Assembly: GCF_900188235.1 (NCBI RefSeq)
Contig: NZ_FZNT01000005.1
Location: 186,001-250,000 of the forward strand
DNA from: Lutibacter agarilyticus
Lineage (GTDB): Bacteria > Bacteroidota > Bacteroidia > Flavobacteriales > Flavobacteriaceae
Length of the DNA stretch: 64,000 nt
Reading direction: 5' to 3'
Part shown: in pieces, positions 1-64,000 of the stretch
Position numbering within the stretch: the first letter of the stretch is position 1
Layout: every line of letters starts with the position of its first letter
The notes under the pieces: model-generated
Told to the model about the DNA's origin: nothing
Databases searched by the model: none
The model's input: only the letters and a program-made list of their open reading frames with translations
Made by a program: the position numbers and the translations under genes

Positions 1-772
1 CAATAGTAACAACTTCTAACTTCAACCCATTTAACACCAAACCTTTGTCTTTTTCTTTACCAAAAATCATAGGTTTACCGTGTTCTAAATAAATTTGTTG
101 ATCTTCTTTAACTTCTTTATCTGTAACATTTTTAAAACATCCATCGTTAAAAATTACGCAATTTTGTAGCACTTCAATTAAAGATGTTCCTTTAAACTTA
201 TGAGATTCAACAAAAATAGTTGACATTTCTTTGGGGTTGTTACCTCCTATTCTTGCAAAGAACCGAGCTTGCGCCCCCAATGCTAATTCACCCGGTGAAA
301 AAGGCGGCTGTGTGTTTCCGTAAGGTGAAGATTTTGTTTTTTGCCCCACCAATGAAGTTGGAGAAAACTGCCCTTTAGTTAAACCGTAAATTTCATTGTT
401 AAATAGCACAATATTTAAATCTATATTTCTTCGTAATACATGAATAAAATGATTTCCACCAATGGCCATGGCATCACCGTCACCAGTAATAATCCAAACA
501 CTTAACGCTGGGTTTGCTAATTTTACTCCTGAAGCAATTCCGGGTGCTCTACCATGAATACTGTGCATTCCGTAGGTATTCATATAATATGGAAACCGTG
601 ACGAACACCCTATACCCGAAATAAAAACAACATCTTCTTTTTTAACATTCATTTCTGGCAATGCTTTTTGCATAGAACGCAAAATAACATAATCATCGCA
701 ACCTGGACACCAACGCACCTCTTGATCACTAGAGAAATCTTTAAACGTATATTTTTTTACAGTTGTTTCCAT
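1..772 (-). CDS. 2-oxoacid:ferredoxin oxidoreductase beta subunit (partial, 3' end off the window)
   Basis: This is the thiamine-diphosphate subunit that decarboxylates a 2-oxoacid (2-oxoglutarate or pyruvate) and passes electrons to ferredoxin in the cytoplasm. Translation of the minus strand from the ATG at 770-772 gives METTVKKYTFKDF. It continues with the family motif WCPGCDD near residue 21 (cluster-binding in relatives), the ThDP/Mg motif GDGDAMAIGGNH and the NNEIYGLTKGQ motif. About 257 codons are visible and the C-terminus lies beyond base 1. The start sits 2 bases after the stop codon of the alpha-subunit gene, so the two are one operon and probably translationally coupled. The exact substrate cannot be read from the sequence. 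Confidence 0.93.
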   Translation of the reverse strand, partial: METTVKKYTFKDFSSDQEVRWCPGCDDYVILRSMQKALPEMNVKKEDVVFISGIGCSSRFPYYMNTYGMHSIHGRAPGIASGVKLANPALSVWIITGDGDAMAIGGNHFIHVLRRNIDLNIVLFNNEIYGLTKGQFSPTSLVGQKTKSSPYGNTQPPFSPGELALGAQARFFARIGGNNPKEMSTIFVESHKFKGTSLIEVLQNCVIFNDGCFKNVTDKEVKEDQQIYLEHGKPMIFGKEKDKGLVLNGLKLEVVTI

Positions 773-774
773 AA

Positions 775-2631
775 TTATGCTACTATTTGTTTGAATTTTT
801 GAATTAGTTCGCCGTTTCCAAAAGGCAAGCCTTGTACTTTATTGAATTGTAACAATTCAATTCCACTAAAATTACTACTTAACACTTTTGAAAATTGCCC
901 ATTATTTAACTCGCAAACCAGTACCTTTTTAAACCTGCTTAAAACCTCTTTGGTGTTTTTTGGCAACGGGTTAATATAATTAAAGTGAGCTAATCCAATT
1001 TTTTTATAACCTTGTTCATTTATTTGTTTTACAGCTGTATGTAATGATCCGTAAGTACCTCCCCAACCAACAACCAACAAATCTCCTGTTTCAGCAAATT
1101 CAGTTTCAATGTTTGGAATATAATTTTGAACACGCTGAACTTTTTCGGCTCTAATATTCGTCATATATTCATGATTTTCTGGCACATAAGAAACGTTTCC
1201 TGTAACTTTATCTTTTTCCAAACCACCAACTCTATGTTCTAAACCTGCAGTTCCTGGAACAGCCCAATTACGTGCTAAGGTTTCTTCATTTCTATCATAC
1301 GGATGCCAATTTTCTTTCACTTCTATAACCAAATTATTCTTAATTTCAGGCATTTCTGCAACAGATTTTACTTTCCACGGAGCTGAACCATTTGCAATAT
1401 ATCCATCTGTTAACAAAATAACTGGTGTCATATGCTCCAAAGCAAGTTTACACGCCTGATACGCAAAATCAAAACAATCAGCTGGTGTACTTGCAGCAAT
1501 CACAATTACAGGACTTTCTCCATTACGGCCATACATTGCTTGTAGTAAATCAGATTGTTCAGTTTTTGTTGGCAATCCTGTTGAAGGACCACCACGCTGA
1601 ACGTTTACCACAACTAAAGGCAATTCTATCATCATAGCCAAACCTAAAGCTTCCCCTTTTAAAGCCAAGCCTGGCCCTGAAGTAGTTGTAATGGCGAGAT
1701 CACCTGCAAATGAAGCGCCAATTGCTGAAGCGATCCCAGCAATTTCATCTTCGGCCTGAAAAGCTTTTACTCCAAAATGCTTATGCTTTACCAATTCATG
1801 CAAAATATCTGTGGCAGGAGTAATAGGATAAGAACCTAAAAATAATTCTAAACCAGATTTTTCAGCAGCGGCTAAAAACCCCCAAGCAGTGGCTGTATTC
1901 CCCATAATAATTCTATAGGTTCCAGAAGACATTTTAGCTGGCGAAATCGTATATGAATTCGGAATCAACTCCAATGTATTGGCATAATTATAACCTGCTT
2001 TTAAAACACGTGTATTTGCCTCAATTACATGGGGTTTTGATTTAAATTTTTTGTTGAAAAAATCTTCTGTATGTTCTGTTGAACGATCATACATCCAATA
2101 TACCATACCTAAAGCAAACATATTTTTGCTTCGTGTAATTGATTTATTATCTAAACCTTCAACTCCTTTTAAGGCTTCTTTTGTTAATGAAGTCATTGAA
2201 ACTTCAATAATTCGATAATTTTCTAAAGAATCATCTTCTAACGGATTTGACTCGTATTGCGCTTTTTCTAGATTCTTTTTTGTAAAAGCATCGGTATCTA
2301 CAATAATAGTATGACCGGGTTTTACAGCATGTAAATTTGTTTTTAAGCCTGCAGGGTTCATGGCAACTAATAAGTCAACCTCGTCTCCTGGGGTGCTAAT
2401 TTCTACACTTCCAATGTGTACTTGAAAACCCGAAACACCATACAAACTGCCTTGCGGCGCCCTTATTTCTGAAGGATAATTTGGAAATGTTGCAATATCA
2501 TTCCCAAACATAGCTGATGTATCAGAAAACTGAGTTCCAGTTAACTGCATTCCGTCACCTGAATCGCCCACAAAGCGTATAATTACTGCTTCTAGTACTT
2601 CAGGTTGCTCTTTAATTTTAGCTGTATTCAT
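775..2631 (-). CDS. 2-oxoacid:ferredoxin oxidoreductase, fused gamma/alpha subunit
   Basis: This 618-residue protein joins the gamma domain (about residues 15-200, opening with a FVGDSGDGMQLTG motif) to the alpha pyrimidine-binding domain (from about residue 245, with GSYPITPATDILHEL, the QAEDEIAGIASAIGA stretch and TTTSGPGLALKGE). That order is usual for KorA-type subunits. With the beta subunit it forms the oxidoreductase that reduces ferredoxin. It is first in the operon, and a ferredoxin gene is divergently placed 170 bases upstream, the expected electron acceptor. The choice between 2-oxoglutarate and pyruvate as substrate is not settled by the sequence; KorAB is the more common annotation in flavobacteria. 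Confidence 0.93.
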   Translation of the reverse strand: MNTAKIKEQPEVLEAVIIRFVGDSGDGMQLTGTQFSDTSAMFGNDIATFPNYPSEIRAPQGSLYGVSGFQVHIGSVEISTPGDEVDLLVAMNPAGLKTNLHAVKPGHTIIVDTDAFTKKNLEKAQYESNPLEDDSLENYRIIEVSMTSLTKEALKGVEGLDNKSITRSKNMFALGMVYWMYDRSTEHTEDFFNKKFKSKPHVIEANTRVLKAGYNYANTLELIPNSYTISPAKMSSGTYRIIMGNTATAWGFLAAAEKSGLELFLGSYPITPATDILHELVKHKHFGVKAFQAEDEIAGIASAIGASFAGDLAITTTSGPGLALKGEALGLAMMIELPLVVVNVQRGGPSTGLPTKTEQSDLLQAMYGRNGESPVIVIAASTPADCFDFAYQACKLALEHMTPVILLTDGYIANGSAPWKVKSVAEMPEIKNNLVIEVKENWHPYDRNEETLARNWAVPGTAGLEHRVGGLEKDKVTGNVSYVPENHEYMTNIRAEKVQRVQNYIPNIETEFAETGDLLVVGWGGTYGSLHTAVKQINEQGYKKIGLAHFNYINPLPKNTKEVLSRFKKVLVCELNNGQFSKVLSSNFSGIELLQFNKVQGLPFGNGELIQKFKQIVA

Positions 2632-2696
2632 AATATATGCTACTTAAAAAAATTTATTTAAATTTATAGAAATTTTTTCAGACTTTGTGCCCTTAT

Positions 2697-2704
2697 CAAA
2701 TTTA
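2697..2704 (-). promoter_or_regulatory. -7 promoter element for the oxidoreductase operon
   Basis: The minus strand reads TAAATTTG, a perfect match to the Bacteroidetes TAnnTTTG element, 66 bases before the korA-type ATG. I could not find a well-spaced TTG -33 element. Confidence 0.5.
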
Positions 2705-2761
2705 TAGTTACTTTTTAAATCTATAAATGACTTTTGTCACACTCATTTGGTTAAAAATTCC

Positions 2762-2769
2762 TAAATTTG
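2762..2769 (+). promoter_or_regulatory. -7 promoter element for the ferredoxin gene
   Basis: TAAATTTG matches the Bacteroidetes -7 consensus and lies 32 bases before the ferredoxin ATG. Together with the matching element on the other strand, it makes the 170-base gap a divergent promoter region. Confidence 0.55.
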
Positions 2770-2801
2770 TGTTTAATCATTTAATTTTAATTTAATTTAA
2801 T

Positions 2802-3152
2802 ATGGCTATTAAAATAACAGACGAATGCATTAATTGTGATGCTTGTATCTCAGAGTGTCCAAACAATGCAATATACGAACCAGATAGTGAGTGGGCGTAT
2901 GCTGATGAAACTGCTTTAAGCGGAACAATTACTTTACCAGGTGGTGGTGAAGCTGATGCTGATGAAATGAATGAAGCTCTATCTGATGAGTTTTACTTTA
3001 TTGTAACTGACAAATGTACAGAATGTAAAGGTTTCCATGACGAACCTCAATGTGCTTCTGTATGTCCAGTTGATTGTTGTGTTCCTGATGAAGATAACGA
3101 AGAAACTGATGAGCAATTATTAGCTAAAAAAGCTTGGATGCACGGAGAGTAA
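2802..3152 (+). CDS. 4Fe-4S dicluster ferredoxin
   Basis: A 116-residue cytoplasmic electron carrier. The first cluster motif uses Cys9, Cys12, Cys15 and Cys19 (CINCDACISECP). The second uses Cys72, Cys75, Cys84 and Cys88, followed by Cys92 and Cys93. About 50 residues rich in Asp and Glu separate the two motifs, and the C-terminus is also acidic, so the protein is very negatively charged. The second motif has the long CxxC-x8-CxxxC spacing seen in YfhL/FdxA-like ferredoxins. It faces the 2-oxoacid:ferredoxin oxidoreductase operon and is most simply its partner. A strong hairpin terminator follows. Confidence 0.92.
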   Translation: MAIKITDECINCDACISECPNNAIYEPDSEWAYADETALSGTITLPGGGEADADEMNEALSDEFYFIVTDKCTECKGFHDEPQCASVCPVDCCVPDEDNEETDEQLLAKKAWMHGE

Positions 3153-3168
3153 TCTCATTGTGAATCAT

Positions 3169-3207
3169 AAAAAAGCCCTTAAAGTTTAAACTTTAAGGGC
3201 TTTTTTT
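3169..3207. terminator. Bidirectional rho-independent terminator between ferredoxin and lepA
   Basis: A perfect 24-base palindrome at 3176-3199 (left arm CCCTTAAAGTTT) extends outward into AAAAAGC and GCTTTTT, giving T runs on both strands. It lies between two convergent genes and can serve both. Confidence 0.9.
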
Positions 3208-3243
3208 ATTTTTAAATACAACTTAAATCTATTAAAAGGTTTA

Positions 3244-5040
3244 TTAATCGTTTAATTTTAATACTGCCATAAATGCTTCTTGAGGAATTTCAACATTACC
3301 TACCTGGCGCATACGCTTTTTACCTTTCTTTTGTTTTTCTAATAATTTACGTTTACGTGAAATATCACCTCCATAACATTTTGCTGTTACATCTTTTCGA
3401 AGCGCTTTAACCGTTTCTCTCGAAATAATTTTAGCGCCAATAGCTGCTTGGATAGGAATATCAAATTGCTGACGCGGTATTAACTGACGTAATTTCTCAC
3501 ACATTTTTTTACCAATGTTGTAGGCATTATCTGCGTGAATTAATGCTGAAAGTGCATCAACTGATTGTCCGTTTAATAAAATATCAACTTTAACTAATTT
3601 AGAAGCTTTTAAACCAACAGGGTGATAATCAAAAGAAGCGTATCCTTTTGAAACTGTTTTTAATCGATCGTAAAAATCAAATACAATTTCAGCCAAAGGC
3701 ATTTCAAAAGTTAATTCAACTCTTTCAGGAGTTAAATATGTTTGGTTTGTTATTTGGCCTCTTTTTTCAATACATAAACTCATTACTGGTCCAACAAAAT
3801 CGGCTTTGGTAATAATTGTAGCTTTTATAAATGGCTCTTCAACTCTATTTAATTTAGAAGGCTCTGGTAAATCTGATGGATTATTAACTAATAAAACCTG
3901 ATTCGGGTTTTTATTTGTAAATGCGTGGTATGATACGTTAGGTACTGTGGTAATAACAGTCATATCAAATTCGCGCTCTAAACGCTCTTGAATTATTTCT
4001 AAATGCAACATTCCTAAGAAACCACATCTAAAACCAAAACCTAAGGCTGCTGAACTTTCAGGCACAAATACCAAAGAAGCATCATTTAATTGTAATTTTT
4101 CCATGGAATTACGAAGTTCTTCATAATCTTCTGTATCAACTGGATAAATACCAGCAAATACCATTGGTTTTACATCTTCAAATCCTTCAATAATATTTTG
4201 AGTTGGGTTTAAAGCATCTGTAATGGTATCTCCTACTTTAATTTCACTTGCTGTTTTTACACCTGTAATTAAATAACCTACGTCTCCTGCTTTTATGCTT
4301 TGTTTAGCAACCTGTGTTAACTTTAAGGTACCAACTTCATCTGCATTGTATTCATTATCAGTTGCTACAAACTTAATACGTTGCCCTTTTTTAATTTCCC
4401 CGTTCATGACTCTAAAATAGGTTTCAACACCTCTATAAGAATTATAAACAGAATCAAAAATAAGTGCTTGTAATGGAGCATTCACATCTCCTTTTGGAGC
4501 AGGTACTTTTTCAATAATTGCTTTTAAAATATTTTCAACACCAAATCCAGTTTTTCCACTTGCGTGAATGACTTCATCAGCATCACAACCTAATAAATCA
4601 ACAATATCATCTGTTACTTCTTCTGGGTTTGCACCTGGTAAATCTACTTTATTCAACACTGGAATTATTTCCAAGTCGTTTTCTAAAGCTAAATATAAGT
4701 TAGAAATTGTTTGTGCTTGTATGCTTTGAGCTGCATCAACAATTAACAAAGCACCTTCACAAGCTGCAATTGAACGAGAAACTTCGTACGAGAAATCTAC
4801 GTGACCAGGAGTGTCAATTAAGTTCAAAACATACTTTTCGCCTTCAAAAGTATAATCCATTTGAATGGCGTGACTTTTTATAGTAATACCACGTTCACGC
4901 TCCAAATCCATATTATCTAGTAGTTGGGCTTGCTCTTGACGAGCCGTTGTAGTTCCTGTAAAACTTAATAATCTATCGGCCAAGGTACTTTTACCGTGAT
5001 CAATGTGTGCTATGATACAAAAATTTCTGATGTTTTTCAT
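3244..5040 (-). CDS. lepA: Elongation factor 4 (back-translocating GTPase)
   Basis: A 598-residue ribosome-associated translational GTPase. The G1 motif AHIDHGKST is near residue 11, the G3 motif DTPGHVDF near 77 and the G4 motif NKVD near 131. EF-G-like domains II, III and V follow, and then the LepA-specific C-terminal domain containing [20 protein letters not shown]. Length is normal for the family. The gene lies downstream of the Gfo/Idh/MocA gene on the same strand but appears to have its own promoter in the 70-base gap. Confidence 0.97.
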
Positions 5041-5069
5041 ACTTCGTGTTCCTATCTTCTTATTTTGCG

Positions 5070-5077
5070 CAAAGATA
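5070..5077 (-). promoter_or_regulatory. -7 promoter element for lepA
   Basis: The minus strand reads TATCTTTG (TAnnTTTG), 29 bases before the lepA ATG. A TTTTGG sequence 15 bases upstream could be the -33 element, slightly closer than usual. Confidence 0.55.
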
Positions 5078-5110
5078 ACTAATTATTTGTTCCAAAATTG
5101 AAAATAAAAT

Positions 5111-6088
5111 CTAGTCGTGATTTGGGAAAACAATCCCAGTATCTTTACGAACATTATCTAAAATATTCATTAGCTCTAAACTTAATGAAAGTGGTAAAAC
5201 GGGACTTTCTTTTAAGTTTTTATCCAAGCATTCCATTACGTGAATGGCTTCAAATTGATAGCCCAAATTTGGACCATTTTCAAAAGGAATTTCAACTATT
5301 TTTTCATTCTTAATTAATAAAATAGGATCTTTAGAAAAACGATCGTATTTTATAATTCCATGTTCAAAACACAATTCAGATTCGTTTTTATATTCTGAAT
5401 CAAAACTAGAGGTTAATACGGCTGTTGCTCCATTTTTGTATCCAAATAACATAGAAATACTTTCTTCGGAACCTGTTGGGCTAAAATGCGGAATGGTTTT
5501 AATTTCATCTGGTGAACCTAAAAACATTAGTGCCGTGAATATTGAATAAATCCCAATATCTAGTAATGAACCTCCACCCAAATCAATATTATACAATCTG
5601 TTTTTTGGATTGAATTCACCATTGAACATAAAGTCGGACTTTACAAATTTTAGTTTTCCTAAATTTTCGGAAGCTATAATTTCTTTAACTTTTAAGTATT
5701 TTGGCCTGAAAATCACCCAAAATGCTTCCATTAAAAATGTGTTATTTTCTTTTGAAGCAGCTATCATTTGCTCAACTTCATTAGCATTTATTGCGAATGC
5801 CTTTTCGCACAATACCGCTTTTTTATGTTTTAAACAAAGTAGTGTATGTTCAAAATGAAAATTATGTGGTGTAGCTATATAAACAACATCAACATTGGGG
5901 TCTTCAACCATTTCTTGGTAAGAGCCAAAAGATTTCTCAAACTCAAATTTATTAGCGAAATTCTGTGCATTTTCTAGACTTCTAGAGGCTGCTCCGTATA
6001 AATTTGCATTTGGCAATCCCTTTAATTCTGTGGCGAATTTTTCAGCAATGTTTCCGCAGCCTAAAATAGCCCAATTGTATGTTTTCAT
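5111..6088 (-). CDS. Gfo/Idh/MocA family NAD(P)-dependent oxidoreductase
   Basis: A 325-residue cytoplasmic dehydrogenase of the glucose-fructose oxidoreductase/inositol dehydrogenase family. The N-terminal Rossmann motif ILGCGNIAEKF follows the start directly. A CEKAF motif near residue 95 takes the place of the usual EKP. The C-terminal half has the substrate-domain pattern DLGGGSLLDIGIYSI. I chose the ATG at 6086-6088 because the longer open frame begins at a TTG overlapping the -7 promoter element and adds seven residues ahead of the normal Rossmann start. The substrate is not evident; relatives act on sugars, dihydrodiols or other polyols. Confidence 0.9.
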   Translation of the reverse strand: MKTYNWAILGCGNIAEKFATELKGLPNANLYGAASRSLENAQNFANKFEFEKSFGSYQEMVEDPNVDVVYIATPHNFHFEHTLLCLKHKKAVLCEKAFAINANEVEQMIAASKENNTFLMEAFWVIFRPKYLKVKEIIASENLGKLKFVKSDFMFNGEFNPKNRLYNIDLGGGSLLDIGIYSIFTALMFLGSPDEIKTIPHFSPTGSEESISMLFGYKNGATAVLTSSFDSEYKNESELCFEHGIIKYDRFSKDPILLIKNEKIVEIPFENGPNLGYQFEAIHVMECLDKNLKESPVLPLSLSLELMNILDNVRKDTGIVFPNHD

Positions 6089-6106
6089 AAGTGTAATTTT
6101 CAACTT

Positions 6107-6114
6107 CAAATTTA
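6107..6114 (-). promoter_or_regulatory. -7 promoter element for the Gfo/Idh/MocA gene
   Basis: TAAATTTG on the minus strand, 18 bases before the chosen ATG. Its position supports that ATG over the upstream TTG, which would fall inside the element. Confidence 0.55.
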
Positions 6115-6162
6115 TACTTTTGAAGTTAAATAAAATACTACACTTATGAAAATATATCGTTA

Positions 6163-6774
6163 TTAATGAAATTCAACTAAACCTGTGTTTACATCATATG
6201 ATGCACCTACAATTTCAATTTCACCATTTTCTTCCATTTCAGCTAAAATCGGACTTTCTTTTCGTATTCTATCAATAGAAACGTTCACGTTTTCAAAACT
6301 TACTTCTTCTATTTGCTCAGCTGTTAATTCGTCATCATTTTTACGAATAGCATCAACCGCAGGCTTTATTTTCTCAAGTAATGTAGTTACATTTCCTAAT
6401 TTAACATTTTTACAAGCTGCTGTAACAGCACCACATTTAGTATGCCCCATAACAACCAATATTTTAGACCCGGCTACTTTACAAGCGTATTCCATAGAAC
6501 CTAAAACATCTTTATTAACAACATTCCCTGCAACTCTAACACTAAATATATCACCAATTCCTTGGTCAAAAACTAATTCTGCAGGTACTCTAGAATCTAT
6601 ACAACTTAATATTACAGCAAAAGGAAATTGACCTTTGCTAGTTTCAAACACCTGATCTTTTAAATTGCGTTGCGCCTTTAAGTTCTCTGCAAATCTTTTA
6701 TTTCCTTGCACTAAAATATCATGCGCACATTTAGGTGTTAAATTATCCTGAATTTCTTTTGTTTGTGTTCTCAT
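6163..6774 (-). CDS. Beta-class carbonic anhydrase
   Basis: A 203-residue cytoplasmic zinc enzyme interconverting CO2 and bicarbonate. The zinc ligands are visible as Cys58 with Asp60 and Arg62 in SCIDSR, and His111 and Cys114 in GHTKCGA. It is the last gene of a minus-strand run after a TetR-type regulator and a SulP transporter, 59 bases from the latter. The SulP/carbonic anhydrase pairing is common and points to bicarbonate uptake or CO2 retention. It closely resembles the broken copy at 13203-13828, with the same ligand positions, so the two are paralogs. Confidence 0.95.
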   Translation of the reverse strand: MRTQTKEIQDNLTPKCAHDILVQGNKRFAENLKAQRNLKDQVFETSKGQFPFAVILSCIDSRVPAELVFDQGIGDIFSVRVAGNVVNKDVLGSMEYACKVAGSKILVVMGHTKCGAVTAACKNVKLGNVTTLLEKIKPAVDAIRKNDDELTAEQIEEVSFENVNVSIDRIRKESPILAEMEENGEIEIVGASYDVNTGLVEFH

Positions 6775-6833
6775 CTTTTTTAGTTTTTTTAGTTTTTTTT
6801 AATTAAATGAATGTAATTACGCTATTAGAACTT

Positions 6834-8687
6834 CTATTCTAACTTTAAACTTCCACTCTTAACATCTTCTTTAACCCATACTAAACAATCTTTGAAATTA
6901 TCAAAAATTTGATCTTCTGGTATTAAATCTGGAATGATATCAATACTTTCCATCATATATCTTGGTTGACTTAAAACTTTAACTAACAACACCTTTTTTC
7001 CTTCTTTAACCAAATCTACCAAAACATCTTCCAACGCATATAAACCAGACTGATCTATATATTGCATTCTTCCCATTCTTATGATGATAGTAGATGTTGA
7101 ATCTGGTATTTGATTTACTAACTGTTGAAAATAACTCGTAGAACCAAAGAACAGTGGCCCCCTAATGTGTTTAATAAACACTTTGTCTTTTAAATTTTCT
7201 GGAAAATCAATTTCGTCTGGCCAAGCTTTTGATCTATCAAACGATTCTATACTTGAATGTTCCGCTGTTACATCACCAATCTTTTTCATAAACATTAATG
7301 AAGCAATTACCAATCCAATACCCACAGCATATACCAAATTCCATACGGATGATAAAACCAACACTACGAGCATAATAACAACTTCTGCACGAGGCATATT
7401 AGGAATCGCTTTTAGGCCTTTATAATCCATCACACCAATACCAACTGTTATTAAAATTCCTGCAAGAACAGCAGCTGGAATTTGAGATGCAATTGGTCCC
7501 AATGCTAATAAAACTATAAATAATAAAACACCTGCCGTCATTCCAGATAATCTAGTTTTACCACCTGCATTGATATTTACCACGGTCCTAATGGTAGCTC
7601 CGGCTCCTGGAATACCTCCAAATATGGCTCCAATACTATTTCCTATCCCCTGTCCAATTAATTCTTTATTTGGTTTATGCTTTGTTTTGGTCATATTATC
7701 AGCCACCACAGAAGTTAGTAACGAGTCAATTGCTCCTAAAAGTGCTAACGTTAATGCCGTAAATACATAAGGAGTAATACTGCCCAATTTAAAACTTGTA
7801 AAAATTTCTAAATTAGGAATTGGCAAACCACTTGGTATTTCTTCAATAGGCCTATAACCTAAATTAAAACCAATGGCTATACCAGACATGACAACAAGTG
7901 CAACCAATGTACTTGGCACCTTTGTAGTAATTCGTTTAAAACCATAAATTATAAAAATCGTACCAGTAGCTAGAATAAACTCAAGCCAATTGATATTCTT
8001 TAATGCTCTTGGCAATACTTTTAAGGATCCAATTACTCCTGAAGCATCTTTTCCTGCCAAAGTTTGAGATTCTTTTTCTATCTGCTCAAGTGTAATAGTT
8101 TCAGCTCTTTTTATCGTTTCTTGAAAATCTTCTAATACTAAAAAGCCTTCTGAAGCTTCCTCTTTTAAAATATTATCTAATATAATTTCTTCTGCAAAAG
8201 GCTTAAACTGATCAACAAACTGAGCATCTTCTTTTGGGTAATAACCTACTGAAGGCAAAATTTGAGTCACCAAAATAATGACTCCAATGGCCGTCATAAA
8301 ACCTGAAACCACGGGATAAGGGATGTACTTAATATATTTTCCGAGACCTATAAAACCTAGTCCAATTTGAATTAACCCTGCTAACAAAAACACCGTTAAA
8401 ATTGCAGGTAATGCTTTTGAAACATCTCCATCAAAACCAGCAATCATACCTGCAATAACCACCATACTAACGGCTGTCATAGGTGCTGTTGGCCCAGAAA
8501 TTTGTGTATTTGTACCTCCAAAAAGAGCTGCAAAGAAACTCACAAAAATAGCACCGTAAAGTCCCGCACTTGGACCTAACCCAGAACTTACACCAAATGC
8601 TAACGCTAATGGCAACGCCACAATTCCGGCGGTAATACCACCAAATAAATCACCTTTAAAGTGCTTAAAGTCAAATAAGTTTTTCAT
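6834..8687 (-). CDS. SulP family anion transporter with STAS domain (probable bicarbonate transporter)
   Basis: A 617-residue inner-membrane transporter of the SLC26/SulP family. The membrane domain occupies about residues 15-470, with the family motifs ISGPTAPMTAVSM near residue 64 and GGIPGAGATIRT in the second half. A cytoplasmic STAS domain follows, about 500-600, with IDQSGLYALEDV. A hydrophilic insertion of about 80 residues (roughly 150-230) interrupts the membrane domain and is much shorter in the paralog at 10776. The start is 5 bases after the stop of the upstream TetR-type gene, and a carbonic anhydrase follows. BicA-type bicarbonate transport is the best guess from context, but sulfate cannot be excluded. 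Confidence 0.92.
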   Translation of the reverse strand: MKNLFDFKHFKGDLFGGITAGIVALPLALAFGVSSGLGPSAGLYGAIFVSFFAALFGGTNTQISGPTAPMTAVSMVVIAGMIAGFDGDVSKALPAILTVFLLAGLIQIGLGFIGLGKYIKYIPYPVVSGFMTAIGVIILVTQILPSVGYYPKEDAQFVDQFKPFAEEIILDNILKEEASEGFLVLEDFQETIKRAETITLEQIEKESQTLAGKDASGVIGSLKVLPRALKNINWLEFILATGTIFIIYGFKRITTKVPSTLVALVVMSGIAIGFNLGYRPIEEIPSGLPIPNLEIFTSFKLGSITPYVFTALTLALLGAIDSLLTSVVADNMTKTKHKPNKELIGQGIGNSIGAIFGGIPGAGATIRTVVNINAGGKTRLSGMTAGVLLFIVLLALGPIASQIPAAVLAGILITVGIGVMDYKGLKAIPNMPRAEVVIMLVVLVLSSVWNLVYAVGIGLVIASLMFMKKIGDVTAEHSSIESFDRSKAWPDEIDFPENLKDKVFIKHIRGPLFFGSTSYFQQLVNQIPDSTSTIIIRMGRMQYIDQSGLYALEDVLVDLVKEGKKVLLVKVLSQPRYMMESIDIIPDLIPEDQIFDNFKDCLVWVKEDVKSGSLKLE

Positions 8688-8692
8688 GTTTT

Positions 8693-9361
8693 TTATTTAA
8701 TAAAATTTAGTACCATTTCTTTATAAAAATTTTCAATGGTATCGTTTTCTTTATCTACATCTGTTAAGGCTGGTAAATGTTCTGCAAAGTATTTTTGATG
8801 ACGTGAGCCTTCAATAATAGTTGAAATTAACATATGTGGATATTGAAAGTTTGGTTTAATCTCTAATAAAATATCACTAACTCTTTGCACAACCATTTTG
8901 TAAGACTTAAAATACCCTTTTTTATTCTCTTCATCAACGTTTATAGTATGATAAGATTTTATGGATTCAGAAATAATAATATTGCTTAACAGCGATTCAT
9001 TTATATAAGGAATTGTTGTGTTTTCCATGGTTGGCTTTGTTAAAATATGTATACATTTTAAAAGCCTATCTTCTGGAGATTGAATATTTGTTGTTGCAAA
9101 AACAAGCTCATACTCAATCCAAGACCAATACCAACTTGTTAAATAAACCAATAAAATATGCTTATTTTTAAAATACCGGTAAATTGAGCTTTCAGGGGAA
9201 TGAATTTCGTCTCCTAACTTTTTAAAAGTAAAAGCTTCGAACCCAATTTCATTTATCATTTCAATACTCTTGGACAATATTTTTTGTCCCAAGTCTGAGG
9301 AATCTGGTTTTTTACAGTATAATTCCTGATTTACTTCAATATTTATCTTTAAATTATTCAT
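8693..9361 (-). CDS. TetR/AcrR-type transcriptional regulator
   Basis: A 222-residue protein. It has a basic/acidic N-terminal extension of about 25 residues and then a TetR-type helix-turn-helix (about residues 28-75, GFEAFTFKKLGDEI followed by SSIYRYFKNKHILL). The C-terminal half is an all-helical ligand or dimer domain containing YLTSWYWSWIEYEL. It is cotranscribed with, and 5 bases ahead of, the SulP gene, so it probably regulates that operon. It is similar along its whole length to the regulator at 9569-10246, implying tandem duplication. The inducer is unknown. The start is the ATG at 9359-9361. Confidence 0.88.
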   Translation of the reverse strand: MNNLKINIEVNQELYCKKPDSSDLGQKILSKSIEMINEIGFEAFTFKKLGDEIHSPESSIYRYFKNKHILLVYLTSWYWSWIEYELVFATTNIQSPEDRLLKCIHILTKPTMENTTIPYINESLLSNIIISESIKSYHTINVDEENKKGYFKSYKMVVQRVSDILLEIKPNFQYPHMLISTIIEGSRHQKYFAEHLPALTDVDKENDTIENFYKEMVLNFIK

Positions 9362-9396
9362 TAACAGTGAAAGTGTTTCATGTAAAGATAATAGGA

Positions 9397-9406
9397 TTAC
9401 TAGTAA
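9397..9406. promoter_or_regulatory. Short palindrome upstream of the first TetR-type gene
   Basis: TTACTAGTAA is a perfect 10-base palindrome 36 bases before the start of the TetR-type gene at 9361. A near-consensus -7 element (TATCTTTA on the minus strand, 9383-9390) lies between. It could be an autoregulatory operator, but a palindrome this short in AT-rich DNA could be chance. Confidence 0.25.
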
Positions 9407-9568
9407 AAATGAAAATATAACAACTATTAATTTAAATAATCGATAAAAAATGAAAAAGAGAGGATAAATTAGTTAACAAAACCAATTATCTTATTAGAAA
9501 TGTTACTTACTTTTTTGAATAATAACCTTCTTTAATTTTTGTGTTTTGAGAATTACAAAATAGTTGAG

Positions 9569-10246
9569 CTATTTCTTCAATAATTTGTTTGTAAAATACA
9601 GCAACATATCTTCAACTTCAACAACTTTATTTTCTTTAAGTGATATATCGGTTAACTTTGGAAGGTGCTGAGCAAAATAGATGCTATTATTTGACATTTC
9701 AAATAGATTTGTAGCCAATGCATATGGATATTTAAAATCTGGGTTAACCTCTGAAATAACTTTTGAAACTGAAGTTGTCAAATTCTTATAACTCTTAAAA
9801 AAGCCCTTAGAATTCTCACTATCAACATCTTTTGTATGATATGCTTTCATTCCTTCAGAAATTACAATATTATGGAGTTTACTTTCATTTACATATTCAA
9901 CATTCGGGTTTTCTTTATGCGCTGCAACAAATGAATGTATTATAATTTTAAGTTTTAATTTTGGGTCAATTACATTCATGGTGTTCATAGTTATTAAATA
10001 GCTCACCCATTCCCAATACCAGTTCACTAAAAAAAGAAGTAATAGGTGCTTATTTTCAAAATATCTATAAATTGAAGCTTCTGTTGAATTTATTTCTTTC
10101 GCCAATTTCTTGAAAGTAAATGCCTCAAAACCGAACTTTTCAATGAGCATTATACTATGCTTTATCATTTTCCTTCCAAGTTTTGAGTCTTGTGGTTCTT
10201 TAAGATACAAGCCTTTATTTAATGATATTTTTATTTCTACACTCAT
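9569..10246 (-). CDS. TetR/AcrR-type transcriptional regulator, paralog of the downstream one
   Basis: A 225-residue protein with the same plan as the regulator at 8693-9361. The helix-turn-helix is GFEAFTFKKLAKEI then ASIYRYFENKHLLL, followed by a helical domain containing LVNWYWEWVSYL and the shared stretch GFFKSYKN. It faces the plus-strand small-peptide/SulP/Usp/carbonic anhydrase operon across 145 bases and is the natural candidate regulator of that arm and of itself. A 207-base gap without a gene separates it from the second regulator. Confidence 0.88.
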   Translation of the reverse strand: MSVEIKISLNKGLYLKEPQDSKLGRKMIKHSIMLIEKFGFEAFTFKKLAKEINSTEASIYRYFENKHLLLLFLVNWYWEWVSYLITMNTMNVIDPKLKLKIIIHSFVAAHKENPNVEYVNESKLHNIVISEGMKAYHTKDVDSENSKGFFKSYKNLTTSVSKVISEVNPDFKYPYALATNLFEMSNNSIYFAQHLPKLTDISLKENKVVEVEDMLLYFTNKLLKK

Positions 10247-10299
10247 TTTAAAAGGTATCTATTAAGTTATTTATATAAAGAAGTAATTCAAATTTAACA

Positions 10300-10307
10300 C
10301 AAATATA
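10300..10307 (-). promoter_or_regulatory. -7 promoter element for the second TetR-type gene
   Basis: TATATTTG on the minus strand matches the -7 consensus, 53 bases before the ATG at 10246. It lies back to back with the plus-strand element at 10362, with the inverted repeat 10335-10360 between them. Confidence 0.5.
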
Positions 10308-10334
10308 CGGAAGCTTAACAATTTTTTATGATAG

Positions 10335-10360
10335 TAATACTATTATTATGAAAAGTATTA
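10335..10360. promoter_or_regulatory. Inverted repeat, candidate TetR-family operator
   Basis: Arms TAATACT (10335-10341) and AGTATTA (10354-10360) are exact inverted copies separated by 12 bases. The repeat ends one base before the TAnnTTTG element of the plus-strand operon, so a dimeric repressor bound here would block RNA polymerase. The functional role is inferred from position only. Confidence 0.4.
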
Positions 10361-10361
10361 T

Positions 10362-10369
10362 TATATTTG
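10362..10369 (+). promoter_or_regulatory. -7 promoter element for the plus-strand carbon operon
   Basis: TATATTTG matches TAnnTTTG exactly, 22 bases before the ATG of the small membrane protein at 10392. No good -33 TTG is present; the inverted repeat occupies that zone. Confidence 0.55.
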
Positions 10370-10391
10370 GCATCAATAAAACAAAAATGAA

Positions 10392-10691
10392 ATGAAAAAA
10401 AGAGGAATTTCTTTAGTTTTCTCAATCCTTTTTCTCCTATTTATAGGCTTACCAACTATTCTTACCATGGTTGATAACTCTATTGATATTTCATTAATTA
10501 TTTCTACTTCTACCGATGATGAAGAAAGTGAAAAGAATTTGGACTTTCAAGTCATATTTCCCCATGTAAAATCAAATAGTTCAGGCATTGTCCTATCCTA
10601 TTCAAAAAATAGTTTACTGCATTGCAATAAAAAATATGGTAAACCTTATCTAGATCTTATTTCTCCACCACCCGATTATTACACTCTATAA
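10392..10691 (+). CDS. Small membrane-anchored or exported protein of unknown function
   Basis: A 99-residue protein that I do not recognise. Residues 7-27 form one hydrophobic helix after MKKRG, so it is either a single-span inner-membrane protein or is exported. A Ser/Thr/Asp/Glu-rich stretch follows (TSTDDEESEKN), then a short hydrophilic tail ending in SPPPDYY. A proper promoter element lies 22 bases upstream and the SulP gene begins 84 bases downstream, so it looks like a real first gene of the operon. A role in transporter regulation is a guess. Confidence 0.6.
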   Translation: MKKRGISLVFSILFLLFIGLPTILTMVDNSIDISLIISTSTDDEESEKNLDFQVIFPHVKSNSSGIVLSYSKNSLLHCNKKYGKPYLDLISPPPDYYTL

Positions 10692-10775
10692 ATCGGTTCA
10701 ATATCTTAATTAGAAACAATCATCACATTTATCAAATTTTAGTTTAAAGTAACTAAGAGTAAAATTATATATAAT

Positions 10776-12368
10776 ATGTTTAAAAGTATTAAAAGTGACT
10801 TACCAGCAAGTGTAGTCGTATTTTTTGTTGCCTTACCATTATGTTTAGGTATTGCACTAGCCAGTGGCGCACCTCTTTTTTCTGGTTTAATTTCCGGAAT
10901 TGTAGGTGGTACAGTAGTAGGCGCTTTAAGTGGCTCTAAAATAGGAGTTAGTGGTCCGGCTGCAGGATTGGCCGCCATAGTCTTAACTGCAATTGGAACT
11001 TTAGGAGGTTTTGAAAACTTCTTGGTTGCTGTTGTTTTGGGTGGAGTTATTCAATTAATTTTCGGCTTTTTAAAAGCAGGAATTATTGGATATTATTTTC
11101 CTTCTTCTGTAATAAAAGGAATGTTAACAGGAATTGGAATTATCATTATTCTTAAGCAAATTCCACATTTTTTTGGTTATGATGCAGATCCGGAAGGTGA
11201 TTTTGCCTTTTTTCAAGTTGACGGAGAAAATACATTTTCGGAAATTTTTTTAGCGTTAAATAATATTAGCCTAGGCTCAACTATTATTGGCTTCATTGGT
11301 TTAGGAATTTTATTACTTTGGAGCAATGTTCTATCTAACAAAGGAAAATTCTTTCAATTAATTCAAGGACCGTTAGTAGCTGTAGTTGCAGGTATTATTT
11401 ACTTTTTGGTAGCTGGTTCTAATTCAAAGTTTGGTATTAGTTCTTCTCATTTAGTAAGTGTTCCTGTACCAGATAATTTGGATTCTTTTTTAGGACAATT
11501 TAGATTCCCAAATTTCTCTCAAATTACAAACCCAGAAGTTTGGGTTGTAGCATTTACCATAGCATTGGTAGCTAGTTTAGAAACTTTATTATGTGTAGAA
11601 GCTACAGATAAGTTGGACCCACATAAAAATGTTACTCCTACAAATAGAGAGTTATTAGCACAAGGAACTGGTAATATAATTTCTGGGTTAATTGGAGGTT
11701 TACCAATAACACAAGTAATTGTAAGAAGTTCTGCGAACATTCAATCTGGTGGGAGAACTAAAATGTCGGCAATTATTCATGGTCTCTTATTACTTATGGC
11801 AGTTATTCTTATTCCAAGACTCATAAACAAAATTCCGCTTTCGGTATTAGCAGCCATCCTTTTTATTGTGGGATATAAATTAGCTAAACCAGCATTATTT
11901 AAACAAATGTACAATTTAGGATGGAAACAATCGGTGCCGTTTTTTGTTACTGTAATTGGTATTGTATTTACTGATTTATTGGTTGGTATTGGATTAGGTT
12001 TATTAGTTGGTATAATTGTTATTTTATTAAAAAGTTATCAAAACTCTCACTTTCTTCATATTGAAGATAATAGCAACGGAAAACATAAAATTAAAATGGA
12101 ACTTGCAGAGGAAGTAACCTTCTTTAACAAAGGTGCTATTTTAAAAGAATTAGATAGTTTACCTAGAGATACTTATTTAGAATTTGATGTTACTAAAACC
12201 AGATACTTGGACTATGATATTATTGAGATTTTAGAGGATTTTGCATTTAAAGCCAAAGAAAGAAATATTGATATTAAGTTAATTTCAAAAAGAGGTATTG
12301 TTGAAAACCCATCTAGTTTTATTGAGTTTTTTCAATTGAGACCTAAGTCAAATATAAGTTTAAGTTAG
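10776..12368 (+). CDS. SulP family anion transporter (second copy, probable bicarbonate transporter)
   Basis: A 530-residue inner-membrane protein of the SulP family. The membrane domain has the early motif LPLCLGIALASGAPLFSGL, the ISVGP-like GVSGPAAGLAAIV near residue 58 and GGLPITQVIVRSSANI in the second half. The C-terminal 100 residues look like a degenerate STAS domain (YLEFDVTKTRYLDYDIIEIL). It lacks most of the long hydrophilic insertion of the other copy. It is followed after 6 bases by a universal stress protein gene and then a carbonic anhydrase gene. Bicarbonate is the likely substrate by context. Confidence 0.92.
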   Translation: MFKSIKSDLPASVVVFFVALPLCLGIALASGAPLFSGLISGIVGGTVVGALSGSKIGVSGPAAGLAAIVLTAIGTLGGFENFLVAVVLGGVIQLIFGFLKAGIIGYYFPSSVIKGMLTGIGIIIILKQIPHFFGYDADPEGDFAFFQVDGENTFSEIFLALNNISLGSTIIGFIGLGILLLWSNVLSNKGKFFQLIQGPLVAVVAGIIYFLVAGSNSKFGISSSHLVSVPVPDNLDSFLGQFRFPNFSQITNPEVWVVAFTIALVASLETLLCVEATDKLDPHKNVTPTNRELLAQGTGNIISGLIGGLPITQVIVRSSANIQSGGRTKMSAIIHGLLLLMAVILIPRLINKIPLSVLAAILFIVGYKLAKPALFKQMYNLGWKQSVPFFVTVIGIVFTDLLVGIGLGLLVGIIVILLKSYQNSHFLHIEDNSNGKHKIKMELAEEVTFFNKGAILKELDSLPRDTYLEFDVTKTRYLDYDIIEILEDFAFKAKERNIDIKLISKRGIVENPSSFIEFFQLRPKSNISLS

Positions 12369-12374
12369 AAGGAA

Positions 12375-13175
12375 ATGAAAAATTATAAATACAAAATTCT
12401 TGTACTTTCAGACTTAAAGAAGAATGCAAGTTCAACCTTAAAAAGCAGCGTGAGTTTAGCCAACATGATTGATGCAGAAATAGCATTATTTCATGTAAAA
12501 GAACACATTGACATTTTAAAAAGAGATAATCAATTGTCTTCAATGAGAACTTTAAATGATGAACATAAGAATATCAAAAAGAAAATACATACTATAGTTA
12601 ACGACTTTTCAAAAGAATATAATGTAAAAATTAATGGTGATTATGCATTTGGAAAAGTGAAAGAAGAAATTGAAAAACAAATACAAATTCACAATCCTGA
12701 TATAATTGTTTTAGGTCAACGTGAACCAGCTCCTTTTAAACTTCTTGGCGATAGCATTACGCGCTTTATATTAAAAAAATTTAAAGGAATTATAATGATT
12801 ACTTCAAATGAAAACACGTTAGTCCCAAATGAAAAAGTAGCTTTAGGTGTTTTAAATGGTTCTACTAAATTTTTAAAAAACAAGCTTTCTAACGATTTAA
12901 TAACGCATTCAAAAGCGCCATTAAAATCTTTTAGAATTCTTAATAGCCAAAACTTAAACACGCCTAAATTAAACGAAGAAAAAATGGTCGAGTATGTCTT
13001 TGAGCAAAATGATAATGCTATGACAACACTTTCTTCGTATTTACAAAAAAACAACATTAATTTATTATGTGTAGACAGAGATAAAAACAAAGCAAATAAC
13101 ACTATAAATGCTGATACATCATTAAAAGAAGTAGTAAGCAAGTTAAACGTTTCGTTATTAGTTTCAGAAGCATAA
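12375..13175 (+). CDS. Universal stress protein family protein
   Basis: A 266-residue cytoplasmic protein. The N-terminal half carries a UspA-like fold: the beta1 strand KILVLSDL, then LFHVKEHI, and the strand-loop DIIVLGQREPAPFKLLGDSITRFIL resembling the nucleotide-binding G2xG9xGS/T region in altered form. The C-terminal half looks like a second, weaker Usp-like unit ending in NLLCVDRDKNK. It begins 6 bases after the SulP stop and precedes the carbonic anhydrase, so it belongs to the same transcript. It may sense energy state or bind nucleotide, which is inference. Confidence 0.82.
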   Translation: MKNYKYKILVLSDLKKNASSTLKSSVSLANMIDAEIALFHVKEHIDILKRDNQLSSMRTLNDEHKNIKKKIHTIVNDFSKEYNVKINGDYAFGKVKEEIEKQIQIHNPDIIVLGQREPAPFKLLGDSITRFILKKFKGIIMITSNENTLVPNEKVALGVLNGSTKFLKNKLSNDLITHSKAPLKSFRILNSQNLNTPKLNEEKMVEYVFEQNDNAMTTLSSYLQKNNINLLCVDRDKNKANNTINADTSLKEVVSKLNVSLLVSEA

Positions 13176-13202
13176 TTTAATTTTAATTATTACAAAACAC
13201 AT

Positions 13203-13828
13203 ATGAAAGCACATACACAAGAAACACAGGCAACAATGACCCCTGAAAAGTCATTAGAATACTTAATAGAAGGGAACTTACGATTTCAAAATAATTTAAA
13301 AGCAAATCGTAACCTTTTAGAACAAGTAGACGATACTAGTGGGGGCAATTTCCATTTGCAACATTTTTAAGCTGTATAGATTCTAGAGTACCCCCAGAGT
13401 TACTTTTTGACCAAGGACTTGGAGATATTTTCAGTATTCGTATTGCAGGAAACTTTGTAAATGATGATATTTTAGGAAGTATGGAATTTGCATGTAAATT
13501 GGCCGGAACCAAGCTTTTAGTGGTTTTAGGTCATACCGCATGTGGAGCCGTAAAAGGAGCTTGTGACGATGCCAAATTAGGAAAACTTACCGGAATGTTA
13601 GCTAAAATTAAACCAGCCGTTAATGCGGTAACATCACCTGAAGACGCTAGTTTAAGAAACTCTGGAAATTTAGAGTTTGTAAACAATGTTGCTGAACAAA
13701 ATGTATTGCTAACTATTGATAAAATTTTGAAGGATAGCGCGGTTTTGGCTGAGATGCATAACAGTGGTGAAATCAAAATTGTTGGAGCAATGTATAATGT
13801 TCATTCAGGAGCAGTAACATTTATTTAG
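13203..13828 (+). pseudogene. Beta-class carbonic anhydrase, frameshifted
   Basis: The reading frame from the ATG at 13203 gives MKAHTQETQATMTPEKSLEY and runs into a stop at 13368-13370. The correct continuation, GQFPFATFLSCIDSR, is in the next frame. Adding one G to the five-G run at 13341-13345 restores a 208-residue enzyme with Cys58, Asp60 and the HTACGA motif at the same positions as the intact copy at 6163-6774. The rest of the frame to 13828 is open and well conserved. It could be a recent inactivating mutation, a phase-variable G tract or a sequencing error. It is the last gene of the SulP/Usp operon. Confidence 0.85.
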
Positions 13829-13850
13829 TCTATAAAATTAATAAAGAAAC

Positions 13851-13883
13851 TTAACAGGTTTTAAACCCTGTTAGGTTTTTTTA
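13851..13883 (+). terminator. Rho-independent terminator after the carbonic anhydrase copy
   Basis: TTAACAGG pairs with CCTGTTAG across a short TTTTAAA loop and is followed by a run of seven T. It closes the SulP/Usp/carbonic anhydrase operon. Confidence 0.85.
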
Positions 13884-14064
13884 ATCTACCCAATTAAAAG
13901 TAGGAATAACTATTTAAATTTTTACAAAAACATGTTTTGCATTAAAAATAGTAATAAGGCCAATAATACTTGAATCATAGCATTTCATTTTTTAGTTCAT
14001 AAGTTTTAATGTAGCATCCACATATTTCAAAAGTACAATTTATATAAACAAAAGTAAAATCCTA

Positions 14065-14170
14065 CTTGGTTTGCGTTAGGGATAGCAGCGACATCCTTTT
14101 TTTGAAATGTAACGAAGTGGAATTACAACAAAAGATACAGCGGAAAGCCCGACCTGCAAGGGAACGCCCA
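14065..14170. ncRNA. Candidate structured RNA or repeated intergenic element before dusB
   Basis: The element is more GC-rich than its surroundings and has nested complementarity. GCGTT (14073-14077) pairs with AACGC (14163-14167), and ATCCTTTTTTTG pairs imperfectly with CAACAAAAGATA inside it. Two related strings, AGCAGCGACATCC and ACAGCGGAAAGCCCGACC, sit on either side of the inner stem. I remember closely similar sequences (GCGTTAGGGAT ... GCGGAAAGCCCGAC ... GGGAACGCCC) from intergenic regions of many flavobacteria, often in several copies per genome. That recollection is not a search result. The strand is undecided; it could be a leader of dusB, an independent RNA or a mobile palindromic repeat. 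Confidence 0.55.
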
Positions 14171-14196
14171 AAAATAACCGTATCAAAAATAATTAG

Positions 14197-14204
14197 TAAT
14201 TTTG
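14197..14204 (+). promoter_or_regulatory. -7 promoter element for dusB
   Basis: TAATTTTG matches TAnnTTTG. It overlaps the in-frame TTG at 14202, so that TTG cannot be the start, and it places the transcript start only about 10 bases before the TTG at 14223. Confidence 0.6.
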
Positions 14205-14222
14205 CAGCCAAAAATTTTAGGT

Positions 14223-15203
14223 TTGGTAAAAATAGGAGATATTGAATTGAATGACTTCCCGCTATTGTTAGCGCCAATGGAAGATGTGAGCGATCCACCG
14301 TTTAGAGCATTGTGCAAAGAACAAGGTGCTGATGTGGTGTATACTGAATTTATTTCGAGCGAAGGCTTGATTAGAGATGCTGCAAAAAGTAGAAAAAAAT
14401 TGGACATTTACGAAAAGGAACGTCCGGTTGGTATTCAAATTTTTGGAGCGAATTTAGAATCCATGTTGCGAACGGTTGAAATTGTTGAACAATCGAAGCC
14501 TGATATTATTGATATTAATTTTGGTTGTCCGGTAAAAAAAGTGGTTAGCAAAGGTGCCGGCGCAGGAATTTTAAAGGACATTGATTTAATGGTTGAACTA
14601 ACCGACGCCATGGTGAAACACACCAAATTACCTGTTACAGTAAAAACGCGTTTGGGTTGGGATGAATCATCCATAAAAATTGTTGAAGTTGCTGAACGTT
14701 TGCAAGATGTTGGCTGCTCGGCGATCTCTATTCACGGGCGTACACGTGCGCAAATGTATAAAGGTGATGCCAATTGGGCACCTATTGCAGAAGTAAAAAA
14801 CAACTCGAGAATGCACATTCCTGTTTTTGGTAATGGCGATGTAAATACTCCAGAACGCGCGGTTGAAATGCGTGATAAATTTGGTTTAGATGGCGCTATG
14901 ATTGGAAGAGCTAGCATTGGAAATCCTTGGTTTTTTAAACAAGTAAAACACTTTATAGCAACTGGTGAACACTTGCCCGAAGTTACCATTGCTGAACGTG
15001 TTGAAATGGCAAAACGCCACCTAGAAATGGAAATTGATTGGAAAGAGAGTGAAATTGTTGGCGTTATGGAAATGCGTAGACATTACACCAACTACTTTAA
15101 AGGAATTCCAGATTTTAAACCTTACCGTATGAAAATGGTGACTTCAGATGCAGCACAAGATGTTTACGATGCTTTTGATGAAGTTCTGCAAAAATTTGCC
15201 TAA
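14223..15203 (+). CDS. dusB: tRNA-dihydrouridine synthase
   Basis: A 326-residue flavoenzyme that reduces uridine to dihydrouridine in the tRNA D-loop. Visible motifs are the N-terminal LLLAPMEDVSDPPFR, the catalytic-Cys region INFGCPVKKV with GAGAGIL, the HGRTRAQMY segment and the flavin phosphate site GAMIGRASIGNPWFF. I place the start at the TTG at 14223 (VKIGDIELNDFPLLL), which matches the usual N-terminus; the upstream TTG lies within the promoter. The lipoprotein gene at 15213 follows after 9 bases. Confidence 0.95.
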   Translation: MVKIGDIELNDFPLLLAPMEDVSDPPFRALCKEQGADVVYTEFISSEGLIRDAAKSRKKLDIYEKERPVGIQIFGANLESMLRTVEIVEQSKPDIIDINFGCPVKKVVSKGAGAGILKDIDLMVELTDAMVKHTKLPVTVKTRLGWDESSIKIVEVAERLQDVGCSAISIHGRTRAQMYKGDANWAPIAEVKNNSRMHIPVFGNGDVNTPERAVEMRDKFGLDGAMIGRASIGNPWFFKQVKHFIATGEHLPEVTIAERVEMAKRHLEMEIDWKESEIVGVMEMRRHYTNYFKGIPDFKPYRMKMVTSDAAQDVYDAFDEVLQKFA

Positions 15204-15212
15204 TTTTAACTA

Positions 15213-15938
15213 GTGAAAAAAATCTTATTTACTGTTTTATTATCATTTATGCTTATTGCCTGTGCTGATAAAGCAACCTCGCAAGCTGAATTAAAATTGG
15301 TAAACACTATAAAGCTTAAAATTGCTGAACCTTCAGGAATTACAGCTTATAAAAAACACTTGTACATTGTTAGCGACCAAAATGGTGGCATATACAAAAC
15401 TACCTTAACAGGAGAAGTTGTAAAAAAAATTAAGACAAACTACAAAGATTTAGAAGGAATTACCATTATTCCTTCTTCCAAAAAAATAGCCATTGTTAAC
15501 GAAGCTAAACGCTCCCTTATTTACTTAAATTTAAAAGGCAAGTTTTTAAATAAGCATAAAATTAAAGGGGAACAAGAAACAACGAATAGCGGATTAGAAG
15601 GCATTTGTTTTGACAGCTCAATAAAAAGGTTATTTGCTGTAAATGAAAAAGCGCCTAAACAACTATTAGCATTGAATTTAAAAGGTGAAATTAAAAACAC
15701 CTATCCTTTAAATTTTTCTAAAGATGTTTCGGGCATTTGTTTTGATGAAAATAGCAATTGCTTATGGATAATTAGCGATGAATCAAGTGCTATTTATCAA
15801 ATTTCAAAAAAAGGAAAGCTTTTAAAAAAGCATAAAATTAACGTTGAAAAAGGTGAAGGGATTGTAATTTATAAAAACCATATGTATGTGGTTAGTGACT
15901 CCCAAAACACCTTATATGTGTTTGAAATGGTTAACTAA
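15213..15938 (+). CDS. SdiA-regulated-type beta-propeller lipoprotein
   Basis: A 241-residue protein starting at GTG 15213. A type II signal peptide (MKKILFTVLLSFMLIAC) has the lipobox Cys at position 17, so it should be lipid-anchored. The rest is a series of short beta-strand repeats such as LVNTIKLKIAEPSGI, DLEGITIIPSSKKIAIVNE, SGLEGICFDSSIKRLFAVNE and VSGICFDENSNCLWIISDE. These fit the SdiA-regulated/YjiK propeller family. The binding partner is unknown. It follows dusB by 9 bases. Confidence 0.82.
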   Translation: MKKILFTVLLSFMLIACADKATSQAELKLVNTIKLKIAEPSGITAYKKHLYIVSDQNGGIYKTTLTGEVVKKIKTNYKDLEGITIIPSSKKIAIVNEAKRSLIYLNLKGKFLNKHKIKGEQETTNSGLEGICFDSSIKRLFAVNEKAPKQLLALNLKGEIKNTYPLNFSKDVSGICFDENSNCLWIISDESSAIYQISKKGKLLKKHKINVEKGEGIVIYKNHMYVVSDSQNTLYVFEMVN

Positions 15939-15961
15939 CAAGCTCATATTATAATTCATAA

Positions 15962-15995
15962 AAAAAGCAGTTTGAAAATTTCAAACTGCTTTTTA
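15962..15995. terminator. Bidirectional terminator between the SdiA-type gene and katG
   Basis: AAAAGCAGTTTGAAA pairs with TTTCAAACTGCTTTT around a tiny loop, with A and T runs outside. The flanking genes are convergent. Confidence 0.9.
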
Positions 15996-16012
15996 CTATT
16001 TAGAATTTATAT

Positions 16013-18250
<2,238 letters not shown>

Positions 18251-18427
18251 TTAAGTTACAACAAATTAAGTATAAAAAATAGTTATCGATAAAAGATGGC
18301 GATAGATATTTCTTATATTTAAATAAATATTTAAAGCTTTGGAGTGAAGTGCAAACTATTATCCAACAGAATAATAGCTAAGTAAATTTAATAGAATAAT
18401 TTCACTTTTTAAAAAAAAGTTCAACTT

Positions 18428-19630
18428 TTATTCAACCAATTTTTTAGAAATTCTACTACTGGCTATTTTTGAAGCTAAAAAACCTAAAATAAGAATGGTA
18501 ATTGCTACTGAAAATACATTGTAAAAAGTAAATTCAACAGGATATGCTAAATTTTGTGTAATCATAAATAGTTGGTATTCTTTTTGAAGTATTACTAGTA
18601 TAATTCCAGTGGAAAGACCAATAATTAAACCTAGTACCGATAACAAAAAGCCTTGCAGTATAAATACGCGTTTAATATCTTTTATGGTTGCGCCTAAACT
18701 ATACAATGTTTTTAAGTTGTCGCGCTTATCTAAAATCATCATAATAATTGCGCCAATTACATTGAACAACGCAATGATTAAAATTAAGGTGAAGATTAAA
18801 TAGGAGGCTAAATTTTCAGTATTCAACATTTTATAAAAAACTGCATTTAATTGCTCTCTGGTTTCAATTTTAAATGCTGATCCTAATTTGCTTTCTAAAT
18901 CACTAATTACAGCTGCTCTATCACTGCTATTTTCAACTTTAATTTCTATTGCTGAAAGTTGTTCAGGTTTATAACTTAGTAACTCCTGCGCGAGTTGTAA
19001 AGATATAAAAACGAACTTTCGATCAATTTCATCAGTTAAACCAAAAATACCTATTGGCTGTGTATTTATTTGATTGAAGGCTTTATTAGGATTGGTGATA
19101 TATCCCTTTCCTGGTTTTGGAACATAAATTTTTAAGGGTTCCAAGAAATCAAAAACACCTAAAGACAAGGTGTTAGAAATACGATTACCTACCACCACAC
19201 CTGAAGGAATTTGTTCATCTAGCCAAGTTCCAATAAAAACAGTAGTATCAATACTATTAACCTGCGTGTAATTGGCATCAACACCTTTAATATAAGCAAT
19301 ATGTGTTTTGTTATTAAAGTCGAAAAAGGCTCTTTCTTCTATTACTTTTGAATAGAATGCAATCCCTTTTTGATTGTTAATAGCTACTTCTATTTCATTA
19401 GTAAATAAAAAAGATTTCCCTTTTTCCGAAGTAATTTTTATATCAGGATCCGATACGTTTAAAAAACCAACACTAAATTCTCTTAAGCCTGAAAACCCTG
19501 AAAGGACTATAAACAGTGCTAGCGTACCCACAATTACACCAACAGTTGCAATTAATGTTATAATATTAATGGTATTATTACTGCTTTTTGAAAATAAATA
19601 TCGTTTTGCTATGTAAAGCGGAAAGTTCAA
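18428..19630 (-). CDS. FtsX/LolE-like ABC transporter permease
   Basis: A 400-residue inner-membrane protein with an N-terminal transmembrane helix (about 20-45), a large periplasmic domain and three C-terminal helices (about 270-395). That is the MacB/FtsX plan used by LolC/LolE lipoprotein-release permeases. The N-terminus YIAKRYLFSKSSNNTINIIT is typical of Bacteroidetes members. It starts at TTG (19628-19630), one base after the rbfA stop codon, indicating coupling. No ATPase gene is adjacent, so its partner lies elsewhere. Confidence 0.88.
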   Translation of the reverse strand: MNFPLYIAKRYLFSKSSNNTINIITLIATVGVIVGTLALFIVLSGFSGLREFSVGFLNVSDPDIKITSEKGKSFLFTNEIEVAINNQKGIAFYSKVIEERAFFDFNNKTHIAYIKGVDANYTQVNSIDTTVFIGTWLDEQIPSGVVVGNRISNTLSLGVFDFLEPLKIYVPKPGKGYITNPNKAFNQINTQPIGIFGLTDEIDRKFVFISLQLAQELLSYKPEQLSAIEIKVENSSDRAAVISDLESKLGSAFKIETREQLNAVFYKMLNTENLASYLIFTLILIIALFNVIGAIIMMILDKRDNLKTLYSLGATIKDIKRVFILQGFLLSVLGLIIGLSTGIILVILQKEYQLFMITQNLAYPVEFTFYNVFSVAITILILGFLASKIASSRISKKLVE

Positions 19631-19631
19631 A

Positions 19632-20024
19632 TTATCGCTTTTGGCGTTTATCTAAAACATCTGGATTTTTAATTGGGTTATCAAGTTTTCCCTTAAGCGC
19701 ATTGTCAATATCTTCAATATAATCTAAACTGTCATCAATATAAAATGATAGTTCTGGCATACGACGTAATTGATTACGAGTACGTTTTGCCATTTCGTAA
19801 CGTATGGTTGCCGTATTTTCTTGAACTCCTTTTAGTATAATTTCTCTTTTTAATTGAGGAAAAACGCTCAAAAAAACTTTAGCTTGCCCCAAATCTGAAG
19901 TAACATTTACTTTGGTAACAGATATAATCACTCCTTTCATCCCGTCTTGCGCAGCGTGTTGTAAAACATCAGCTAAATCTTTTTGCAAAACACCTGCTAT
20001 TTTTTTTTGTCTATTTGTTTCCAT
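19632..20024 (-). CDS. rbfA: Ribosome-binding factor A
   Basis: A 130-residue 30S maturation factor with the KH-like RbfA fold. It begins METNRQKKIAGVLQKDLADVL and contains VTKVNVTSDLGQAKVFLSVFP and RNQLRRMPELSFYIDDSLDY. The ATG at 20022-20024 gives the normal family start; the nine extra upstream residues of the longer frame overlap the promoter. The downstream permease is translationally coupled. Confidence 0.95.
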   Translation of the reverse strand: METNRQKKIAGVLQKDLADVLQHAAQDGMKGVIISVTKVNVTSDLGQAKVFLSVFPQLKREIILKGVQENTATIRYEMAKRTRNQLRRMPELSFYIDDSLDYIEDIDNALKGKLDNPIKNPDVLDKRQKR

Positions 20025-20028
20025 AGTG

Positions 20029-20036
20029 CAAAGATA
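20029..20036 (-). promoter_or_regulatory. -7 promoter element for rbfA, implying a leaderless or nearly leaderless mRNA
   Basis: TATCTTTG on the minus strand ends 4 bases before the ATG. Transcription starting the usual 4 to 8 bases after this element would begin at or next to the start codon. Confidence 0.55.
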
Positions 20037-20077
20037 CGTAGTTAAATGCAAACTACATTTAGTTTATTTTTAAACAA

Positions 20078-20530
20078 TTAAAATTTGTAAACGATCTTTT
20101 TTAGATACACACATTTTTTTTTATAATCAATAATCGCATTTCCTTTTTCTAAAATATCTGCGCCAATAATTCCGTGAACAGCTTTTGCATCATGCGTTGT
20201 TAAAGCGGTATTTACGTGTGTTAAATCTAGCAACACCAAAGTACAACTATTAAATTGCCAATCTTTTAATTTCAAGGTGTTTTTTGAAGAAATTTTGGTT
20301 TCCATATCAATAGCTCCGGCTCCGGCTGCTTTGGTTTCAGAATCTTCAACTTCAAGATTAAAATTTTTTGCTAAAGAAATATCTACACAAGAATTAGAAG
20401 CACCTGTATCTAAAATAAAACGACCTTTTACGTCGTTTACAGTAGCTTTAATTTCAAAATGATTGGTGTTTATTTTTTTTAATTTAATTTTTACAAACCC
20501 TTTTCTTACCAGTAAATTCTTCAAATTCAT
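20078..20530 (-). CDS. Retropepsin-like aspartyl protease family protein
   Basis: A 150-residue protein with the aspartyl-protease signature FILDTGASNSCVD (catalytic Asp41). A second hydrophobic-hydrophobic-Gly element, VHGIIGADILEKGNAIIDY, completes a single-lobe retroviral-type fold that would work as a dimer. No signal peptide is evident. It is monocistronic with a -7 element 18 bases upstream. The substrate is unknown. Confidence 0.85.
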   Translation of the reverse strand: MNLKNLLVRKGFVKIKLKKINTNHFEIKATVNDVKGRFILDTGASNSCVDISLAKNFNLEVEDSETKAAGAGAIDMETKISSKNTLKLKDWQFNSCTLVLLDLTHVNTALTTHDAKAVHGIIGADILEKGNAIIDYKKKCVYLKKIVYKF

Positions 20531-20548
20531 CCCTTACTTATTTGAGGT

Positions 20549-20556
20549 CAAATTTA
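20549..20556 (-). promoter_or_regulatory. -7 promoter element for the aspartyl protease gene
   Basis: TAAATTTG on the minus strand, 18 bases before the ATG. Confidence 0.5.
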
Positions 20557-20577
20557 CAGTTTTTAAACTCAACTAAC

Positions 20578-20617
20578 ACAAAAAGGCTGAAAGTCTTCCA
20601 CCCTAACTTTCAGCCTT
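20578..20617 (-). terminator. Terminator of the TonB gene
   Basis: AAGGCTGAAAGT and ACTTTCAGCCTT form a 12-base stem around an 11-base loop. On the minus strand it is followed by a T run, just after the TonB gene stop. Confidence 0.88.
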
Positions 20618-20621
20618 AAAA

Positions 20622-21338
20622 TTATTGTACTTTAAATACTATTGGCAATGCATACTTTACTGCAACAGGATTTCCGCGTTGTTTTCCGGGTTCCATTGTT
20701 GGCAATAAATTAACAACTCTAACAGCTTCTTGTTGTAATTTAATATGAGGAGCTCTTGCCTGCACATCAACAATATTTCCATTGTTATCAATTTTAAACA
20801 TAACTGAAATTCTTTTTATGCCAGGCGCTAACCCTAATTCAGTAGCCAAACCACTATCAAAGTTCTTACCTATAAATTTTGTTATTTTTGAAGTAAAACA
20901 TTCCTTCATTTCAGATTTGCTTCCTGTACAACCAGGAAAAGCAGGCGCATCTTCAATTAAAATAAAAGGAACTTCTTTAATAATATCCTCAACAACTTCA
21001 ACCTCATCAATATCACTAACTTCTACAGGCGCTTCAGTATCAGTTCCAACAAAAATAGTTTCAATAATATCCGTTTCATCGTCAACCTGTTTTACAACTT
21101 CAACAATTACAGGTTTTTGAACAGGTGGTGCTTTTGGAGGCTCAACAACGTATTCAATAATTGATTCTGTATCATCTTCCATTTGATAATTTGAATCGTT
21201 CAACACTATCAAATCATTTGCATACGTTTTACTTTGAATTAGTACATAAACAACAACTAATGTTAATACTAGACCTAATTGTGCAAATAACTTGGTGTAA
21301 TTTTCTAAATTTGCTTTTGGATGTTTTTTTGTTTTCAT
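20622..21338 (-). CDS. TonB-like energy transducer
   Basis: A 238-residue protein with a basic N-terminus, one membrane helix (about residues 18-38) and a periplasmic linker rich in Pro, Glu and Val (EPPKAPPVQKPVIVEVV). The C-terminal TonB domain covers about 145-238, with the strand FKIDNNGNIVDVQARAPH and an ending of the YALPIVFKVQ type. It would couple the proton-motive force to outer-membrane receptors. ExbB/ExbD are not adjacent. It carries the Bacteroidetes-type PAFPGC segment before the TonB domain. Confidence 0.9.
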   Translation of the reverse strand: MKTKKHPKANLENYTKLFAQLGLVLTLVVVYVLIQSKTYANDLIVLNDSNYQMEDDTESIIEYVVEPPKAPPVQKPVIVEVVKQVDDETDIIETIFVGTDTEAPVEVSDIDEVEVVEDIIKEVPFILIEDAPAFPGCTGSKSEMKECFTSKITKFIGKNFDSGLATELGLAPGIKRISVMFKIDNNGNIVDVQARAPHIKLQQEAVRVVNLLPTMEPGKQRGNPVAVKYALPIVFKVQ

Positions 21339-21475
21339 GTGAAAAGATTTTTGTGTTATCGTTTTATAAACCGCAATTATTAATTAGTGAAGTGGAATTT
21401 GTTTAATTAATGTGTTGCAACTATATACCGGATAACTGTTAAAATTTTGTTAACTACAAGAAACATGCCAAAAAT

Positions 21476-21501
21476 GAAGCCACCTAAATTTAGGTGGCTT
21501 C
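21476..21501. repeat. 26-base perfect palindrome between tonB-like gene and tatD
   Basis: The left arm GAAGCCACCTAAA is exactly mirrored by TTTAGGTGGCTTC. On the minus strand it is followed by ATTTTTGG, so it looks like a terminator pointing left, yet the only gene on that side is divergent from tatD. It may stop antisense read-through, or be the remnant of a lost gene. Confidence 0.6.
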
Positions 21502-21524
21502 TGTATTTTATAATTGTTATTACC

Positions 21525-21532
21525 TATTTTTG
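21525..21532 (+). promoter_or_regulatory. -7 promoter element for tatD, implying a nearly leaderless mRNA
   Basis: TATTTTTG ends 4 bases before the ATG at 21537, leaving room for almost no 5' leader. Confidence 0.55.
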
Positions 21533-21536
21533 CGAA

Positions 21537-22304
21537 ATGATTATTACAGATACCCACACACACTTATATAGCGAGCAATTTAACGAAGATAGAAATGACG
21601 TAATTCAGCGTGCATTAGACGCTGATGTTTCTCGATTTTTTATTCCTGCAATTGATTCAACTTATTTAGATAGCATGCTACAATTGGAAAAAGATTTTCC
21701 TGAAAACACCTTTTTAATGATGGGTTTACACCCAACGCATGTAAAAGAAAATGTTGAAGAAGAATTAGCTTTTGTGAAAAATTGGTTAGACAAACGCACG
21801 TTTTATGGGGTTGGTGAAATTGGAATTGATTTGTATTGGGATAAAACTTTTTTAAAGCAACAACAATATGCTTTTAGGCAACAAATAAAATGGGCTAAAG
21901 AAAAAAAACTACCCATCGCTATTCATTGTAGAGATGCTTTTGATGAAATTTTTGAAATTTTAGAGGAAGAAAAAGGAGCCGATTTATTTGGAATTTTTCA
22001 TTGTTTTACAGGAAATTTAAAACAGGCGAAACAAGCTATTTCTTACAATATGAAATTGGGAATTGGTGGTGTAGTAACTTTTAAAAATGGAAAAATTGAT
22101 CAGTTTTTAAATGAAATTCCGTTAGAACATATTGTAGTTGAAACCGACGCTCCGTATTTAGCGCCAACACCGTTTAGAGGAAAAAGAAACGAAACTAGTT
22201 ATATTACCAAAGTTGTTGAAAAATTGGCTGATATTTACCAAATTTCTAACGAAGAAGTTGCTAAAACAACCACACAAAACTCGAAAGATATTTTTGGAAT
22301 CTAA
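21537..22304 (+). CDS. tatD: TatD family metal-dependent deoxyribonuclease
   Basis: A 255-residue TIM-barrel hydrolase. Metal ligands are visible as His7 and His9 in DTHTHLY, Glu in GVGEIGIDLYW, His in IHCRDA, His in FHCFTG and Asp in VETDAPYLAP. I start at the ATG at 21537, which gives the standard MIITDTHTHL N-terminus; the 30 extra upstream residues are the palindrome read as protein. The ogt gene overlaps its 3' end by 11 bases. Confidence 0.95.
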   Translation: MIITDTHTHLYSEQFNEDRNDVIQRALDADVSRFFIPAIDSTYLDSMLQLEKDFPENTFLMMGLHPTHVKENVEEELAFVKNWLDKRTFYGVGEIGIDLYWDKTFLKQQQYAFRQQIKWAKEKKLPIAIHCRDAFDEIFEILEEEKGADLFGIFHCFTGNLKQAKQAISYNMKLGIGGVVTFKNGKIDQFLNEIPLEHIVVETDAPYLAPTPFRGKRNETSYITKVVEKLADIYQISNEEVAKTTTQNSKDIFGI

Positions 22305-22776
22305 CCAAACCACATATTATAAAACACCTATAGGAATTGCAAAAATTACTGGAAATGAAGATGGAATTTCTTCTGTTTCGGTGTTAGATACTGAAGTTGA
22401 AATTTCAAAAAACATACCTGATTGTTTAAAAAATTGTGTGCAACAACTAGATGAATATTTTAATGGAAACAGAACTAAGTTTACGGTAAAACTAAATCCG
22501 AAAGGAACTGATTTTCAACAAAAAGTTTGGGCTGAATTATTAAATGTTCCTTTTGGAAAAACCAGTACTTATTTAGCACAATCTAAAAGTTTGGGCAATG
22601 CAAAAGCCATTAGAGCGGTAGCTTCAGCAAATGGTAAAAACCCTGTTTGGATATTGATTCCTTGTCACAGAATTATTGGAAGCGATGGATCTTTAACAGG
22701 ATATGCAGGCGGACTTTGGCGAAAAAAATGGTTGTTACAACACGAAAATCCTTCACAACAACAGTCATTATTTTAA
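22294..22776 (+). CDS. ogt: Methylated-DNA--[protein]-cysteine S-methyltransferase
   Basis: A 160-residue suicide DNA-repair protein that removes alkyl groups from O6-alkylguanine. The acceptor is Cys124 in ILIPCHRIIGSDG. The DNA-binding helix-turn-helix is FGKTSTYLAQSKSLGNAKAIRAV with the Arg finger, and GYAGGLWRKKWLL is the usual C-terminal motif. I take the TTG at 22294 as start (ESNQTTYYKTPIG follows), which overlaps the tatD stop and gives the family length. A second family member without the Cys lies at 49731. Confidence 0.92.
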   Translation: MESNQTTYYKTPIGIAKITGNEDGISSVSVLDTEVEISKNIPDCLKNCVQQLDEYFNGNRTKFTVKLNPKGTDFQQKVWAELLNVPFGKTSTYLAQSKSLGNAKAIRAVASANGKNPVWILIPCHRIIGSDGSLTGYAGGLWRKKWLLQHENPSQQQSLF

Positions 22777-22808
22777 ACTATTTTTACGCTTTCAACGTTA
22801 GTTACATA

Positions 22809-25800
22809 ATGAAAAATAGTTTACTGGTACTTCTTTTATTCATTAGCGTACAAATTCAAGCGCAAATGCAATCCAAAAACTTTCATAAAAAGTTGTTTTT
22901 GGTGCAAAATGATAGCGTTCGAATAGATACGGTGAGTATTAGCCCGAGTAATTTTAAAATTTTTTCAGAAGAAAATAAAGAAATAGACACAACAAACTAC
23001 AGCATTGATTTTTCAAAATCTGTAGTAGTTTTTAAAAATACTTCCTATCAAAAGGTAATCATACAATATACATCGTACCCCAATTTTTTAACTAAAAGAT
23101 ATTTCAAATTCAACAAAAAATTAATTGTTCCAAATGCCAACAACCAATCGCAATTATACAGTTTAACAACCAATGAGAAAAAAACTGCTTATAAACCTTT
23201 TGATGGTTTGGAGGCTGCCGGAAATATTACACGAGGCATTACTGTAGGTAACAACCAAAATGCTGTTGCAAACTCCTCTTTAGATTTACAAATAGCAGGA
23301 AAATTATCTGAAAACGTTACCCTAAAAGCTTCAATTATTGACACCAATTTACCCATTCAGGAAAACGGAAACACGTATGAGTTAAATGAATTTGATCGGG
23401 TTTTCATAGAATTATCTAGTAAAACCTGGAGCGTTAATGCAGGTGATATTTTTTTAAACAATCGTAAAACTGAATTTTTAAGGTTTGACAAACAAGTTTC
23501 GGGCTTAGGAGTAAATGCACTTATAGACACCGAAAATGCCGAAATAAAAGCCAGTGTTTCAGGGGCTTTTGTTAGGGGGAAATACAATAAAGTTCAGTTT
23601 ACAGCTACAGAAGGCAACCAAGGACCTTATAGATTGAGTAACTTTGGAACCGACACCTATGTGTTAATACTTTCTGGAACTGAAGAAATTTATGTGAATG
23701 GTTTGTTGTTAAAAAGAGGTGAAAACAACGATTATATTATTGATTATAATAATGGTGAAGTTACGTTTAACACCACTTTTCCCATCACAGCAAATATGCG
23801 AATTACTGCTGAATACCAATACAGCGACAAAGTTTACAACCGTTTTATTACTTACAACAATGTAAATTACAATGCTGAAAAATTTAGTATTGGCGGTTAT
23901 TTTTACAACGAAAATGATTTAAAAAATCAATCGTTAAATCCTGAACTTACGAATGAACAAAAACAAATTTTAGCAGATGCTGGTGATAATACGTTGGCTA
24001 TGATTTCACCTTCAGGGCAAGAAGAATTGTATTCTGAAAATAGTATTTTATATAAAAAGGTGTTGCAAGGAACCAATGAAATTTACGAATATTCAACGGA
24101 GGAAACTTCACCTCTTTATAATGTCACTTTTTCATATGTTGGTGAAAATTTAGCAAGCTATAAACTAAAAGAAGTAATTGCTACTGGGAAAATTTATGAA
24201 TATGTTGGCCAAAATTCAGGAGATTATGCACCTGTAATTCAGTTAAAAGCGCCTGACAAATTACAAGTTGCTGTATTTAACGGAGCTTACAATCCTTCAG
24301 AAAAAACAAATATGTATGCTGAGGCAGCATTTAGCAATAGCGACGAAAATTTATTTTCTACAATTGACAATGATAATAACAATGGTATTGCTACAAAAAT
24401 TGGTTGGGAACAAGTGCTTTTTGAAAAAAAATGGAAATTAAAAAGCCATTTAAAATACGATTATTTACACAAAGATTTTAAAACCATTGAACGTATTCAA
24501 AGTATTGAATTTAATAGAGATTGGAATATTGAGCGTGTTTATGGAAATCAACAACTAATTAGCGCTGCATTAGTACTAGATAACAACAAAAAAAATGCAG
24601 TAACTTATGAGTTTTCAAACTTAAAATTTGGTGATGATTACAACGGTTACAATCAAAAAATAGCTGGTGTTTTTATGCAGAACAACTGGTTGGTAAACTT
24701 TAATGGAAGTACTTTAAATAATACCGATGCCATTGAAGATGGAAATTTTTGGCGTTATTATATAAACACAAAATACAATTTAAATAAAAGTTGGTTTGGC
24801 GTAAATTTAAGTGGCGAAAAAAACAAACTAATCAATAAAACTACCAATAATTTAAACACACTAAGCCATAAATTTAACGACTTTGATGCTTTTTTTGGCA
24901 TTGGAGATTCCACCAACATAAAGGTTGAAATTGGTGCAAATTATAGAATAACCGATAGTATTCAACAAAATGAATTTCAGCAAGTAAATAATTCAAAAAC
25001 CTATTATTTAAAATCGAGTTTTATAAATTCAACTTCAACCAATTTAAATGTTTATTTAAATTATAGATCCGTTGAAAATGTGAATTTTGCCAACGAAGAG
25101 TCGTTAAATTCTAAAATTACTTACAAACAACAACTATGGAATCAGTTTGTTTCATTTAATACTGTTTACCAAACACGCTCGGGAACATTACCGCTTCAAG
25201 ATTACACTTATATTGAAACCGAACCCGGACAAGGTTTTTACACTTGGATTGATTACAATAACAATGGAATAAAAGAATTGAATGAATTTGAAATTGCGCA
25301 ATTTCCTGATCAAGCAAGATATTTAAGAGTGGTATTACCAACGGTGAATTATATTGCAACACATCAAAATATTTTTAGTCAAAACCTTTTGTTGAATCCT
25401 CAACAATGGGCTTCTAGTGGCGGTTTTAAAAAACTACTCTCCCACTTTTACAATCAAACCGCTATTATAATTGACAGTAAACAACAGAAAACAGACAATA
25501 AATTCAACTTAAATCCTTTTAATATTAACAATGAAAATTTATTAGGACTCATTTTTAATTTCAATAATAGTTTTTATTTCAACAGAGGGAAAAAAGATTT
25601 TTCAACCACTTACAGGTATTTTAAAAATCAGAATATTAACACAACCACTATTGATGGTTTAGAAAATAATCTTGAATTACACCAATTGCAATTTGAACAT
25701 GAAATAGCTAATTTTTGGCTATTAAATTTAGATGCAAGCACTTCAAAAAACAAGATGAATTCCACCAATTTTTCAAATAGGAATTACGCCATTAATAGCA

Positions 25801-26192
25801 ACAATTACCTTCCTAAAATCTCGTATTATTACACTAAAAATTCTTACTTCTCCGTATTTTATCACTATAAAAACAAAGAGAATACCATTGGTGATTTTGA
25901 GACTTTAAAAACATCAAATATTGGCGTATTAGCTAATTATTTCAATAATGAAAAATCGTTGATAAAATTGGAATTCAACCTGTTCAATAATAAATTTATA
26001 GGAAATAGCAATTCACCAGTTGCTTACCAAATGCTAGAAGGTTTACAACCTGGAAAGAATTATACTTGGAGTTTGTTATTTCAACGAAAACTGTTTTCAT
26101 TTTTAAATTTAAACATTGATTATTTAGGAAGAAAAAGTGAAACTTCAAAAACTATTCATACAGGTTCTGTTCAGCTAAAAGCACATTTTTAA
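22809..26192 (+). CDS. Large outer-membrane beta-barrel protein of unknown function
   Basis: A 1127-residue protein starting at the ATG at 22809, with a signal peptide (MKNSLLVLLLFISVQIQAQ). Residues of about 160-370 contain paired motifs of the type YEL-FDRVFIEL and EEIYVNGLLLKRGENNDY then IDYNNGEVTF. These resemble short cell-surface domains seen beside flavobacterial barrels. The remaining 700 residues are alternating aromatic/polar strands rich in Asn, Tyr and Phe, ending LKAHF, as outer-membrane barrels do. I do not recognise a named family. A role in surface assembly is possible but unproven. Confidence 0.75.
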   Translation: MKNSLLVLLLFISVQIQAQMQSKNFHKKLFLVQNDSVRIDTVSISPSNFKIFSEENKEIDTTNYSIDFSKSVVVFKNTSYQKVIIQYTSYPNFLTKRYFKFNKKLIVPNANNQSQLYSLTTNEKKTAYKPFDGLEAAGNITRGITVGNNQNAVANSSLDLQIAGKLSENVTLKASIIDTNLPIQENGNTYELNEFDRVFIELSSKTWSVNAGDIFLNNRKTEFLRFDKQVSGLGVNALIDTENAEIKASVSGAFVRGKYNKVQFTATEGNQGPYRLSNFGTDTYVLILSGTEEIYVNGLLLKRGENNDYIIDYNNGEVTFNTTFPITANMRITAEYQYSDKVYNRFITYNNVNYNAEKFSIGGYFYNENDLKNQSLNPELTNEQKQILADAGDNTLAMISPSGQEELYSENSILYKKVLQGTNEIYEYSTEETSPLYNVTFSYVGENLASYKLKEVIATGKIYEYVGQNSGDYAPVIQLKAPDKLQVAVFNGAYNPSEKTNMYAEAAFSNSDENLFSTIDNDNNNGIATKIGWEQVLFEKKWKLKSHLKYDYLHKDFKTIERIQSIEFNRDWNIERVYGNQQLISAALVLDNNKKNAVTYEFSNLKFGDDYNGYNQKIAGVFMQNNWLVNFNGSTLNNTDAIEDGNFWRYYINTKYNLNKSWFGVNLSGEKNKLINKTTNNLNTLSHKFNDFDAFFGIGDSTNIKVEIGANYRITDSIQQNEFQQVNNSKTYYLKSSFINSTSTNLNVYLNYRSVENVNFANEESLNSKITYKQQLWNQFVSFNTVYQTRSGTLPLQDYTYIETEPGQGFYTWIDYNNNGIKELNEFEIAQFPDQARYLRVVLPTVNYIATHQNIFSQNLLLNPQQWASSGGFKKLLSHFYNQTAIIIDSKQQKTDNKFNLNPFNINNENLLGLIFNFNNSFYFNRGKKDFSTTYRYFKNQNINTTTIDGLENNLELHQLQFEHEIANFWLLNLDASTSKNKMNSTNFSNRNYAINSNNYLPKISYYYTKNSYFSVFYHYKNKENTIGDFETLKTSNIGVLANYFNNEKSLIKLEFNLFNNKFIGNSNSPVAYQMLEGLQPGKNYTWSLLFQRKLFSFLNLNIDYLGRKSETSKTIHTGSVQLKAHF

Positions 26193-26224
26193 ATTAATAA
26201 TTAGTTCGGTTAAATTATTGATAC

Positions 26225-26232
26225 TACTTTTG
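26225..26232 (+). promoter_or_regulatory. -7 promoter element for the tandem small-barrel genes
   Basis: TACTTTTG matches TAnnTTTG, 18 bases before the ATG at 26251. Confidence 0.5.
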
Positions 26233-26250
26233 CTTAAACTCAAACAAATT

Positions 26251-26757
26251 ATGAAAAAAATTATCTTATCAATCTGCTTAGTATTTTTGTTTTTGAATGC
26301 TAATTCTCAAGAAGATGAAAAAATTCCAAAACACGAAATAAAATTAAATGCAGCCTATCTATTAGCTGGGATTCCTGAAATTGGATATGCACATCTTATA
26401 AATGAAGAATCTTCCATAGGAATTGACCTATTATTTAATATTGTTGGAGATGTTGAATTAAAATTTGCACTTACTCCATATTATCGTTTTTATTTTGGGA
26501 ATGATATAGCTAATGGTTTTTTTGTTGAAGGCTTTGGTATGTTAAACACCATTGAAACTGAAACTTACAATGGATTTGATGTTTACGACTATACTGATGA
26601 AACGGATTTTGCTCTTGGTTTCTCGCTTGGTGGTAAATTTGTAACCAATAATAACTTTACTTTTGAAATTTATGGTGGTATTGGACGGAATTTATTGAAT
26701 ACTGATAGTGTAGATTTTGTTCCTAGGCTAGGAGTAACAATTGGAAAAAGATTTTAA
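26251..26757 (+). CDS. Small outer-membrane beta-barrel protein
   Basis: A 168-residue exported protein (signal peptide MKKIILSICLVFLFLNANSQ) with an eight-strand-barrel pattern: YLLAGIPEIGYAHLINEESSIGID, FALTPYYRFYFG, a GFFVEGFGML strand and a final VPRLGVTIGKRF. It shares the NEESSIGI and GGIGRNL segments with the next gene, so they are tandem paralogs. I use the ATG at 26251 because the longer frame starts upstream of the promoter. Function unknown, DUF3575-like in appearance. Confidence 0.82.
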   Translation: MKKIILSICLVFLFLNANSQEDEKIPKHEIKLNAAYLLAGIPEIGYAHLINEESSIGIDLLFNIVGDVELKFALTPYYRFYFGNDIANGFFVEGFGMLNTIETETYNGFDVYDYTDETDFALGFSLGGKFVTNNNFTFEIYGGIGRNLLNTDSVDFVPRLGVTIGKRF

Positions 26758-26778
26758 TGAATTTAATAAAAAGATAGA

Positions 26779-27276
26779 ATGAAAAAAATAATAGTTGCTT
26801 TCACAATTTTAACTTGTACACTTAGCCAAGCTCAAAATGAAATTAAAATTGACCTATTTGATGGTTTGGTTTTAAAATCTATTGAAGTTTCCTACGAACA
26901 TTTCTTAAACGAAGAATCATCAATAGGTATTTCAGCTTTTTTTAACCTTGATGAAGGTGCTAGTTTTAGTTACAATGAAAAAACAATGTTTACTCCTTAT
27001 TTTCGTCACCATTTTCCTTCAAGAACAAGTTGGAGATTTTTTGGAGAAGTATTTGTTGGTATAAATAGTGGTGAAAAAGAAATTAAAATTAATGATGCTC
27101 CAAACACTTATAAGGATTATACCGATGGTGCATTAGGTGTTGCTATAGGTACAAAATATGTATCACCAAAAGGATTTGTAATTGATATTTTTGGCGGAAT
27201 AGGTAGAAATTTATTTAATTCATACGCACCTTCAATTGTACCAAGAGCAGGAATTAATATTGGGTATAGACTTTAA
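26779..27276 (+). CDS. Small outer-membrane beta-barrel protein, tandem paralog
   Basis: A 165-residue protein with a signal peptide (MKKIIVAFTILTCTLSQAQ) and the same strand pattern as its neighbour: FLNEESSIGISAFF, MFTPYFRHHFP, WRFFGEVFVGI and a final VPRAGINIGYRL. The start is 22 bases after the first copy stops, so both are on one transcript, closed by the terminator at 27292. Confidence 0.82.
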   Translation: MKKIIVAFTILTCTLSQAQNEIKIDLFDGLVLKSIEVSYEHFLNEESSIGISAFFNLDEGASFSYNEKTMFTPYFRHHFPSRTSWRFFGEVFVGINSGEKEIKINDAPNTYKDYTDGALGVAIGTKYVSPKGFVIDIFGGIGRNLFNSYAPSIVPRAGINIGYRL

Positions 27277-27291
27277 TGAAAAAAATTAATA

Positions 27292-27328
27292 AAAAAACTC
27301 CGAAGAAATTTCTTCGGAGTTTTTTTTA
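27292..27328. terminator. Bidirectional terminator between the barrel pair and glyS
   Basis: AAACTCCGAAGAAA is exactly mirrored by TTTCTTCGGAGTTT with long A and T runs outside. Confidence 0.92.
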
Positions 27329-27347
27329 TATACTATTTAATAAAAAA

Positions 27348-28889
27348 TTACATTTTCATTAACCAGTTTTTTACATCAACCTCTTCTTTAATTAGTGCTT
27401 TTAATTCAGAAATTTTAACACGTTGTTGCTCCATAGTATCTCTATGACGAATCGTTACAGAATCATCGGTTAACGTATCGTGATCAACAGTTATACAAAA
27501 TGGAGTACCATTTGCATCTTGCCTTCTATAACGTCTTCCTACCGCATCTTTTTCATCGTAAGCAACATTAAAATCCCATTTTAAATCTTCCACTATTTTT
27601 TTAGCAATTTCTGGTAAACCATCCTTTTTTACTAAAGGTAAAACAGCCGCTTTTGTAGGTGCTAAAACTGCTGGTAATTTTAAAACCGTTCTTGTGGTAC
27701 CATTTTCTAACGCTTCTTCTTGTAAAGAGTTTGAGAAGACTGCTAAAAACATACGATCTAAACCAATAGAAGTTTCAACTACATAAGGAACGTAACGTTC
27801 GTTAATTTCAGGATCGAAATATTGTAATTTTTTACCTGAATGCTCTTCGTGTGCTTTTAAATCAAAATCTGTACGTGAATGAATTCCTTCTAATTCTTTA
27901 AATCCAAAAGGAAATCTAAACTCAATATCGGCAGCTGCATCAGCATAATGTGCTAATTTATCGTGATCGTGGAAACGGTAATTATCTTCACCCATTCCTA
28001 AGGAAAGGTGCCATTTTAATCTATTTTCTTTCCACTGCTCATACCATTCTTTTTGTGTTCCAGGACGTACAAAAAATTGCATTTCCATTTGTTCAAATTC
28101 ACGCATACGGAAAATGAACTGACGGGCCACTATTTCATTTCTAAAGGCTTTACCAGTTTGAGCAATTCCGAAAGGAATTTTCATTCGACCAGTTTTTTGA
28201 ACATTTAAAAAGTTCACAAAAATACCTTGGGCAGTTTCTGGACGTAAATACAAATCCATTGCAGTATCTGCAGATGCACCTAATTTAGTTCCAAACATTA
28301 AGTTGAATTGCTTAACATCTGTCCAGTTTTTTGAACCAGACAATGGGCAACCAATTTCCAATTCTTCAATTAACAGTTTTACATCAGCTAAATCTTCTTT
28401 TTCTAAAGATTTCCCCATACGTTGCAAAATTGCCTCACCTTTTGCTTTATATCCAACTACACGTGTATTGGTTGCCAAAAATTCTGTTTTATCAAAAGAT
28501 TCACCAAAGCGTTTTGCTGCTTTAGCTACTTCTTTTTCAATTTTAGCATCTAATTTCCCAACATAGTCTTCAATTAAAACATCGGCTCTATATCTTTTTT
28601 TAGAATCTTTATTATCAATTAACGGATCATTAAAAGCATCTACATGGCCTGAAGCTTTCCAAGTTGTTGGGTGCATAAAAATTGCAGCATCTAATCCAAC
28701 AATATTATCATTCATCTGCACCATCGCTTTCCACCAGTATTCTCTAATGTTTTTCTTTAACTCAACACCGTTTTGAGCATAGTCGTACACTGCACTCAAA
28801 CCATCGTAAATTTCACTTGATTGAAATACGTAACCGTACTCTTTTGCGTGCGAAACTACTTTTTTAAATTTATCTTCTTGATTTGCCAT
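27348..28889 (-). CDS. glyS: Glycine--tRNA ligase, homodimeric class II type
   Basis: A 513-residue cytoplasmic enzyme that charges tRNA-Gly. Class II motifs are visible: motif 2 around FRNEIVARQFIFRMREFEQMEMQFF and motif 3 ending VETSIGLDRMFLAVF. The C-terminal anticodon-binding domain includes LAPTKAAVLPLVKKDG and FNVAYDEKDAVGRRYRRQD. The single-chain eukaryote-like type is usual in Bacteroidetes. The -7 element sits 4 bases upstream of the ATG. Confidence 0.96.
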   Translation of the reverse strand: MANQEDKFKKVVSHAKEYGYVFQSSEIYDGLSAVYDYAQNGVELKKNIREYWWKAMVQMNDNIVGLDAAIFMHPTTWKASGHVDAFNDPLIDNKDSKKRYRADVLIEDYVGKLDAKIEKEVAKAAKRFGESFDKTEFLATNTRVVGYKAKGEAILQRMGKSLEKEDLADVKLLIEELEIGCPLSGSKNWTDVKQFNLMFGTKLGASADTAMDLYLRPETAQGIFVNFLNVQKTGRMKIPFGIAQTGKAFRNEIVARQFIFRMREFEQMEMQFFVRPGTQKEWYEQWKENRLKWHLSLGMGEDNYRFHDHDKLAHYADAAADIEFRFPFGFKELEGIHSRTDFDLKAHEEHSGKKLQYFDPEINERYVPYVVETSIGLDRMFLAVFSNSLQEEALENGTTRTVLKLPAVLAPTKAAVLPLVKKDGLPEIAKKIVEDLKWDFNVAYDEKDAVGRRYRRQDANGTPFCITVDHDTLTDDSVTIRHRDTMEQQRVKISELKALIKEEVDVKNWLMKM

Positions 28890-28893
28890 GCTG

Positions 28894-28901
28894 CAAAAAT
28901 A
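28894..28901 (-). promoter_or_regulatory. -7 promoter element for glyS, implying a leaderless or nearly leaderless mRNA
   Basis: TATTTTTG on the minus strand is separated from the ATG by only CAGC. No other -7 match lies in the upstream gap. Confidence 0.55.
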
Positions 28902-28924
28902 GTAAAGCTTTTAGTACTATAAAA

Positions 28925-28957
28925 CAAAAAAGTGGAAATAGCCGAAACTATTTCCAC
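28925..28957 (-). terminator. Terminator of the coiled-coil membrane protein gene
   Basis: GTGGAAATAG pairs with CTATTTCCAC around CCGAAA. On the minus strand a six-base T run follows. It separates the upstream gene from the glyS promoter. Confidence 0.88.
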
Positions 28958-28996
28958 CTAATTAACATTAAATAACATTAACTGGAGTTGCCTTTC

Positions 28997-29881
28997 TTAT
29001 TTTAAGGTAACTGTACTCACTCCTGCAAGTAAATTATCAATATATACATTTACTGTATAAACGCCTTTTTTAATATTGTCACTGTTTACTTCAACTAGTG
29101 AAATTATTGCAATATCTTCATTTAAATAATTAACCAATGTTCTATCACTGTATGAAATAGTTGACTCATCTAACAGCGTAAGCTCACCTTTACTCCCTAT
29201 GGTATTTCCCTGCATATCAAGCACTTGAATATACACACTACGCTCTCCTTGCTCAGCAATTGCATTTTTATCAATAGTGAAATTAATTCTAAACGCATCT
29301 GTATTTTTAGATCTAGCAGTTTCTACTAACTTTCCGCTAGATTTTTCTCGCATTGCCAATACCTTAATTGCATTCACTTTCAAAATTGAACCAATAGCTA
29401 CTTTTTCACCAAGCTTCATATTTTGAATAGCTAACGTGTCATTTTTAGCAATTTGGCTTGTAATTTCAACATTTGCACTGTCTAAATTTTGAGTTAATAA
29501 CTCATTTTTTTTAGTTAACTCATCATTCATTTGAAATAACTCTAAATTGTCAGCTTCAAGCTTTTCAATTTGTTTTCTGTATCTACGAATTAAGCTATAA
29601 TTTGTAGCTTTTAAATCTTTTATTGAATCTCTTAGCGCAATAATTTTGTCTCTTTCAAAAGCTAATTCATTAGACATTGATGTATTTTCACCAATAGCAT
29701 CTTCATATTTTACAATCATGCTATCTAAATTCATCTCAATTTCTGCTTTCTCATCTTCAATAGCATTGGTTAATTTATTATGCTCACTATTAGCATAAAA
29801 AGTGTAACCTAAGGCAGCAATTAATAGTACTCCAAGTACTATCATAATTAACTTATTGTTCGATTTTTTGTCTTGTTCCAT
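28997..29881 (-). CDS. Membrane-anchored coiled-coil protein of unknown function
   Basis: A 294-residue protein. One membrane helix (about residues 11-29) follows a charged N-terminus. A long coiled coil, about 35-165, is rich in Glu, Lys, Asn and Leu heptads such as RYRKQIEKLEADNLELFQMNDEL. The C-terminal 120 residues are predicted beta-rich (VYIQVLDMQGNTIGSKG, YTVNVYIDNLLAGV). This is a conserved flavobacterial architecture, often misnamed in databases as a chromosome-partition protein. I know of no demonstrated role. Confidence 0.82.
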   Translation of the reverse strand: MEQDKKSNNKLIMIVLGVLLIAALGYTFYANSEHNKLTNAIEDEKAEIEMNLDSMIVKYEDAIGENTSMSNELAFERDKIIALRDSIKDLKATNYSLIRRYRKQIEKLEADNLELFQMNDELTKKNELLTQNLDSANVEITSQIAKNDTLAIQNMKLGEKVAIGSILKVNAIKVLAMREKSSGKLVETARSKNTDAFRINFTIDKNAIAEQGERSVYIQVLDMQGNTIGSKGELTLLDESTISYSDRTLVNYLNEDIAIISLVEVNSDNIKKGVYTVNVYIDNLLAGVSTVTLK

Positions 29882-30080
29882 CTTTAAAATTTTAGGGTTT
29901 TATAATTCAACGCAATTTACGTCAATAAATTATATTAGAGTGAGAAATTAGAGGTATACTTTTTGTTCTGAGGAATTATAAATTTACTACTTTTACTTCT
30001 GAATTTATAATTAATTGAGCCTTATCTAATAGAATTCATCATTTATATTATAAATTGTAGGTTTTTAAAAACGTTTTGCT

Positions 30081-30767
30081 ATGAATTTTTTAAAAAACAT
30101 CTATGAATTGTTTTATCCTGAGCTGTGCGCTTGCTGTAATAACACCCTAACTAGCAACGAATTAACAGTTTGCGTAAATTGCAGACATGATTTACCACTC
30201 ACAAATTTTACCAATGAAGAAAATAACTTGGTTGAAAAATCATTTTATGGTAGAATTCAAATTGAAACAGCTACCGCTTTATTTTATTTTTTTAAAAAAG
30301 GTAAAATTCAAAATCTAATACACGCATTAAAATATAAAAACCAACAACAGGTTGGCACATTATTGGGAAATTGGCTTGGGAGTGAATTGGTTGAAAGTAA
30401 CCGATTTTCTAGTATCGATTATATTATACCCGTACCACTTCATAAAAACAAATTAAAAACCCGTGGGTACAACCAGGTTTCTTTTTTTGGAAAAAGCATG
30501 GCAAAAATCTTAAAAATTCCATTTAACGAAACTATTTTAACACGTATTTCTTTCACAAAAACCCAAACTAAAAAAGTTCGCTTTGACAGGTGGAATAACG
30601 TACACGAATTATTTTTTGTTGAAGACCAAAAAGTATTAGAAAACAAGCATATTTTACTAATTGATGATATTATAACAACCGGCGCCACCCTTGAAGCTTG
30701 CTGTAAAGCTTTTGAAAAAACGAAAAATATAAAAATTAGTATTGCCTGTATGGCATACACTAAATAA
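30081..30767 (+). CDS. comF: ComF family amidophosphoribosyltransferase-like protein
   Basis: A 228-residue protein with an N-terminal cysteine cluster (Cys16, Cys18, Cys19, then Cys31 and Cys34) that probably binds zinc. A type I phosphoribosyltransferase fold follows, with the PRPP loop LLIDDIITTGATLE at about 192-205. The KTRGYNQVSFFGKSMA and TKTQTKKVRFDRWNNV segments are typical of ComF/GntX. Relatives take part in DNA uptake in naturally competent bacteria; no other competence gene is nearby. The next gene starts 32 bases downstream. Confidence 0.9.
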   Translation: MNFLKNIYELFYPELCACCNNTLTSNELTVCVNCRHDLPLTNFTNEENNLVEKSFYGRIQIETATALFYFFKKGKIQNLIHALKYKNQQQVGTLLGNWLGSELVESNRFSSIDYIIPVPLHKNKLKTRGYNQVSFFGKSMAKILKIPFNETILTRISFTKTQTKKVRFDRWNNVHELFFVEDQKVLENKHILLIDDIITTGATLEACCKAFEKTKNIKISIACMAYTK

Positions 30768-30799
30768 ATAAATTGTTATTTTGCACTAAAATTTTAGTA

Positions 30800-32401
30800 A
30801 TGAACCATCGTTTTTTTAAAATTCTTATCGTATTTTTAATCGCACTTACTTTCACTAAATGTGCAAAAAGAGGGCGACCAACAGGTGGAGAAAAAGATGA
30901 AATTCCCCCTATTTTAATTAGTGCATCTCCTTCACAAGAAAGTATTGAGTTTGATGCTACAAAAATTAGAATTTATTTTGATGAATATGTGAAATTTAAG
31001 GATTTAAATAAAAAATTAATTATTTCACCTCCCTTAAAATACACACCTGATATTACGCCCGTTGGAACAGCCAGTAAAGTAATTACTATAAAACTTTTAG
31101 ATACTTTAAAAGAAAACACAACATATACTATTAATTTTGGAAATAGCATTTTAGATAATAATGAAGGCAATATACTTGAGAGTTTTAAATATGTTTTTTC
31201 AACAGGAAAACATGTAGACTCCCTTCAAATTTCAGGAGATATAACAGATGCTTTTAGTCGAAAAACAGCAAGTGATATTTTGGTAATGCTTTATGAAATG
31301 GATTCAACATTTAATGATTCTATTATTTACAAAGAAAAACCAACATATGTTACCAGTACCTTAGACAGTACCAATTTTGAATTAACAAATTTAAAAGAAG
31401 GTAAATATCTTTTAATGGCATTAAAACAGCCCAACAATAATTATATTTACAAACCCAAACAAGATAAAATTGGCTTTTATAAAGAACCTATAACATTACC
31501 TATAGATACTACATTTAAAATTTCGTTGTTTAAAGAAATACTACCTTTTAAATTGGTAAAAGCACTAGAAACCTCCAAAGGTCATATTATTTTTGGTTAC
31601 GAAGGTAATGCAGAAAATTTATCTGTAACTCTTTTAGATACGGTACCTTCAAACTTTAAACCTGAAATTGTTTTTGAACAAGAGAAAGATACACTGAGTT
31701 ATTGGTTTAAAGCTATTGAAAAGGATTCCTTACTTTTTGAAGTAACGAATTTAAATTATAAAGATACAATTACTGTAAAATTAAAGTCTGCAAAAAAAGA
31801 TTCTTTAGTATTAACAAGCGCACTAAAAAGCAATACACTAAACCCAAGAGATACATTTGCTATTAGGTCGAGAATTCCTATTTCAAAAATAGACCCTTCT
31901 AAAATTTCAATTTTTGATAAAGACACCATTGCTATTCCTTTTACTTCTGAAGTAAATTCATATAAAAATAAACTCTATTTAAAGTTTGAACAACAGTTTG
32001 AACAACAGTACGCCATAAAAGTATTACCTAACGGTATTTCAGATGCTTTTGGCGATGTAAACGATACGCTAAGCTATAATTTAAGAACTAAAAAACTTGA
32101 AGATTATGGTGTTATTAATTTACAAGTTTCAAATGTTACATCACCAATAATTATACAAATTATTACTGAAAAGGATGAGCTGATTGCTTCAAAAGCAATA
32201 AGTAGCAACCAACTAGTTACGTTTAAAAATTTACTTCCGAAGAAATACATTGCAAGGGCTATTTTTGATGACAACGAAAATGGTAAATGGGATACTGGAA
32301 ATTATTTACTAAAAACGCACCCAGAAAAAACAATATACTTTGATAAATTATTAGAAGTTCGTGCAAATTGGGATTATAATGAAACCTTTTTGTTAAAATA
32401 A
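30800..32401 (+). CDS. Ig-like (BIg_5) domain lipoprotein
   Basis: A 533-residue lipoprotein starting at the ATG at 30800. The signal peptide ends in a lipobox with Cys21 (LTFTKC). An RGRPTGGEKDEIPP segment is followed by a bacterial Ig-like domain (about 35-135, FDEYVKFKDLNKKLIISPP and NTTYTINFGNSILDNNEGN). The remainder is beta-rich with carboxypeptidase-regulatory-like pieces, ending in a DDNENGKWDTGNY Ca-binding-like turn. This is a common Bacteroidetes surface lipoprotein with unknown function. The extra nine residues of the longer frame are dropped because no signal peptide forms with them. Confidence 0.85.
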   Translation: MNHRFFKILIVFLIALTFTKCAKRGRPTGGEKDEIPPILISASPSQESIEFDATKIRIYFDEYVKFKDLNKKLIISPPLKYTPDITPVGTASKVITIKLLDTLKENTTYTINFGNSILDNNEGNILESFKYVFSTGKHVDSLQISGDITDAFSRKTASDILVMLYEMDSTFNDSIIYKEKPTYVTSTLDSTNFELTNLKEGKYLLMALKQPNNNYIYKPKQDKIGFYKEPITLPIDTTFKISLFKEILPFKLVKALETSKGHIIFGYEGNAENLSVTLLDTVPSNFKPEIVFEQEKDTLSYWFKAIEKDSLLFEVTNLNYKDTITVKLKSAKKDSLVLTSALKSNTLNPRDTFAIRSRIPISKIDPSKISIFDKDTIAIPFTSEVNSYKNKLYLKFEQQFEQQYAIKVLPNGISDAFGDVNDTLSYNLRTKKLEDYGVINLQVSNVTSPIIIQIITEKDELIASKAISSNQLVTFKNLLPKKYIARAIFDDNENGKWDTGNYLLKTHPEKTIYFDKLLEVRANWDYNETFLLK

Positions 32402-32444
32402 TTGCGTTATTTTTTAATAAATTAAATATTGGTAAAGATTTTAT

Positions 32445-32452
32445 TACATTTG
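32445..32452 (+). promoter_or_regulatory. -7 promoter element for the 32471 gene
   Basis: TACATTTG matches TAnnTTTG, 18 bases before the TTG start. Confidence 0.5.
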
Positions 32453-32470
32453 ACCCTATAAAATTAACTT

Positions 32471-33265
32471 TTGACAAAGAGCATATTTAAAATACTTGCC
32501 CCTATCATCTATTGCTTTTTTATAGCAACAGTTTCTGCACAAGATAAAAGTAGTCATGAAATTGGCATTATCTCTGGTTCAGCCTCTTTTACAACCGATT
32601 ACGGTCAACGTCATGATTTTCAATCAAACGTTGGGGGTAATGTAGGTCCGGGGTTAGGTCTTATTTATTATATTAATTTTACTGATTACCGCTATCGTTG
32701 GAATCAACGTACAAATTACTGGTCTGAACATTTTAGAATTCGAACTGAATTTTCTTATATGACCGCTAAATTAAATCACTATGGTATTTATGCTGAAACT
32801 GACTCTTATGCCGGTGAGCAATTAAGAGCAATGCATGGTAAAACACAGTTGTTTAATTTTGGTGCACAACTTGAATTTCATATTGTAGATATTGTTGATT
32901 TTGGATCAAGAAGAATTCCTCGTTTAAAATTTTCACCCTATCTAAGTCTTGGCTTAATGGGTGACTTTTACAATCCTGAATTAGAATCTGACTTAGGTGA
33001 TTGGAGAGAAGACCCAAGTGTTTTATACCCTAAATGGGCAGTACCAGGAACTGTTGATACTTCAGCCGGATTTACAGGCTCACTTACCGGTGGTATTGGT
33101 ACACGATTTAAAATTGGCGAATATAGCGACATTCTTTTGGAATCTCGCTGGCAATATTTCTTCTCAAACTGGGTTGATGGTTTGAATGCAAAAGACGACC
33201 CTGCAAACAAATACAATGATTGGTTGTTGTATGTTCACGTAGGTTATGTTTACTACTTAAATTAA
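32471..33265 (+). CDS. Outer-membrane beta-barrel-like protein of unknown function
   Basis: A 264-residue exported protein starting at TTG, with a signal peptide (MTKSIFKILAPIIYCFFIATVSAQ). The mature part alternates aromatic strands, such as GLGLIYYINFTDYRYRW, FRIRTEFSYMTAKLNHYG and FSPYLSLGLMGDFYNPE, and ends LLYVHVGYVYYLN, as barrels do. It resembles conserved flavobacterial proteins found under names such as the THC0290_0291 family, but I am not sure of that match. Confidence 0.75.
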   Translation: MTKSIFKILAPIIYCFFIATVSAQDKSSHEIGIISGSASFTTDYGQRHDFQSNVGGNVGPGLGLIYYINFTDYRYRWNQRTNYWSEHFRIRTEFSYMTAKLNHYGIYAETDSYAGEQLRAMHGKTQLFNFGAQLEFHIVDIVDFGSRRIPRLKFSPYLSLGLMGDFYNPELESDLGDWREDPSVLYPKWAVPGTVDTSAGFTGSLTGGIGTRFKIGEYSDILLESRWQYFFSNWVDGLNAKDDPANKYNDWLLYVHVGYVYYLN

Positions 33266-33299
33266 ATCATATATTTCGTAAAATTAACATCCCTCTTTT

Positions 33300-34034
33300 C
33301 TATTTTTCAATAGGGTTTAATTTATGCCTTGGATCTTGTTTTAACAACTTTGTCATACTATTGTACAATGCTGGCTCATGCTGTTCAAAAAAATCTGGTT
33401 GTTCAAAAAATGTTTCTAATGCAACTGAAAATAATTCTATAAGATTTGTACCTGCGTAAGACCTCAACACTTTATTTTGTTTCAATTTAATTTTTTGAAA
33501 TTTAATTGCGGCTTGTTTTTTCCAATTTTCAAACTCTTTGTCTTCAAAAACTTTAGAAAAATAAGTATTGCTAGCATTTTCAAAAATTAAACAATGCCCA
33601 AATTCATGAATTGTTAAATTCATGGCATCGTCTGATACTTCAAAACCATGCGCAACAGCAGGCCAAGATAAATTTACTTTTTTAGTATATAAATTTACAT
33701 CTCCATTAAATAACGCTTTGTTATTTTTATACGAATAAGATCTTGGTGCAATAAAAATAGCATTGAACTTTTTAAGTGTATTCATTTTTAAGCCAAAAGT
33801 AATTTGCACAAAAGCACTTGAGACAATTATTTTCATTTTGTTGGTTAACAAAAATCCTCGCTCTGAACTAAAATTAGTAGTCCAAAGAAACACAAGTGTT
33901 CTTATTTGAAACGTTTTCTTATTTACTTCAGAAAGGTTTTTATAATACGTATTGTTTGCAATTAACACCTTGTGGCATTCATTTTTAGTACGTTGATTAA
34001 AAAAAGAGCCAATAAGTTGATACTTTAAATTCAA
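33300..34034 (-). CDS. MtfA-like (M90) zinc metallopeptidase
   Basis: A 244-residue protein with the gluzincin motif HEFGH at 143-147 and a downstream NLIELFSVALETFFEQP segment that supplies the third zinc ligand in MtfA. The region from about 60 to 100 (VSSAFVQITFGL, FIAPRSY) also fits the family. The frame starts at a TTG at 34032-34034, and no ATG occurs before residue 67. The family needs the intervening residues, so a non-ATG start is likely though its exact place is uncertain. In E. coli MtfA acts on the Mlc repressor; no such repressor is visible here. Confidence 0.82.
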   Translation of the reverse strand: MNLKYQLIGSFFNQRTKNECHKVLIANNTYYKNLSEVNKKTFQIRTLVFLWTTNFSSERGFLLTNKMKIIVSSAFVQITFGLKMNTLKKFNAIFIAPRSYSYKNNKALFNGDVNLYTKKVNLSWPAVAHGFEVSDDAMNLTIHEFGHCLIFENASNTYFSKVFEDKEFENWKKQAAIKFQKIKLKQNKVLRSYAGTNLIELFSVALETFFEQPDFFEQHEPALYNSMTKLLKQDPRHKLNPIEK

Positions 34035-34080
34035 ACTTTAGTTTTAAAATGTAATCTTAATTCAAAAAAATAATTTCGCT

Positions 34081-34536
34081 TTAAATAAATTTCAACAGTT
34101 GAAGAATTACCCCTAAATGAATTCCTTCGTGAAATAAATTAAAATCTATAGCATCTTCAATAGACGTTAAAGTAACATTTACACTTGTAGTATATTCCGT
34201 ATAATTTTTAAAAATTCCATTCGCATAATCTTCATCTAAAACAACAGGAAATTGCAACAATTGCTTTTTAATAGTTTCAAATTCTGTTTCTGAAAGCGTA
34301 TAACTTGGCGTTGATCCTTTTTGAAATTTCTCAATAAATTCTTCTGAAATTAAACAATCTAAACCTGATAGTTTATAACATAATAATTGCTGTGTAACTA
34401 CTAAATGGGCTATATTCCACGCTATATTATTTTTAAATCCTGTAGGAATTTTATTTAGTTGTTCGTTTGTAAGATTATTAATTACTTTTAAGGTTAGTTG
34501 TCTTGATTTTAATAAAGTGTCAAATCGTTTTTGCAT
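34081..34536 (-). CDS. DinB-like (DfsB) family protein
   Basis: A 151-residue four-helix-bundle protein of the DinB/YfiT-type superfamily. Metal-binding histidines are visible in NIAWNIAHLVVTQQ and in the final helix FHEGIHLGVI. The family includes thiol-dependent transferases and many proteins of unknown role. It is monocistronic, with a TAnnTTTG element upstream. Confidence 0.85.
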   Translation of the reverse strand: MQKRFDTLLKSRQLTLKVINNLTNEQLNKIPTGFKNNIAWNIAHLVVTQQLLCYKLSGLDCLISEEFIEKFQKGSTPSYTLSETEFETIKKQLLQFPVVLDEDYANGIFKNYTEYTTSVNVTLTSIEDAIDFNLFHEGIHLGVILQLLKFI

Positions 34537-34562
34537 GCTTAAAATATTTATTCATTAGTTTT

Positions 34563-34570
34563 CAAATTTA
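34563..34570 (-). promoter_or_regulatory. -7 promoter element for the DinB-like gene
   Basis: TAAATTTG on the minus strand, 26 bases before the ATG at 34536. Confidence 0.5.
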
Positions 34571-34611
34571 AGATAAAACCCCTTAATTTACTTCAATTTA
34601 AAATTTAAAAA

Positions 34612-34947
34612 ATGAAAAAAATATACTACCTAAAAACTTGTGATACTTGCCGAAGAATTTTAAAAGAAATGGACACTACAGGTTATATGTTACAAAATAT
34701 TAAAACAGATCCTATAACGGTTGAACAATTAGAGGCAATCTATAGTTTAACCAATAGTTATGAAGTTTTATTTAGCCGAAGAGCAAAAAAATACAAGGAA
34801 ATGGATTTAAAAAACCAAGATTTATCTGAAAAAGATTATCGTCAACTTATTTTAGATGAATACACCTTTTTAAAACGTCCTGTAATTATAAATGAACATA
34901 AAGTTTTAGTAGGAAATACCAAAAAAAGAGTCGACATTTTCAGCTAA
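34612..34947 (+). CDS. ArsC/Spx-like thioredoxin-fold protein
   Basis: A 111-residue protein with CDTC (Cys10 and Cys13) after the first strand and the family ending FLKRPVIINEHKVLVGN. The ArsC/Spx/YffB group includes arsenate reductases and redox regulators. The LFSRRAKKYKEMDL segment corresponds to the central helix. No arsenic genes are adjacent, so arsenate reduction is not supported by context. Confidence 0.85.
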   Translation: MKKIYYLKTCDTCRRILKEMDTTGYMLQNIKTDPITVEQLEAIYSLTNSYEVLFSRRAKKYKEMDLKNQDLSEKDYRQLILDEYTFLKRPVIINEHKVLVGNTKKRVDIFS

Positions 34948-35000
34948 TCTAGAATCTAAATAAATAAGACTATTAGCTTACTATTATTAAAAATTAAAAC

Positions 35001-35008
35001 TATTTTTG
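35001..35008 (+). promoter_or_regulatory. -7 promoter element for the 35035 barrel gene
   Basis: TATTTTTG, 26 bases before the ATG. Confidence 0.5.
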
Positions 35009-35034
35009 AAATACAAATCAAACTTAATTATATT

Positions 35035-35955
35035 ATGAGAAAAATTTTATTATTACTTGTTGCTTTTTGCACAATCAATGTAGCTTTTGCCCAATTCTAT
35101 GTTTCAGCTAGTGGTGGATATAGCATAGGTTCTGCTGGAATTTTAACAGGAACTTCATTAAACGATGCTCAAACCAAAGCAACAAACCATTATGGTAGCT
35201 ATGGTGAAGGTTTTAACACACAACTTAGAGGTGGTTATTTCTTTAACAAAATGTTTGGTCTTGAATTATCTTTAGGTTACTTAGGTGGATCAGATCAAAA
35301 TATTTCTAATTATTTAAAAAATGATGATGGTGATATTAAAGAGTTTACTAATGGTAATGCACATGCTGAAGCCTTTGGAATTAACTTGGCACTTGCATAT
35401 AACTTTAACGAAAACTTTTACGGAAAAATTGGGGTAGTTTCTAAATTAGGCGGAAAAACGGAAGCTACATTTACAAGAACAACTCCTACTCCTTTCGGAC
35501 CAATTGTTGCAGAAGGAGTTAATGATTATCACGGTAGACCACCATTAGGATTTACAGCTGCTTTTGGTTATAAATATAAATTAACCGATAACTTAAATTT
35601 ATTTGCTGAATTAGAATATTTAGGAATTAACGTTACAAGAGATACTTCTGAATTTGCTGAGTTAACAATTACAACTCCTAATGTACCTGGAGATGTTTTC
35701 TACCCTGGTTCACCTGCTGTACCATCTAACACTTGGAACTTAGGAGACGCACCTTACCTATGGCTTTCAGAGGTTCCTGGATTACCACAAGAAACTATTG
35801 TTCCAATTTATGCTCCTTCAGAAATTGACTATGTAGATTCATTGCCTGAACCAAACAATGACCCTTCAAAATCATTATCATCTGTTGCTCCTTATTCTTC
35901 TTTTGGAATAAATATTGGTATTACGTATACATTTTCAAAAAAAGAAGCTAAATAA
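35035..35955 (+). CDS. Outer-membrane beta-barrel (OmpA/OprF-type porin-like) protein
   Basis: A 306-residue exported protein (signal peptide MRKILLLLVAFCTINVAFAQ). Strands include FYVSASGGYSIGS, LRGGYFFNKMFGLELSLGYLGG, INLALAYNFNENFYGKIGVVSK and the terminal SFGINIGITYTFSKKEAK. A Pro-rich loop around 215-290 is unusual for a small barrel. It is monocistronic with a very strong terminator. Function unknown. Confidence 0.85.
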   Translation: MRKILLLLVAFCTINVAFAQFYVSASGGYSIGSAGILTGTSLNDAQTKATNHYGSYGEGFNTQLRGGYFFNKMFGLELSLGYLGGSDQNISNYLKNDDGDIKEFTNGNAHAEAFGINLALAYNFNENFYGKIGVVSKLGGKTEATFTRTTPTPFGPIVAEGVNDYHGRPPLGFTAAFGYKYKLTDNLNLFAELEYLGINVTRDTSEFAELTITTPNVPGDVFYPGSPAVPSNTWNLGDAPYLWLSEVPGLPQETIVPIYAPSEIDYVDSLPEPNNDPSKSLSSVAPYSSFGINIGITYTFSKKEAK

Positions 35956-35962
35956 TATAGCT

Positions 35963-36020
35963 TATTATTAAAGTAAAAAAGCCTTTTCAAATTTGAAAAG
36001 GCTTTTTTACTTTAATAATA
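35963..36020. terminator. 58-base perfect palindrome acting as bidirectional terminator
   Basis: The two 29-base arms are exactly complementary about the centre at 35991/35992. The inner part is AAAAGCCTTTTCAAA and its mirror, and the outer part includes TATTATTAAAGT and its mirror. It lies between convergent genes and has T runs on both strands. The arms are about twice the usual length. Confidence 0.9.
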
Positions 36021-36030
36021 GTTTTAAATT

Positions 36031-36774
36031 TTACTTCCAGTATTTTGCAACCCACGGTGCTGGATGCACATAACGATACCATTTTCCCCAACCACCTTCA
36101 ACGGCTTTATGCGGATTAATTTCTCCGTGGAAAATAATAATTTTAGCACCTTCAGGAATTGTTGGTTTTTTCCAAATAGATATAGGAAAGCGCGAATTAC
36201 AATCGTATTTATAACTTGGGCACCATTCTTTTGGCCAATACTGTAATTTGCCTTTATTATTTATTTCGTGCGTTAAAAACTCCTGTTCGTTTCTATGCTC
36301 TTTAATCGCTTTTTCAAAATTGTTAATGAAATTTTCAAAAACATAACCGTGTTTTCCAATATCAAACCTGTAAACCGATGAGTTTCCAGTAATTCTCCAA
36401 CTTCTCCAGCTATGGTCTTTTATAATTCTAAACTCTCCTTCAACATCAAAAAAGCAATCAATATTATCTACAATTACAATATCTAAATCTAAAAATAAAG
36501 CACGCCCTTCTAAACCGTATAAATCTTCCTTTAGTGTGGTTAATTTTTTCCACATACGCTCTGGCAAGTTAGACGGAATATCAATCTCTGGAATAGGAAA
36601 ACATTGTACCTCATCTATAATTCCAGACTCATCATCGGTAAAACAAACCATTTTAAAATCGTAGGTTAAATTCTTTTTAACCATGGAGTGCAATCGGTTC
36701 ACATATTCTGCACCATACAAGGTTCCCCATTTCATACAGAATATATAATTGGTTATTTTATTGTTATTTTCCAT
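36031..36774 (-). CDS. Putative glycosyltransferase (GT-A fold, GT8-like)
   Basis: A 247-residue cytoplasmic protein. The segment RALFLDLDIVIVDNID near residue 92 supplies a DxD motif for metal and sugar-nucleotide binding. Other pieces fitting a GT-A enzyme are MVCFTDDESG near residue 44 and the final IIFHGEINPHKA with a His. Its first 11 bases overlap the end of the methyltransferase gene, so the two are translationally linked. Its role with its neighbours is unclear; modification of DNA bases or a surface glycan are both possible. Confidence is in the fold, not the substrate. Confidence 0.7.
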   Translation of the reverse strand: MENNNKITNYIFCMKWGTLYGAEYVNRLHSMVKKNLTYDFKMVCFTDDESGIIDEVQCFPIPEIDIPSNLPERMWKKLTTLKEDLYGLEGRALFLDLDIVIVDNIDCFFDVEGEFRIIKDHSWRSWRITGNSSVYRFDIGKHGYVFENFINNFEKAIKEHRNEQEFLTHEINNKGKLQYWPKEWCPSYKYDCNSRFPISIWKKPTIPEGAKIIIFHGEINPHKAVEGGWGKWYRYVHPAPWVAKYWK

Positions 36775-37768
36775 GTTTCTTTAAAATATGTAAATATTCA
36801 ACTGTTGAAGTTGCTTTGTGATTTCTGCTTGCTGTTTTATCGGCTTTAAATCGCTGATAGTTTATTGTTTTTAAGCTGTATTCCCCATAACTACTCATAA
36901 TGCTTTTAACCTCATTTTCAGACATTAACCCCTCATTATTATAGCTTAAAAAAATGTATTTAAAGTTAGCATTTTTTATCAATTCTTCGAAGAAAAACTT
37001 CACTTCATTTTTTTTACAATAATCCGATTTATAATAAGCACGTAATCCTGTTTTCCCCTTCGGAATAAATGCATCGTATTTTGCAATTGTTGTTAATAAA
37101 TGATAATTCGCTCCGTACTGTCTAGCATTGTATGGCGGATCTAAATATAAAATATCACCTTTTATTTCGTGAATTAATTCGTTACTATTTTTATTAAAAA
37201 CCTGATGCGAATTTTTAGTAATTGAAAAAATTGGCAGTACTAATTTTACTGTTTTTTGCGCTGCAGCTTTCAGCTGTTTTAAATAAGCGCCATAAACTGA
37301 AGCCGTGTTTGCCACTTTATCTGCCGCTTCAATTAAGGCGGTTAACAAATAAAAGTACTCGTTTTCCTTAATTTCATCAGAAGTTTTCCAACTTTCAATT
37401 TTTTGACGAATAGCATCTATTTTTTTTCCATTTTCAGAAGAAAAATATAAGCGGTTTTCACTACCTTTTTCACTATAATTTTTGAATATAAATCCTTCTG
37501 AACCTTCTAAATTATTTAAAATTTCCAATTTATCATCTAAGTTTAACGCTTGAAAATTACCAATATAATGTCTGTTCAAAACATAGCTGTAATATTCAAC
37601 ATCATTTGCAATAACTTGCTTTACTAGCGGTTTAAAATTACGACCAACAATACCTGTACCCGCAAATAAATCACAAAAAACTAGTTGAGATAAATCGTCT
37701 CCAACTACTTCTTTAATCGCCGTTTTTAAAAATGATGATAATTTATGTTTTGATCCTATATAATTCAA
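36764..37768 (-). CDS. D12-class DNA N6-adenine methyltransferase
   Basis: A 334-residue enzyme that methylates adenine in DNA. The N-terminus MNYIGSKHKL and motif I FCDLFAGTGIVG (33-39 core) bind S-adenosylmethionine. The catalytic motif is DPPY at 210-213 (LYLDPPYNARQYGANYHLL). It starts at TTG (37766-37768). It sits 68 bases downstream of a putative PD-(D/E)xK nuclease and overlaps the glycosyltransferase gene. The NARQYGxNYHLL tail differs from Dam-type GATC enzymes, so the target is not predicted. It is probably the modification half of a restriction-modification pair. Confidence 0.9.
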   Translation of the reverse strand: MNYIGSKHKLSSFLKTAIKEVVGDDLSQLVFCDLFAGTGIVGRNFKPLVKQVIANDVEYYSYVLNRHYIGNFQALNLDDKLEILNNLEGSEGFIFKNYSEKGSENRLYFSSENGKKIDAIRQKIESWKTSDEIKENEYFYLLTALIEAADKVANTASVYGAYLKQLKAAAQKTVKLVLPIFSITKNSHQVFNKNSNELIHEIKGDILYLDPPYNARQYGANYHLLTTIAKYDAFIPKGKTGLRAYYKSDYCKKNEVKFFFEELIKNANFKYIFLSYNNEGLMSENEVKSIMSSYGEYSLKTINYQRFKADKTASRNHKATSTVEYLHILKKHGK

Positions 37769-37836
37769 CGCTTAGTATTAGAAATTTTAATTTACAACTT
37801 GACTTCAACTTGGCTCAGCCATCAGACTTTTTAACT

Positions 37837-38472
37837 TCATTTAATTGCCCAAATTACATCGGCATATACTTTTTTATTATCTAAAGTTAAACACGGTAAT
37901 TTTGAGGAGTCAAAATTACTTAAATAAGTTGAGATTAGACTTTTTAACCAATGAATTTCTGACTTTAATTTCCAATGTGAATTTGTATCTTCATAATCAA
38001 TTAACACAATAAAAAGTCGGTTTTTATAATGCTTACGTTGTTGCTGACTTTGATTGTTATACAACCACGTAATTAGCTCGTGTTTATGCTTAATAGCATA
38101 CGGAATTGATTTTTTAAATCCTTTTGGAAATACTGTTGTTTTATGGTCAAACGGTATGGTTGAAATATAAAAATCGGTGTATTTATCTTTTGAATTTTTA
38201 TGCGGTTCAACATTTTTATGTTCACAAAAAATAGCTTCAACAGCTTTTGCCGACCAAAAGTTATACCACCTATTCAATGCATAATTTTTTATATCTGCAA
38301 TTGTTGAATGTTCTTTTACAACACCCTCAATTTTATTTAAAACAGCTTCAAAACTCGAAGTTTTATAAATAAAATTTGTTTGTTTATCTAGTTGATTAGT
38401 TTGTTTTGTTTTCCAAGCATATTCAAATTCAGTTCTTTTTTTTAATTCTTTTTCTAGCAATTCATAGTTCAT
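37837..38472 (-). CDS. Putative PD-(D/E)xK nuclease (candidate restriction endonuclease)
   Basis: A 211-residue protein starting at the ATG at 38470-38472. The pattern Glu79 (AVEAIF), Asp100 (TDFYIST) and Asp109-His-Lys111 (FDHKTTVFP) has the order and spacing of a PD-(D/E)xK active site. Beyond it, TWLYNNQSQQQRKHYKNR and RLFIVLIDYED look like a DNA-contact and core-strand region. It begins 4 bases after the acidic upstream protein ends and is followed by the adenine methyltransferase. I know this sequence type only as a conserved hypothetical, so the nuclease call is inference from motif plus context. Confidence 0.5.
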   Translation of the reverse strand: MNYELLEKELKKRTEFEYAWKTKQTNQLDKQTNFIYKTSSFEAVLNKIEGVVKEHSTIADIKNYALNRWYNFWSAKAVEAIFCEHKNVEPHKNSKDKYTDFYISTIPFDHKTTVFPKGFKKSIPYAIKHKHELITWLYNNQSQQQRKHYKNRLFIVLIDYEDTNSHWKLKSEIHWLKSLISTYLSNFDSSKLPCLTLDNKKVYADVIWAIK

Positions 38473-38476
38473 AATT

Positions 38477-39310
38477 CTATAAAAATTTCCGCTCAATTAT
38501 TGTCATAAAGCGTTCTTCATACTCTTCTTTAGTGCCCCAATCGTAATCGGGTTTTACAAATTCTTGTAAAAAAGTTTTAGCTTCATCTTCGGTTTTAAAT
38601 GAATTTAACTGCGATAAAACTCTGTTAAAATCTTCCTGACTTCCTTCAAACAAATGTTTTACAAATGCAATTCTATCATTTAAACCAACTTGTAAATTTG
38701 CACTAAATAAGGTGTCGTTTAGCGAGCGCGGTTTTGTTTCTTTTGAGGTTGTAATAACTGGGTTTTCTTTGGTAGCTTTTTCAAAAAGTTCCGTAGCAAC
38801 ATCTGAAGAAATGGCGTCTTTAAATTCATCTTCTAAAGTAAACTGAGTCGCTTCTAAGTCTTTTATATCATCTTTAACTAAATCATCTTCAACAGCAAAA
38901 ATTGCATCAACTTCTTCTTTACTTAGTATTTCCTTCGGTTCTTCAAGGATTTCTTCAACAATTTTCTTCTCTTCAAAAACCTCAACAACATCTTCAACAG
39001 TCTCTTCAATAACTTCCTTAGCTACTTCTTCAACAGCCTCTTCAGTCATTATAATCTCAGGCACAACTTCAACCTTTTCTGTAACTTCAATTCTTTTTTC
39101 AACCAAAAGCTCTTTTACCTCAGGCACTATTTCTTCTTCAGCAGCTTCAACATACATTTCATTTAAATTGGCATTCACAAACTTCAACACTGATAGTTTC
39201 TCATAAATATCACGTGCTTTTTTATGTAAAATAGTTACATCATCGTTATTTTTTAACTGTAAAATACTGTGTGCTAAGCTTACCAATTCAGCCTCTAATT
39301 TTTTGTGCAT
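38477..39310 (-). CDS. Acidic conserved hypothetical protein
   Basis: A 277-residue protein in three parts. Residues 1-45 are helical (LVSLAHSILQLKNNDD, IYEKLSVLKF). Residues of about 50-165 are a low-complexity Glu/Val/Lys stretch with repeated EEVVEE-type strings. The C-terminal 80 residues are a folded domain (LNDRIAFVKHLFEGSQEDFNRVLSQL, ending YEERFMTIIERKFL). That C-terminal domain is common in flavobacteria without an assigned function. It lies 4 bases upstream of the putative nuclease gene. Whether it belongs to that system or is an older neighbour of tdk is undecided. Confidence 0.75.
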   Translation of the reverse strand: MHKKLEAELVSLAHSILQLKNNDDVTILHKKARDIYEKLSVLKFVNANLNEMYVEAAEEEIVPEVKELLVEKRIEVTEKVEVVPEIIMTEEAVEEVAKEVIEETVEDVVEVFEEKKIVEEILEEPKEILSKEEVDAIFAVEDDLVKDDIKDLEATQFTLEDEFKDAISSDVATELFEKATKENPVITTSKETKPRSLNDTLFSANLQVGLNDRIAFVKHLFEGSQEDFNRVLSQLNSFKTEDEAKTFLQEFVKPDYDWGTKEEYEERFMTIIERKFL

Positions 39311-39350
39311 AAGTTGAAATATTAAATAGTTTTTGGTGTGTTATTTTTAA

Positions 39351-39358
39351 TAAATTTG
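39351..39358 (+). promoter_or_regulatory. Possible -7 promoter element for the tdk operon
   Basis: TAAATTTG with TTTTGG 15 bases before it. It is 130 bases from the tdk ATG, which would leave a long leader, so the assignment is tentative. Confidence 0.4.
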
Positions 39359-39488
39359 TATGATTTCAAAAAAGCCTTTTAGCACTTTGAAATTTAACGA
39401 TAAACGAATGTAAAAAAATATAACAATATATGTATTGCATTTGTTTGAAAACTAAAAAACAATAACCTTTCAAGCATAAAATTACAAA

Positions 39489-40106
39489 ATGTTTCTTGAA
39501 AATACAGTAAATCATATTGAACAATTTGGCTGGATTGAAGTAATTTGCGGCTCAATGTTCTCTGGCAAAACAGAAGAACTCATCCGTAGGTTAAAACGCG
39601 CCCAGTTTGCAAAACAAAAAGTTGAAATTTTTAAACCGGCAATTGATGTTAGGTATGATGATGAAAATGTTGTTTCACATGATGCCAATGAAATTAGATC
39701 AACACCTGTACCTTCGTCTGGAAATATTCGAATTTTAGCCAACGATGTTGATGTGGTTGGTATTGACGAAGCTCAGTTTTTTGACGATGAAATTGTGGCT
39801 GTTTGTAACGATTTAGCAAACCGAGGCATTCGGGTAATTGTAGCTGGTTTAGATATGGATTTTAAAGGAAATCCGTTTGGTCCAATGCCCGCTTTAATGG
39901 CCACTGCAGAATATGTTACCAAAGTACATGCTGTTTGTACACGCACAGGTAATTTGGCACATTACAGCCATAGAACTGCTGCAAGTGACGAGTTGGTTTT
40001 ATTGGGTGAAACACAAGAATATGAGCCTTTAAGTAGAGCTGCTTATTACAAAGCTATTCAGGAAGAAAAAATAAGAAAAGCTGAACAAAATAACAATGGA
40101 AAATAA
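39489..40106 (+). CDS. tdk: Thymidine kinase
   Basis: A 205-residue TK1-type salvage enzyme that phosphorylates thymidine with ATP. The P-loop is [10 protein letters not shown] at 21-30, and the Walker B/catalytic segment is [12 protein letters not shown]. The lasso region [15 protein letters not shown] has one Cys where zinc-binding relatives have pairs. The next gene, alr, starts inside its last codons (11-base overlap), so the two are coupled. Confidence 0.96.
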
Positions 40107-41205
40107 TCACGTTACTGTTCTAAATATTGACTTAAATGCTATTGATTTTAATTTAAATTATTTTAAGTCGAAACTAAAAAAAACGACCAAACTATTAGTG
40201 GTTGTAAAAGCTTTTGGATACGGAAGTAGTGCAACAAAAATCGCAAAATACCTTGCTAAAAAAGTTGATTATTTTGCCGTTGCTTATTTAGATGAAGGAA
40301 TTGCGCTAAGAGATGTGGGTATTGAAAATCCTATTTTAGTTTTACATCCTCAAAAGCAAAATTTGGAAAAAATAATCGAAAATTGTCTAGAGCCTAATAT
40401 TTATACAAACTCTTTACTAAATTCTTTTATTGAAGTTGCTAAGGCAAAAAATTTAACCAACTACCCTATCCATTTAAAGTTTAATACCGGATTAAACAGG
40501 TTAGGTTTTACAAAAACTGATATTCCCGAACTTATTTCAACCATAAACAAGCAACAACATATTAAGGTTTCTTCACTATTTTCTCATATTGCTGCTAGTG
40601 AAGATTTAAATGAACGCGATTTTACATTACAGCAAATTGATTTATTTAAACATAGTTCTTCTGAATTGATTTCAAAATTAAAGAACATACCTTTTCAACA
40701 TATGCTAAATACCTCTGGCATTATTAATTATACTGAAGAAGCTGAATTTGACATGGTGCGTTTAGGAATTGGCTTGTACGGTTTTGGAAATAATGAAAAA
40801 GAAACCAAAAGATTAAAAAGTGTATTTAGGTTAACTTCTGTGATTTCTCAAATTCACACTATTAAAGAAGGAGAAACTGTTGGGTACAACCGTGCTTTTA
40901 AAGCAACAAAAACCATAAAAACAGCAACTATACCAATTGGGCACGCCGATGGAATTTCAAGACAATTAGGAAACGGAATTGGCTATGTATTTATTAATAA
41001 CCAAATAGCACCAATTGTTGGAAATGTGTGTATGGATATGATTATGGTTGATGTTTCCGAAATTAATTGCAATGAAGGCGATGAAGTTGTGGTGTATAAA
41101 AACCAACAGCACATTGTTGATTTAGCAAAAAAATCAAATACAATTTCGTACGAATTACTCACCGCTATTTCTCAAAGAGTAAATAGAAGGTTAACAAAAT
41201 TTTAA
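40096..41205 (+). CDS. alr: Alanine racemase
   Basis: A 369-residue PLP enzyme making D-alanine for peptidoglycan. The PLP lysine is Lys38 in [10 protein letters not shown], the catalytic Tyr is in [10 protein letters not shown], and [11 protein letters not shown] and [13 protein letters not shown] are standard. Many Bacteroidetes carry alr fused to murF; this one is a stand-alone enzyme. It overlaps tdk by 11 bases. Confidence 0.96.
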
Positions 41206-41261
41206 CAAATCTATTTTTTTTACTACATTAGCAACATTAAATTTTAAAATTTACTGTTAAA

Positions 41262-41684
41262 ATGGGAATGCTTAAAGAATTTAAGGGATTTGCAATGAAG
41301 GGTAACCTTGTTGACATTGCTGTTGGTTTTGTAATGGGTGCTGCTTTTAAAAGCGTTGTAACTTCATTTACGGGCGGTATTGTTTCTCCTTTAGTTGGAA
41401 TGATTTTCAATGCGAATTTCAAAGACTTAAAATATATATTGAAAGATGGAATTGCTGATGAAGCTGGAAAAGTTACTGGTGAAGTAGCCCTTTTATACGG
41501 TGATTTTATAACAAATGTTATTGATTTTATTATTGTTGCGTTTGTAATGTTTATGGTTGTGAAAGGTGTAAACAAATTAAACAATTTAAATAAAAAAGAA
41601 GAAGCGCCTGCTCCTGAAGCTCCAAAAGGTCCTTCTCAAGAAGAATTATTAGTCGAAATAAGAGATTTATTATCTAAGAAATAA
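41262..41684 (+). CDS. mscL: Large-conductance mechanosensitive channel
   Basis: A 140-residue inner-membrane channel that opens on hypo-osmotic shock. The first helix is FAMKGNLVDIAVGFVMGAAFKSVVTSF, the second is about residues 84-108 (FITNVIDFIIVAFVMFMVVKGVN), and the C-terminal bundle ends in EELLVEIRDLLSKK. Length and motifs are normal. Confidence 0.97.
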   Translation: MGMLKEFKGFAMKGNLVDIAVGFVMGAAFKSVVTSFTGGIVSPLVGMIFNANFKDLKYILKDGIADEAGKVTGEVALLYGDFITNVIDFIIVAFVMFMVVKGVNKLNNLNKKEEAPAPEAPKGPSQEELLVEIRDLLSKK

Positions 41685-41705
41685 ACCAAACTTTCTTTGA
41701 TTAAC

Positions 41706-41737
41706 GGAAAAGGGTTCGCAATTGCGAACCCTTTTTT
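41706..41737. terminator. Terminator between mscL and the MOSC gene
   Basis: AAAAGGGTTCGCAA is mirrored by TTGCGAACCCTTTT followed by more T. It lies between convergent transcription units and mainly serves mscL. Confidence 0.9.
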
Positions 41738-41763
41738 ATGTTATATAGGTTACGAACAGTGAT

Positions 41764-41830
41764 ATTGAATTGGTCACTGAGCAAAGTCGAAGTGTTGTTT
41801 CAGTATCTCAACAAAAATGATAATAGACCC
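41764..41830. repeat. Dispersed flavobacterial intergenic repeat, copy 1
   Basis: GGTCACTGAGCAAAGTCGAAG (41772 onward) runs on to GTTTCAGTATCTCAACAAAAATG. It shares TGAGCAAAGTCGAA with the reverse strand at 47029-47046. I remember near-identical CTTCGAC...GCTCAGTGACC strings as high-copy intergenic repeats in flavobacterial genomes. Confidence 0.55.
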
Positions 41831-41842
41831 CTATAACAATCT

Positions 41843-42397
41843 TTATTTTTTAGGCAATTTTTTAGTTTCATACACCTCTGAAATAGAAGGCGTATTTTTA
41901 GCTTTTTTTAGTAAAACAAGCTCATCATCTTTCGTAACATTTCCTGTTTGAAGTACCTTAAAGTAAACGCCACTTTTTGTTGAATTCCAAAATTGCTTTA
42001 CCACTTTTTGTGTGCCAAATACAATTCCTAGTTTAGAACAAGGTTCTCGTGGTTGTGTAATTTCAATAATAGCCTCTCCTAGTTTATACTGACTTCCAAC
42101 ATAAATTGTCGTCTCTTCTAGGTTTGAAATTGTTAGGTTTTCGCCAAACATTCCGTAATTCCAATCTAAATTTGGATATAATGCTTTCCAATATTCATAA
42201 TGTTGTTCAGAATAAGCATAAACAGCTTTTTCAATACCTCCGTGATATCTTCTATCAATAACAGCATCGTTCACAACATCTTCTTCACCTAAAAAAATTG
42301 GTGCGTTTACAGGTGATTTAAAAATACCTGTTTCAACTATTTTTCCTTTATAGTTAACAACCCTTTTTTCTCCAATATTTACCGATTTTACAATCAC
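41843..42397 (-). CDS. MOSC domain protein (YiiM-like)
   Basis: A 184-residue protein of the molybdenum cofactor sulfurase C-terminal family. Characteristic segments are DAVIDRRYHGGIEKAVYAY, NYGMFGENLTI and the conserved Cys in ITQPREPCSKLG. Relatives handle hydroxylated purine analogues or sulfur transfer. It starts at GTG and overlaps the GH3 gene stop by 4 bases. Confidence 0.9.
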   Translation of the reverse strand: MIVKSVNIGEKRVVNYKGKIVETGIFKSPVNAPIFLGEEDVVNDAVIDRRYHGGIEKAVYAYSEQHYEYWKALYPNLDWNYGMFGENLTISNLEETTIYVGSQYKLGEAIIEITQPREPCSKLGIVFGTQKVVKQFWNSTKSGVYFKVLQTGNVTKDDELVLLKKAKNTPSISEVYETKKLPKK

Positions 42398-43890
42398 TTC
42401 ACTTTAAATTTTAACAATTCATTAGCAATTTTACGATCGTTAGAAAGGCGTGGCACTTTATTTTGTCCGCCAAGTTTTCCAACAGATTTCATATACCTAT
42501 TAAAACCTCCTTTTTCAATTACTGTAATTTTTAAAGGTTGTAAAACTTTTCCTTTAATTAAATCGAAATAATACGAGTTTTGTTGTTGTAAATTTTCATC
42601 TACTTTATGCGCTAAACCATCTAAATCATCAGGAACATTTTCAAACTCCACAAACCATTCGTGATATGGCAATCCTGAAGCTGGTGTAATTTCTGGCGCT
42701 ACTGTAAATTCATTAATTTGAATAGCTGTGTTGGCTGTTTCAGCATTCATAGCTCTTTCAACTTCCTTTCCAATTACGTGTTCACCAAAAGCTGAAATAA
42801 AATGCTTGATACGTCCTGTTACTACAATTCTTGGTGGATTTAGCGAAACAAACTCAATAGTATCACCAATATTATAACCCCAAAGTCCTGCATTTGTATT
42901 TAAAATAATTACATAGTTTACACCTAATTTCACATCAGCAATTGAAATTCTTGTTGGATTTTCATCAAAAAATTCTTCCGAAGGAATAAATTCATAAAAA
43001 ATACCATTTTTTATTAAAAGTAACATTCCATCCTCATGCTGAGAATCTTGGTACGATATAAATCCTTCCGAAGCTGGATATAATTCAATTGCATCTACTT
43101 TTCTACCTATTAAATCTTCAAATTTATTACGGTAAGGTTCATAATTTACACCTCCATAAACAAATAGGTTAAAATTTGGAAACACTTCTCCTACACTTTT
43201 ACCCGTACGGGCAACTATCCGTTCAAAATACATTTGCACCCACGATGGAATTCCTCCAATTAAGGTCATATCTTCATTGATAGTTTCGTCAATTACTGCC
43301 TCAACCTTAGTTTCCCAATCTTCAATACAGTTGGTTTCCCAACTTGGCAATCTATTTTTGGTTAAATATTTTGGCACATAATGTGCAGATATACCTGAAA
43401 GTCTACCCGTTTTAATACCATTGGTATCTCCCAACTCTGGACTTCCTTGTAAAAAGATCATTTTTCCATCTAAAAAATCAGTGTTTTGAGTTTCCTCAAT
43501 ATAATGTAACAACGCATTTCTAGCTGCTGAGATGTGCGTTGGCATAGACTCTTTAGTTAGCGGAATGTATTTTACTCCTGAAGTGGTACCCGAGGTTTTA
43601 GCAAAATACAATGGTTGTCCTTTCCATAAAACATCTTTTTCACCTGCAACTACTCTTTCAACATAAGGTTTTAACGCCTCATAATCACATATAGGCACTT
43701 GCTTTTTAAAATCTTCATATGTTTTTATTGCACTAAAGTTATGATCTTTCCCATAAGCAGTATTCTTAGCTTGAGAAAGTAACTTTTTCAATAATTTTTG
43801 TTGCACTTTTATAGCATTATTACTTTGCTTGTAAATGCGCTTTGTAACCTGCTTTGCAAATGGTTTTGCTAAAATTGATTTAATACTCAT
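42394..43890 (-). CDS. GH3-family acyl-adenylating protein
   Basis: A 498-residue member of the GH3 auxin-responsive protein family in the ANL adenylating superfamily. The ATP-binding motif is FAKTSGTTSGVKYIPLT near residue 106. ELYPASEGFISYQ and the hinge region VTGRIKHFISAFGEHV are also present. Plant members conjugate amino acids to hormones; the bacterial substrate is unknown. It overlaps the M23 gene stop by one base and the MOSC start by four, so M23-GH3-MOSC is one operon. Confidence 0.9.
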   Translation of the reverse strand: MSIKSILAKPFAKQVTKRIYKQSNNAIKVQQKLLKKLLSQAKNTAYGKDHNFSAIKTYEDFKKQVPICDYEALKPYVERVVAGEKDVLWKGQPLYFAKTSGTTSGVKYIPLTKESMPTHISAARNALLHYIEETQNTDFLDGKMIFLQGSPELGDTNGIKTGRLSGISAHYVPKYLTKNRLPSWETNCIEDWETKVEAVIDETINEDMTLIGGIPSWVQMYFERIVARTGKSVGEVFPNFNLFVYGGVNYEPYRNKFEDLIGRKVDAIELYPASEGFISYQDSQHEDGMLLLIKNGIFYEFIPSEEFFDENPTRISIADVKLGVNYVIILNTNAGLWGYNIGDTIEFVSLNPPRIVVTGRIKHFISAFGEHVIGKEVERAMNAETANTAIQINEFTVAPEITPASGLPYHEWFVEFENVPDDLDGLAHKVDENLQQQNSYYFDLIKGKVLQPLKITVIEKGGFNRYMKSVGKLGGQNKVPRLSNDRKIANELLKFKVK

Positions 43891-44759
43891 TATTCAAAAT
43901 CAATATAATTAATTGGATTTACAGGATATCCATCATTCCACAATTCAAAATGTAAATGAGGCCCCGTACTTAATTCTCCCGTATCTCCTGCCAAAGCAAT
44001 TACTTCACCAGATTTTACCAAATCTCCTTGTTCTTTATGTAGCGATGTATTGTGTTTGTAGGTTGAAATAAAACCGCCTGTATGTTCAACAATAATTACG
44101 TGGCCTGTTTGTGCTGTCCATGCTGCAAAAATAATGGTACCATCTGCTACAGATTTTACTGGAGTGTTCATTTCAACAGCAATATCTACTGCAAAATGTT
44201 TGGTTTTCGGATCATATCCATCGGTTAAAGTACCTGTAACTGGAGCGAAAAATACGATACCTGCATCCTTAGTTGCTTCATTAAAAATACTATATCTGTC
44301 TTCACTTTCAATATCTAACCTAAATTCTAAATCGGCTTCAGAAGGTTCTAAATTCACAGAATCTTTATCATATTGTACGCTTTGCAGTATAGAATCTCTA
44401 TCAAATTGTACTTCAGTAATTTTACCTGTAAGCAATTCTTTTACATTATCTATATATAAATTATTCACCTTTAAAACTTGCTGTAAAGAATCAACTTTGT
44501 ACACTAGTTGCGTAGCTTCTTTTTTTAATTTGGTTGAAGAGTAACCTGGAATATATTCTTTTAAAGGGGTAAATGCTATTAAAAAAATAGTGCCTGTAAT
44601 TAATAAAATAGAAAAAATTCCTCCAAAAATAAACACATTTAATCGAGTCAGTCTAAACGTTAACCTTTCTTCAAAGGTGTTTTCATTAATAATTACCATA
44701 CGGTATTTATTAACTAATTTTTGCCTAATTTTCCCTTTTTCTTTTGAATCTTTTGCCAT
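43890..44759 (-). CDS. M23 family metallopeptidase, membrane anchored
   Basis: A 289-residue protein from the ATG at 44757-44759. It has one membrane helix (about 45-68), a coiled-coil stretch (about 75-125) and a periplasmic LytM domain. The zinc motifs HFAVD and HLHFE are intact, so it should cut peptidoglycan cross-links. A -7 element 13 bases upstream supports this start over the frame beginning 24 bases earlier. Confidence 0.93.
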   Translation of the reverse strand: MAKDSKEKGKIRQKLVNKYRMVIINENTFEERLTFRLTRLNVFIFGGIFSILLITGTIFLIAFTPLKEYIPGYSSTKLKKEATQLVYKVDSLQQVLKVNNLYIDNVKELLTGKITEVQFDRDSILQSVQYDKDSVNLEPSEADLEFRLDIESEDRYSIFNEATKDAGIVFFAPVTGTLTDGYDPKTKHFAVDIAVEMNTPVKSVADGTIIFAAWTAQTGHVIIVEHTGGFISTYKHNTSLHKEQGDLVKSGEVIALAGDTGELSTGPHLHFELWNDGYPVNPINYIDFE

Positions 44760-44772
44760 ACTTTGAATAGAA

Positions 44773-44780
44773 CAAATATA
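44773..44780 (-). promoter_or_regulatory. -7 promoter element for the M23-GH3-MOSC operon
   Basis: TATATTTG on the minus strand, 13 bases before the ATG. Confidence 0.55.
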
Positions 44781-44843
44781 CAACGAAAATTTGTTTCGTT
44801 AATTTGATTTGAGGTGCTAATAAGTGTTAAAACTAAGCTAAAT

Positions 44844-45425
44844 TTACTGCTTGTAAAAATTCATTTCGTCTATATATTTCCAAACATTTGGAGTTAACAT
44901 TGCCCTTATATCGTAATTTTCTTTAATAGATTTACGAATAAAAGTTGAAGATATTTCTACAATTGGTGCGCTTACTTGATGAATTTTTGGATGGTTTAAA
45001 AGTTCGTTTTCTGTCACCCCTTCTGAAATTCTCGGATATACATATACTTCATAATTTTGAAGTATGGTTTCGTAGTTTTTCCATTTATGAAGACCTTTTA
45101 AATTATCTTCTCCCATAATTAAACAAAATTGATGGTTTGGATATTTTTCTTCCAAATGAATTAATGAATTTACCGTATAATTTGGCTGTGGAAGCTTAAA
45201 TTCAATGTCTGAAGTTTTTAATTTCGGGTAGTCTTCAACTGCTATATTGGCTATTGCCAAACGATGATGATTGTCTAGCAACGAGTTTTTTTTCTTGAAC
45301 GGACTTAGCGGAGTTATCACAAACCAAACTTCCTCTAAATCTGAAAATTCAACCATATAATTGGCAATTATTAAATGCCCAACATGTATGGGATTAAAAG
45401 TTCCAAAAAACAGTCCTACCTTCAT
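44844..45425 (-). CDS. nadD: Nicotinate-nucleotide adenylyltransferase
   Basis: A 193-residue NAD biosynthesis enzyme. The nucleotidyltransferase motif is GTFNPIHVGHL near residue 8 and the second motif is ISSTFIRKSI near residue 161. The ATG follows the gmk stop codon with no gap, so it is translationally coupled, the third gene of yicC-gmk-nadD. Confidence 0.96.
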   Translation of the reverse strand: MKVGLFFGTFNPIHVGHLIIANYMVEFSDLEEVWFVITPLSPFKKKNSLLDNHHRLAIANIAVEDYPKLKTSDIEFKLPQPNYTVNSLIHLEEKYPNHQFCLIMGEDNLKGLHKWKNYETILQNYEVYVYPRISEGVTENELLNHPKIHQVSAPIVEISSTFIRKSIKENYDIRAMLTPNVWKYIDEMNFYKQ

Positions 45426-45998
45426 TTAGTTGATGAAATTTTGAACTAAGTTAATTGCTTCTTCTTTTGCCGTATCTAGATTATCATTCACTAAAATAAC
45501 ATCAAACTCTTTAGCAAATTTCAATTCTTTTTCAGCTTTTAAAATACGTTCATTAATTTTTTCTTCGCTGTCTGTATTTCTACCCCTAAGCCTGCGCTCC
45601 ATTTCTTCAATAGAGGGTGGTTGCACAAAAATTGCCAATGTTTGTGCTGGAAATTTTTGCTTTATATTTAAACCTCCTACAACATCAATATCAAAAATTA
45701 CGTGTTTTCCTAAACTCCAAATACGCTCTACTTCCTTTTTCAAAGTTCCATAATAATTATTGGTATATACTTCTTCATACTCAATAAAATCATCATTATT
45801 AATATGTTGTTGAAACGCTTCCGAAGAAATAAAATAATAATCTTTTCCGTGAATTTCAGCACCTCTTGAAGCTCTAGAAGTTGCAGAAATTGAAAAATCT
45901 AAATTTAATTGAGGCTGCTTTAATAAATGATGTACAATGGTAGTTTTGCCTGATCCTGAAGGAGCTGAAAAAACAATAAGTTTTCCTTCTTTATTCAC
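45426..45998 (-). CDS. gmk: Guanylate kinase
   Basis: A 190-residue enzyme that phosphorylates GMP to GDP. The P-loop is FSAPSGSGKTTI at 10-21. GMP-binding residues lie in TSRASRGAEIHGKDYYF and EYEEVYTNNYYGT. It starts 2 bases after yicC ends. Confidence 0.97.
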   Translation of the reverse strand: MNKEGKLIVFSAPSGSGKTTIVHHLLKQPQLNLDFSISATSRASRGAEIHGKDYYFISSEAFQQHINNDDFIEYEEVYTNNYYGTLKKEVERIWSLGKHVIFDIDVVGGLNIKQKFPAQTLAIFVQPPSIEEMERRLRGRNTDSEEKINERILKAEKELKFAKEFDVILVNDNLDTAKEEAINLVQNFIN

Positions 45999-46000
45999 AA

Positions 46001-46858
46001 TTATAGTACGTTTAGGTTTTGTTCTTTAATTTTCTCTAGTTCATCCTTCATTTGAACCACTAATTTTTGCATTTCAACAAAATTAGATTTTGATCCAATG
46101 GTGTTAATTTCACGTCCCATTTCTTGGGTAATAAATCCTAATTTTTTACCATTGGAATCGTTTGATTCTAATGTTTTCTTAAAATACTCTAAATGATTTT
46201 TTAAACGCACCTTTTCCTCCGTAATATCGAGCTTTTCAATATAATAAATCAGCTCTTGTTCAAACCTATTTTGATCCACTTTTACGGCTAACTCATCAAT
46301 GCCTTTTTTCAATTTTTCCTTCACCTGTTCCATACGCTGAGGATCCATCTCAACAATACTGGCTAACAAGGTTTCAATGTTTGAAATTCGAACAATAAAA
46401 TCGTTATACAACGCTCTTCCTTCATCTGTACGATAGTTATTGATTTCAACAATTGTTTCGTTTATTCCAGTTGTAATTTGAGCCCATTCTTGCTCATCTA
46501 ATTCTTCTCTCTCTGTTTTTAAAGCATCAGGTAAACGAACCGCCATTTTTAACAATTCAACTTCATTAGAATCAATAATATTTCTAAGTTGATTCATATA
46601 TTCTTTCACAGCATTTTCATTTACTTTAGACGAAGTTTCACCTCCATTATTTTCAATATAAATAGAAAAATCAATTTTACCCCTTACCAATGCCGAAGCT
46701 AAATTTTTACGAATATTCAATTCTTTTTCTCGGTAATAGGAAGGAATTCGAACATTTAAATCTAAATTTTTACTGTTTAACGATTTTAATTCAATCGTAA
46801 TTTTTTTAGTAGGAAGTTGTAATACGGTTTTTCCGTATCCGGTCATTGATTGTATCAT
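46001..46858 (-). CDS. yicC: YicC/YloC family endoribonuclease
   Basis: A 285-residue protein with the family start MIQSMTGYGK and the C-terminal DUF1732 domain ending GFITQEMGREINTIGSKSNF. YicC-type proteins are RNA-binding ribonucleases. The yicC-gmk order is conserved in many bacteria. A -7 element lies 18 bases upstream. Confidence 0.95.
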   Translation of the reverse strand: MIQSMTGYGKTVLQLPTKKITIELKSLNSKNLDLNVRIPSYYREKELNIRKNLASALVRGKIDFSIYIENNGGETSSKVNENAVKEYMNQLRNIIDSNEVELLKMAVRLPDALKTEREELDEQEWAQITTGINETIVEINNYRTDEGRALYNDFIVRISNIETLLASIVEMDPQRMEQVKEKLKKGIDELAVKVDQNRFEQELIYYIEKLDITEEKVRLKNHLEYFKKTLESNDSNGKKLGFITQEMGREINTIGSKSNFVEMQKLVVQMKDELEKIKEQNLNVL

Positions 46859-46876
46859 CTATATTCAATATTTTGG

Positions 46877-46884
46877 CAAATTTA
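46877..46884 (-). promoter_or_regulatory. -7 promoter element for yicC-gmk-nadD
   Basis: TAAATTTG on the minus strand, 18 bases before the yicC ATG. Confidence 0.55.
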
Positions 46885-46967
46885 ATCATTTTAAAATAAG
46901 CGAACTATTTTCTAAAACTGTAATTTCCTCTGCAGCTGTTATCACTAAAAAATAATGCTTAAAAATC

Positions 46968-47046
46968 TCATTCTGAACTTATTTTAGCTCCTCATCATAA
47001 AGATTACCAATTACTATAAGTACCTATATTTCGACTTTGCTCAACA
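46968..47046. repeat. Dispersed flavobacterial intergenic repeat, degraded copy 2
   Basis: TCATTCTGAACTTATTTTAG at 46968 looks like a decayed form of the CATTCTGAACTTGTTTCAG repeat. TTTCGACTTTGCTCAACA at 47029-47046 is the reverse complement of part of copy 1 at 41772. The two pieces are separated by about 30 unrelated bases. Confidence 0.5.
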
Positions 47047-47165
47047 ACCATCTAGAGAGGAATTGAGAGGTTATTCCCCTTTTTCATGCCGATCTGAGTT
47101 GAGTTACATTGAACTTCCTAATAAATTTGGTGCTATTTTCTATTAAAAGAATCATTTTAAAGTTC

Positions 47166-47173
47166 TATTTTTG
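47166..47173 (+). promoter_or_regulatory. -7 promoter element for upp
   Basis: TATTTTTG, 17 bases before the ATG at 47191. Confidence 0.55.
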
Positions 47174-47190
47174 CATAAAATCAAATCGGT

Positions 47191-47841
47191 ATGACCATCA
47201 ATATTTTAGATTCCAAAAACTCTATTTTAAATAAATTTATTGCTGAAATAAGAAGTGAAACAATTCAAAAAGACATGATGCGTTTTAGAAGAAATATTGA
47301 ACGTATTGGCGAAATAATTGCTTATGAACTAAGCCAAAAACTGGCTTACAGCAGTGAAGCTGTTAAAACACCTTTAGGAACTAAAATAATTCCGTTACCT
47401 AAAAAAGATGTTGTACTTTGTTCAATTTTAAGAGCTGGTTTACCTTTACACACAGGCTTACTTAATTATTTTGACGATGCTGAAAATGCTTTTATTTCGG
47501 CCTATAGAAAACACACTTCTGAAACTGAATTTGAAATTATTGTTGAGTATTTTGCCTCACCTAGTTTAGATGATAAAACCCTTATTTTAGCTGATCCTAT
47601 GCTAGCTACCGGACAAAGTTTGGTGAGTGTTTATGAAGGTTTAAAAAAACACGGTACACCAAAAGAAATTCATTTGGCTTGTGTGATTGGTTCAAAAGAA
47701 GGCATTGAATATATTCAAAAACATTTCCCTGAAAACACCACGCTTTGGATTGCAACGGTTGATGCCACACTTAACAACAAAGGTTATATTGTACCTGGTT
47801 TAGGAGATGCTGGTGATTTATGCTTTGGCAGCAAACTATAA
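47191..47841 (+). CDS. upp: Uracil phosphoribosyltransferase
   Basis: A 216-residue pyrimidine-salvage enzyme joining uracil to PRPP. The PRPP loop is LILADPMLATGQSLVSVY, and the uracil-binding end is NNKGYIVPGLGDAGDLCFG. Its stop codon overlaps the convergent DUF6427 gene by 6 bases, so the two transcripts must overlap. Confidence 0.95.
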   Translation: MTINILDSKNSILNKFIAEIRSETIQKDMMRFRRNIERIGEIIAYELSQKLAYSSEAVKTPLGTKIIPLPKKDVVLCSILRAGLPLHTGLLNYFDDAENAFISAYRKHTSETEFEIIVEYFASPSLDDKTLILADPMLATGQSLVSVYEGLKKHGTPKEIHLACVIGSKEGIEYIQKHFPENTTLWIATVDATLNNKGYIVPGLGDAGDLCFGSKL

Positions 47842-48759
47842 GAAATATACACTTATTGAAATCAGTAAAAATAAATACAAAATTAAATTTTTAAAATTTT
47901 CAGAAGTACTAACTCTTAAAAAGTTGGTTACCACAACACTTACTGGAAATACCATAAACAACATTTCCGAACCATCTTTTTTTGGGGAAAATGCAATTAT
48001 AATTGCTGAAATAATAAGATGATTTAATACTACGCGCCAAGCTCGCCTTACATTAATACCACTTACCGATACTTTTGGTGTTAAAACTAAAATAGACCAA
48101 ATTACTGTAGCCAATGTAACTGCAATTGGTATTAATAATCTAAAATCGTTGTAATTGTAATATTTAAAATTAGACCTAAAAAGCCAACAATTATAAAACT
48201 GCTCTAAATTATCAAAATAAAAACAATAGGTAAAATAGATAAAAATTGGTGTAGCTAAACCTATAAGGGGAATTATAAAATTTTTAATTGTAATTCTGTG
48301 GTAAATTATAAGTGTAACATAAATAAGTACTACATATAAAATACTCCAACAATAAACCAACGCAGCTACTCCAAACCAAAAACTAGCATCGTATAATTTC
48401 AATTTTGTTTTTAACCCTGACTTTAAGCTATAAATTTTTCGAAAACCTAACAGCAATAAAATAGTTGAAATAATAATATCATTTGCAAACATGGCCTCAT
48501 AAAATGTCCCTAACAAAACGGCCATTAATAGTATTGCATAAGAATTATTCTGAGTGAGGGTGTTTTTTCTAATTATGAAACTTGCAATTAATAAAAAAGC
48601 AACAAACAATAAGAAAACCCCTATTTTATGTAACAACCAAAAAAAAGAAAATACTTCAAATTTAAACTGAAACAATGCCACAATGTAGTATAAAAACAGC
48701 ATTAAGGAAACAATAAAAAAGACTACTGGTTTAGTTTTATTAAAAAAATTGGCTATCAT
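47836..48759 (-). CDS. DUF6427 family polytopic membrane protein
   Basis: A 307-residue integral membrane protein with about eight to nine hydrophobic helices from residue 10 to the end. The pattern MIANFFNKTKP, a glucosyl/EpsG-like spread of helices and the position between upp and a DUF6341 gene match a conserved flavobacterial neighbourhood. Function unknown; a link to sugar polymer export has no direct support. Confidence 0.82.
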   Translation of the reverse strand: MIANFFNKTKPVVFFIVSLMLFLYYIVALFQFKFEVFSFFWLLHKIGVFLLFVAFLLIASFIIRKNTLTQNNSYAILLMAVLLGTFYEAMFANDIIISTILLLLGFRKIYSLKSGLKTKLKLYDASFWFGVAALVYCWSILYVVLIYVTLIIYHRITIKNFIIPLIGLATPIFIYFTYCFYFDNLEQFYNCWLFRSNFKYYNYNDFRLLIPIAVTLATVIWSILVLTPKVSVSGINVRRAWRVVLNHLIISAIIIAFSPKKDGSEMLFMVFPVSVVVTNFLRVSTSENFKNLILYLFLLISISVYFL

Positions 48760-48771
48760 TACTATATTTTA

Positions 48772-48779
48772 TACTTTTG
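48772..48779 (+). promoter_or_regulatory. -7 promoter element for the DUF6341 gene
   Basis: TACTTTTG, 20 bases before the ATG at 48800, within the 40-base divergent gap. A near-consensus TATATTTA on the minus strand (48784-48791) could serve DUF6427. Confidence 0.5.
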
Positions 48780-48799
48780 CCTGTAAATATAATTAAGAT

Positions 48800-48997
48800 A
48801 TGATTGCAAACAATATTTTTAAAGTTATAGGTGACTTTTTTACGAATGTTTTATTCGCTCCTTTTAACAGTATTAGATTTATGGACAACTGGTGGTTGCA
48901 AAGCACAGTTAGTTGGATATTTATTTTAATTACCTTTATTGCATTTTTCTATTGGCTAGGTGAGCTTAGAAAATACAAAAGAGCAGGAAACGAATAG
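48800..48997 (+). CDS. DUF6341 family small membrane protein
   Basis: A 65-residue protein with one strong membrane helix (about 33-52, STVSWIFILITFIAFFYWLG) and an amphipathic N-terminus (FFTNVLFAPFNSIRFMDNWW). It lies divergent to DUF6427 with a 40-base gap, an arrangement I recall from other flavobacteria. Function unknown. Confidence 0.82.
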   Translation: MIANNIFKVIGDFFTNVLFAPFNSIRFMDNWWLQSTVSWIFILITFIAFFYWLGELRKYKRAGNE

Positions 48998-49042
48998 TTT
49001 CAAATTCAATTTACATGTTCCTTTTTTAACACACTACTAACT

Positions 49043-49714
49043 GTGGGAAGCAAAAACAAACTCAAAAGATTTCGTGAAAACGATACATTTTCTAATGTAA
49101 TTCAACCTGAACGAAAAGAAGTATTAGATGGCTTTCCCTTAAAAGGAAATTGGCATACACATTTTAACAATAACAATCCAATAGTTTTAGAATTAGGCTG
49201 CGGAAAAGGTGAATATACCATTGCCTTGGCTCGTAAAAATCCCGATATCAACTATATTGGAATCGATTTAAAAGGAGCTCGTTTTTGGCGTGGTGCTAAA
49301 ACGGCTTTGGAAGAAAACTTAACCAATGTAGCTTTTATTAGAACTCAAATTGAATTAATTGATTTATTGTTTGCTGAAAATGAAGTAGATGAAATTTGGA
49401 TTACATTCCCAGATCCTCAAATAAAATACACCCGTACAAAACATAGATTGACAAACGCTGAGTTTTTAAAAAAATACAACACAGTTTTAAAACCTGAAGG
49501 TATTGTAAATTTAAAAACCGACAGTGAATTTATGCACGGTTACACTTTAGGATTATTACACGGCGCCGGACACGAAGTTTTATATGCGCATCATGACATA
49601 TACAAAAACGCACATTCTCCTGAGGAAGTAACTTCAACTCAAACTTTTTACGAAAGCCAATATTTAGAAACAGGCAAACCTATTACTTACATAAAATTCA
49701 AAATTCGTTATTAA
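49043..49714 (+). CDS. trmB: tRNA (guanine-N7-)-methyltransferase
   Basis: A 223-residue SAM-dependent enzyme forming m7G46 in tRNA. SAM motif I is VLELGCGKGEYT, and the catalytic-site motif is WITFPDPQIKYTRTKHRL. It starts at GTG (49043), giving the normal basic N-terminus GSKNKLKRF. The alkyltransferase-like gene follows 16 bases later. Confidence 0.95.
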   Translation: MGSKNKLKRFRENDTFSNVIQPERKEVLDGFPLKGNWHTHFNNNNPIVLELGCGKGEYTIALARKNPDINYIGIDLKGARFWRGAKTALEENLTNVAFIRTQIELIDLLFAENEVDEIWITFPDPQIKYTRTKHRLTNAEFLKKYNTVLKPEGIVNLKTDSEFMHGYTLGLLHGAGHEVLYAHHDIYKNAHSPEEVTSTQTFYESQYLETGKPITYIKFKIRY

Positions 49715-49730
49715 TTGTTATTTTTAATGA

Positions 49731-50066
49731 ATGAAGTCTAACGACAACTTTTTTGAAAAAGTTTACGAAGTTGCAAAGTTAATTCCGTACGGAAGAGTTA
49801 CAAGCTACGGAGCAATTGCCAAATATTTGGGTGCAGCACGCTCAGCACGAATGGTTGGCTGGGCTATGAATGCTTCACACAACAACAATGAAATTCCCGC
49901 CCACAGAGTGGTAAACCGAATTGGTTTATTAACTGGAAAACAACATTTTGACGGCACCAATTTAATGCAACAATTACTTGAAAATGAAGGAATTATTGTT
50001 ATCGAAAATCAAATTCAAGATTTTAAAACCATTTTTTGGGATCCTGTAATTGAGCTCGAATTGTAA
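49731..50066 (+). CDS. Alkyltransferase-like protein (ATL, MGMT family)
   Basis: A 111-residue protein with the C-terminal MGMT DNA-binding domain (IPYGRVTSYGAIAKYLG, SARMVGWAMNAS). The active-site motif reads PAHRVVN instead of PCHR, so it has no alkyl-acceptor Cys and should bind O6-alkylguanine without repairing it. ATL proteins pass such lesions to nucleotide excision repair. The true Ogt lies at 22294-22776. Confidence 0.9.
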   Translation: MKSNDNFFEKVYEVAKLIPYGRVTSYGAIAKYLGAARSARMVGWAMNASHNNNEIPAHRVVNRIGLLTGKQHFDGTNLMQQLLENEGIIVIENQIQDFKTIFWDPVIELEL

Positions 50067-50174
50067 CAAAAATTTTCTCTGTAACCTTAAATACATTTCT
50101 TTTTAAACTAACCTATTTTTAAATCCGTTTGAACTGTGTATATTTGTTGTTTAGAATGATTTTATATAAACAAG

Positions 50175-51296
50175 ATGGCATATTCAAAAACAGATATCAC
50201 AAAAGCACTTGAAACCATTACTGCACCTGGAGAAGGTAAAAGTTTAGTTGAAAGTGAAGCAATAAAAAATATTGTAACTTTTGAAAAGGAAATAATTGTT
50301 GACGTAACAATTGCAAACCCTTCATTACAAGCAAAAAAGAAAGTTGAAGTTGAAATTATGAAAGCAATTCACCAACACGTGGATCAAAAAGCCGACGTAA
50401 AAGTAAATGTTACTTCTGAAACTAAAAACGAACCTTTTAAACCTGAAAAACCAAAAGTTCCAGGTATTAAAAATATTATTGCAATTGCATCGGGTAAAGG
50501 TGGTGTAGGAAAATCTACTATTACTTCAAACATGGCAATTTCATTACAAAAAATGGGATTCAAAGTCGGGATTTTAGATGCTGATGTTTACGGCCCATCA
50601 ACACATTTAATGTTTGATGTTGCAAATGCAAGACCTTTATCAATAGAAATTGATGGGCGCTCAAAAATGCAACCCGTTGAAAGTTATGGTGTAAAAATAT
50701 TGTCGTTAGGTTTCTTTACAGACGCCAACCAAGCAGTAATTTGGCGAGGTGCTATGGCTTCAAAAGCATTAAATCAAATGATTTTTGATGCACATTGGGG
50801 CGAATTAGATTTCTTATTAATTGATTTACCTCCAGGAACTGGTGATATTCATTTATCAATTGTACAAGCGGTGCCAATTACCGGGGCTGTAATTGTTAGT
50901 ACACCTCAAAACATTGCATTGGCTGATGCTAAAAAAGGTGTTGCTATGTTTCAACAAGAAAACATCAATGTGCCTGTTTTAGGAATTGTTGAAAATATGA
51001 GCTATTTTACTCCTGCTGAACTTCCTGACAATAAATATTATATTTTTGGGAAAGATGGCGCTAAAAATTTAGCTGAAGATATTGATACCGCATTTTTAGG
51101 CGAAGTACCATTGGTACAAAGCATAAGAGAAGCTGGTGACGTTGGGCATCCTGTTGCTTTGCAAGAAAACACTCCTTTAGAAAATGCATTTGCTGAAATA
51201 ACAAAAAATACGTTATCAGAATTAGTTAAAAGAAATGATGATTTACCTCCAACTGAAGTTGTTAGAATTACAACTATGAGTGGATGTAGCTCCTAA
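50175..51296 (+). CDS. Mrp/ApbC-type P-loop ATPase (iron-sulfur carrier family)
   Basis: A 373-residue protein with an N-terminal DUF59/MIP18-like domain (about 1-75) and a deviant Walker A ATPase (ASGKGGVGKST near residue 108), typical of iron-sulfur cluster carriers. The usual CxxC near the end of the ATPase is missing: the region reads VENMSYFTPAELPDNKYYIFG. A single Cys remains near the C-terminus (TMSGCSS). It is followed by a NifU-like gene, which supports an iron-sulfur role. Confidence 0.92.
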   Translation: MAYSKTDITKALETITAPGEGKSLVESEAIKNIVTFEKEIIVDVTIANPSLQAKKKVEVEIMKAIHQHVDQKADVKVNVTSETKNEPFKPEKPKVPGIKNIIAIASGKGGVGKSTITSNMAISLQKMGFKVGILDADVYGPSTHLMFDVANARPLSIEIDGRSKMQPVESYGVKILSLGFFTDANQAVIWRGAMASKALNQMIFDAHWGELDFLLIDLPPGTGDIHLSIVQAVPITGAVIVSTPQNIALADAKKGVAMFQQENINVPVLGIVENMSYFTPAELPDNKYYIFGKDGAKNLAEDIDTAFLGEVPLVQSIREAGDVGHPVALQENTPLENAFAEITKNTLSELVKRNDDLPPTEVVRITTMSGCSS

Positions 51297-51315
51297 TTAT
51301 AATATATACATATAT

Positions 51316-51564
51316 ATGAGCGAACAAGAATTAAGATTAAATGTAGAAACTGCATTACAAGAAATAAGACCTTACCTAGAAGCCGATGGCGGTAATATTT
51401 CTTTAGTTGAAATTACAGATGATACAGTTAGCGTACAATTAGAAGGCGCTTGTTTAGGTTGCTCAGTAAACCAAATGACACTTAAAAACGGGGTTGAAGC
51501 TACCATTAAAAAGTATGCTCCACAAATTAAGCGCGTTATTGAAATTAATGGAATTACTTTTTAA
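51316..51564 (+). CDS. NifU C-terminal-like iron-sulfur scaffold protein
   Basis: An 82-residue protein with the CLGCS motif (Cys46 and Cys49) in a NifU/NFU1 domain (IRPYLEADGGNISLVEI). It carries or assembles Fe-S clusters. I start at the ATG at 51316, 19 bases after the Mrp stop; the longer frame would overlap Mrp. Confidence 0.93.
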   Translation: MSEQELRLNVETALQEIRPYLEADGGNISLVEITDDTVSVQLEGACLGCSVNQMTLKNGVEATIKKYAPQIKRVIEINGITF

Positions 51565-51606
51565 AAAATAACGAAAGTTTCCGTTTTAAAAATAGAATCA
51601 ATATCT

Positions 51607-51635
51607 AAAAGCTTAACATCATTCGTTAAGCTTTT
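51607..51635 (+). terminator. Terminator after the Mrp/NifU pair
   Basis: AAAAGCTTAAC pairs with GTTAAGCTTTT around a seven-base loop, with a weak T-rich tail. Confidence 0.75.
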
Positions 51636-51690
51636 ATGATTTTTGGAATAATAATTGTAATATGTAAAAGAAATATTTGCTGAATATACT

Positions 51691-52491
51691 ATGAAAAATA
51701 TACTTACCATATTACTTTTTTTTAGCAGTTTCATATTACTTGGACAAGCAAATTCTGATAATTATAGTTCCAATGAATTTGCTTTTCAAAAAGGAGAATG
51801 GTTAAAATTTAGAATGAGTTATAGTAATTTTCTAAACGCAGGTTATGCTACCATAAAAATTAGAGGAGCTAAAAACAATAGTAACGAAGCTTTTCATGTA
51901 ATTGGAGAGGGTAAAACTACAGGGTTAATTGGCCTGTTTTTCAAGGTGAAAGACGACTACCAAACCTATTTCTACAAAGAATCTTTAAAACCATATCGAT
52001 TTATCAGAAAAATAAATGAAGGGGGTTACACAAAGGATAAAGAAATTTTATTTGACCATGAAACCAATAAAGCTGTTGTAAAAAACTACAAACACAACAC
52101 CGAACAAACTTTTACTATAGACAATGATGTTCATGATATGCTTTCGGCATTGTATTATTTAAGAAATAAGGATCTTAGAAACTTATCCTTAAATGAAGAA
52201 ATTGAATTAAAACTATTTTTCGACCAAGAAACCTATCTTTTTAAACTTCGTTTTTTAGGAAAAGAGGTTATTAAAACAAAATTTGGCGAAATAAATTCAC
52301 TAATTTTCAGGCCTATTGTTCAGTCTGGTAGAGTTTTTAAAGAAGAAGAAAGCGTCACTATTTGGGTTAGTGATGATAAAAATAAAATTCCGATTCGCAT
52401 AAAAGCCTCACTAGCAGTAGGATCGTTACGTGCAGATTTAGACGAGTTTAAAGGTTTAACACACCCTTTTAACATTATTTTTAACAATTAA
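51691..52491 (+). CDS. DUF3108 domain exported protein
   Basis: A 266-residue protein with a signal peptide (MKNILTILLFFSSFILLGQ). The beta-rich mature part has FQKGEWLKFRMSYSNFLNAGYATIKI, HDMLSALYYLRN and SVTIWVSDDKNKIPIRIKA, which are DUF3108 hallmarks. Function unknown; probably periplasmic. Confidence 0.87.
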   Translation: MKNILTILLFFSSFILLGQANSDNYSSNEFAFQKGEWLKFRMSYSNFLNAGYATIKIRGAKNNSNEAFHVIGEGKTTGLIGLFFKVKDDYQTYFYKESLKPYRFIRKINEGGYTKDKEILFDHETNKAVVKNYKHNTEQTFTIDNDVHDMLSALYYLRNKDLRNLSLNEEIELKLFFDQETYLFKLRFLGKEVIKTKFGEINSLIFRPIVQSGRVFKEEESVTIWVSDDKNKIPIRIKASLAVGSLRADLDEFKGLTHPFNIIFNN

Positions 52492-52495
52492 ATTG

Positions 52496-52503
52496 TATTT
52501 TTG
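52496..52503 (+). promoter_or_regulatory. -7 promoter element for the second M23 gene
   Basis: TATTTTTG, 44 bases before the TTG start at 52548. Confidence 0.45.
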
Positions 52504-52547
52504 CGTTTTAAAAATTTTACCACCATTAATACGTAAAAATAAAACCC

Positions 52548-53819
52548 TTGAAGAAACTACTTTTACTGATTGTTATTATTGTATTTACCGCTTGTAAAGA
52601 CGAAAAAAAAGGAGAAGAAATAGCCGCTACAGTAATTCCTGAACCTGAAAGAGTTTTTGAATATGGTTACAATTTAAATGATTTTAAAATAATTCACGAT
52701 ACCATTCAAAAAGGTGAAAATTTTAGTGAAATTTTAGATAGACACCATGTTGAATACCCTAAAGTTTTAGAAATTGTAAATAGTGTTAGAGATACTTTTA
52801 ACGTTCGAAGAATTAAAAGCGGTATTCCTTATACCATTTTAGCAAAAAACGACTCAACAGAACAAGCTCAAGTATTTATTTACAAACACTCTAAGGTACG
52901 TTATACCGTAGTTGATTTTAAAGATTCTATCATTACTGCTTTTAATGCAAAAAAACCAGTTAGTAAAGTAATTAAAACTGCTTCAGGCGTAATTACAAGT
53001 TCTCTTTCACAAGCAATTGACGACGAAGGATTGAATGGTTATTTAGCTTTTGAAATGTCAGACATTTATGCTTGGACAATCGATTTTTTCAGACTTCAAA
53101 AAAACGATAGCTTTAAACTTATTTATGAACAGTTATATATCAACGATACCATACCTGTTGGAATTGGTGAAGTAAAAGCCGCTTATTTTGAACACGGAGG
53201 CAAACCTTTTTACGCGTTTAAATATATTGCCGACACCAAATTAGGAATCCCTGATTATTTTGATGACGAAACCAATAATTTACGTCGTCAGTTTTTAAAA
53301 GCTCCTGTGAAATTTAGCAGAATTTCTTCTCGTTACAATTTAAAAAGAAGAATTGCGTATTACGGAAACAAAGTGCGCCCACACAAAGGAACAGATTTTG
53401 CCGCCCCAATAGGAACACCAATTATGAGTACAGCAAACGGAACTGTTACAGAATCGAGATATAAAGGTGGAAATGGTAATTATGTAAAAGTAAGACACAA
53501 CGGAACCTACAGTACACAATATTTGCACATGAGCAAACGCGCTGTAAAAGTAGGGCAAGTAGTAAAACAAGGAGATATTATTGGATATATTGGTATGACT
53601 GGAAATACTGGCGGACCTCACGTTTGTTATCGTTTTTGGAAAAACAACAAACAAGTAGATCCTTTAAGACAAAAATTACCAGCTGCCGAGCCAATGAAAG
53701 AAACTATTAAACCAGATTATTTAGAGTTTATAAAGCCTTTAAAAGCAACATTAGACTCCATACAATACCAAAATAAAACAACTAAAATCAGTATTCATAC
53801 TGATGAATTAAACTCTTAA
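52548..53819 (+). CDS. M23 family peptidase-like lipoprotein
   Basis: A 423-residue lipoprotein starting at TTG, with lipobox Cys16 (VFTACK). An OapA/LysM-like N-terminal region (HDTIQKGENFSEILDRH) precedes the LytM domain. The first zinc motif is intact (HKGTDFAAP). The usual HxHF is HVCYRF, so the second metal/catalytic His is replaced. I recall this HVC form as common in Bacteroidetes. It may be a regulator rather than a hydrolase, or use Cys. pgi begins 3 bases later. Confidence 0.9.
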   Translation: MKKLLLLIVIIVFTACKDEKKGEEIAATVIPEPERVFEYGYNLNDFKIIHDTIQKGENFSEILDRHHVEYPKVLEIVNSVRDTFNVRRIKSGIPYTILAKNDSTEQAQVFIYKHSKVRYTVVDFKDSIITAFNAKKPVSKVIKTASGVITSSLSQAIDDEGLNGYLAFEMSDIYAWTIDFFRLQKNDSFKLIYEQLYINDTIPVGIGEVKAAYFEHGGKPFYAFKYIADTKLGIPDYFDDETNNLRRQFLKAPVKFSRISSRYNLKRRIAYYGNKVRPHKGTDFAAPIGTPIMSTANGTVTESRYKGGNGNYVKVRHNGTYSTQYLHMSKRAVKVGQVVKQGDIIGYIGMTGNTGGPHVCYRFWKNNKQVDPLRQKLPAAEPMKETIKPDYLEFIKPLKATLDSIQYQNKTTKISIHTDELNS

Positions 53820-53822
53820 ATT

Positions 53823-55391
53823 ATGGCAATGAAGAACATTAACCCAACAGAAACGAAAGCTTGGGGGAAATTATCAAATCATTTTAACGAATTAAAAGAT
53901 GTACATTTAAAATCACTATTTAATGAAAATAGTAACCGAAAAAATGACTTCACTTTAAATGTAAACGATTTTGAATTTGACTATTCAAAAAACAGAATAA
54001 ATCAAGAAACTATCGATTTGTTAGTTGAATTGGCAAATGAAGTAGATTTAAAAAGCGCTATGGACGCTTATTTTTCAGGAGAAGAAATCAATCAAACTGA
54101 AAAAAGAGCTGTGCTACACACTGCTTTAAGAAGTCAATCAAACAATGAAGTTTTTGTTGATGGTGTTAATGTAAAGCCTGAAATTAAAGCTGCATTAGAT
54201 AAAATTGAAGTTTTCACAAATAAAGTTGTTTCTGGTGATTGGAAAGGATACACAAATAAATCTATTACTGATGTTGTAAATATTGGTATTGGAGGTTCAG
54301 ATTTGGGACCAGACATGGTAGTTGAATCTTTAAAATTCTACAAAAACCACTTAAACGTACATTTTGTATCGAACATTGATGGAGATCACGTACAAGAAGT
54401 TATAAAAGATTTAAATCCTGAAACTACGCTTTTTGTAATTGTATCAAAAACATTTACAACACAAGAAACATTAACCAATGCAACTACCATTAAAAAATGG
54501 TTTACGCAATCAGCTTCTGAAAGTGATGTTGCTAAACATTTTGTGGCAGTTTCAACAAATTTAGAAAAAGTAAAAAACTTTGGAATTGCTTCTGAAAACA
54601 TTTTCCCAATGTGGGATTGGGTTGGAGGTCGTTTTTCTTTATGGAGCGCCGTAGGTCTTTCAATAAGCTTGGCTGTAGGTTACAACAATTTTAAAGAATT
54701 ATTAATTGGTGCTTTTGAAATGGATGAACATTTTAAAAATACGCCATTCGAAAAAAATGCACCTGTAATTTTAAGTTTAATTGGTATTTGGTACACTAAC
54801 TTTTTTGAAGCTGAAAGCGAAGTTATTTTACCATACTCTCAATACTTAAGCAAATTAGCACCTTACTTGCAACAAGCAATTATGGAAAGTAACGGTAAAA
54901 GTGTTGACAGAAATGGAAACCGTGTAAATTACCAAACTGGTAACATTATTTGGGGAGCTCCAGGTTCAAACTCTCAGCATGCATTTATGCAGTTATTACA
55001 CCAAGGAACAAAATTAATTCCTGCTGATTTTATAGGGTTTAAACAATCATTATATGGTGATGTTGATCATCATGAAAAATTAATGGCAAACTTTTTTGGA
55101 CAAACACAAGCATTGGCAGAAGGAAAAACCAAAGAAGAAGCTCATTTAGATTTAAAAACACAAGGTAAATTAGATGAAATTGAAACACTATTACCTTACA
55201 AGGTTTTTGAAGGAAACAAACCGAGTACAGCAATTTTAATTGAAAAACTTACTCCACGTACCTTGGGAAGCTTAATTGCATTTTACGAACATAAAATATT
55301 TATTCAAGGTATTATTTGGAATATTTTTAGTTTTGATCAATTTGGAGTTGAATTAGGTAAAGAATTGGCTCAAAAAAATCTTTCAAAATAG
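53823..55391 (+). CDS. pgi: Glucose-6-phosphate isomerase
   Basis: A 522-residue glycolytic enzyme. Signatures are [15 protein letters not shown], the PGI motif [29 protein letters not shown] and the C-terminal [12 protein letters not shown]. It starts 3 bases after the M23 stop, so it may be cotranscribed. A weak terminator follows. Confidence 0.97.
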
Positions 55392-55444
55392 TCAATTTAA
55401 AAAGCTCTCATAAGCAACCTTTTTAAAATTTTAACATCTTTAGT

Positions 55445-55478
55445 AAAACTGCTTGGTATTTAGTTATCAGGCAGTTTT
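55445..55478 (+). terminator. Probable terminator after pgi
   Basis: AAAACTGC pairs with GCAGTTTT across an 18-base loop. The T tract is short, so it is weaker than the others in the window. Confidence 0.5.
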
Positions 55479-55631
55479 AATTATGTGTGAACTTTCCTGA
55501 AATCTTAATGTTTTGTTAAACTATCAACATAAAATCATCAATTATGTTAAAAACTTTAACAATTTAGTAATGATTGACTCATAAAAAGTTCTCATTTTTG
55601 CAGAACATTTAATTCAAATTAAAATTAAGTA

Positions 55632-58169
55632 ATGAAAAATTTAAAAAATTGGCTAACAGTAGTTTTGTTAATTACATCAGTTACTGTTTTTTCTCAAACC
55701 GCACTTTCAGGAAAAGTTGTGGATGAAACTAATCAACCATTGCCAGGCGCAACGGTTGTAATTAAAGGTTCAAAAATTGGAGCTTCAACAGATTTTGATG
55801 GTAACTTCAATTTCGATTCTTCAATTAAGAGCGGAACTCTTATTGTTTCCTTCATTGGATACCAATCTAAATCTGTTTCTTTTAACGGAAGTGGAAGTCT
55901 TGGAACAATTAAATTAGCTCCTTCAGCTGAGTCACTTGATGAAATTGTAATTACCCAAACTTCATTTGCAGTTGACAGAAAAACTCCTGTAGCAGTTTCT
56001 ACAATTAAAGCAAGTTTAATTGAAAACAAATTAGGTACTCAAGAATTTCCTGAGATCTTAAAATCTACACCAGGTGTGTACGCTACTAAATCAGGTGGTG
56101 GATTTGGTGATGGTAGATTAAACTTAAGAGGTTTTAACTCTGAAAACGTAGCTGTATTAATTAACGGGGTTCCTGTGAATGATATGGAGAATGGTAGAGT
56201 TTATTGGAGCAACTGGGCTGGTTTATCAGATGTTACTGGTGCTATGCAAGTGCAAAGAGGTTTAGGAGCTTCTAAAGTTGCTGTACCTTCTATTGGTGGA
56301 ACTATCAATATCTTGTCTAAAACTACTGATATAGAGGCTGGTGGAAGTGCTGGTACTACATTTGGTAATGACAACTATTTTAAAGTAGGTGCTACAGTAT
56401 CAACTGGTTTATTAGAAAGCGGTTTAGCAGCAACTATTTCTGCTGCAAGAACAACTGGAGATGGATATGTTGATGGAACTGAATTTAAAGGAACTAACTA
56501 TTTTGTAAACTTATCTTGGCAAGTTAACCAGGATCATAAAATAGCTTTAACTTCTTTTGGGGCTCCACAACGTCACGGTCAAAGACAAAATAGAAGTTTA
56601 ATCTCTACTATCCAAAATGCTGAAAGTGGAAAAAAATTCAACCCTGACTGGGGAATGAGAGGTGGAAATGTAGTTCATATTGAAGACAACTTTTACCACA
56701 AATCTCAAACATCTTTAAACTGGTATTGGGATATTAATGAAACATCAAACTTATCTACAGCTATTTACGCCTCTTGGGGTAATGGTGGTGGTGGTGGTAC
56801 CGCTGGTACAAACCGTGATTTATTCCAAGTAAGAATTGGTGGAGACGATCAACCAGTAGATATTGATAATATTGTTGACATTAACCGTGCAAATGGTGAG
56901 CAAGGCTTAGGTTCTGAAGCTTATTTAAGAGCTTCAAGAAACGACCATAGCTGGTATGGAATGCTTTCAACTTATGATACAGATTTAGGAGATGATTTTA
57001 AATTAACTGCTGGTTTAGATTTAAGAACTTACACAGGTAAACACTTTTCTGAAGTTACAGATTTATTAGGAGGTAGCTACGCTTTAGATAACGGGAATGT
57101 GAACAACCCTAACGCTGCTTTAAAAGTTGGTGACAAACGTGATTACTATAATGATGGTGAAGTAGGATGGCAAGGTGTATTTGCGCAATTAGAATACGAT
57201 ATCGAAAAAGTATCAGCTTTCGTAGCCTTATCTGGATCAAATACTTCTTACAGAAGAATTGATTACTTCAACTACTTAGATAGTGATGATTTACAAACAA
57301 CTGACAAATATAATTTCTTAGGTTTCCAAGTTAAAGGGGGAGCTAACTACAGAATTAATGATCAACACAACGTTTTTGCAAACTTAGGTTACTTTGAAAA
57401 AGCTGCTAATTTTGATGCTGTTTTCTTAAACTTCGATAACGAACACATTAACGAAGATGCTGAAAATCAAAAAATCTATAGTTTTGAAATTGGTTACGGT
57501 TTTAGAGGTGAAAAATTTGCAGCTAACGTAAACCTTTACAACACATATTGGAATGATAGAACATTAACTCAAAATGTTCAAAACCAAGATGGAACAAACA
57601 GTACAGCTAACATTTTAGGTGTAAATGCAGTTCACAGTGGTATAGAAATAGACTTTACGTATCGTCCAATAGATGCATTATCTTTTTCAGGAATGCTTTC
57701 TTTAGGAAACTGGGAATGGGCTAACGACGTTTTAGATGTTGAAATCTATGATGAAGATCAAAATTTAGTTGATGTTGTTGATTTATATATTGACGGTTTA
57801 AAAGTTTCTGATGCTGCACAAACTACTGCTGCTTTAGGTATGGACTGGAAAATTATGGATAAAACGCACTTTACAGTTGATTACAACTACTTTGCAAACT
57901 TATACGCTCAATACGATCCTAATGATAGAGGAACTGAAGGACAGCCTCAGGCTTGGAAAGCTCCAGACTATAGTACTTTTGATATGAGTTTACGTTACGG
58001 ATTTAAATTAGGAACTTTAGACACTACCTTAACAGGAAGAATGATGAATGTTTTTGATACAGAATATATTGCTGATGCTTTAGACGGTTCTGGTTCAACT
58101 TCAAGTACTGCGCTAGTATGGTACGGTTTCGGAAGAACTTTTTCTGTAAGCGCTAAGATTAACTTTTAA
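55632..58169 (+). CDS. TonB-dependent outer-membrane receptor
   Basis: An 845-residue protein with a signal peptide (MKNLKNWLTVVLLITSVTVFSQ), a carboxypeptidase-regulatory-like domain (about 25-100, GKVVDETNQPLPGATV), a plug (about 118-230, NLRGFNSENVAVLINGVPVNDM) and a 22-strand-type barrel ending WYGFGRTFSVSAKINF. It imports a ligand across the outer membrane using TonB. The following lipoprotein is on the same transcript, 15 bases away, like a SusC/SusD pair, although the lipoprotein is not SusD-like. The ligand is unknown. Confidence 0.95.
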   Translation: MKNLKNWLTVVLLITSVTVFSQTALSGKVVDETNQPLPGATVVIKGSKIGASTDFDGNFNFDSSIKSGTLIVSFIGYQSKSVSFNGSGSLGTIKLAPSAESLDEIVITQTSFAVDRKTPVAVSTIKASLIENKLGTQEFPEILKSTPGVYATKSGGGFGDGRLNLRGFNSENVAVLINGVPVNDMENGRVYWSNWAGLSDVTGAMQVQRGLGASKVAVPSIGGTINILSKTTDIEAGGSAGTTFGNDNYFKVGATVSTGLLESGLAATISAARTTGDGYVDGTEFKGTNYFVNLSWQVNQDHKIALTSFGAPQRHGQRQNRSLISTIQNAESGKKFNPDWGMRGGNVVHIEDNFYHKSQTSLNWYWDINETSNLSTAIYASWGNGGGGGTAGTNRDLFQVRIGGDDQPVDIDNIVDINRANGEQGLGSEAYLRASRNDHSWYGMLSTYDTDLGDDFKLTAGLDLRTYTGKHFSEVTDLLGGSYALDNGNVNNPNAALKVGDKRDYYNDGEVGWQGVFAQLEYDIEKVSAFVALSGSNTSYRRIDYFNYLDSDDLQTTDKYNFLGFQVKGGANYRINDQHNVFANLGYFEKAANFDAVFLNFDNEHINEDAENQKIYSFEIGYGFRGEKFAANVNLYNTYWNDRTLTQNVQNQDGTNSTANILGVNAVHSGIEIDFTYRPIDALSFSGMLSLGNWEWANDVLDVEIYDEDQNLVDVVDLYIDGLKVSDAAQTTAALGMDWKIMDKTHFTVDYNYFANLYAQYDPNDRGTEGQPQAWKAPDYSTFDMSLRYGFKLGTLDTTLTGRMMNVFDTEYIADALDGSGSTSSTALVWYGFGRTFSVSAKINF

Positions 58170-58184
58170 TAAAAATACAAGACA

Positions 58185-59291
58185 ATGAAAAAAATAGTTT
58201 ATTTATTAATGGCATTTACATTGGTATTCACAACAGCTTGTGATCCAATGGAAGATGTTTACGACGAAATTGGTGACATCGAAAAAGTAATCACAGGAGA
58301 TGTTGCTTTTGAGTTAAGCGACGACGATTATGACTTTTTAGAACAAGGTTATGGGAACTTTAGCTCAACAGATGATGCAAAAGAATTGATTCCAGCTTTA
58401 TTAGAGGACAAATACCCTGTTTGGGGAGCAGGTTCTTTAGCGGCTGTTACATTTAAGTTATACAACCCTAAAAGAACAGAAAAAAGCTTAGTAGTTTATA
58501 AGGTTGCTTCTAGTGATTATGCTGATTTAGGATTTACGTATGGTAACTTTTCAAGTTTTGAACAAATCGTTACTTTTTTAGATTGGAAATATCCAAATCC
58601 AGCAGATAGAGTATTAGTTGCTTTAACTTATAAATACTACAACGGAAGTGTAAATACCGTTAAAAACGGATTTATATACGTAAGTGGTGAATGGCAATTT
58701 TTACAAGGATTTACTAGAGATGAGTACAATCAAATGGGTGAAAATTACGACAACTTTACAAGTAAAACAGTTGCTGAAAAAAGAATCCCAATTTTCCTAA
58801 AAGATTATTTAAAATATGAAACTGTTGAAACGGGTGATATACAACCAATAATGTATAACATCTACCAAACTGATTATGATGATATTGATGGTGATGGTAA
58901 AACAGATGATAAAACAGCATACAGCTATGCTTTTTACTGCATATTTGATGGGAATGCTTGGGTTGAATATGAAAACATTATCAACGAAACTATTCAATTT
59001 GGAAACGATGGATCTGTTTGGGTACCAGACAACACTATCAACTATACATTAACTGCAGCTGATTATGAATTAGTTGGAAACGGTCGTTATGGTAACTTTG
59101 ATGTTCGTGCTGGTAAAGCTGAAGAAACTGAAGAAGTTCGATTAGAAAAAATTAACACAATCTTATTAAACAACTTCCCTGCTTCTGAAGAAGGTCAAAA
59201 ATATAGTGTAGACTATAATGTTTATTCTGGTGCTGCTGAAGTATGGAATATGAAAGTTATTTTATCTGGTGGAGCATACGTTCTTCAATAA
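58185..59291 (+). CDS. Repeat-containing lipoprotein paired with the TonB receptor
   Basis: A 368-residue lipoprotein with lipobox Cys19 (FTTAC). I see four copies of one unit, at about 44-94, 108-153, 177-228 and 288-348. Each has the pattern Asp-Tyr, then (Y/D)GNF or DNF, a helix with hydrophobics, a Tyr-Pro or similar, and an aromatic strand such as TFKLYN, TYKYYN, MYNIYQ or DYNVYS. Short pieces like FIYVSGEWQFL, FYCIFDGNAWVEY and VILSGGAYVL end the units. The protein is very acidic and rich in Tyr. It probably binds the receptor's ligand at the cell surface. I do not recognise a named family. Confidence 0.82.
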   Translation: MKKIVYLLMAFTLVFTTACDPMEDVYDEIGDIEKVITGDVAFELSDDDYDFLEQGYGNFSSTDDAKELIPALLEDKYPVWGAGSLAAVTFKLYNPKRTEKSLVVYKVASSDYADLGFTYGNFSSFEQIVTFLDWKYPNPADRVLVALTYKYYNGSVNTVKNGFIYVSGEWQFLQGFTRDEYNQMGENYDNFTSKTVAEKRIPIFLKDYLKYETVETGDIQPIMYNIYQTDYDDIDGDGKTDDKTAYSYAFYCIFDGNAWVEYENIINETIQFGNDGSVWVPDNTINYTLTAADYELVGNGRYGNFDVRAGKAEETEEVRLEKINTILLNNFPASEEGQKYSVDYNVYSGAAEVWNMKVILSGGAYVLQ

Positions 59292-59310
59292 ATAATAATA
59301 CTAATATAAG

Positions 59311-59344
59311 TAAAAAGGGCTATTGTGATGATAGCCCTTTTTTT
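59311..59344 (+). terminator. Terminator of the receptor/lipoprotein operon
   Basis: AAAAAGGGCTAT pairs with ATAGCCCTTTTT around TGTGATG, followed by more T. Confidence 0.92.
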
Positions 59345-59780
59345 ATGCATAAAACTTCAACAGCAATAATTATTTTAAATTGCAGCACAAAATAGTGTAC
59401 CAAGATTTATTTAACAAGCCTAACAAAGGCACTAGTACAATTTTAAATCATTTTTAGGTGTTAAAAACAAATTTAAATTCAATAAAAATAATGTTATTAT
59501 TGTTAATTAAAATAGCAACTCACTAAGCGTTTGCTTTCAATAATTTATTAACTTTAAGTCTATTTAAAAATAACTTCACACAAAACATTTGATTGTTTTT
59601 AATCTACATAATTTCAAAATTAATTGTACATTTTTTTAAAAATAATTCTACAATATTTAAAAATATATACTAGTCTTTTTTCAAAACTTATACAGGTAAC
59701 TCACAAAGTTTATGCGCATGATTGACAATGTTTATACGTATAAAAGACAAAATTTATTAGGGAAATAAATTGGGTAATCA

Positions 59781-59814
59781 TAAAAAACTCCTGAAGTTAA
59801 TACTTCAGGAGTTT
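59781..59814 (-). terminator. Terminator of the endonuclease I gene
   Basis: AAACTCCTGAAGT pairs with ACTTCAGGAGTTT around a TAAT loop. The T run is on the minus strand, matching the endonuclease gene. Confidence 0.9.
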
Positions 59815-59862
59815 CTAGTTGATATACTAAAACCTTAATAGTTTAAAAAAGGTTTCATTAAT

Positions 59863-61683
59863 TTATTGTTTAACTATTTTCAACAACTGAGGCTCACTTG
59901 TATTTAATTGAATATAATAAACTCCCGAAGGTTGGTTTTCAATATCTAAAAGAATCTTTCCATAGTTTACAGGATATATTTTTGAACTTAGTAGTGAAGA
60001 TTGAACATTATAAATTTCAACTTCAATAAATTCTGTTTCAAAAGGAATGCTAATTTCAAATCTACCAGAACTTGGATTTGGAAACGCTAAAACGGTCTCA
60101 AATAATTCAACTTGTTTTGTAATTGCACCTTCACAATCTATAGCAGACTTTACTTCAACAAAATCACCGTTAATTACAGGCACGGTAAAGTTTGTAGAAC
60201 TAGTTTCAAACAACTCATTTCCATTCACAAAAACGATAAAAGGTGCTGTACCTTTAGCAACCTCAACTATGGCTTTGTTTGCCTTTATAGTTGCTTTTCC
60301 TGCAATAGTTCCTCCAGATTCAATACTTACAGTAAAACATTGTTCATAGTTTTTTGCTGCAACAGCTATACAAAAATCGTAAGTACCTGCTGGTAAATTT
60401 TCAATAGTTCGAGTAGTTGAGAAGTTATAATTAATACCATTTACTTCAGTTGTGTAATTATAATTTGCAATTGCTGAAATGCTTATAATTCCGTTTTCTT
60501 TACCTGAACACGTTTCACTAATCGTTTCTATTTCAAAATTAGTAGAAGGTAACGTAAAGGCATTTGTTTTAACCGCTAAATTTTCACTTGCAACAGACAA
60601 ATTATTTGAGCCATCACGTGCTTTAATTGTAATATTATAGTTTGTATTGGCACTTAAATTTGAAATTGAAGTAGCTGTGGTATTTGCAGTTTGAAGATAA
60701 ACACCGTCTACATAAATTAAATAATCAATTACAATGGTATTATCGGTTGAAGCAGTCCAATTTAAATCTAAAGAACTATCTGTTATATTTGAAGCTACAA
60801 CATTAGTTGGTTGCGTTGGTGGTTCAGTATCAGATGGGTTTGTCATTTCCCATTTATCTTCTGCTGCAGTTGCACCACCCCAAATTAAAGTCGCTAAATA
60901 CGGGTTATCAATAAACGGGTTTCTATTACCTTGAATTCCTTCAATTACAGGATTTCGTTGTTCTTCAAAAGCTGAAACAGGATCTTCTACGTTCCATTTT
61001 AAAAACAAATCAATCATATTTTGATCTACAGCTAAACCCTCTCCAACACCTACTTTAATGGGCAAACATTGCGTTTCTGAAATTCTTGAACCATCTCCAT
61101 GATAACGCACATACATATACATTACAATACGTGCTACATCTCCTTTCCACTCATCTCCTGGGTACCAACCACCATTACTTGAAACGGTTCCTGGATCACC
61201 ACTTCCGTCAGTAAATTTTTTATTACTTCTAGCGCTGTTTTGTTCTGCATCAGCAGGTTTTAAGTTATGCACATCGGTTCCTGGACCTGGTTCATCAGTA
61301 ACTAGACGTGGATCAGCCAAAGATTTTGCAAATACATGCTCCCTATTCCACCTTCCAACATCACCACCTCCATTATCAGTTAGTGTTTTATTTCTAGTCC
61401 TGTCAGTTTTTGTAAAACCATCAGTATCATTATATCCATAAATTAACAATACATTGGTGTTGACTGTCGGATCTTCATCAACCTGCGATAATACATCCCA
61501 AGTATCTGTGCTAGAATCTGTATAAGGAATTCCTGTGTGTGTAGATGTTAATCGAGTTGAAAGTTCTAAAAATAGCTCGTTACCTGTTTTATCAAAATCC
61601 AATCCATTGTAATAAGCAGGGATTGTTTGTGCATAAATAGAAACACTTAGTGCTAGTAATAAATAAAGTATTATTTTTTTCAC
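59863..61683 (-). CDS. Secreted endonuclease I with fibronectin III and type IX sorting domains
   Basis: A 606-residue exported nuclease. After a signal peptide (residues 1-18), an endonuclease I domain covers about 20-280, with WNREHVF at 112-118, DVHNLKPAD around 137-145 and NSARSNKKF. This is a beta-beta-alpha-metal-type active site that cuts DNA without sequence specificity. A fibronectin III-like domain (about 290-375, QPTNVVASNITDSSLDLNW) and a type IX C-terminal sorting domain follow (last 75 residues, AFPNPSSGRFEISIP). It should be released or anchored outside the cell. It converges on the receptor/lipoprotein operon. Confidence 0.95.
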   Translation of the reverse strand: MKKIILYLLLALSVSIYAQTIPAYYNGLDFDKTGNELFLELSTRLTSTHTGIPYTDSSTDTWDVLSQVDEDPTVNTNVLLIYGYNDTDGFTKTDRTRNKTLTDNGGGDVGRWNREHVFAKSLADPRLVTDEPGPGTDVHNLKPADAEQNSARSNKKFTDGSGDPGTVSSNGGWYPGDEWKGDVARIVMYMYVRYHGDGSRISETQCLPIKVGVGEGLAVDQNMIDLFLKWNVEDPVSAFEEQRNPVIEGIQGNRNPFIDNPYLATLIWGGATAAEDKWEMTNPSDTEPPTQPTNVVASNITDSSLDLNWTASTDNTIVIDYLIYVDGVYLQTANTTATSISNLSANTNYNITIKARDGSNNLSVASENLAVKTNAFTLPSTNFEIETISETCSGKENGIISISAIANYNYTTEVNGINYNFSTTRTIENLPAGTYDFCIAVAAKNYEQCFTVSIESGGTIAGKATIKANKAIVEVAKGTAPFIVFVNGNELFETSSTNFTVPVINGDFVEVKSAIDCEGAITKQVELFETVLAFPNPSSGRFEISIPFETEFIEVEIYNVQSSLLSSKIYPVNYGKILLDIENQPSGVYYIQLNTSEPQLLKIVKQ

Positions 61684-61796
61684 GTCAAAAAGTTTAAATA
61701 TGCTGTAAATTTATTACTATTTTAGAACTTAAAATAATAATACAGCAATATTAACTTTCTGTCTTAAATTAAAATATGATTTCAATAATAATTTGC

Positions 61797-61804
61797 TATT
61801 TTTG
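61797..61804 (+). promoter_or_regulatory. -7 promoter element for the 61827 gene
   Basis: TATTTTTG, 22 bases before the ATG. Confidence 0.55.
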
Positions 61805-61826
61805 TTTCAACTAAAAACTATCAATT

Positions 61827-62261
61827 ATGACAAAAATGATTCACTCTTATTGGGCTTACATTGTATTAATTATTTTAATTGTAGCCGTTGTAAACGCAAT
61901 AATGGGATTGACTTCAAAAAAAGAATTCAGTGATAAAAGCTTGCGTATATCGCTATTTACTTTAATTGCTGCACACATACAATTACTTATAGGGTTTGTA
62001 GCCTTTTACACTTCAACTTATTACGAAATGATGCGCACCGTTGGAATGGGAGAAGTCATGAAGAATAGTGATTTAAGAAAGATGTTAATTGAACATCCTT
62101 TGGTTGGAATTATAGCTATTACATTAATTACAATCGGTTTTTCTAAACATAAAAAGAAAACTACAGATGTAGCTAAGTATAAAACAATTGCTGCTTTTTA
62201 CGGTATTGCATTGTTATTAATATTAAGTAGAATCCCTTGGTCACAATGGTTTTCAAACTAA
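61827..62261 (+). CDS. Four-helix membrane protein of unknown function
   Basis: A 144-residue integral membrane protein with helices at about 8-28, 42-62, 90-105 and 120-137. His51 (AAHIQLLIGF) and His90 (EHPLVGII) lie in or next to helices, which resembles cytochrome b-like proteins. Homologs are widespread in Bacteroidetes without a known function. It is monocistronic with its own promoter and terminator. Confidence 0.82.
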   Translation: MTKMIHSYWAYIVLIILIVAVVNAIMGLTSKKEFSDKSLRISLFTLIAAHIQLLIGFVAFYTSTYYEMMRTVGMGEVMKNSDLRKMLIEHPLVGIIAITLITIGFSKHKKKTTDVAKYKTIAAFYGIALLLILSRIPWSQWFSN

Positions 62262-62270
62262 AAATTTAAT

Positions 62271-62297
62271 CTCCTAAGCATTTTTGCCTAGGTTTTT
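62271..62297 (+). terminator. Terminator after the four-helix membrane protein
   Basis: CCTAAGC pairs with GCCTAGG (one mismatch) around ATTTTT, followed by seven T. Confidence 0.75.
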
Positions 62298-62306
62298 TTA
62301 TCTCTT

Positions 62307-63038
62307 ATGAAAAAAATATTGACATACATTTTATCTGTAGTATTTTACTTTTTTTACGGTTTTTTATTGCTGTTTTTTCACGCACTACAATGGCTAGGAT
62401 TTAACATTGGTGGATATAAAGGGCATAAAGCTGCGGTTGATATCATGAATTGTAGCCTTACTTATTTACTGTATATTTTAGGAACACGCATTACCTTTAT
62501 TAACAACCAAAATATTCCTACAGGAGTTCCGTTGATTTTTGTTTCAAACCATCAAAGCATGCATGATATCTGCCCTTTGGCATGTCATCTAAAAAAATAC
62601 CATCCTAAATTTGTTTCTAAAATTGAATTAGGAAAAGGAATTCCAAGTGTATCTTATAATCTAACACACGGTGGTTCTGTATTAATTGACAGAAAAGATC
62701 CTAGACAATCTTTAACTGCAATTAAAGACTTTGGAAAATACATTGAAAAAAACAAGTACGCAGCTGTAATTTATCCTGAAGGAACTCGAAGTAAAGATGG
62801 CGTTCCTAAGCGTTTTTCAGAAAATGGCTTAAAAATGTTGACCAAATTTGCTCCTTCAGCCTATGTAGTTCCAATTACAATTAACAACTGTTGGAAACTA
62901 AATAAATTCGGCATGTTTCCTTTAGAAATAGGGGTTCATGTTACCTTTGAAGTGCACGAACCAATAGAGGCTAAGTCTATGAAATTTGAAGACTTGTTTC
63001 AAAAAGTTGAGAGTACAATAAAAAATTCCGTAGTTTAG
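62307..63038 (+). CDS. 1-acyl-sn-glycerol-3-phosphate acyltransferase (PlsC-like)
   Basis: A 243-residue membrane-bound acyltransferase of phospholipid synthesis. An N-terminal membrane helix (about 8-30) precedes the catalytic HX4D motif (NHQSMHD near residue 83) and the PEGTRSKDG motif near residue 158. The acyl-ACP desaturase gene follows 27 bases later, so both probably act in membrane-lipid formation. Confidence 0.92.
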   Translation: MKKILTYILSVVFYFFYGFLLLFFHALQWLGFNIGGYKGHKAAVDIMNCSLTYLLYILGTRITFINNQNIPTGVPLIFVSNHQSMHDICPLACHLKKYHPKFVSKIELGKGIPSVSYNLTHGGSVLIDRKDPRQSLTAIKDFGKYIEKNKYAAVIYPEGTRSKDGVPKRFSENGLKMLTKFAPSAYVVPITINNCWKLNKFGMFPLEIGVHVTFEVHEPIEAKSMKFEDLFQKVESTIKNSVV

Positions 63039-63065
63039 TGGCCTACTAAACTAAAAAAAATAGAC

Positions 63066-64000
63066 ATGTCGTTACACAATATCCGGTTAGAGGTCATGCT
63101 AACCCTGGAGAAGAATATTGAAACTTTTGTGGATAAATTCTTAATTGCTCCTGAAAAAATTTGGCAACCTACCGACTTTTTACCAAACTCACAAAGTGAA
63201 GATTTCTTAGAAGAAGTAAAAGAAATTCGAGGATTATCAAAAGAAATGAATGATGATTTTTGGGTGGTTCTAGTTGGAGATACTATTACTGAAGAAGCTT
63301 TACCAACTTACGAATCTTGGTTGTTAGATGTTCAAGGTATTTCTCAACACCAAGGCGAAAATGGAGGTCAAGATAATGGCTGGGCAAAATGGATAAGATC
63401 TTGGACAGGTGAAGAAAACCGTCACGGAGATGTATTAAACAAATATTTGTATTTATCTGGTCGCGTAAATATGCGTGAAGTTGAAATAACTACACAACAT
63501 TTAATATCTGATGGATTTGACATTGGAACTGCCCGTGATCCTTATAAAAACTTTGTATACACAAGTTTTCAGGAATTAGCAACCTATGTTTCACATAACA
63601 ATGTAGCTAAAATTGCCCGTAAAAACGGACATAAAATGCTAGCTAAAATGTCTAAAATTATTGCAGGTGATGAAATGCGTCACCATTTAGCATATACAGA
63701 ATTTGTACGTCAAATTTTTCAACACGATCCAAGTGAAATGATGTTGGCTTTTCAACATATGATGAAACATAAAATTGTAATGCCAGCAATGCATTTAAGA
63801 CATTCAGGTGAAGACAAAGGAAGTCTTTTTGATCAATTTTCTGTAGTTGCACAACGCGCTGGTGTTTATACTGGTTTTGATTATGTTGACATCATCAAAA
63901 AATTAAATGCCACTTGGGAAATAGATAAAATAACTGGTTTAACAGCTGAAGCTGAAAAAGCAAGAGATTATTTAATGAAATTACCTGAGCGTATGTATAG
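63066..64000 (+). CDS. Acyl-ACP desaturase (partial, 3' end off the window)
   Basis: The frame from the ATG at 63066 gives MSLHNIRLEVMLTLEKNIE and stays open to the edge, about 311 codons. Di-iron ligands are visible in TGEENRHGDVLN (ExxH) and AGDEMRHHLAY (ExxH), the plan of soluble stearoyl-ACP-type desaturases. It would insert a double bond into acyl-ACP. It lies close behind the PlsC-like gene. The end of the protein is not in the window. Confidence 0.92.
   Translation, partial: MSLHNIRLEVMLTLEKNIETFVDKFLIAPEKIWQPTDFLPNSQSEDFLEEVKEIRGLSKEMNDDFWVVLVGDTITEEALPTYESWLLDVQGISQHQGENGGQDNGWAKWIRSWTGEENRHGDVLNKYLYLSGRVNMREVEITTQHLISDGFDIGTARDPYKNFVYTSFQELATYVSHNNVAKIARKNGHKMLAKMSKIIAGDEMRHHLAYTEFVRQIFQHDPSEMMLAFQHMMKHKIVMPAMHLRHSGEDKGSLFDQFSVVAQRAGVYTGFDYVDIIKKLNATWEIDKITGLTAEAEKARDYLMKLPERMY

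What the first reader, a model, noticed from the sequence alone, without database searches (positions are those of the whole stretch)
36031..39310. Candidate uncharacterised restriction-modification unit: PD-(D/E)xK protein plus D12 adenine methyltransferase
The 211-residue protein has Glu79, Asp100 and Asp109-His-Lys111 in the order of a PD-(D/E)xK active site. It directly precedes an adenine methyltransferase whose motif differs from Dam. Tight spacing (4 and 68 bases, then an 11-base overlap) ties both to an acidic protein and a glycosyltransferase. The glycosyltransferase makes a base-glycosylation or phage-surface role conceivable. The cluster stands between housekeeping genes, as acquired defence genes often do.
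Basis: partly seen in the sequence, partly recalled or inferred. Interest (0 to 1): 0.62.

Follow-up and report, generated by a model that had tools for sequence, protein, structure and literature searches.

The report
CATG-specific restriction-modification gene pair
Two neighbouring bacterial genes very probably form a classic DNA-cutting and DNA-protecting immune pair acting on the sequence CATG; the cutting enzyme belongs to a family that the standard libraries searched here do not name, and in other bacteria it is paired with an unrelated protecting enzyme.

Summary
The 211-aa protein has E79, D100, D109 and K111 in all 62 relatives aligned, and a confident AlphaFold model puts them in PD-(D/E)xK order. 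Its neighbour is a D12 adenine methyltransferase. In 299 Flavobacteriaceae genomes, all 24 that carry the nuclease also carry this methyltransferase. I read it as an orthodox Type II restriction-modification pair.

Predicted target: CATG. This was noted before testing; CATG is then the most depleted of 256 tetramers in three carrier sets (Lutibacter, other Flavobacteriaceae genera, and genomes whose nuclease has another methyltransferase), in all ten flanking contexts.

Among 23 cellular genomes where no D12 gene of this type adjoins the nuclease, 8 have one elsewhere and 15 have an unrelated 'HPPY' methyltransferase, 13 of these directly upstream. Four loci carry a short HPPY gene, the nuclease and D12 together. 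The nuclease apparently keeps its site while its protector changes.

In Lutibacter the pair is not a recent arrival: it sits at one locus in 25 of 28 loci, tracks housekeeping genes, and has been lost in a few lineages. The acidic gene is core to the family and the glycosyltransferase optional; neither looks like part of the system. Cleavage and methylation remain untested.

The parts
37837..38472 (-). Predicted Type II restriction endonuclease, 211 aa, PD-(D/E)xK type (E79, D100, D109-H-K111), predicted to cut unmodified CATG
   Evidence: E79, D100, D109, K111 invariant in 62 of 62 aligned sequences; AlphaFold2 pLDDT 91.4, pTM 0.89, with helix 58-84 carrying E79, D100 just before strand 101-103, D109 and K111 in strand 106-114; no named family in Pfam, NCBIfam or PADLOC, only a 22-residue weak PHROG match of unknown function
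36764..37768 (-). D12-class adenine DNA methyltransferase, 334 aa, alpha motif order (motif I FAGTG at residues 35-39, catalytic DPPY at 210-213); predicted to protect CATG
   Evidence: PF02086 E 6.9e-47; PADLOC MTase_II PDLC03257 E 1.7e-131; motifs invariant in 14 aligned relatives; relative in Agrobacterium phage Atu_ph07, 46% identical, annotated 'ulcer associated adenine specific DNA' methyltransferase
38477..39310 (-). Acidic 277-aa protein, flavobacterial core gene directly upstream of the pair; not part of the system
   Evidence: found in 77 of 80 family genomes; directly upstream of the pair in 25 of 28 Lutibacter-group loci and still there where the pair is missing
36031..36774 (-). 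Glycosyltransferase-like 247-aa gene overlapping the methyltransferase end by 11 bases; optional neighbour, not part of the system
   Evidence: PHROG phrog_1962 glycosyltransferase E 1.7e-14, no Pfam match; in 10 of 28 Lutibacter-group loci, 83-85% identical there
39489..40106 (+). Thymidine-kinase-like gene (tdk) that marks the conserved side of the locus
   Evidence: used as anchor; in synteny beside the acidic gene in Lutibacter-group loci. The name tdk is recalled from the sequence; no family search was run on it

Best explanation
A two-gene orthodox Type II (Type IIP) restriction-modification system with target CATG. The D12 methyltransferase would add m6A to the adenine of CATG on both strands of the host's DNA; the 211-aa PD-(D/E)xK nuclease would cut unmodified CATG in incoming phage or plasmid DNA, with E79, D100, D109 and K111 around the metal. 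Shown here: gene identities, invariance of the catalytic residues, predicted fold, tight co-occurrence with a methyltransferase, loss of the nuclease with the methyltransferase kept, and depletion of CATG in carriers. Inferred: cleavage, methylated base, cleavage position, dimer, and defence against phages. The same nuclease family is protected in other bacteria by an unrelated HPPY-motif methyltransferase, so the nuclease and its target look like the stable half and the methyltransferase the exchangeable half.
For: Catalytic residues invariant in 62 of 62. AlphaFold2 model pLDDT 91.4 with helix-E / strand-D / strand-DxK order. In 299 Flavobacteriaceae genomes searched for both genes, 24 have a clear nuclease match and all 24 also match the methyltransferase (one of them, G202, only at a contig edge); one genome (G252) has a full methyltransferase without the nuclease (Fisher 1.5e-34, relatedness not corrected). 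In Lutibacter, 32 of 38 genomes have the nuclease (one, G409, broken over two frames) and all 32 have the methyltransferase; G407 and G422 keep only the methyltransferase; no genome keeps only the nuclease. Target: CATG was noted beforehand (note). Then, by one-sided Mann-Whitney on O/E per genome, CATG ranks 1st of 256 tetramers in Lutibacter (15 loci, median 0.49 against 0.82 in 17 non-carriers, p 5.9e-5), in 20 carriers from other family genera (median 0.47, p 5.0e-7), and in 14 carriers without the D12 partner, against 16 class relatives without the nuclease (0.43 against 0.86, p 2.6e-4; next tetramer 0.009). All ten NCATGN contexts are lower than in the controls in all three sets, so the site is not an extended one. 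Methyltransferase relative in phage Atu_ph07 carries the name of the H. pylori CATG enzyme's family (the link of the name is recalled; PMC4450513, passages, gives hpyIM as a CATG methyltransferase). PMC4687349 (abstract and passages) reports that only orthodox Type II systems cause avoidance of their site and that long-resident ones do so more often.
Against: No cleavage or methylation data. Foldseek finds no solved structure at E <= 0.001, and the nuclease-like matches have only Z 2.5-3.0, a level at which unrelated folds also score. GATC is the second most depleted tetramer in the two Flavobacteriaceae sets (median 0.62 in both against 0.90). One Lutibacter genome without the pair, G413, is still CATG-poor (24 against 63.9 expected in 14 kb, O/E 0.38): a trace of recent loss, or a sign that lineage habit contributes. 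Single carriers do not show depletion (L216 1.12, L247 0.92), and one non-carrier does (L308 0.24). The p-values ignore relatedness, rest on 8-20 kb per genome, and loci under 8 kb were dropped (5 of 20 Lutibacter, 3 of 20 non-carriers, 1 of 15 D12-less, 4 of 20 class relatives).
Confidence: 0.85

Rival explanations
1. A Type II pair with another target, GATC being the best alternative; CATG depletion would then be a by-product of lineage composition or of other systems.
For: GATC is the second most depleted tetramer in Lutibacter and in the other-genera carriers. G413 lacks the pair yet is CATG-poor.
Against: CATG ranks first in three carrier sets; in the set with the HPPY methyltransferase GATC is not among the ten strongest against the Flavobacteriaceae controls nor among the twelve printed against class relatives.
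Confidence: 0.08
2. The methyltransferase is now mainly an epigenetic regulator and the nuclease a fading passenger.
For: Near-core status and vertical inheritance in Lutibacter; methyltransferase kept without nuclease in G407 and G422; hpyIM of H. pylori, also a CATG enzyme, affects gene expression according to PMC4450513 (passages).
Against: The nuclease is intact in most carriers: of 28 Lutibacter-group loci translated, one (L078) has a stop or frameshift, and catalytic residues never vary in the 62 aligned.
Confidence: 0.15
3. A repair pair of the MutH-Dam kind, the nuclease nicking unmethylated sites after replication.
For: Vertical inheritance together with an adenine methyltransferase; PD-(D/E)xK-type nuclease.
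Against: Patchy in the family (27 of 397 with clear match), clean losses of both genes at the site, partner exchange with an unrelated methyltransferase, and site depletion, all expected of restriction. Linkage to mismatch-repair genes was not tested.
Confidence: 0.03
4. A four-gene module with the glycosyltransferase, modifying DNA bases or phage-receptor sugars.
For: Tight spacing and an 11-base overlap with the methyltransferase.
Against: The glycosyltransferase is present in 10 of 28 loci and stays where the nuclease is gone; it scores to no Pfam family and to a general PHROG glycosyltransferase; the acidic gene is core with or without the pair.
Confidence: 0.03

Closest known systems
M.HpyI / IceA1 and NlaIII systems (CATG)
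   Same: Inferred target CATG; methyltransferase of the D12 kind whose phage relatives carry the 'ulcer associated adenine specific' name; hpyIM is a conserved CATG methyltransferase in H. pylori (PMC4450513, passages).
   Different: The NlaIII/IceA1 nucleases are HNH-type as recalled (no call); the present nuclease is PD-(D/E)xK-type. No NlaIII, IceA1 or M.HpyI sequence was held, so no direct comparison was made.
CviAII (Chlorella virus PBCV-1, genes A251R/A252R) and FatI (Flavobacterium, CATG; recalled)
   Same: CviAII is a CATG pair with an m6A methyltransferase (PMC7248222, passages). FatI is, as recalled, a CATG enzyme from Flavobacterium aquatile and may be a relative of this very family.
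   Different: Not testable: neither nuclease sequence was held; three searches of virus contigs gave no locus that could be identified as a chlorovirus.
FokI-type methyltransferases
   Same: Same D12 family; phage relatives annotated FokI methylase at 27.5% identity and LlaI methylase at 33%.
   Different: FokI-type systems have two fused or paired methyltransferase domains for an asymmetric site (recalled); here one 334-aa protein and a palindromic site.
PDLC03351-type 'HPPY' methyltransferase systems
   Same: Their nuclease is a member of the same 211-aa family in Ignavibacteria-group and other genomes.
   Different: The methyltransferase is unrelated to the D12 one (hhalign probability 2.6%) and lies upstream of the nuclease gene instead of downstream.

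Membership tests
Orthodox Type II restriction-modification system | Nuclease gene and methyltransferase gene side by side as separate proteins | tested here: met
   68 bases apart in the window; D12 gene adjacent in 58 of 85 loci
Orthodox Type II restriction-modification system | Nuclease is not found in a genome without a protecting methyltransferase | tested here: met
   24 of 24 family genomes; 32 of 32 Lutibacter genomes; the 23 cellular genomes without adjacent D12: 8 D12 elsewhere, 14 full-length HPPY, 1 HPPY end at the contig edge. Not settled for three viral fragments and the Priestia plasmid
Orthodox Type II restriction-modification system | Avoidance of the recognition site in long-term hosts | tested here: met
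   CATG first of 256 in three sets
Orthodox Type II restriction-modification system | Sequence-specific cleavage and protective methylation | not testable with these tools
   needs enzyme assay and methylome
PD-(D/E)xK nuclease superfamily | Conserved E / D / D-x-K in the order of the fold | tested here: met
   invariant in 62 of 62; helix-strand-strand placement in the model
PD-(D/E)xK nuclease superfamily | Structural match to a solved member | tested here: inconclusive
   no Foldseek hit at E <= 0.001; nuclease entries (CdiA-CT, McrBC, Card1, PA-N, EcoO109I) only at Z 2.5-3.0
D12 class adenine methyltransferase | PF02086 domain with motif I and DPPY | tested here: met
   E 6.9e-47 over 3-290; motifs invariant in 14
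NlaIII/IceA1 nuclease family (HNH) | HNH (beta-beta-alpha metal) nuclease | tested here: not met
   no HNH Pfam match for the 211-aa protein, PD-(D/E)xK-type model instead. That NlaIII is HNH is recalled
FatI / CviAII nuclease family | Sequence homology to R.FatI or R.CviAII | not testable with these tools
   no sequence held; virus-contig searches gave no identifiable chlorovirus

The most novel reading that the evidence does not exclude
The nuclease, not the methyltransferase, is the stable half of this system: one PD-(D/E)xK family with fixed CATG specificity has exchanged its protector between at least two unrelated methyltransferase classes (D12 and HPPY, and perhaps a third in the longer 369-374-aa relatives), passing through loci that carry both (short HPPY, nuclease, D12). 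In such loci the two methyltransferases may mark different bases of the same site.
Probability: 0.5. Interest if true: 0.6.

Novelty: new member of a known kind. Interest (0 to 1): 0.4.

Why it matters
The nuclease family scores to no named model in Pfam, NCBIfam or PADLOC, although 240 genome stretches encode a relative; a defence scan with the PADLOC library would see only the methyltransferase and call it Type II or orphan. It gives a testable specificity (CATG) to a nuclease without solved relatives, a clean natural case of methyltransferase exchange around one nuclease, and in Lutibacter a restriction system inherited vertically long enough to have left its mark on the genome. For the window itself it is an ordinary defence system.

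Tried and rejected
Solo nucleases: I first took the loci without an adjacent D12 gene as solitary nucleases (note). Wrong: the gene upstream is a methyltransferase whose motif HPPY my first pattern did not cover, shown by Pfam and PADLOC. I also first suspected a cluster of ordinary PF01555 methyltransferases shared by several of these genomes as the protector; dropped when the adjacent HPPY gene was found. Ten of the 16 records have some other PF02086 protein over the cut-off, so 'without D12' means without a match to the A2 profile only.

Synteny: my note says all Lutibacter loci share one site. On recount 25 of 28 have the acidic gene directly upstream, L054 starts at a contig end, and L058 and L076 have other upstream genes but the same downstream genes.

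Distances of 1610-1625 for L115, L118 and L126 are an artefact of my script; the D12 gene starts at the nuclease's last bases there (coordinates).

Fold comparison was uninformative. Solved-structure sequence searches found nothing for the nuclease or the methyltransferase. A Bacteroidota-type promoter pattern was below its chance number in the window (1 match, 7.0 expected; the pattern is recalled). Attempts to reach a chlorovirus CviAII pair through virus contigs failed. Literature: PMC13340088 (passages) mentions Lutibacter and methylation but no CATG; searches were seen as listings, with passages read only from PMC7248222, PMC4450513, PMC13340088, PMC4687349 and PMC4081073.
Full report
What is there. 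The window lies in a 4.10-Mb genome in 22 contigs. The nearest named relatives of the nuclease are Lutibacter records, and searches by genus return the same group.

The 211-aa protein. It has no significant match in Pfam, NCBIfam or PADLOC, and a weak 22-residue PHROG match of unknown function (E 0.0021). In 22 aligned sequences E79, D100, D109 and K111 are invariant, and again in 62, together with Q141, S142, R146, H148 and N151. H110 is L in one of the 62. The AlphaFold2 model is confident (mean pLDDT 91.4, pTM 0.89) and has a long helix 58-84 carrying E79, D100 just before strand 101-103, and D109 and K111 in strand 106-114: the order of a PD-(D/E)xK site. No solved structure matches well, so the superfamily assignment rests on motif, order and predicted core and not on a structural hit.

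The methyltransferase. PF02086, with motif I (FAGTG) before DPPY, the alpha order, and both invariant in 14 relatives. Relatives in phages include 'ulcer associated adenine specific' methyltransferases at 46% and 36%, and FokI- and LlaI-named ones at 27-33%.

Pairing in the family. The nuclease has a match in 35 of 397 Flavobacteriaceae genomes, 27 of them clear (E < 1e-20). Of the 299 genomes also searched for the methyltransferase, 24 have the clear nuclease and all 24 the methyltransferase, one at a contig edge; G252 has a full methyltransferase alone, and five further genomes have weak or fragmentary D12 matches. In most the genes adjoin; in G087 they lie about 31 kb apart.

Position and history in Lutibacter. 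Of 28 Lutibacter-group loci (L051-L078), 25 have the acidic gene and then the pair. The nuclease is in 32 of 38 Lutibacter genomes (28 of 29 of high quality), the methyltransferase of this type in 34 of 38; a 35th match, G413, is a different D12 protein (E 4.3e-44). At the site G413, G419 and G429 have no pair, G407 and G422 keep only the methyltransferase, and G411 ends at a contig edge. Distances of the pair's proteins correlate with those of five housekeeping neighbours (24 loci, r 0.85; 0 of 2000 permutations as high). In a tdk+alr tree (no support values read) the genomes without the pair fall among carriers, so losses are likelier than late gains. The acidic gene is in 77 of 80 family genomes. 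The glycosyltransferase is in 10 of 28 loci at 83-85% identity.

Target. Before any count I noted CATG as the guess, from the likeness of the methyltransferase to NlaIII/FokI-type enzymes (note; the likeness was recalled). Pooled O/E of CATG under a second-order Markov model is 0.52 in Lutibacter stretches against 0.83 in non-carriers, the largest drop among 256 tetramers, GATC second (0.67 against 0.94). Per genome CATG ranks first in Lutibacter (15 loci of 20; p 5.9e-5), in 20 carriers of other genera (p 5.0e-7), and in 14 of 15 carriers without D12 (p 4.6e-5 against Flavobacteriaceae; 2.6e-4 against 16 of 20 class relatives without the nuclease). Every one of ten flanking contexts is lower than in the controls in all three sets, so a longer site such as RCATGY is unlikely. 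P-values are one-sided, uncorrected and blind to relatedness. Against it: G413 lacks the pair and is still CATG-poor; the loss may be recent, and PMC4687349 (abstract) describes avoidance as a trace of lost systems. L216 and L247 are carriers without depletion.

A second partner. Of 85 loci (80 from bacterial genomes, 4 viral, 1 plasmid), 58 have the D12 gene beside the nuclease. For the 23 other cellular genomes: 8 have a D12 gene of this type elsewhere; the other 15 have an HPPY methyltransferase, 14 full-length (E <= 1.4e-148) and one whose last residues stand just upstream of the nuclease at a contig edge (L091). In 13 of these 15 it lies upstream of the nuclease on the same strand, 10 to about 1500 bases away where measured. 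It matches PF01555 with the two halves in swapped order and PADLOC PDLC03351 at about 1e-135, and has no profile likeness to the D12 group (probability 2.6%). In 149 genomes of one class the nuclease (E < 1e-90) is in 5 and full HPPY (E < 1e-130) in 16, and all 5 have both (hypergeometric 7.6e-6; four of the five were known beforehand). HPPY also occurs without this nuclease (11 of 149), so it serves other nucleases too. Four loci, L084, L092, L098 and L102, carry a 264-265-aa short HPPY gene directly upstream of the nuclease and D12 downstream; L101 has remnants of such an arrangement. The HPPY carriers are CATG-poor as well, which is the main reason to think both methyltransferases protect the same site; that they do is inferred.

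Conclusion. The finding is a real restriction-modification pair, ordinary in kind, with an unnamed nuclease family, a predicted CATG target and an exchangeable methyltransferase. Whether R.FatI or R.CviAII already belongs to this family could not be tested and is the main limit on any claim of novelty.

Noticed in passing
L332 1620-3825 (and L342 452-2654): A second, longer relative of the system in a Lutibacter genome and in G371: 369-aa D12 methyltransferase overlapping a 368-369-aa nuclease-like protein with E, D and FDLK kept (by eye), preceded in L332 by a 101-aa helix-turn-helix-like ORF.
   Followed up: partly
L333 2227-4906 and L334: 369-374-aa nuclease relatives next to a 531-551-aa protein with PF01555 methyltransferase matches: a possible third methyltransferase partner.
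   Followed up: partly
L343 3004-5015 and L344 3512-5509: 277-aa nuclease relatives with a full HPPY methyltransferase (383-388 aa) directly upstream.
   Followed up: partly
L084, L092, L098, L102: Loci with short HPPY gene, nuclease and D12 gene in a row; in L092 and L102 an extra gene of 206 or 219 aa stands between nuclease and D12.
   Followed up: partly
L326 983-2805 (G407), L327 1248-3163 (G422): Lutibacter genomes in which the nuclease gene is gone and the methyltransferase kept, 95 and 173 bases behind the acidic gene.
   Followed up: yes
L132/L281: A 69.9-kb contig of the virus collection with the nuclease and D12 gene side by side (51% each), while the other D12-bearing virus contigs fetched gave no nuclease match.
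   Followed up: no
L135 6001-6597: A relative at 33% identity on a 1.08-Mb Priestia megaterium plasmid; its own methyltransferase was not identified.
   Followed up: partly
Lutibacter and other carrier stretches: GATC is the second most depleted tetramer in the Flavobacteriaceae carriers; cause not sought.
   Followed up: no
L131 3328-5618: Virus contig with the nuclease overlapping the end of a 526-aa protein that carries a full PF01555 methyltransferase domain.
   Followed up: no
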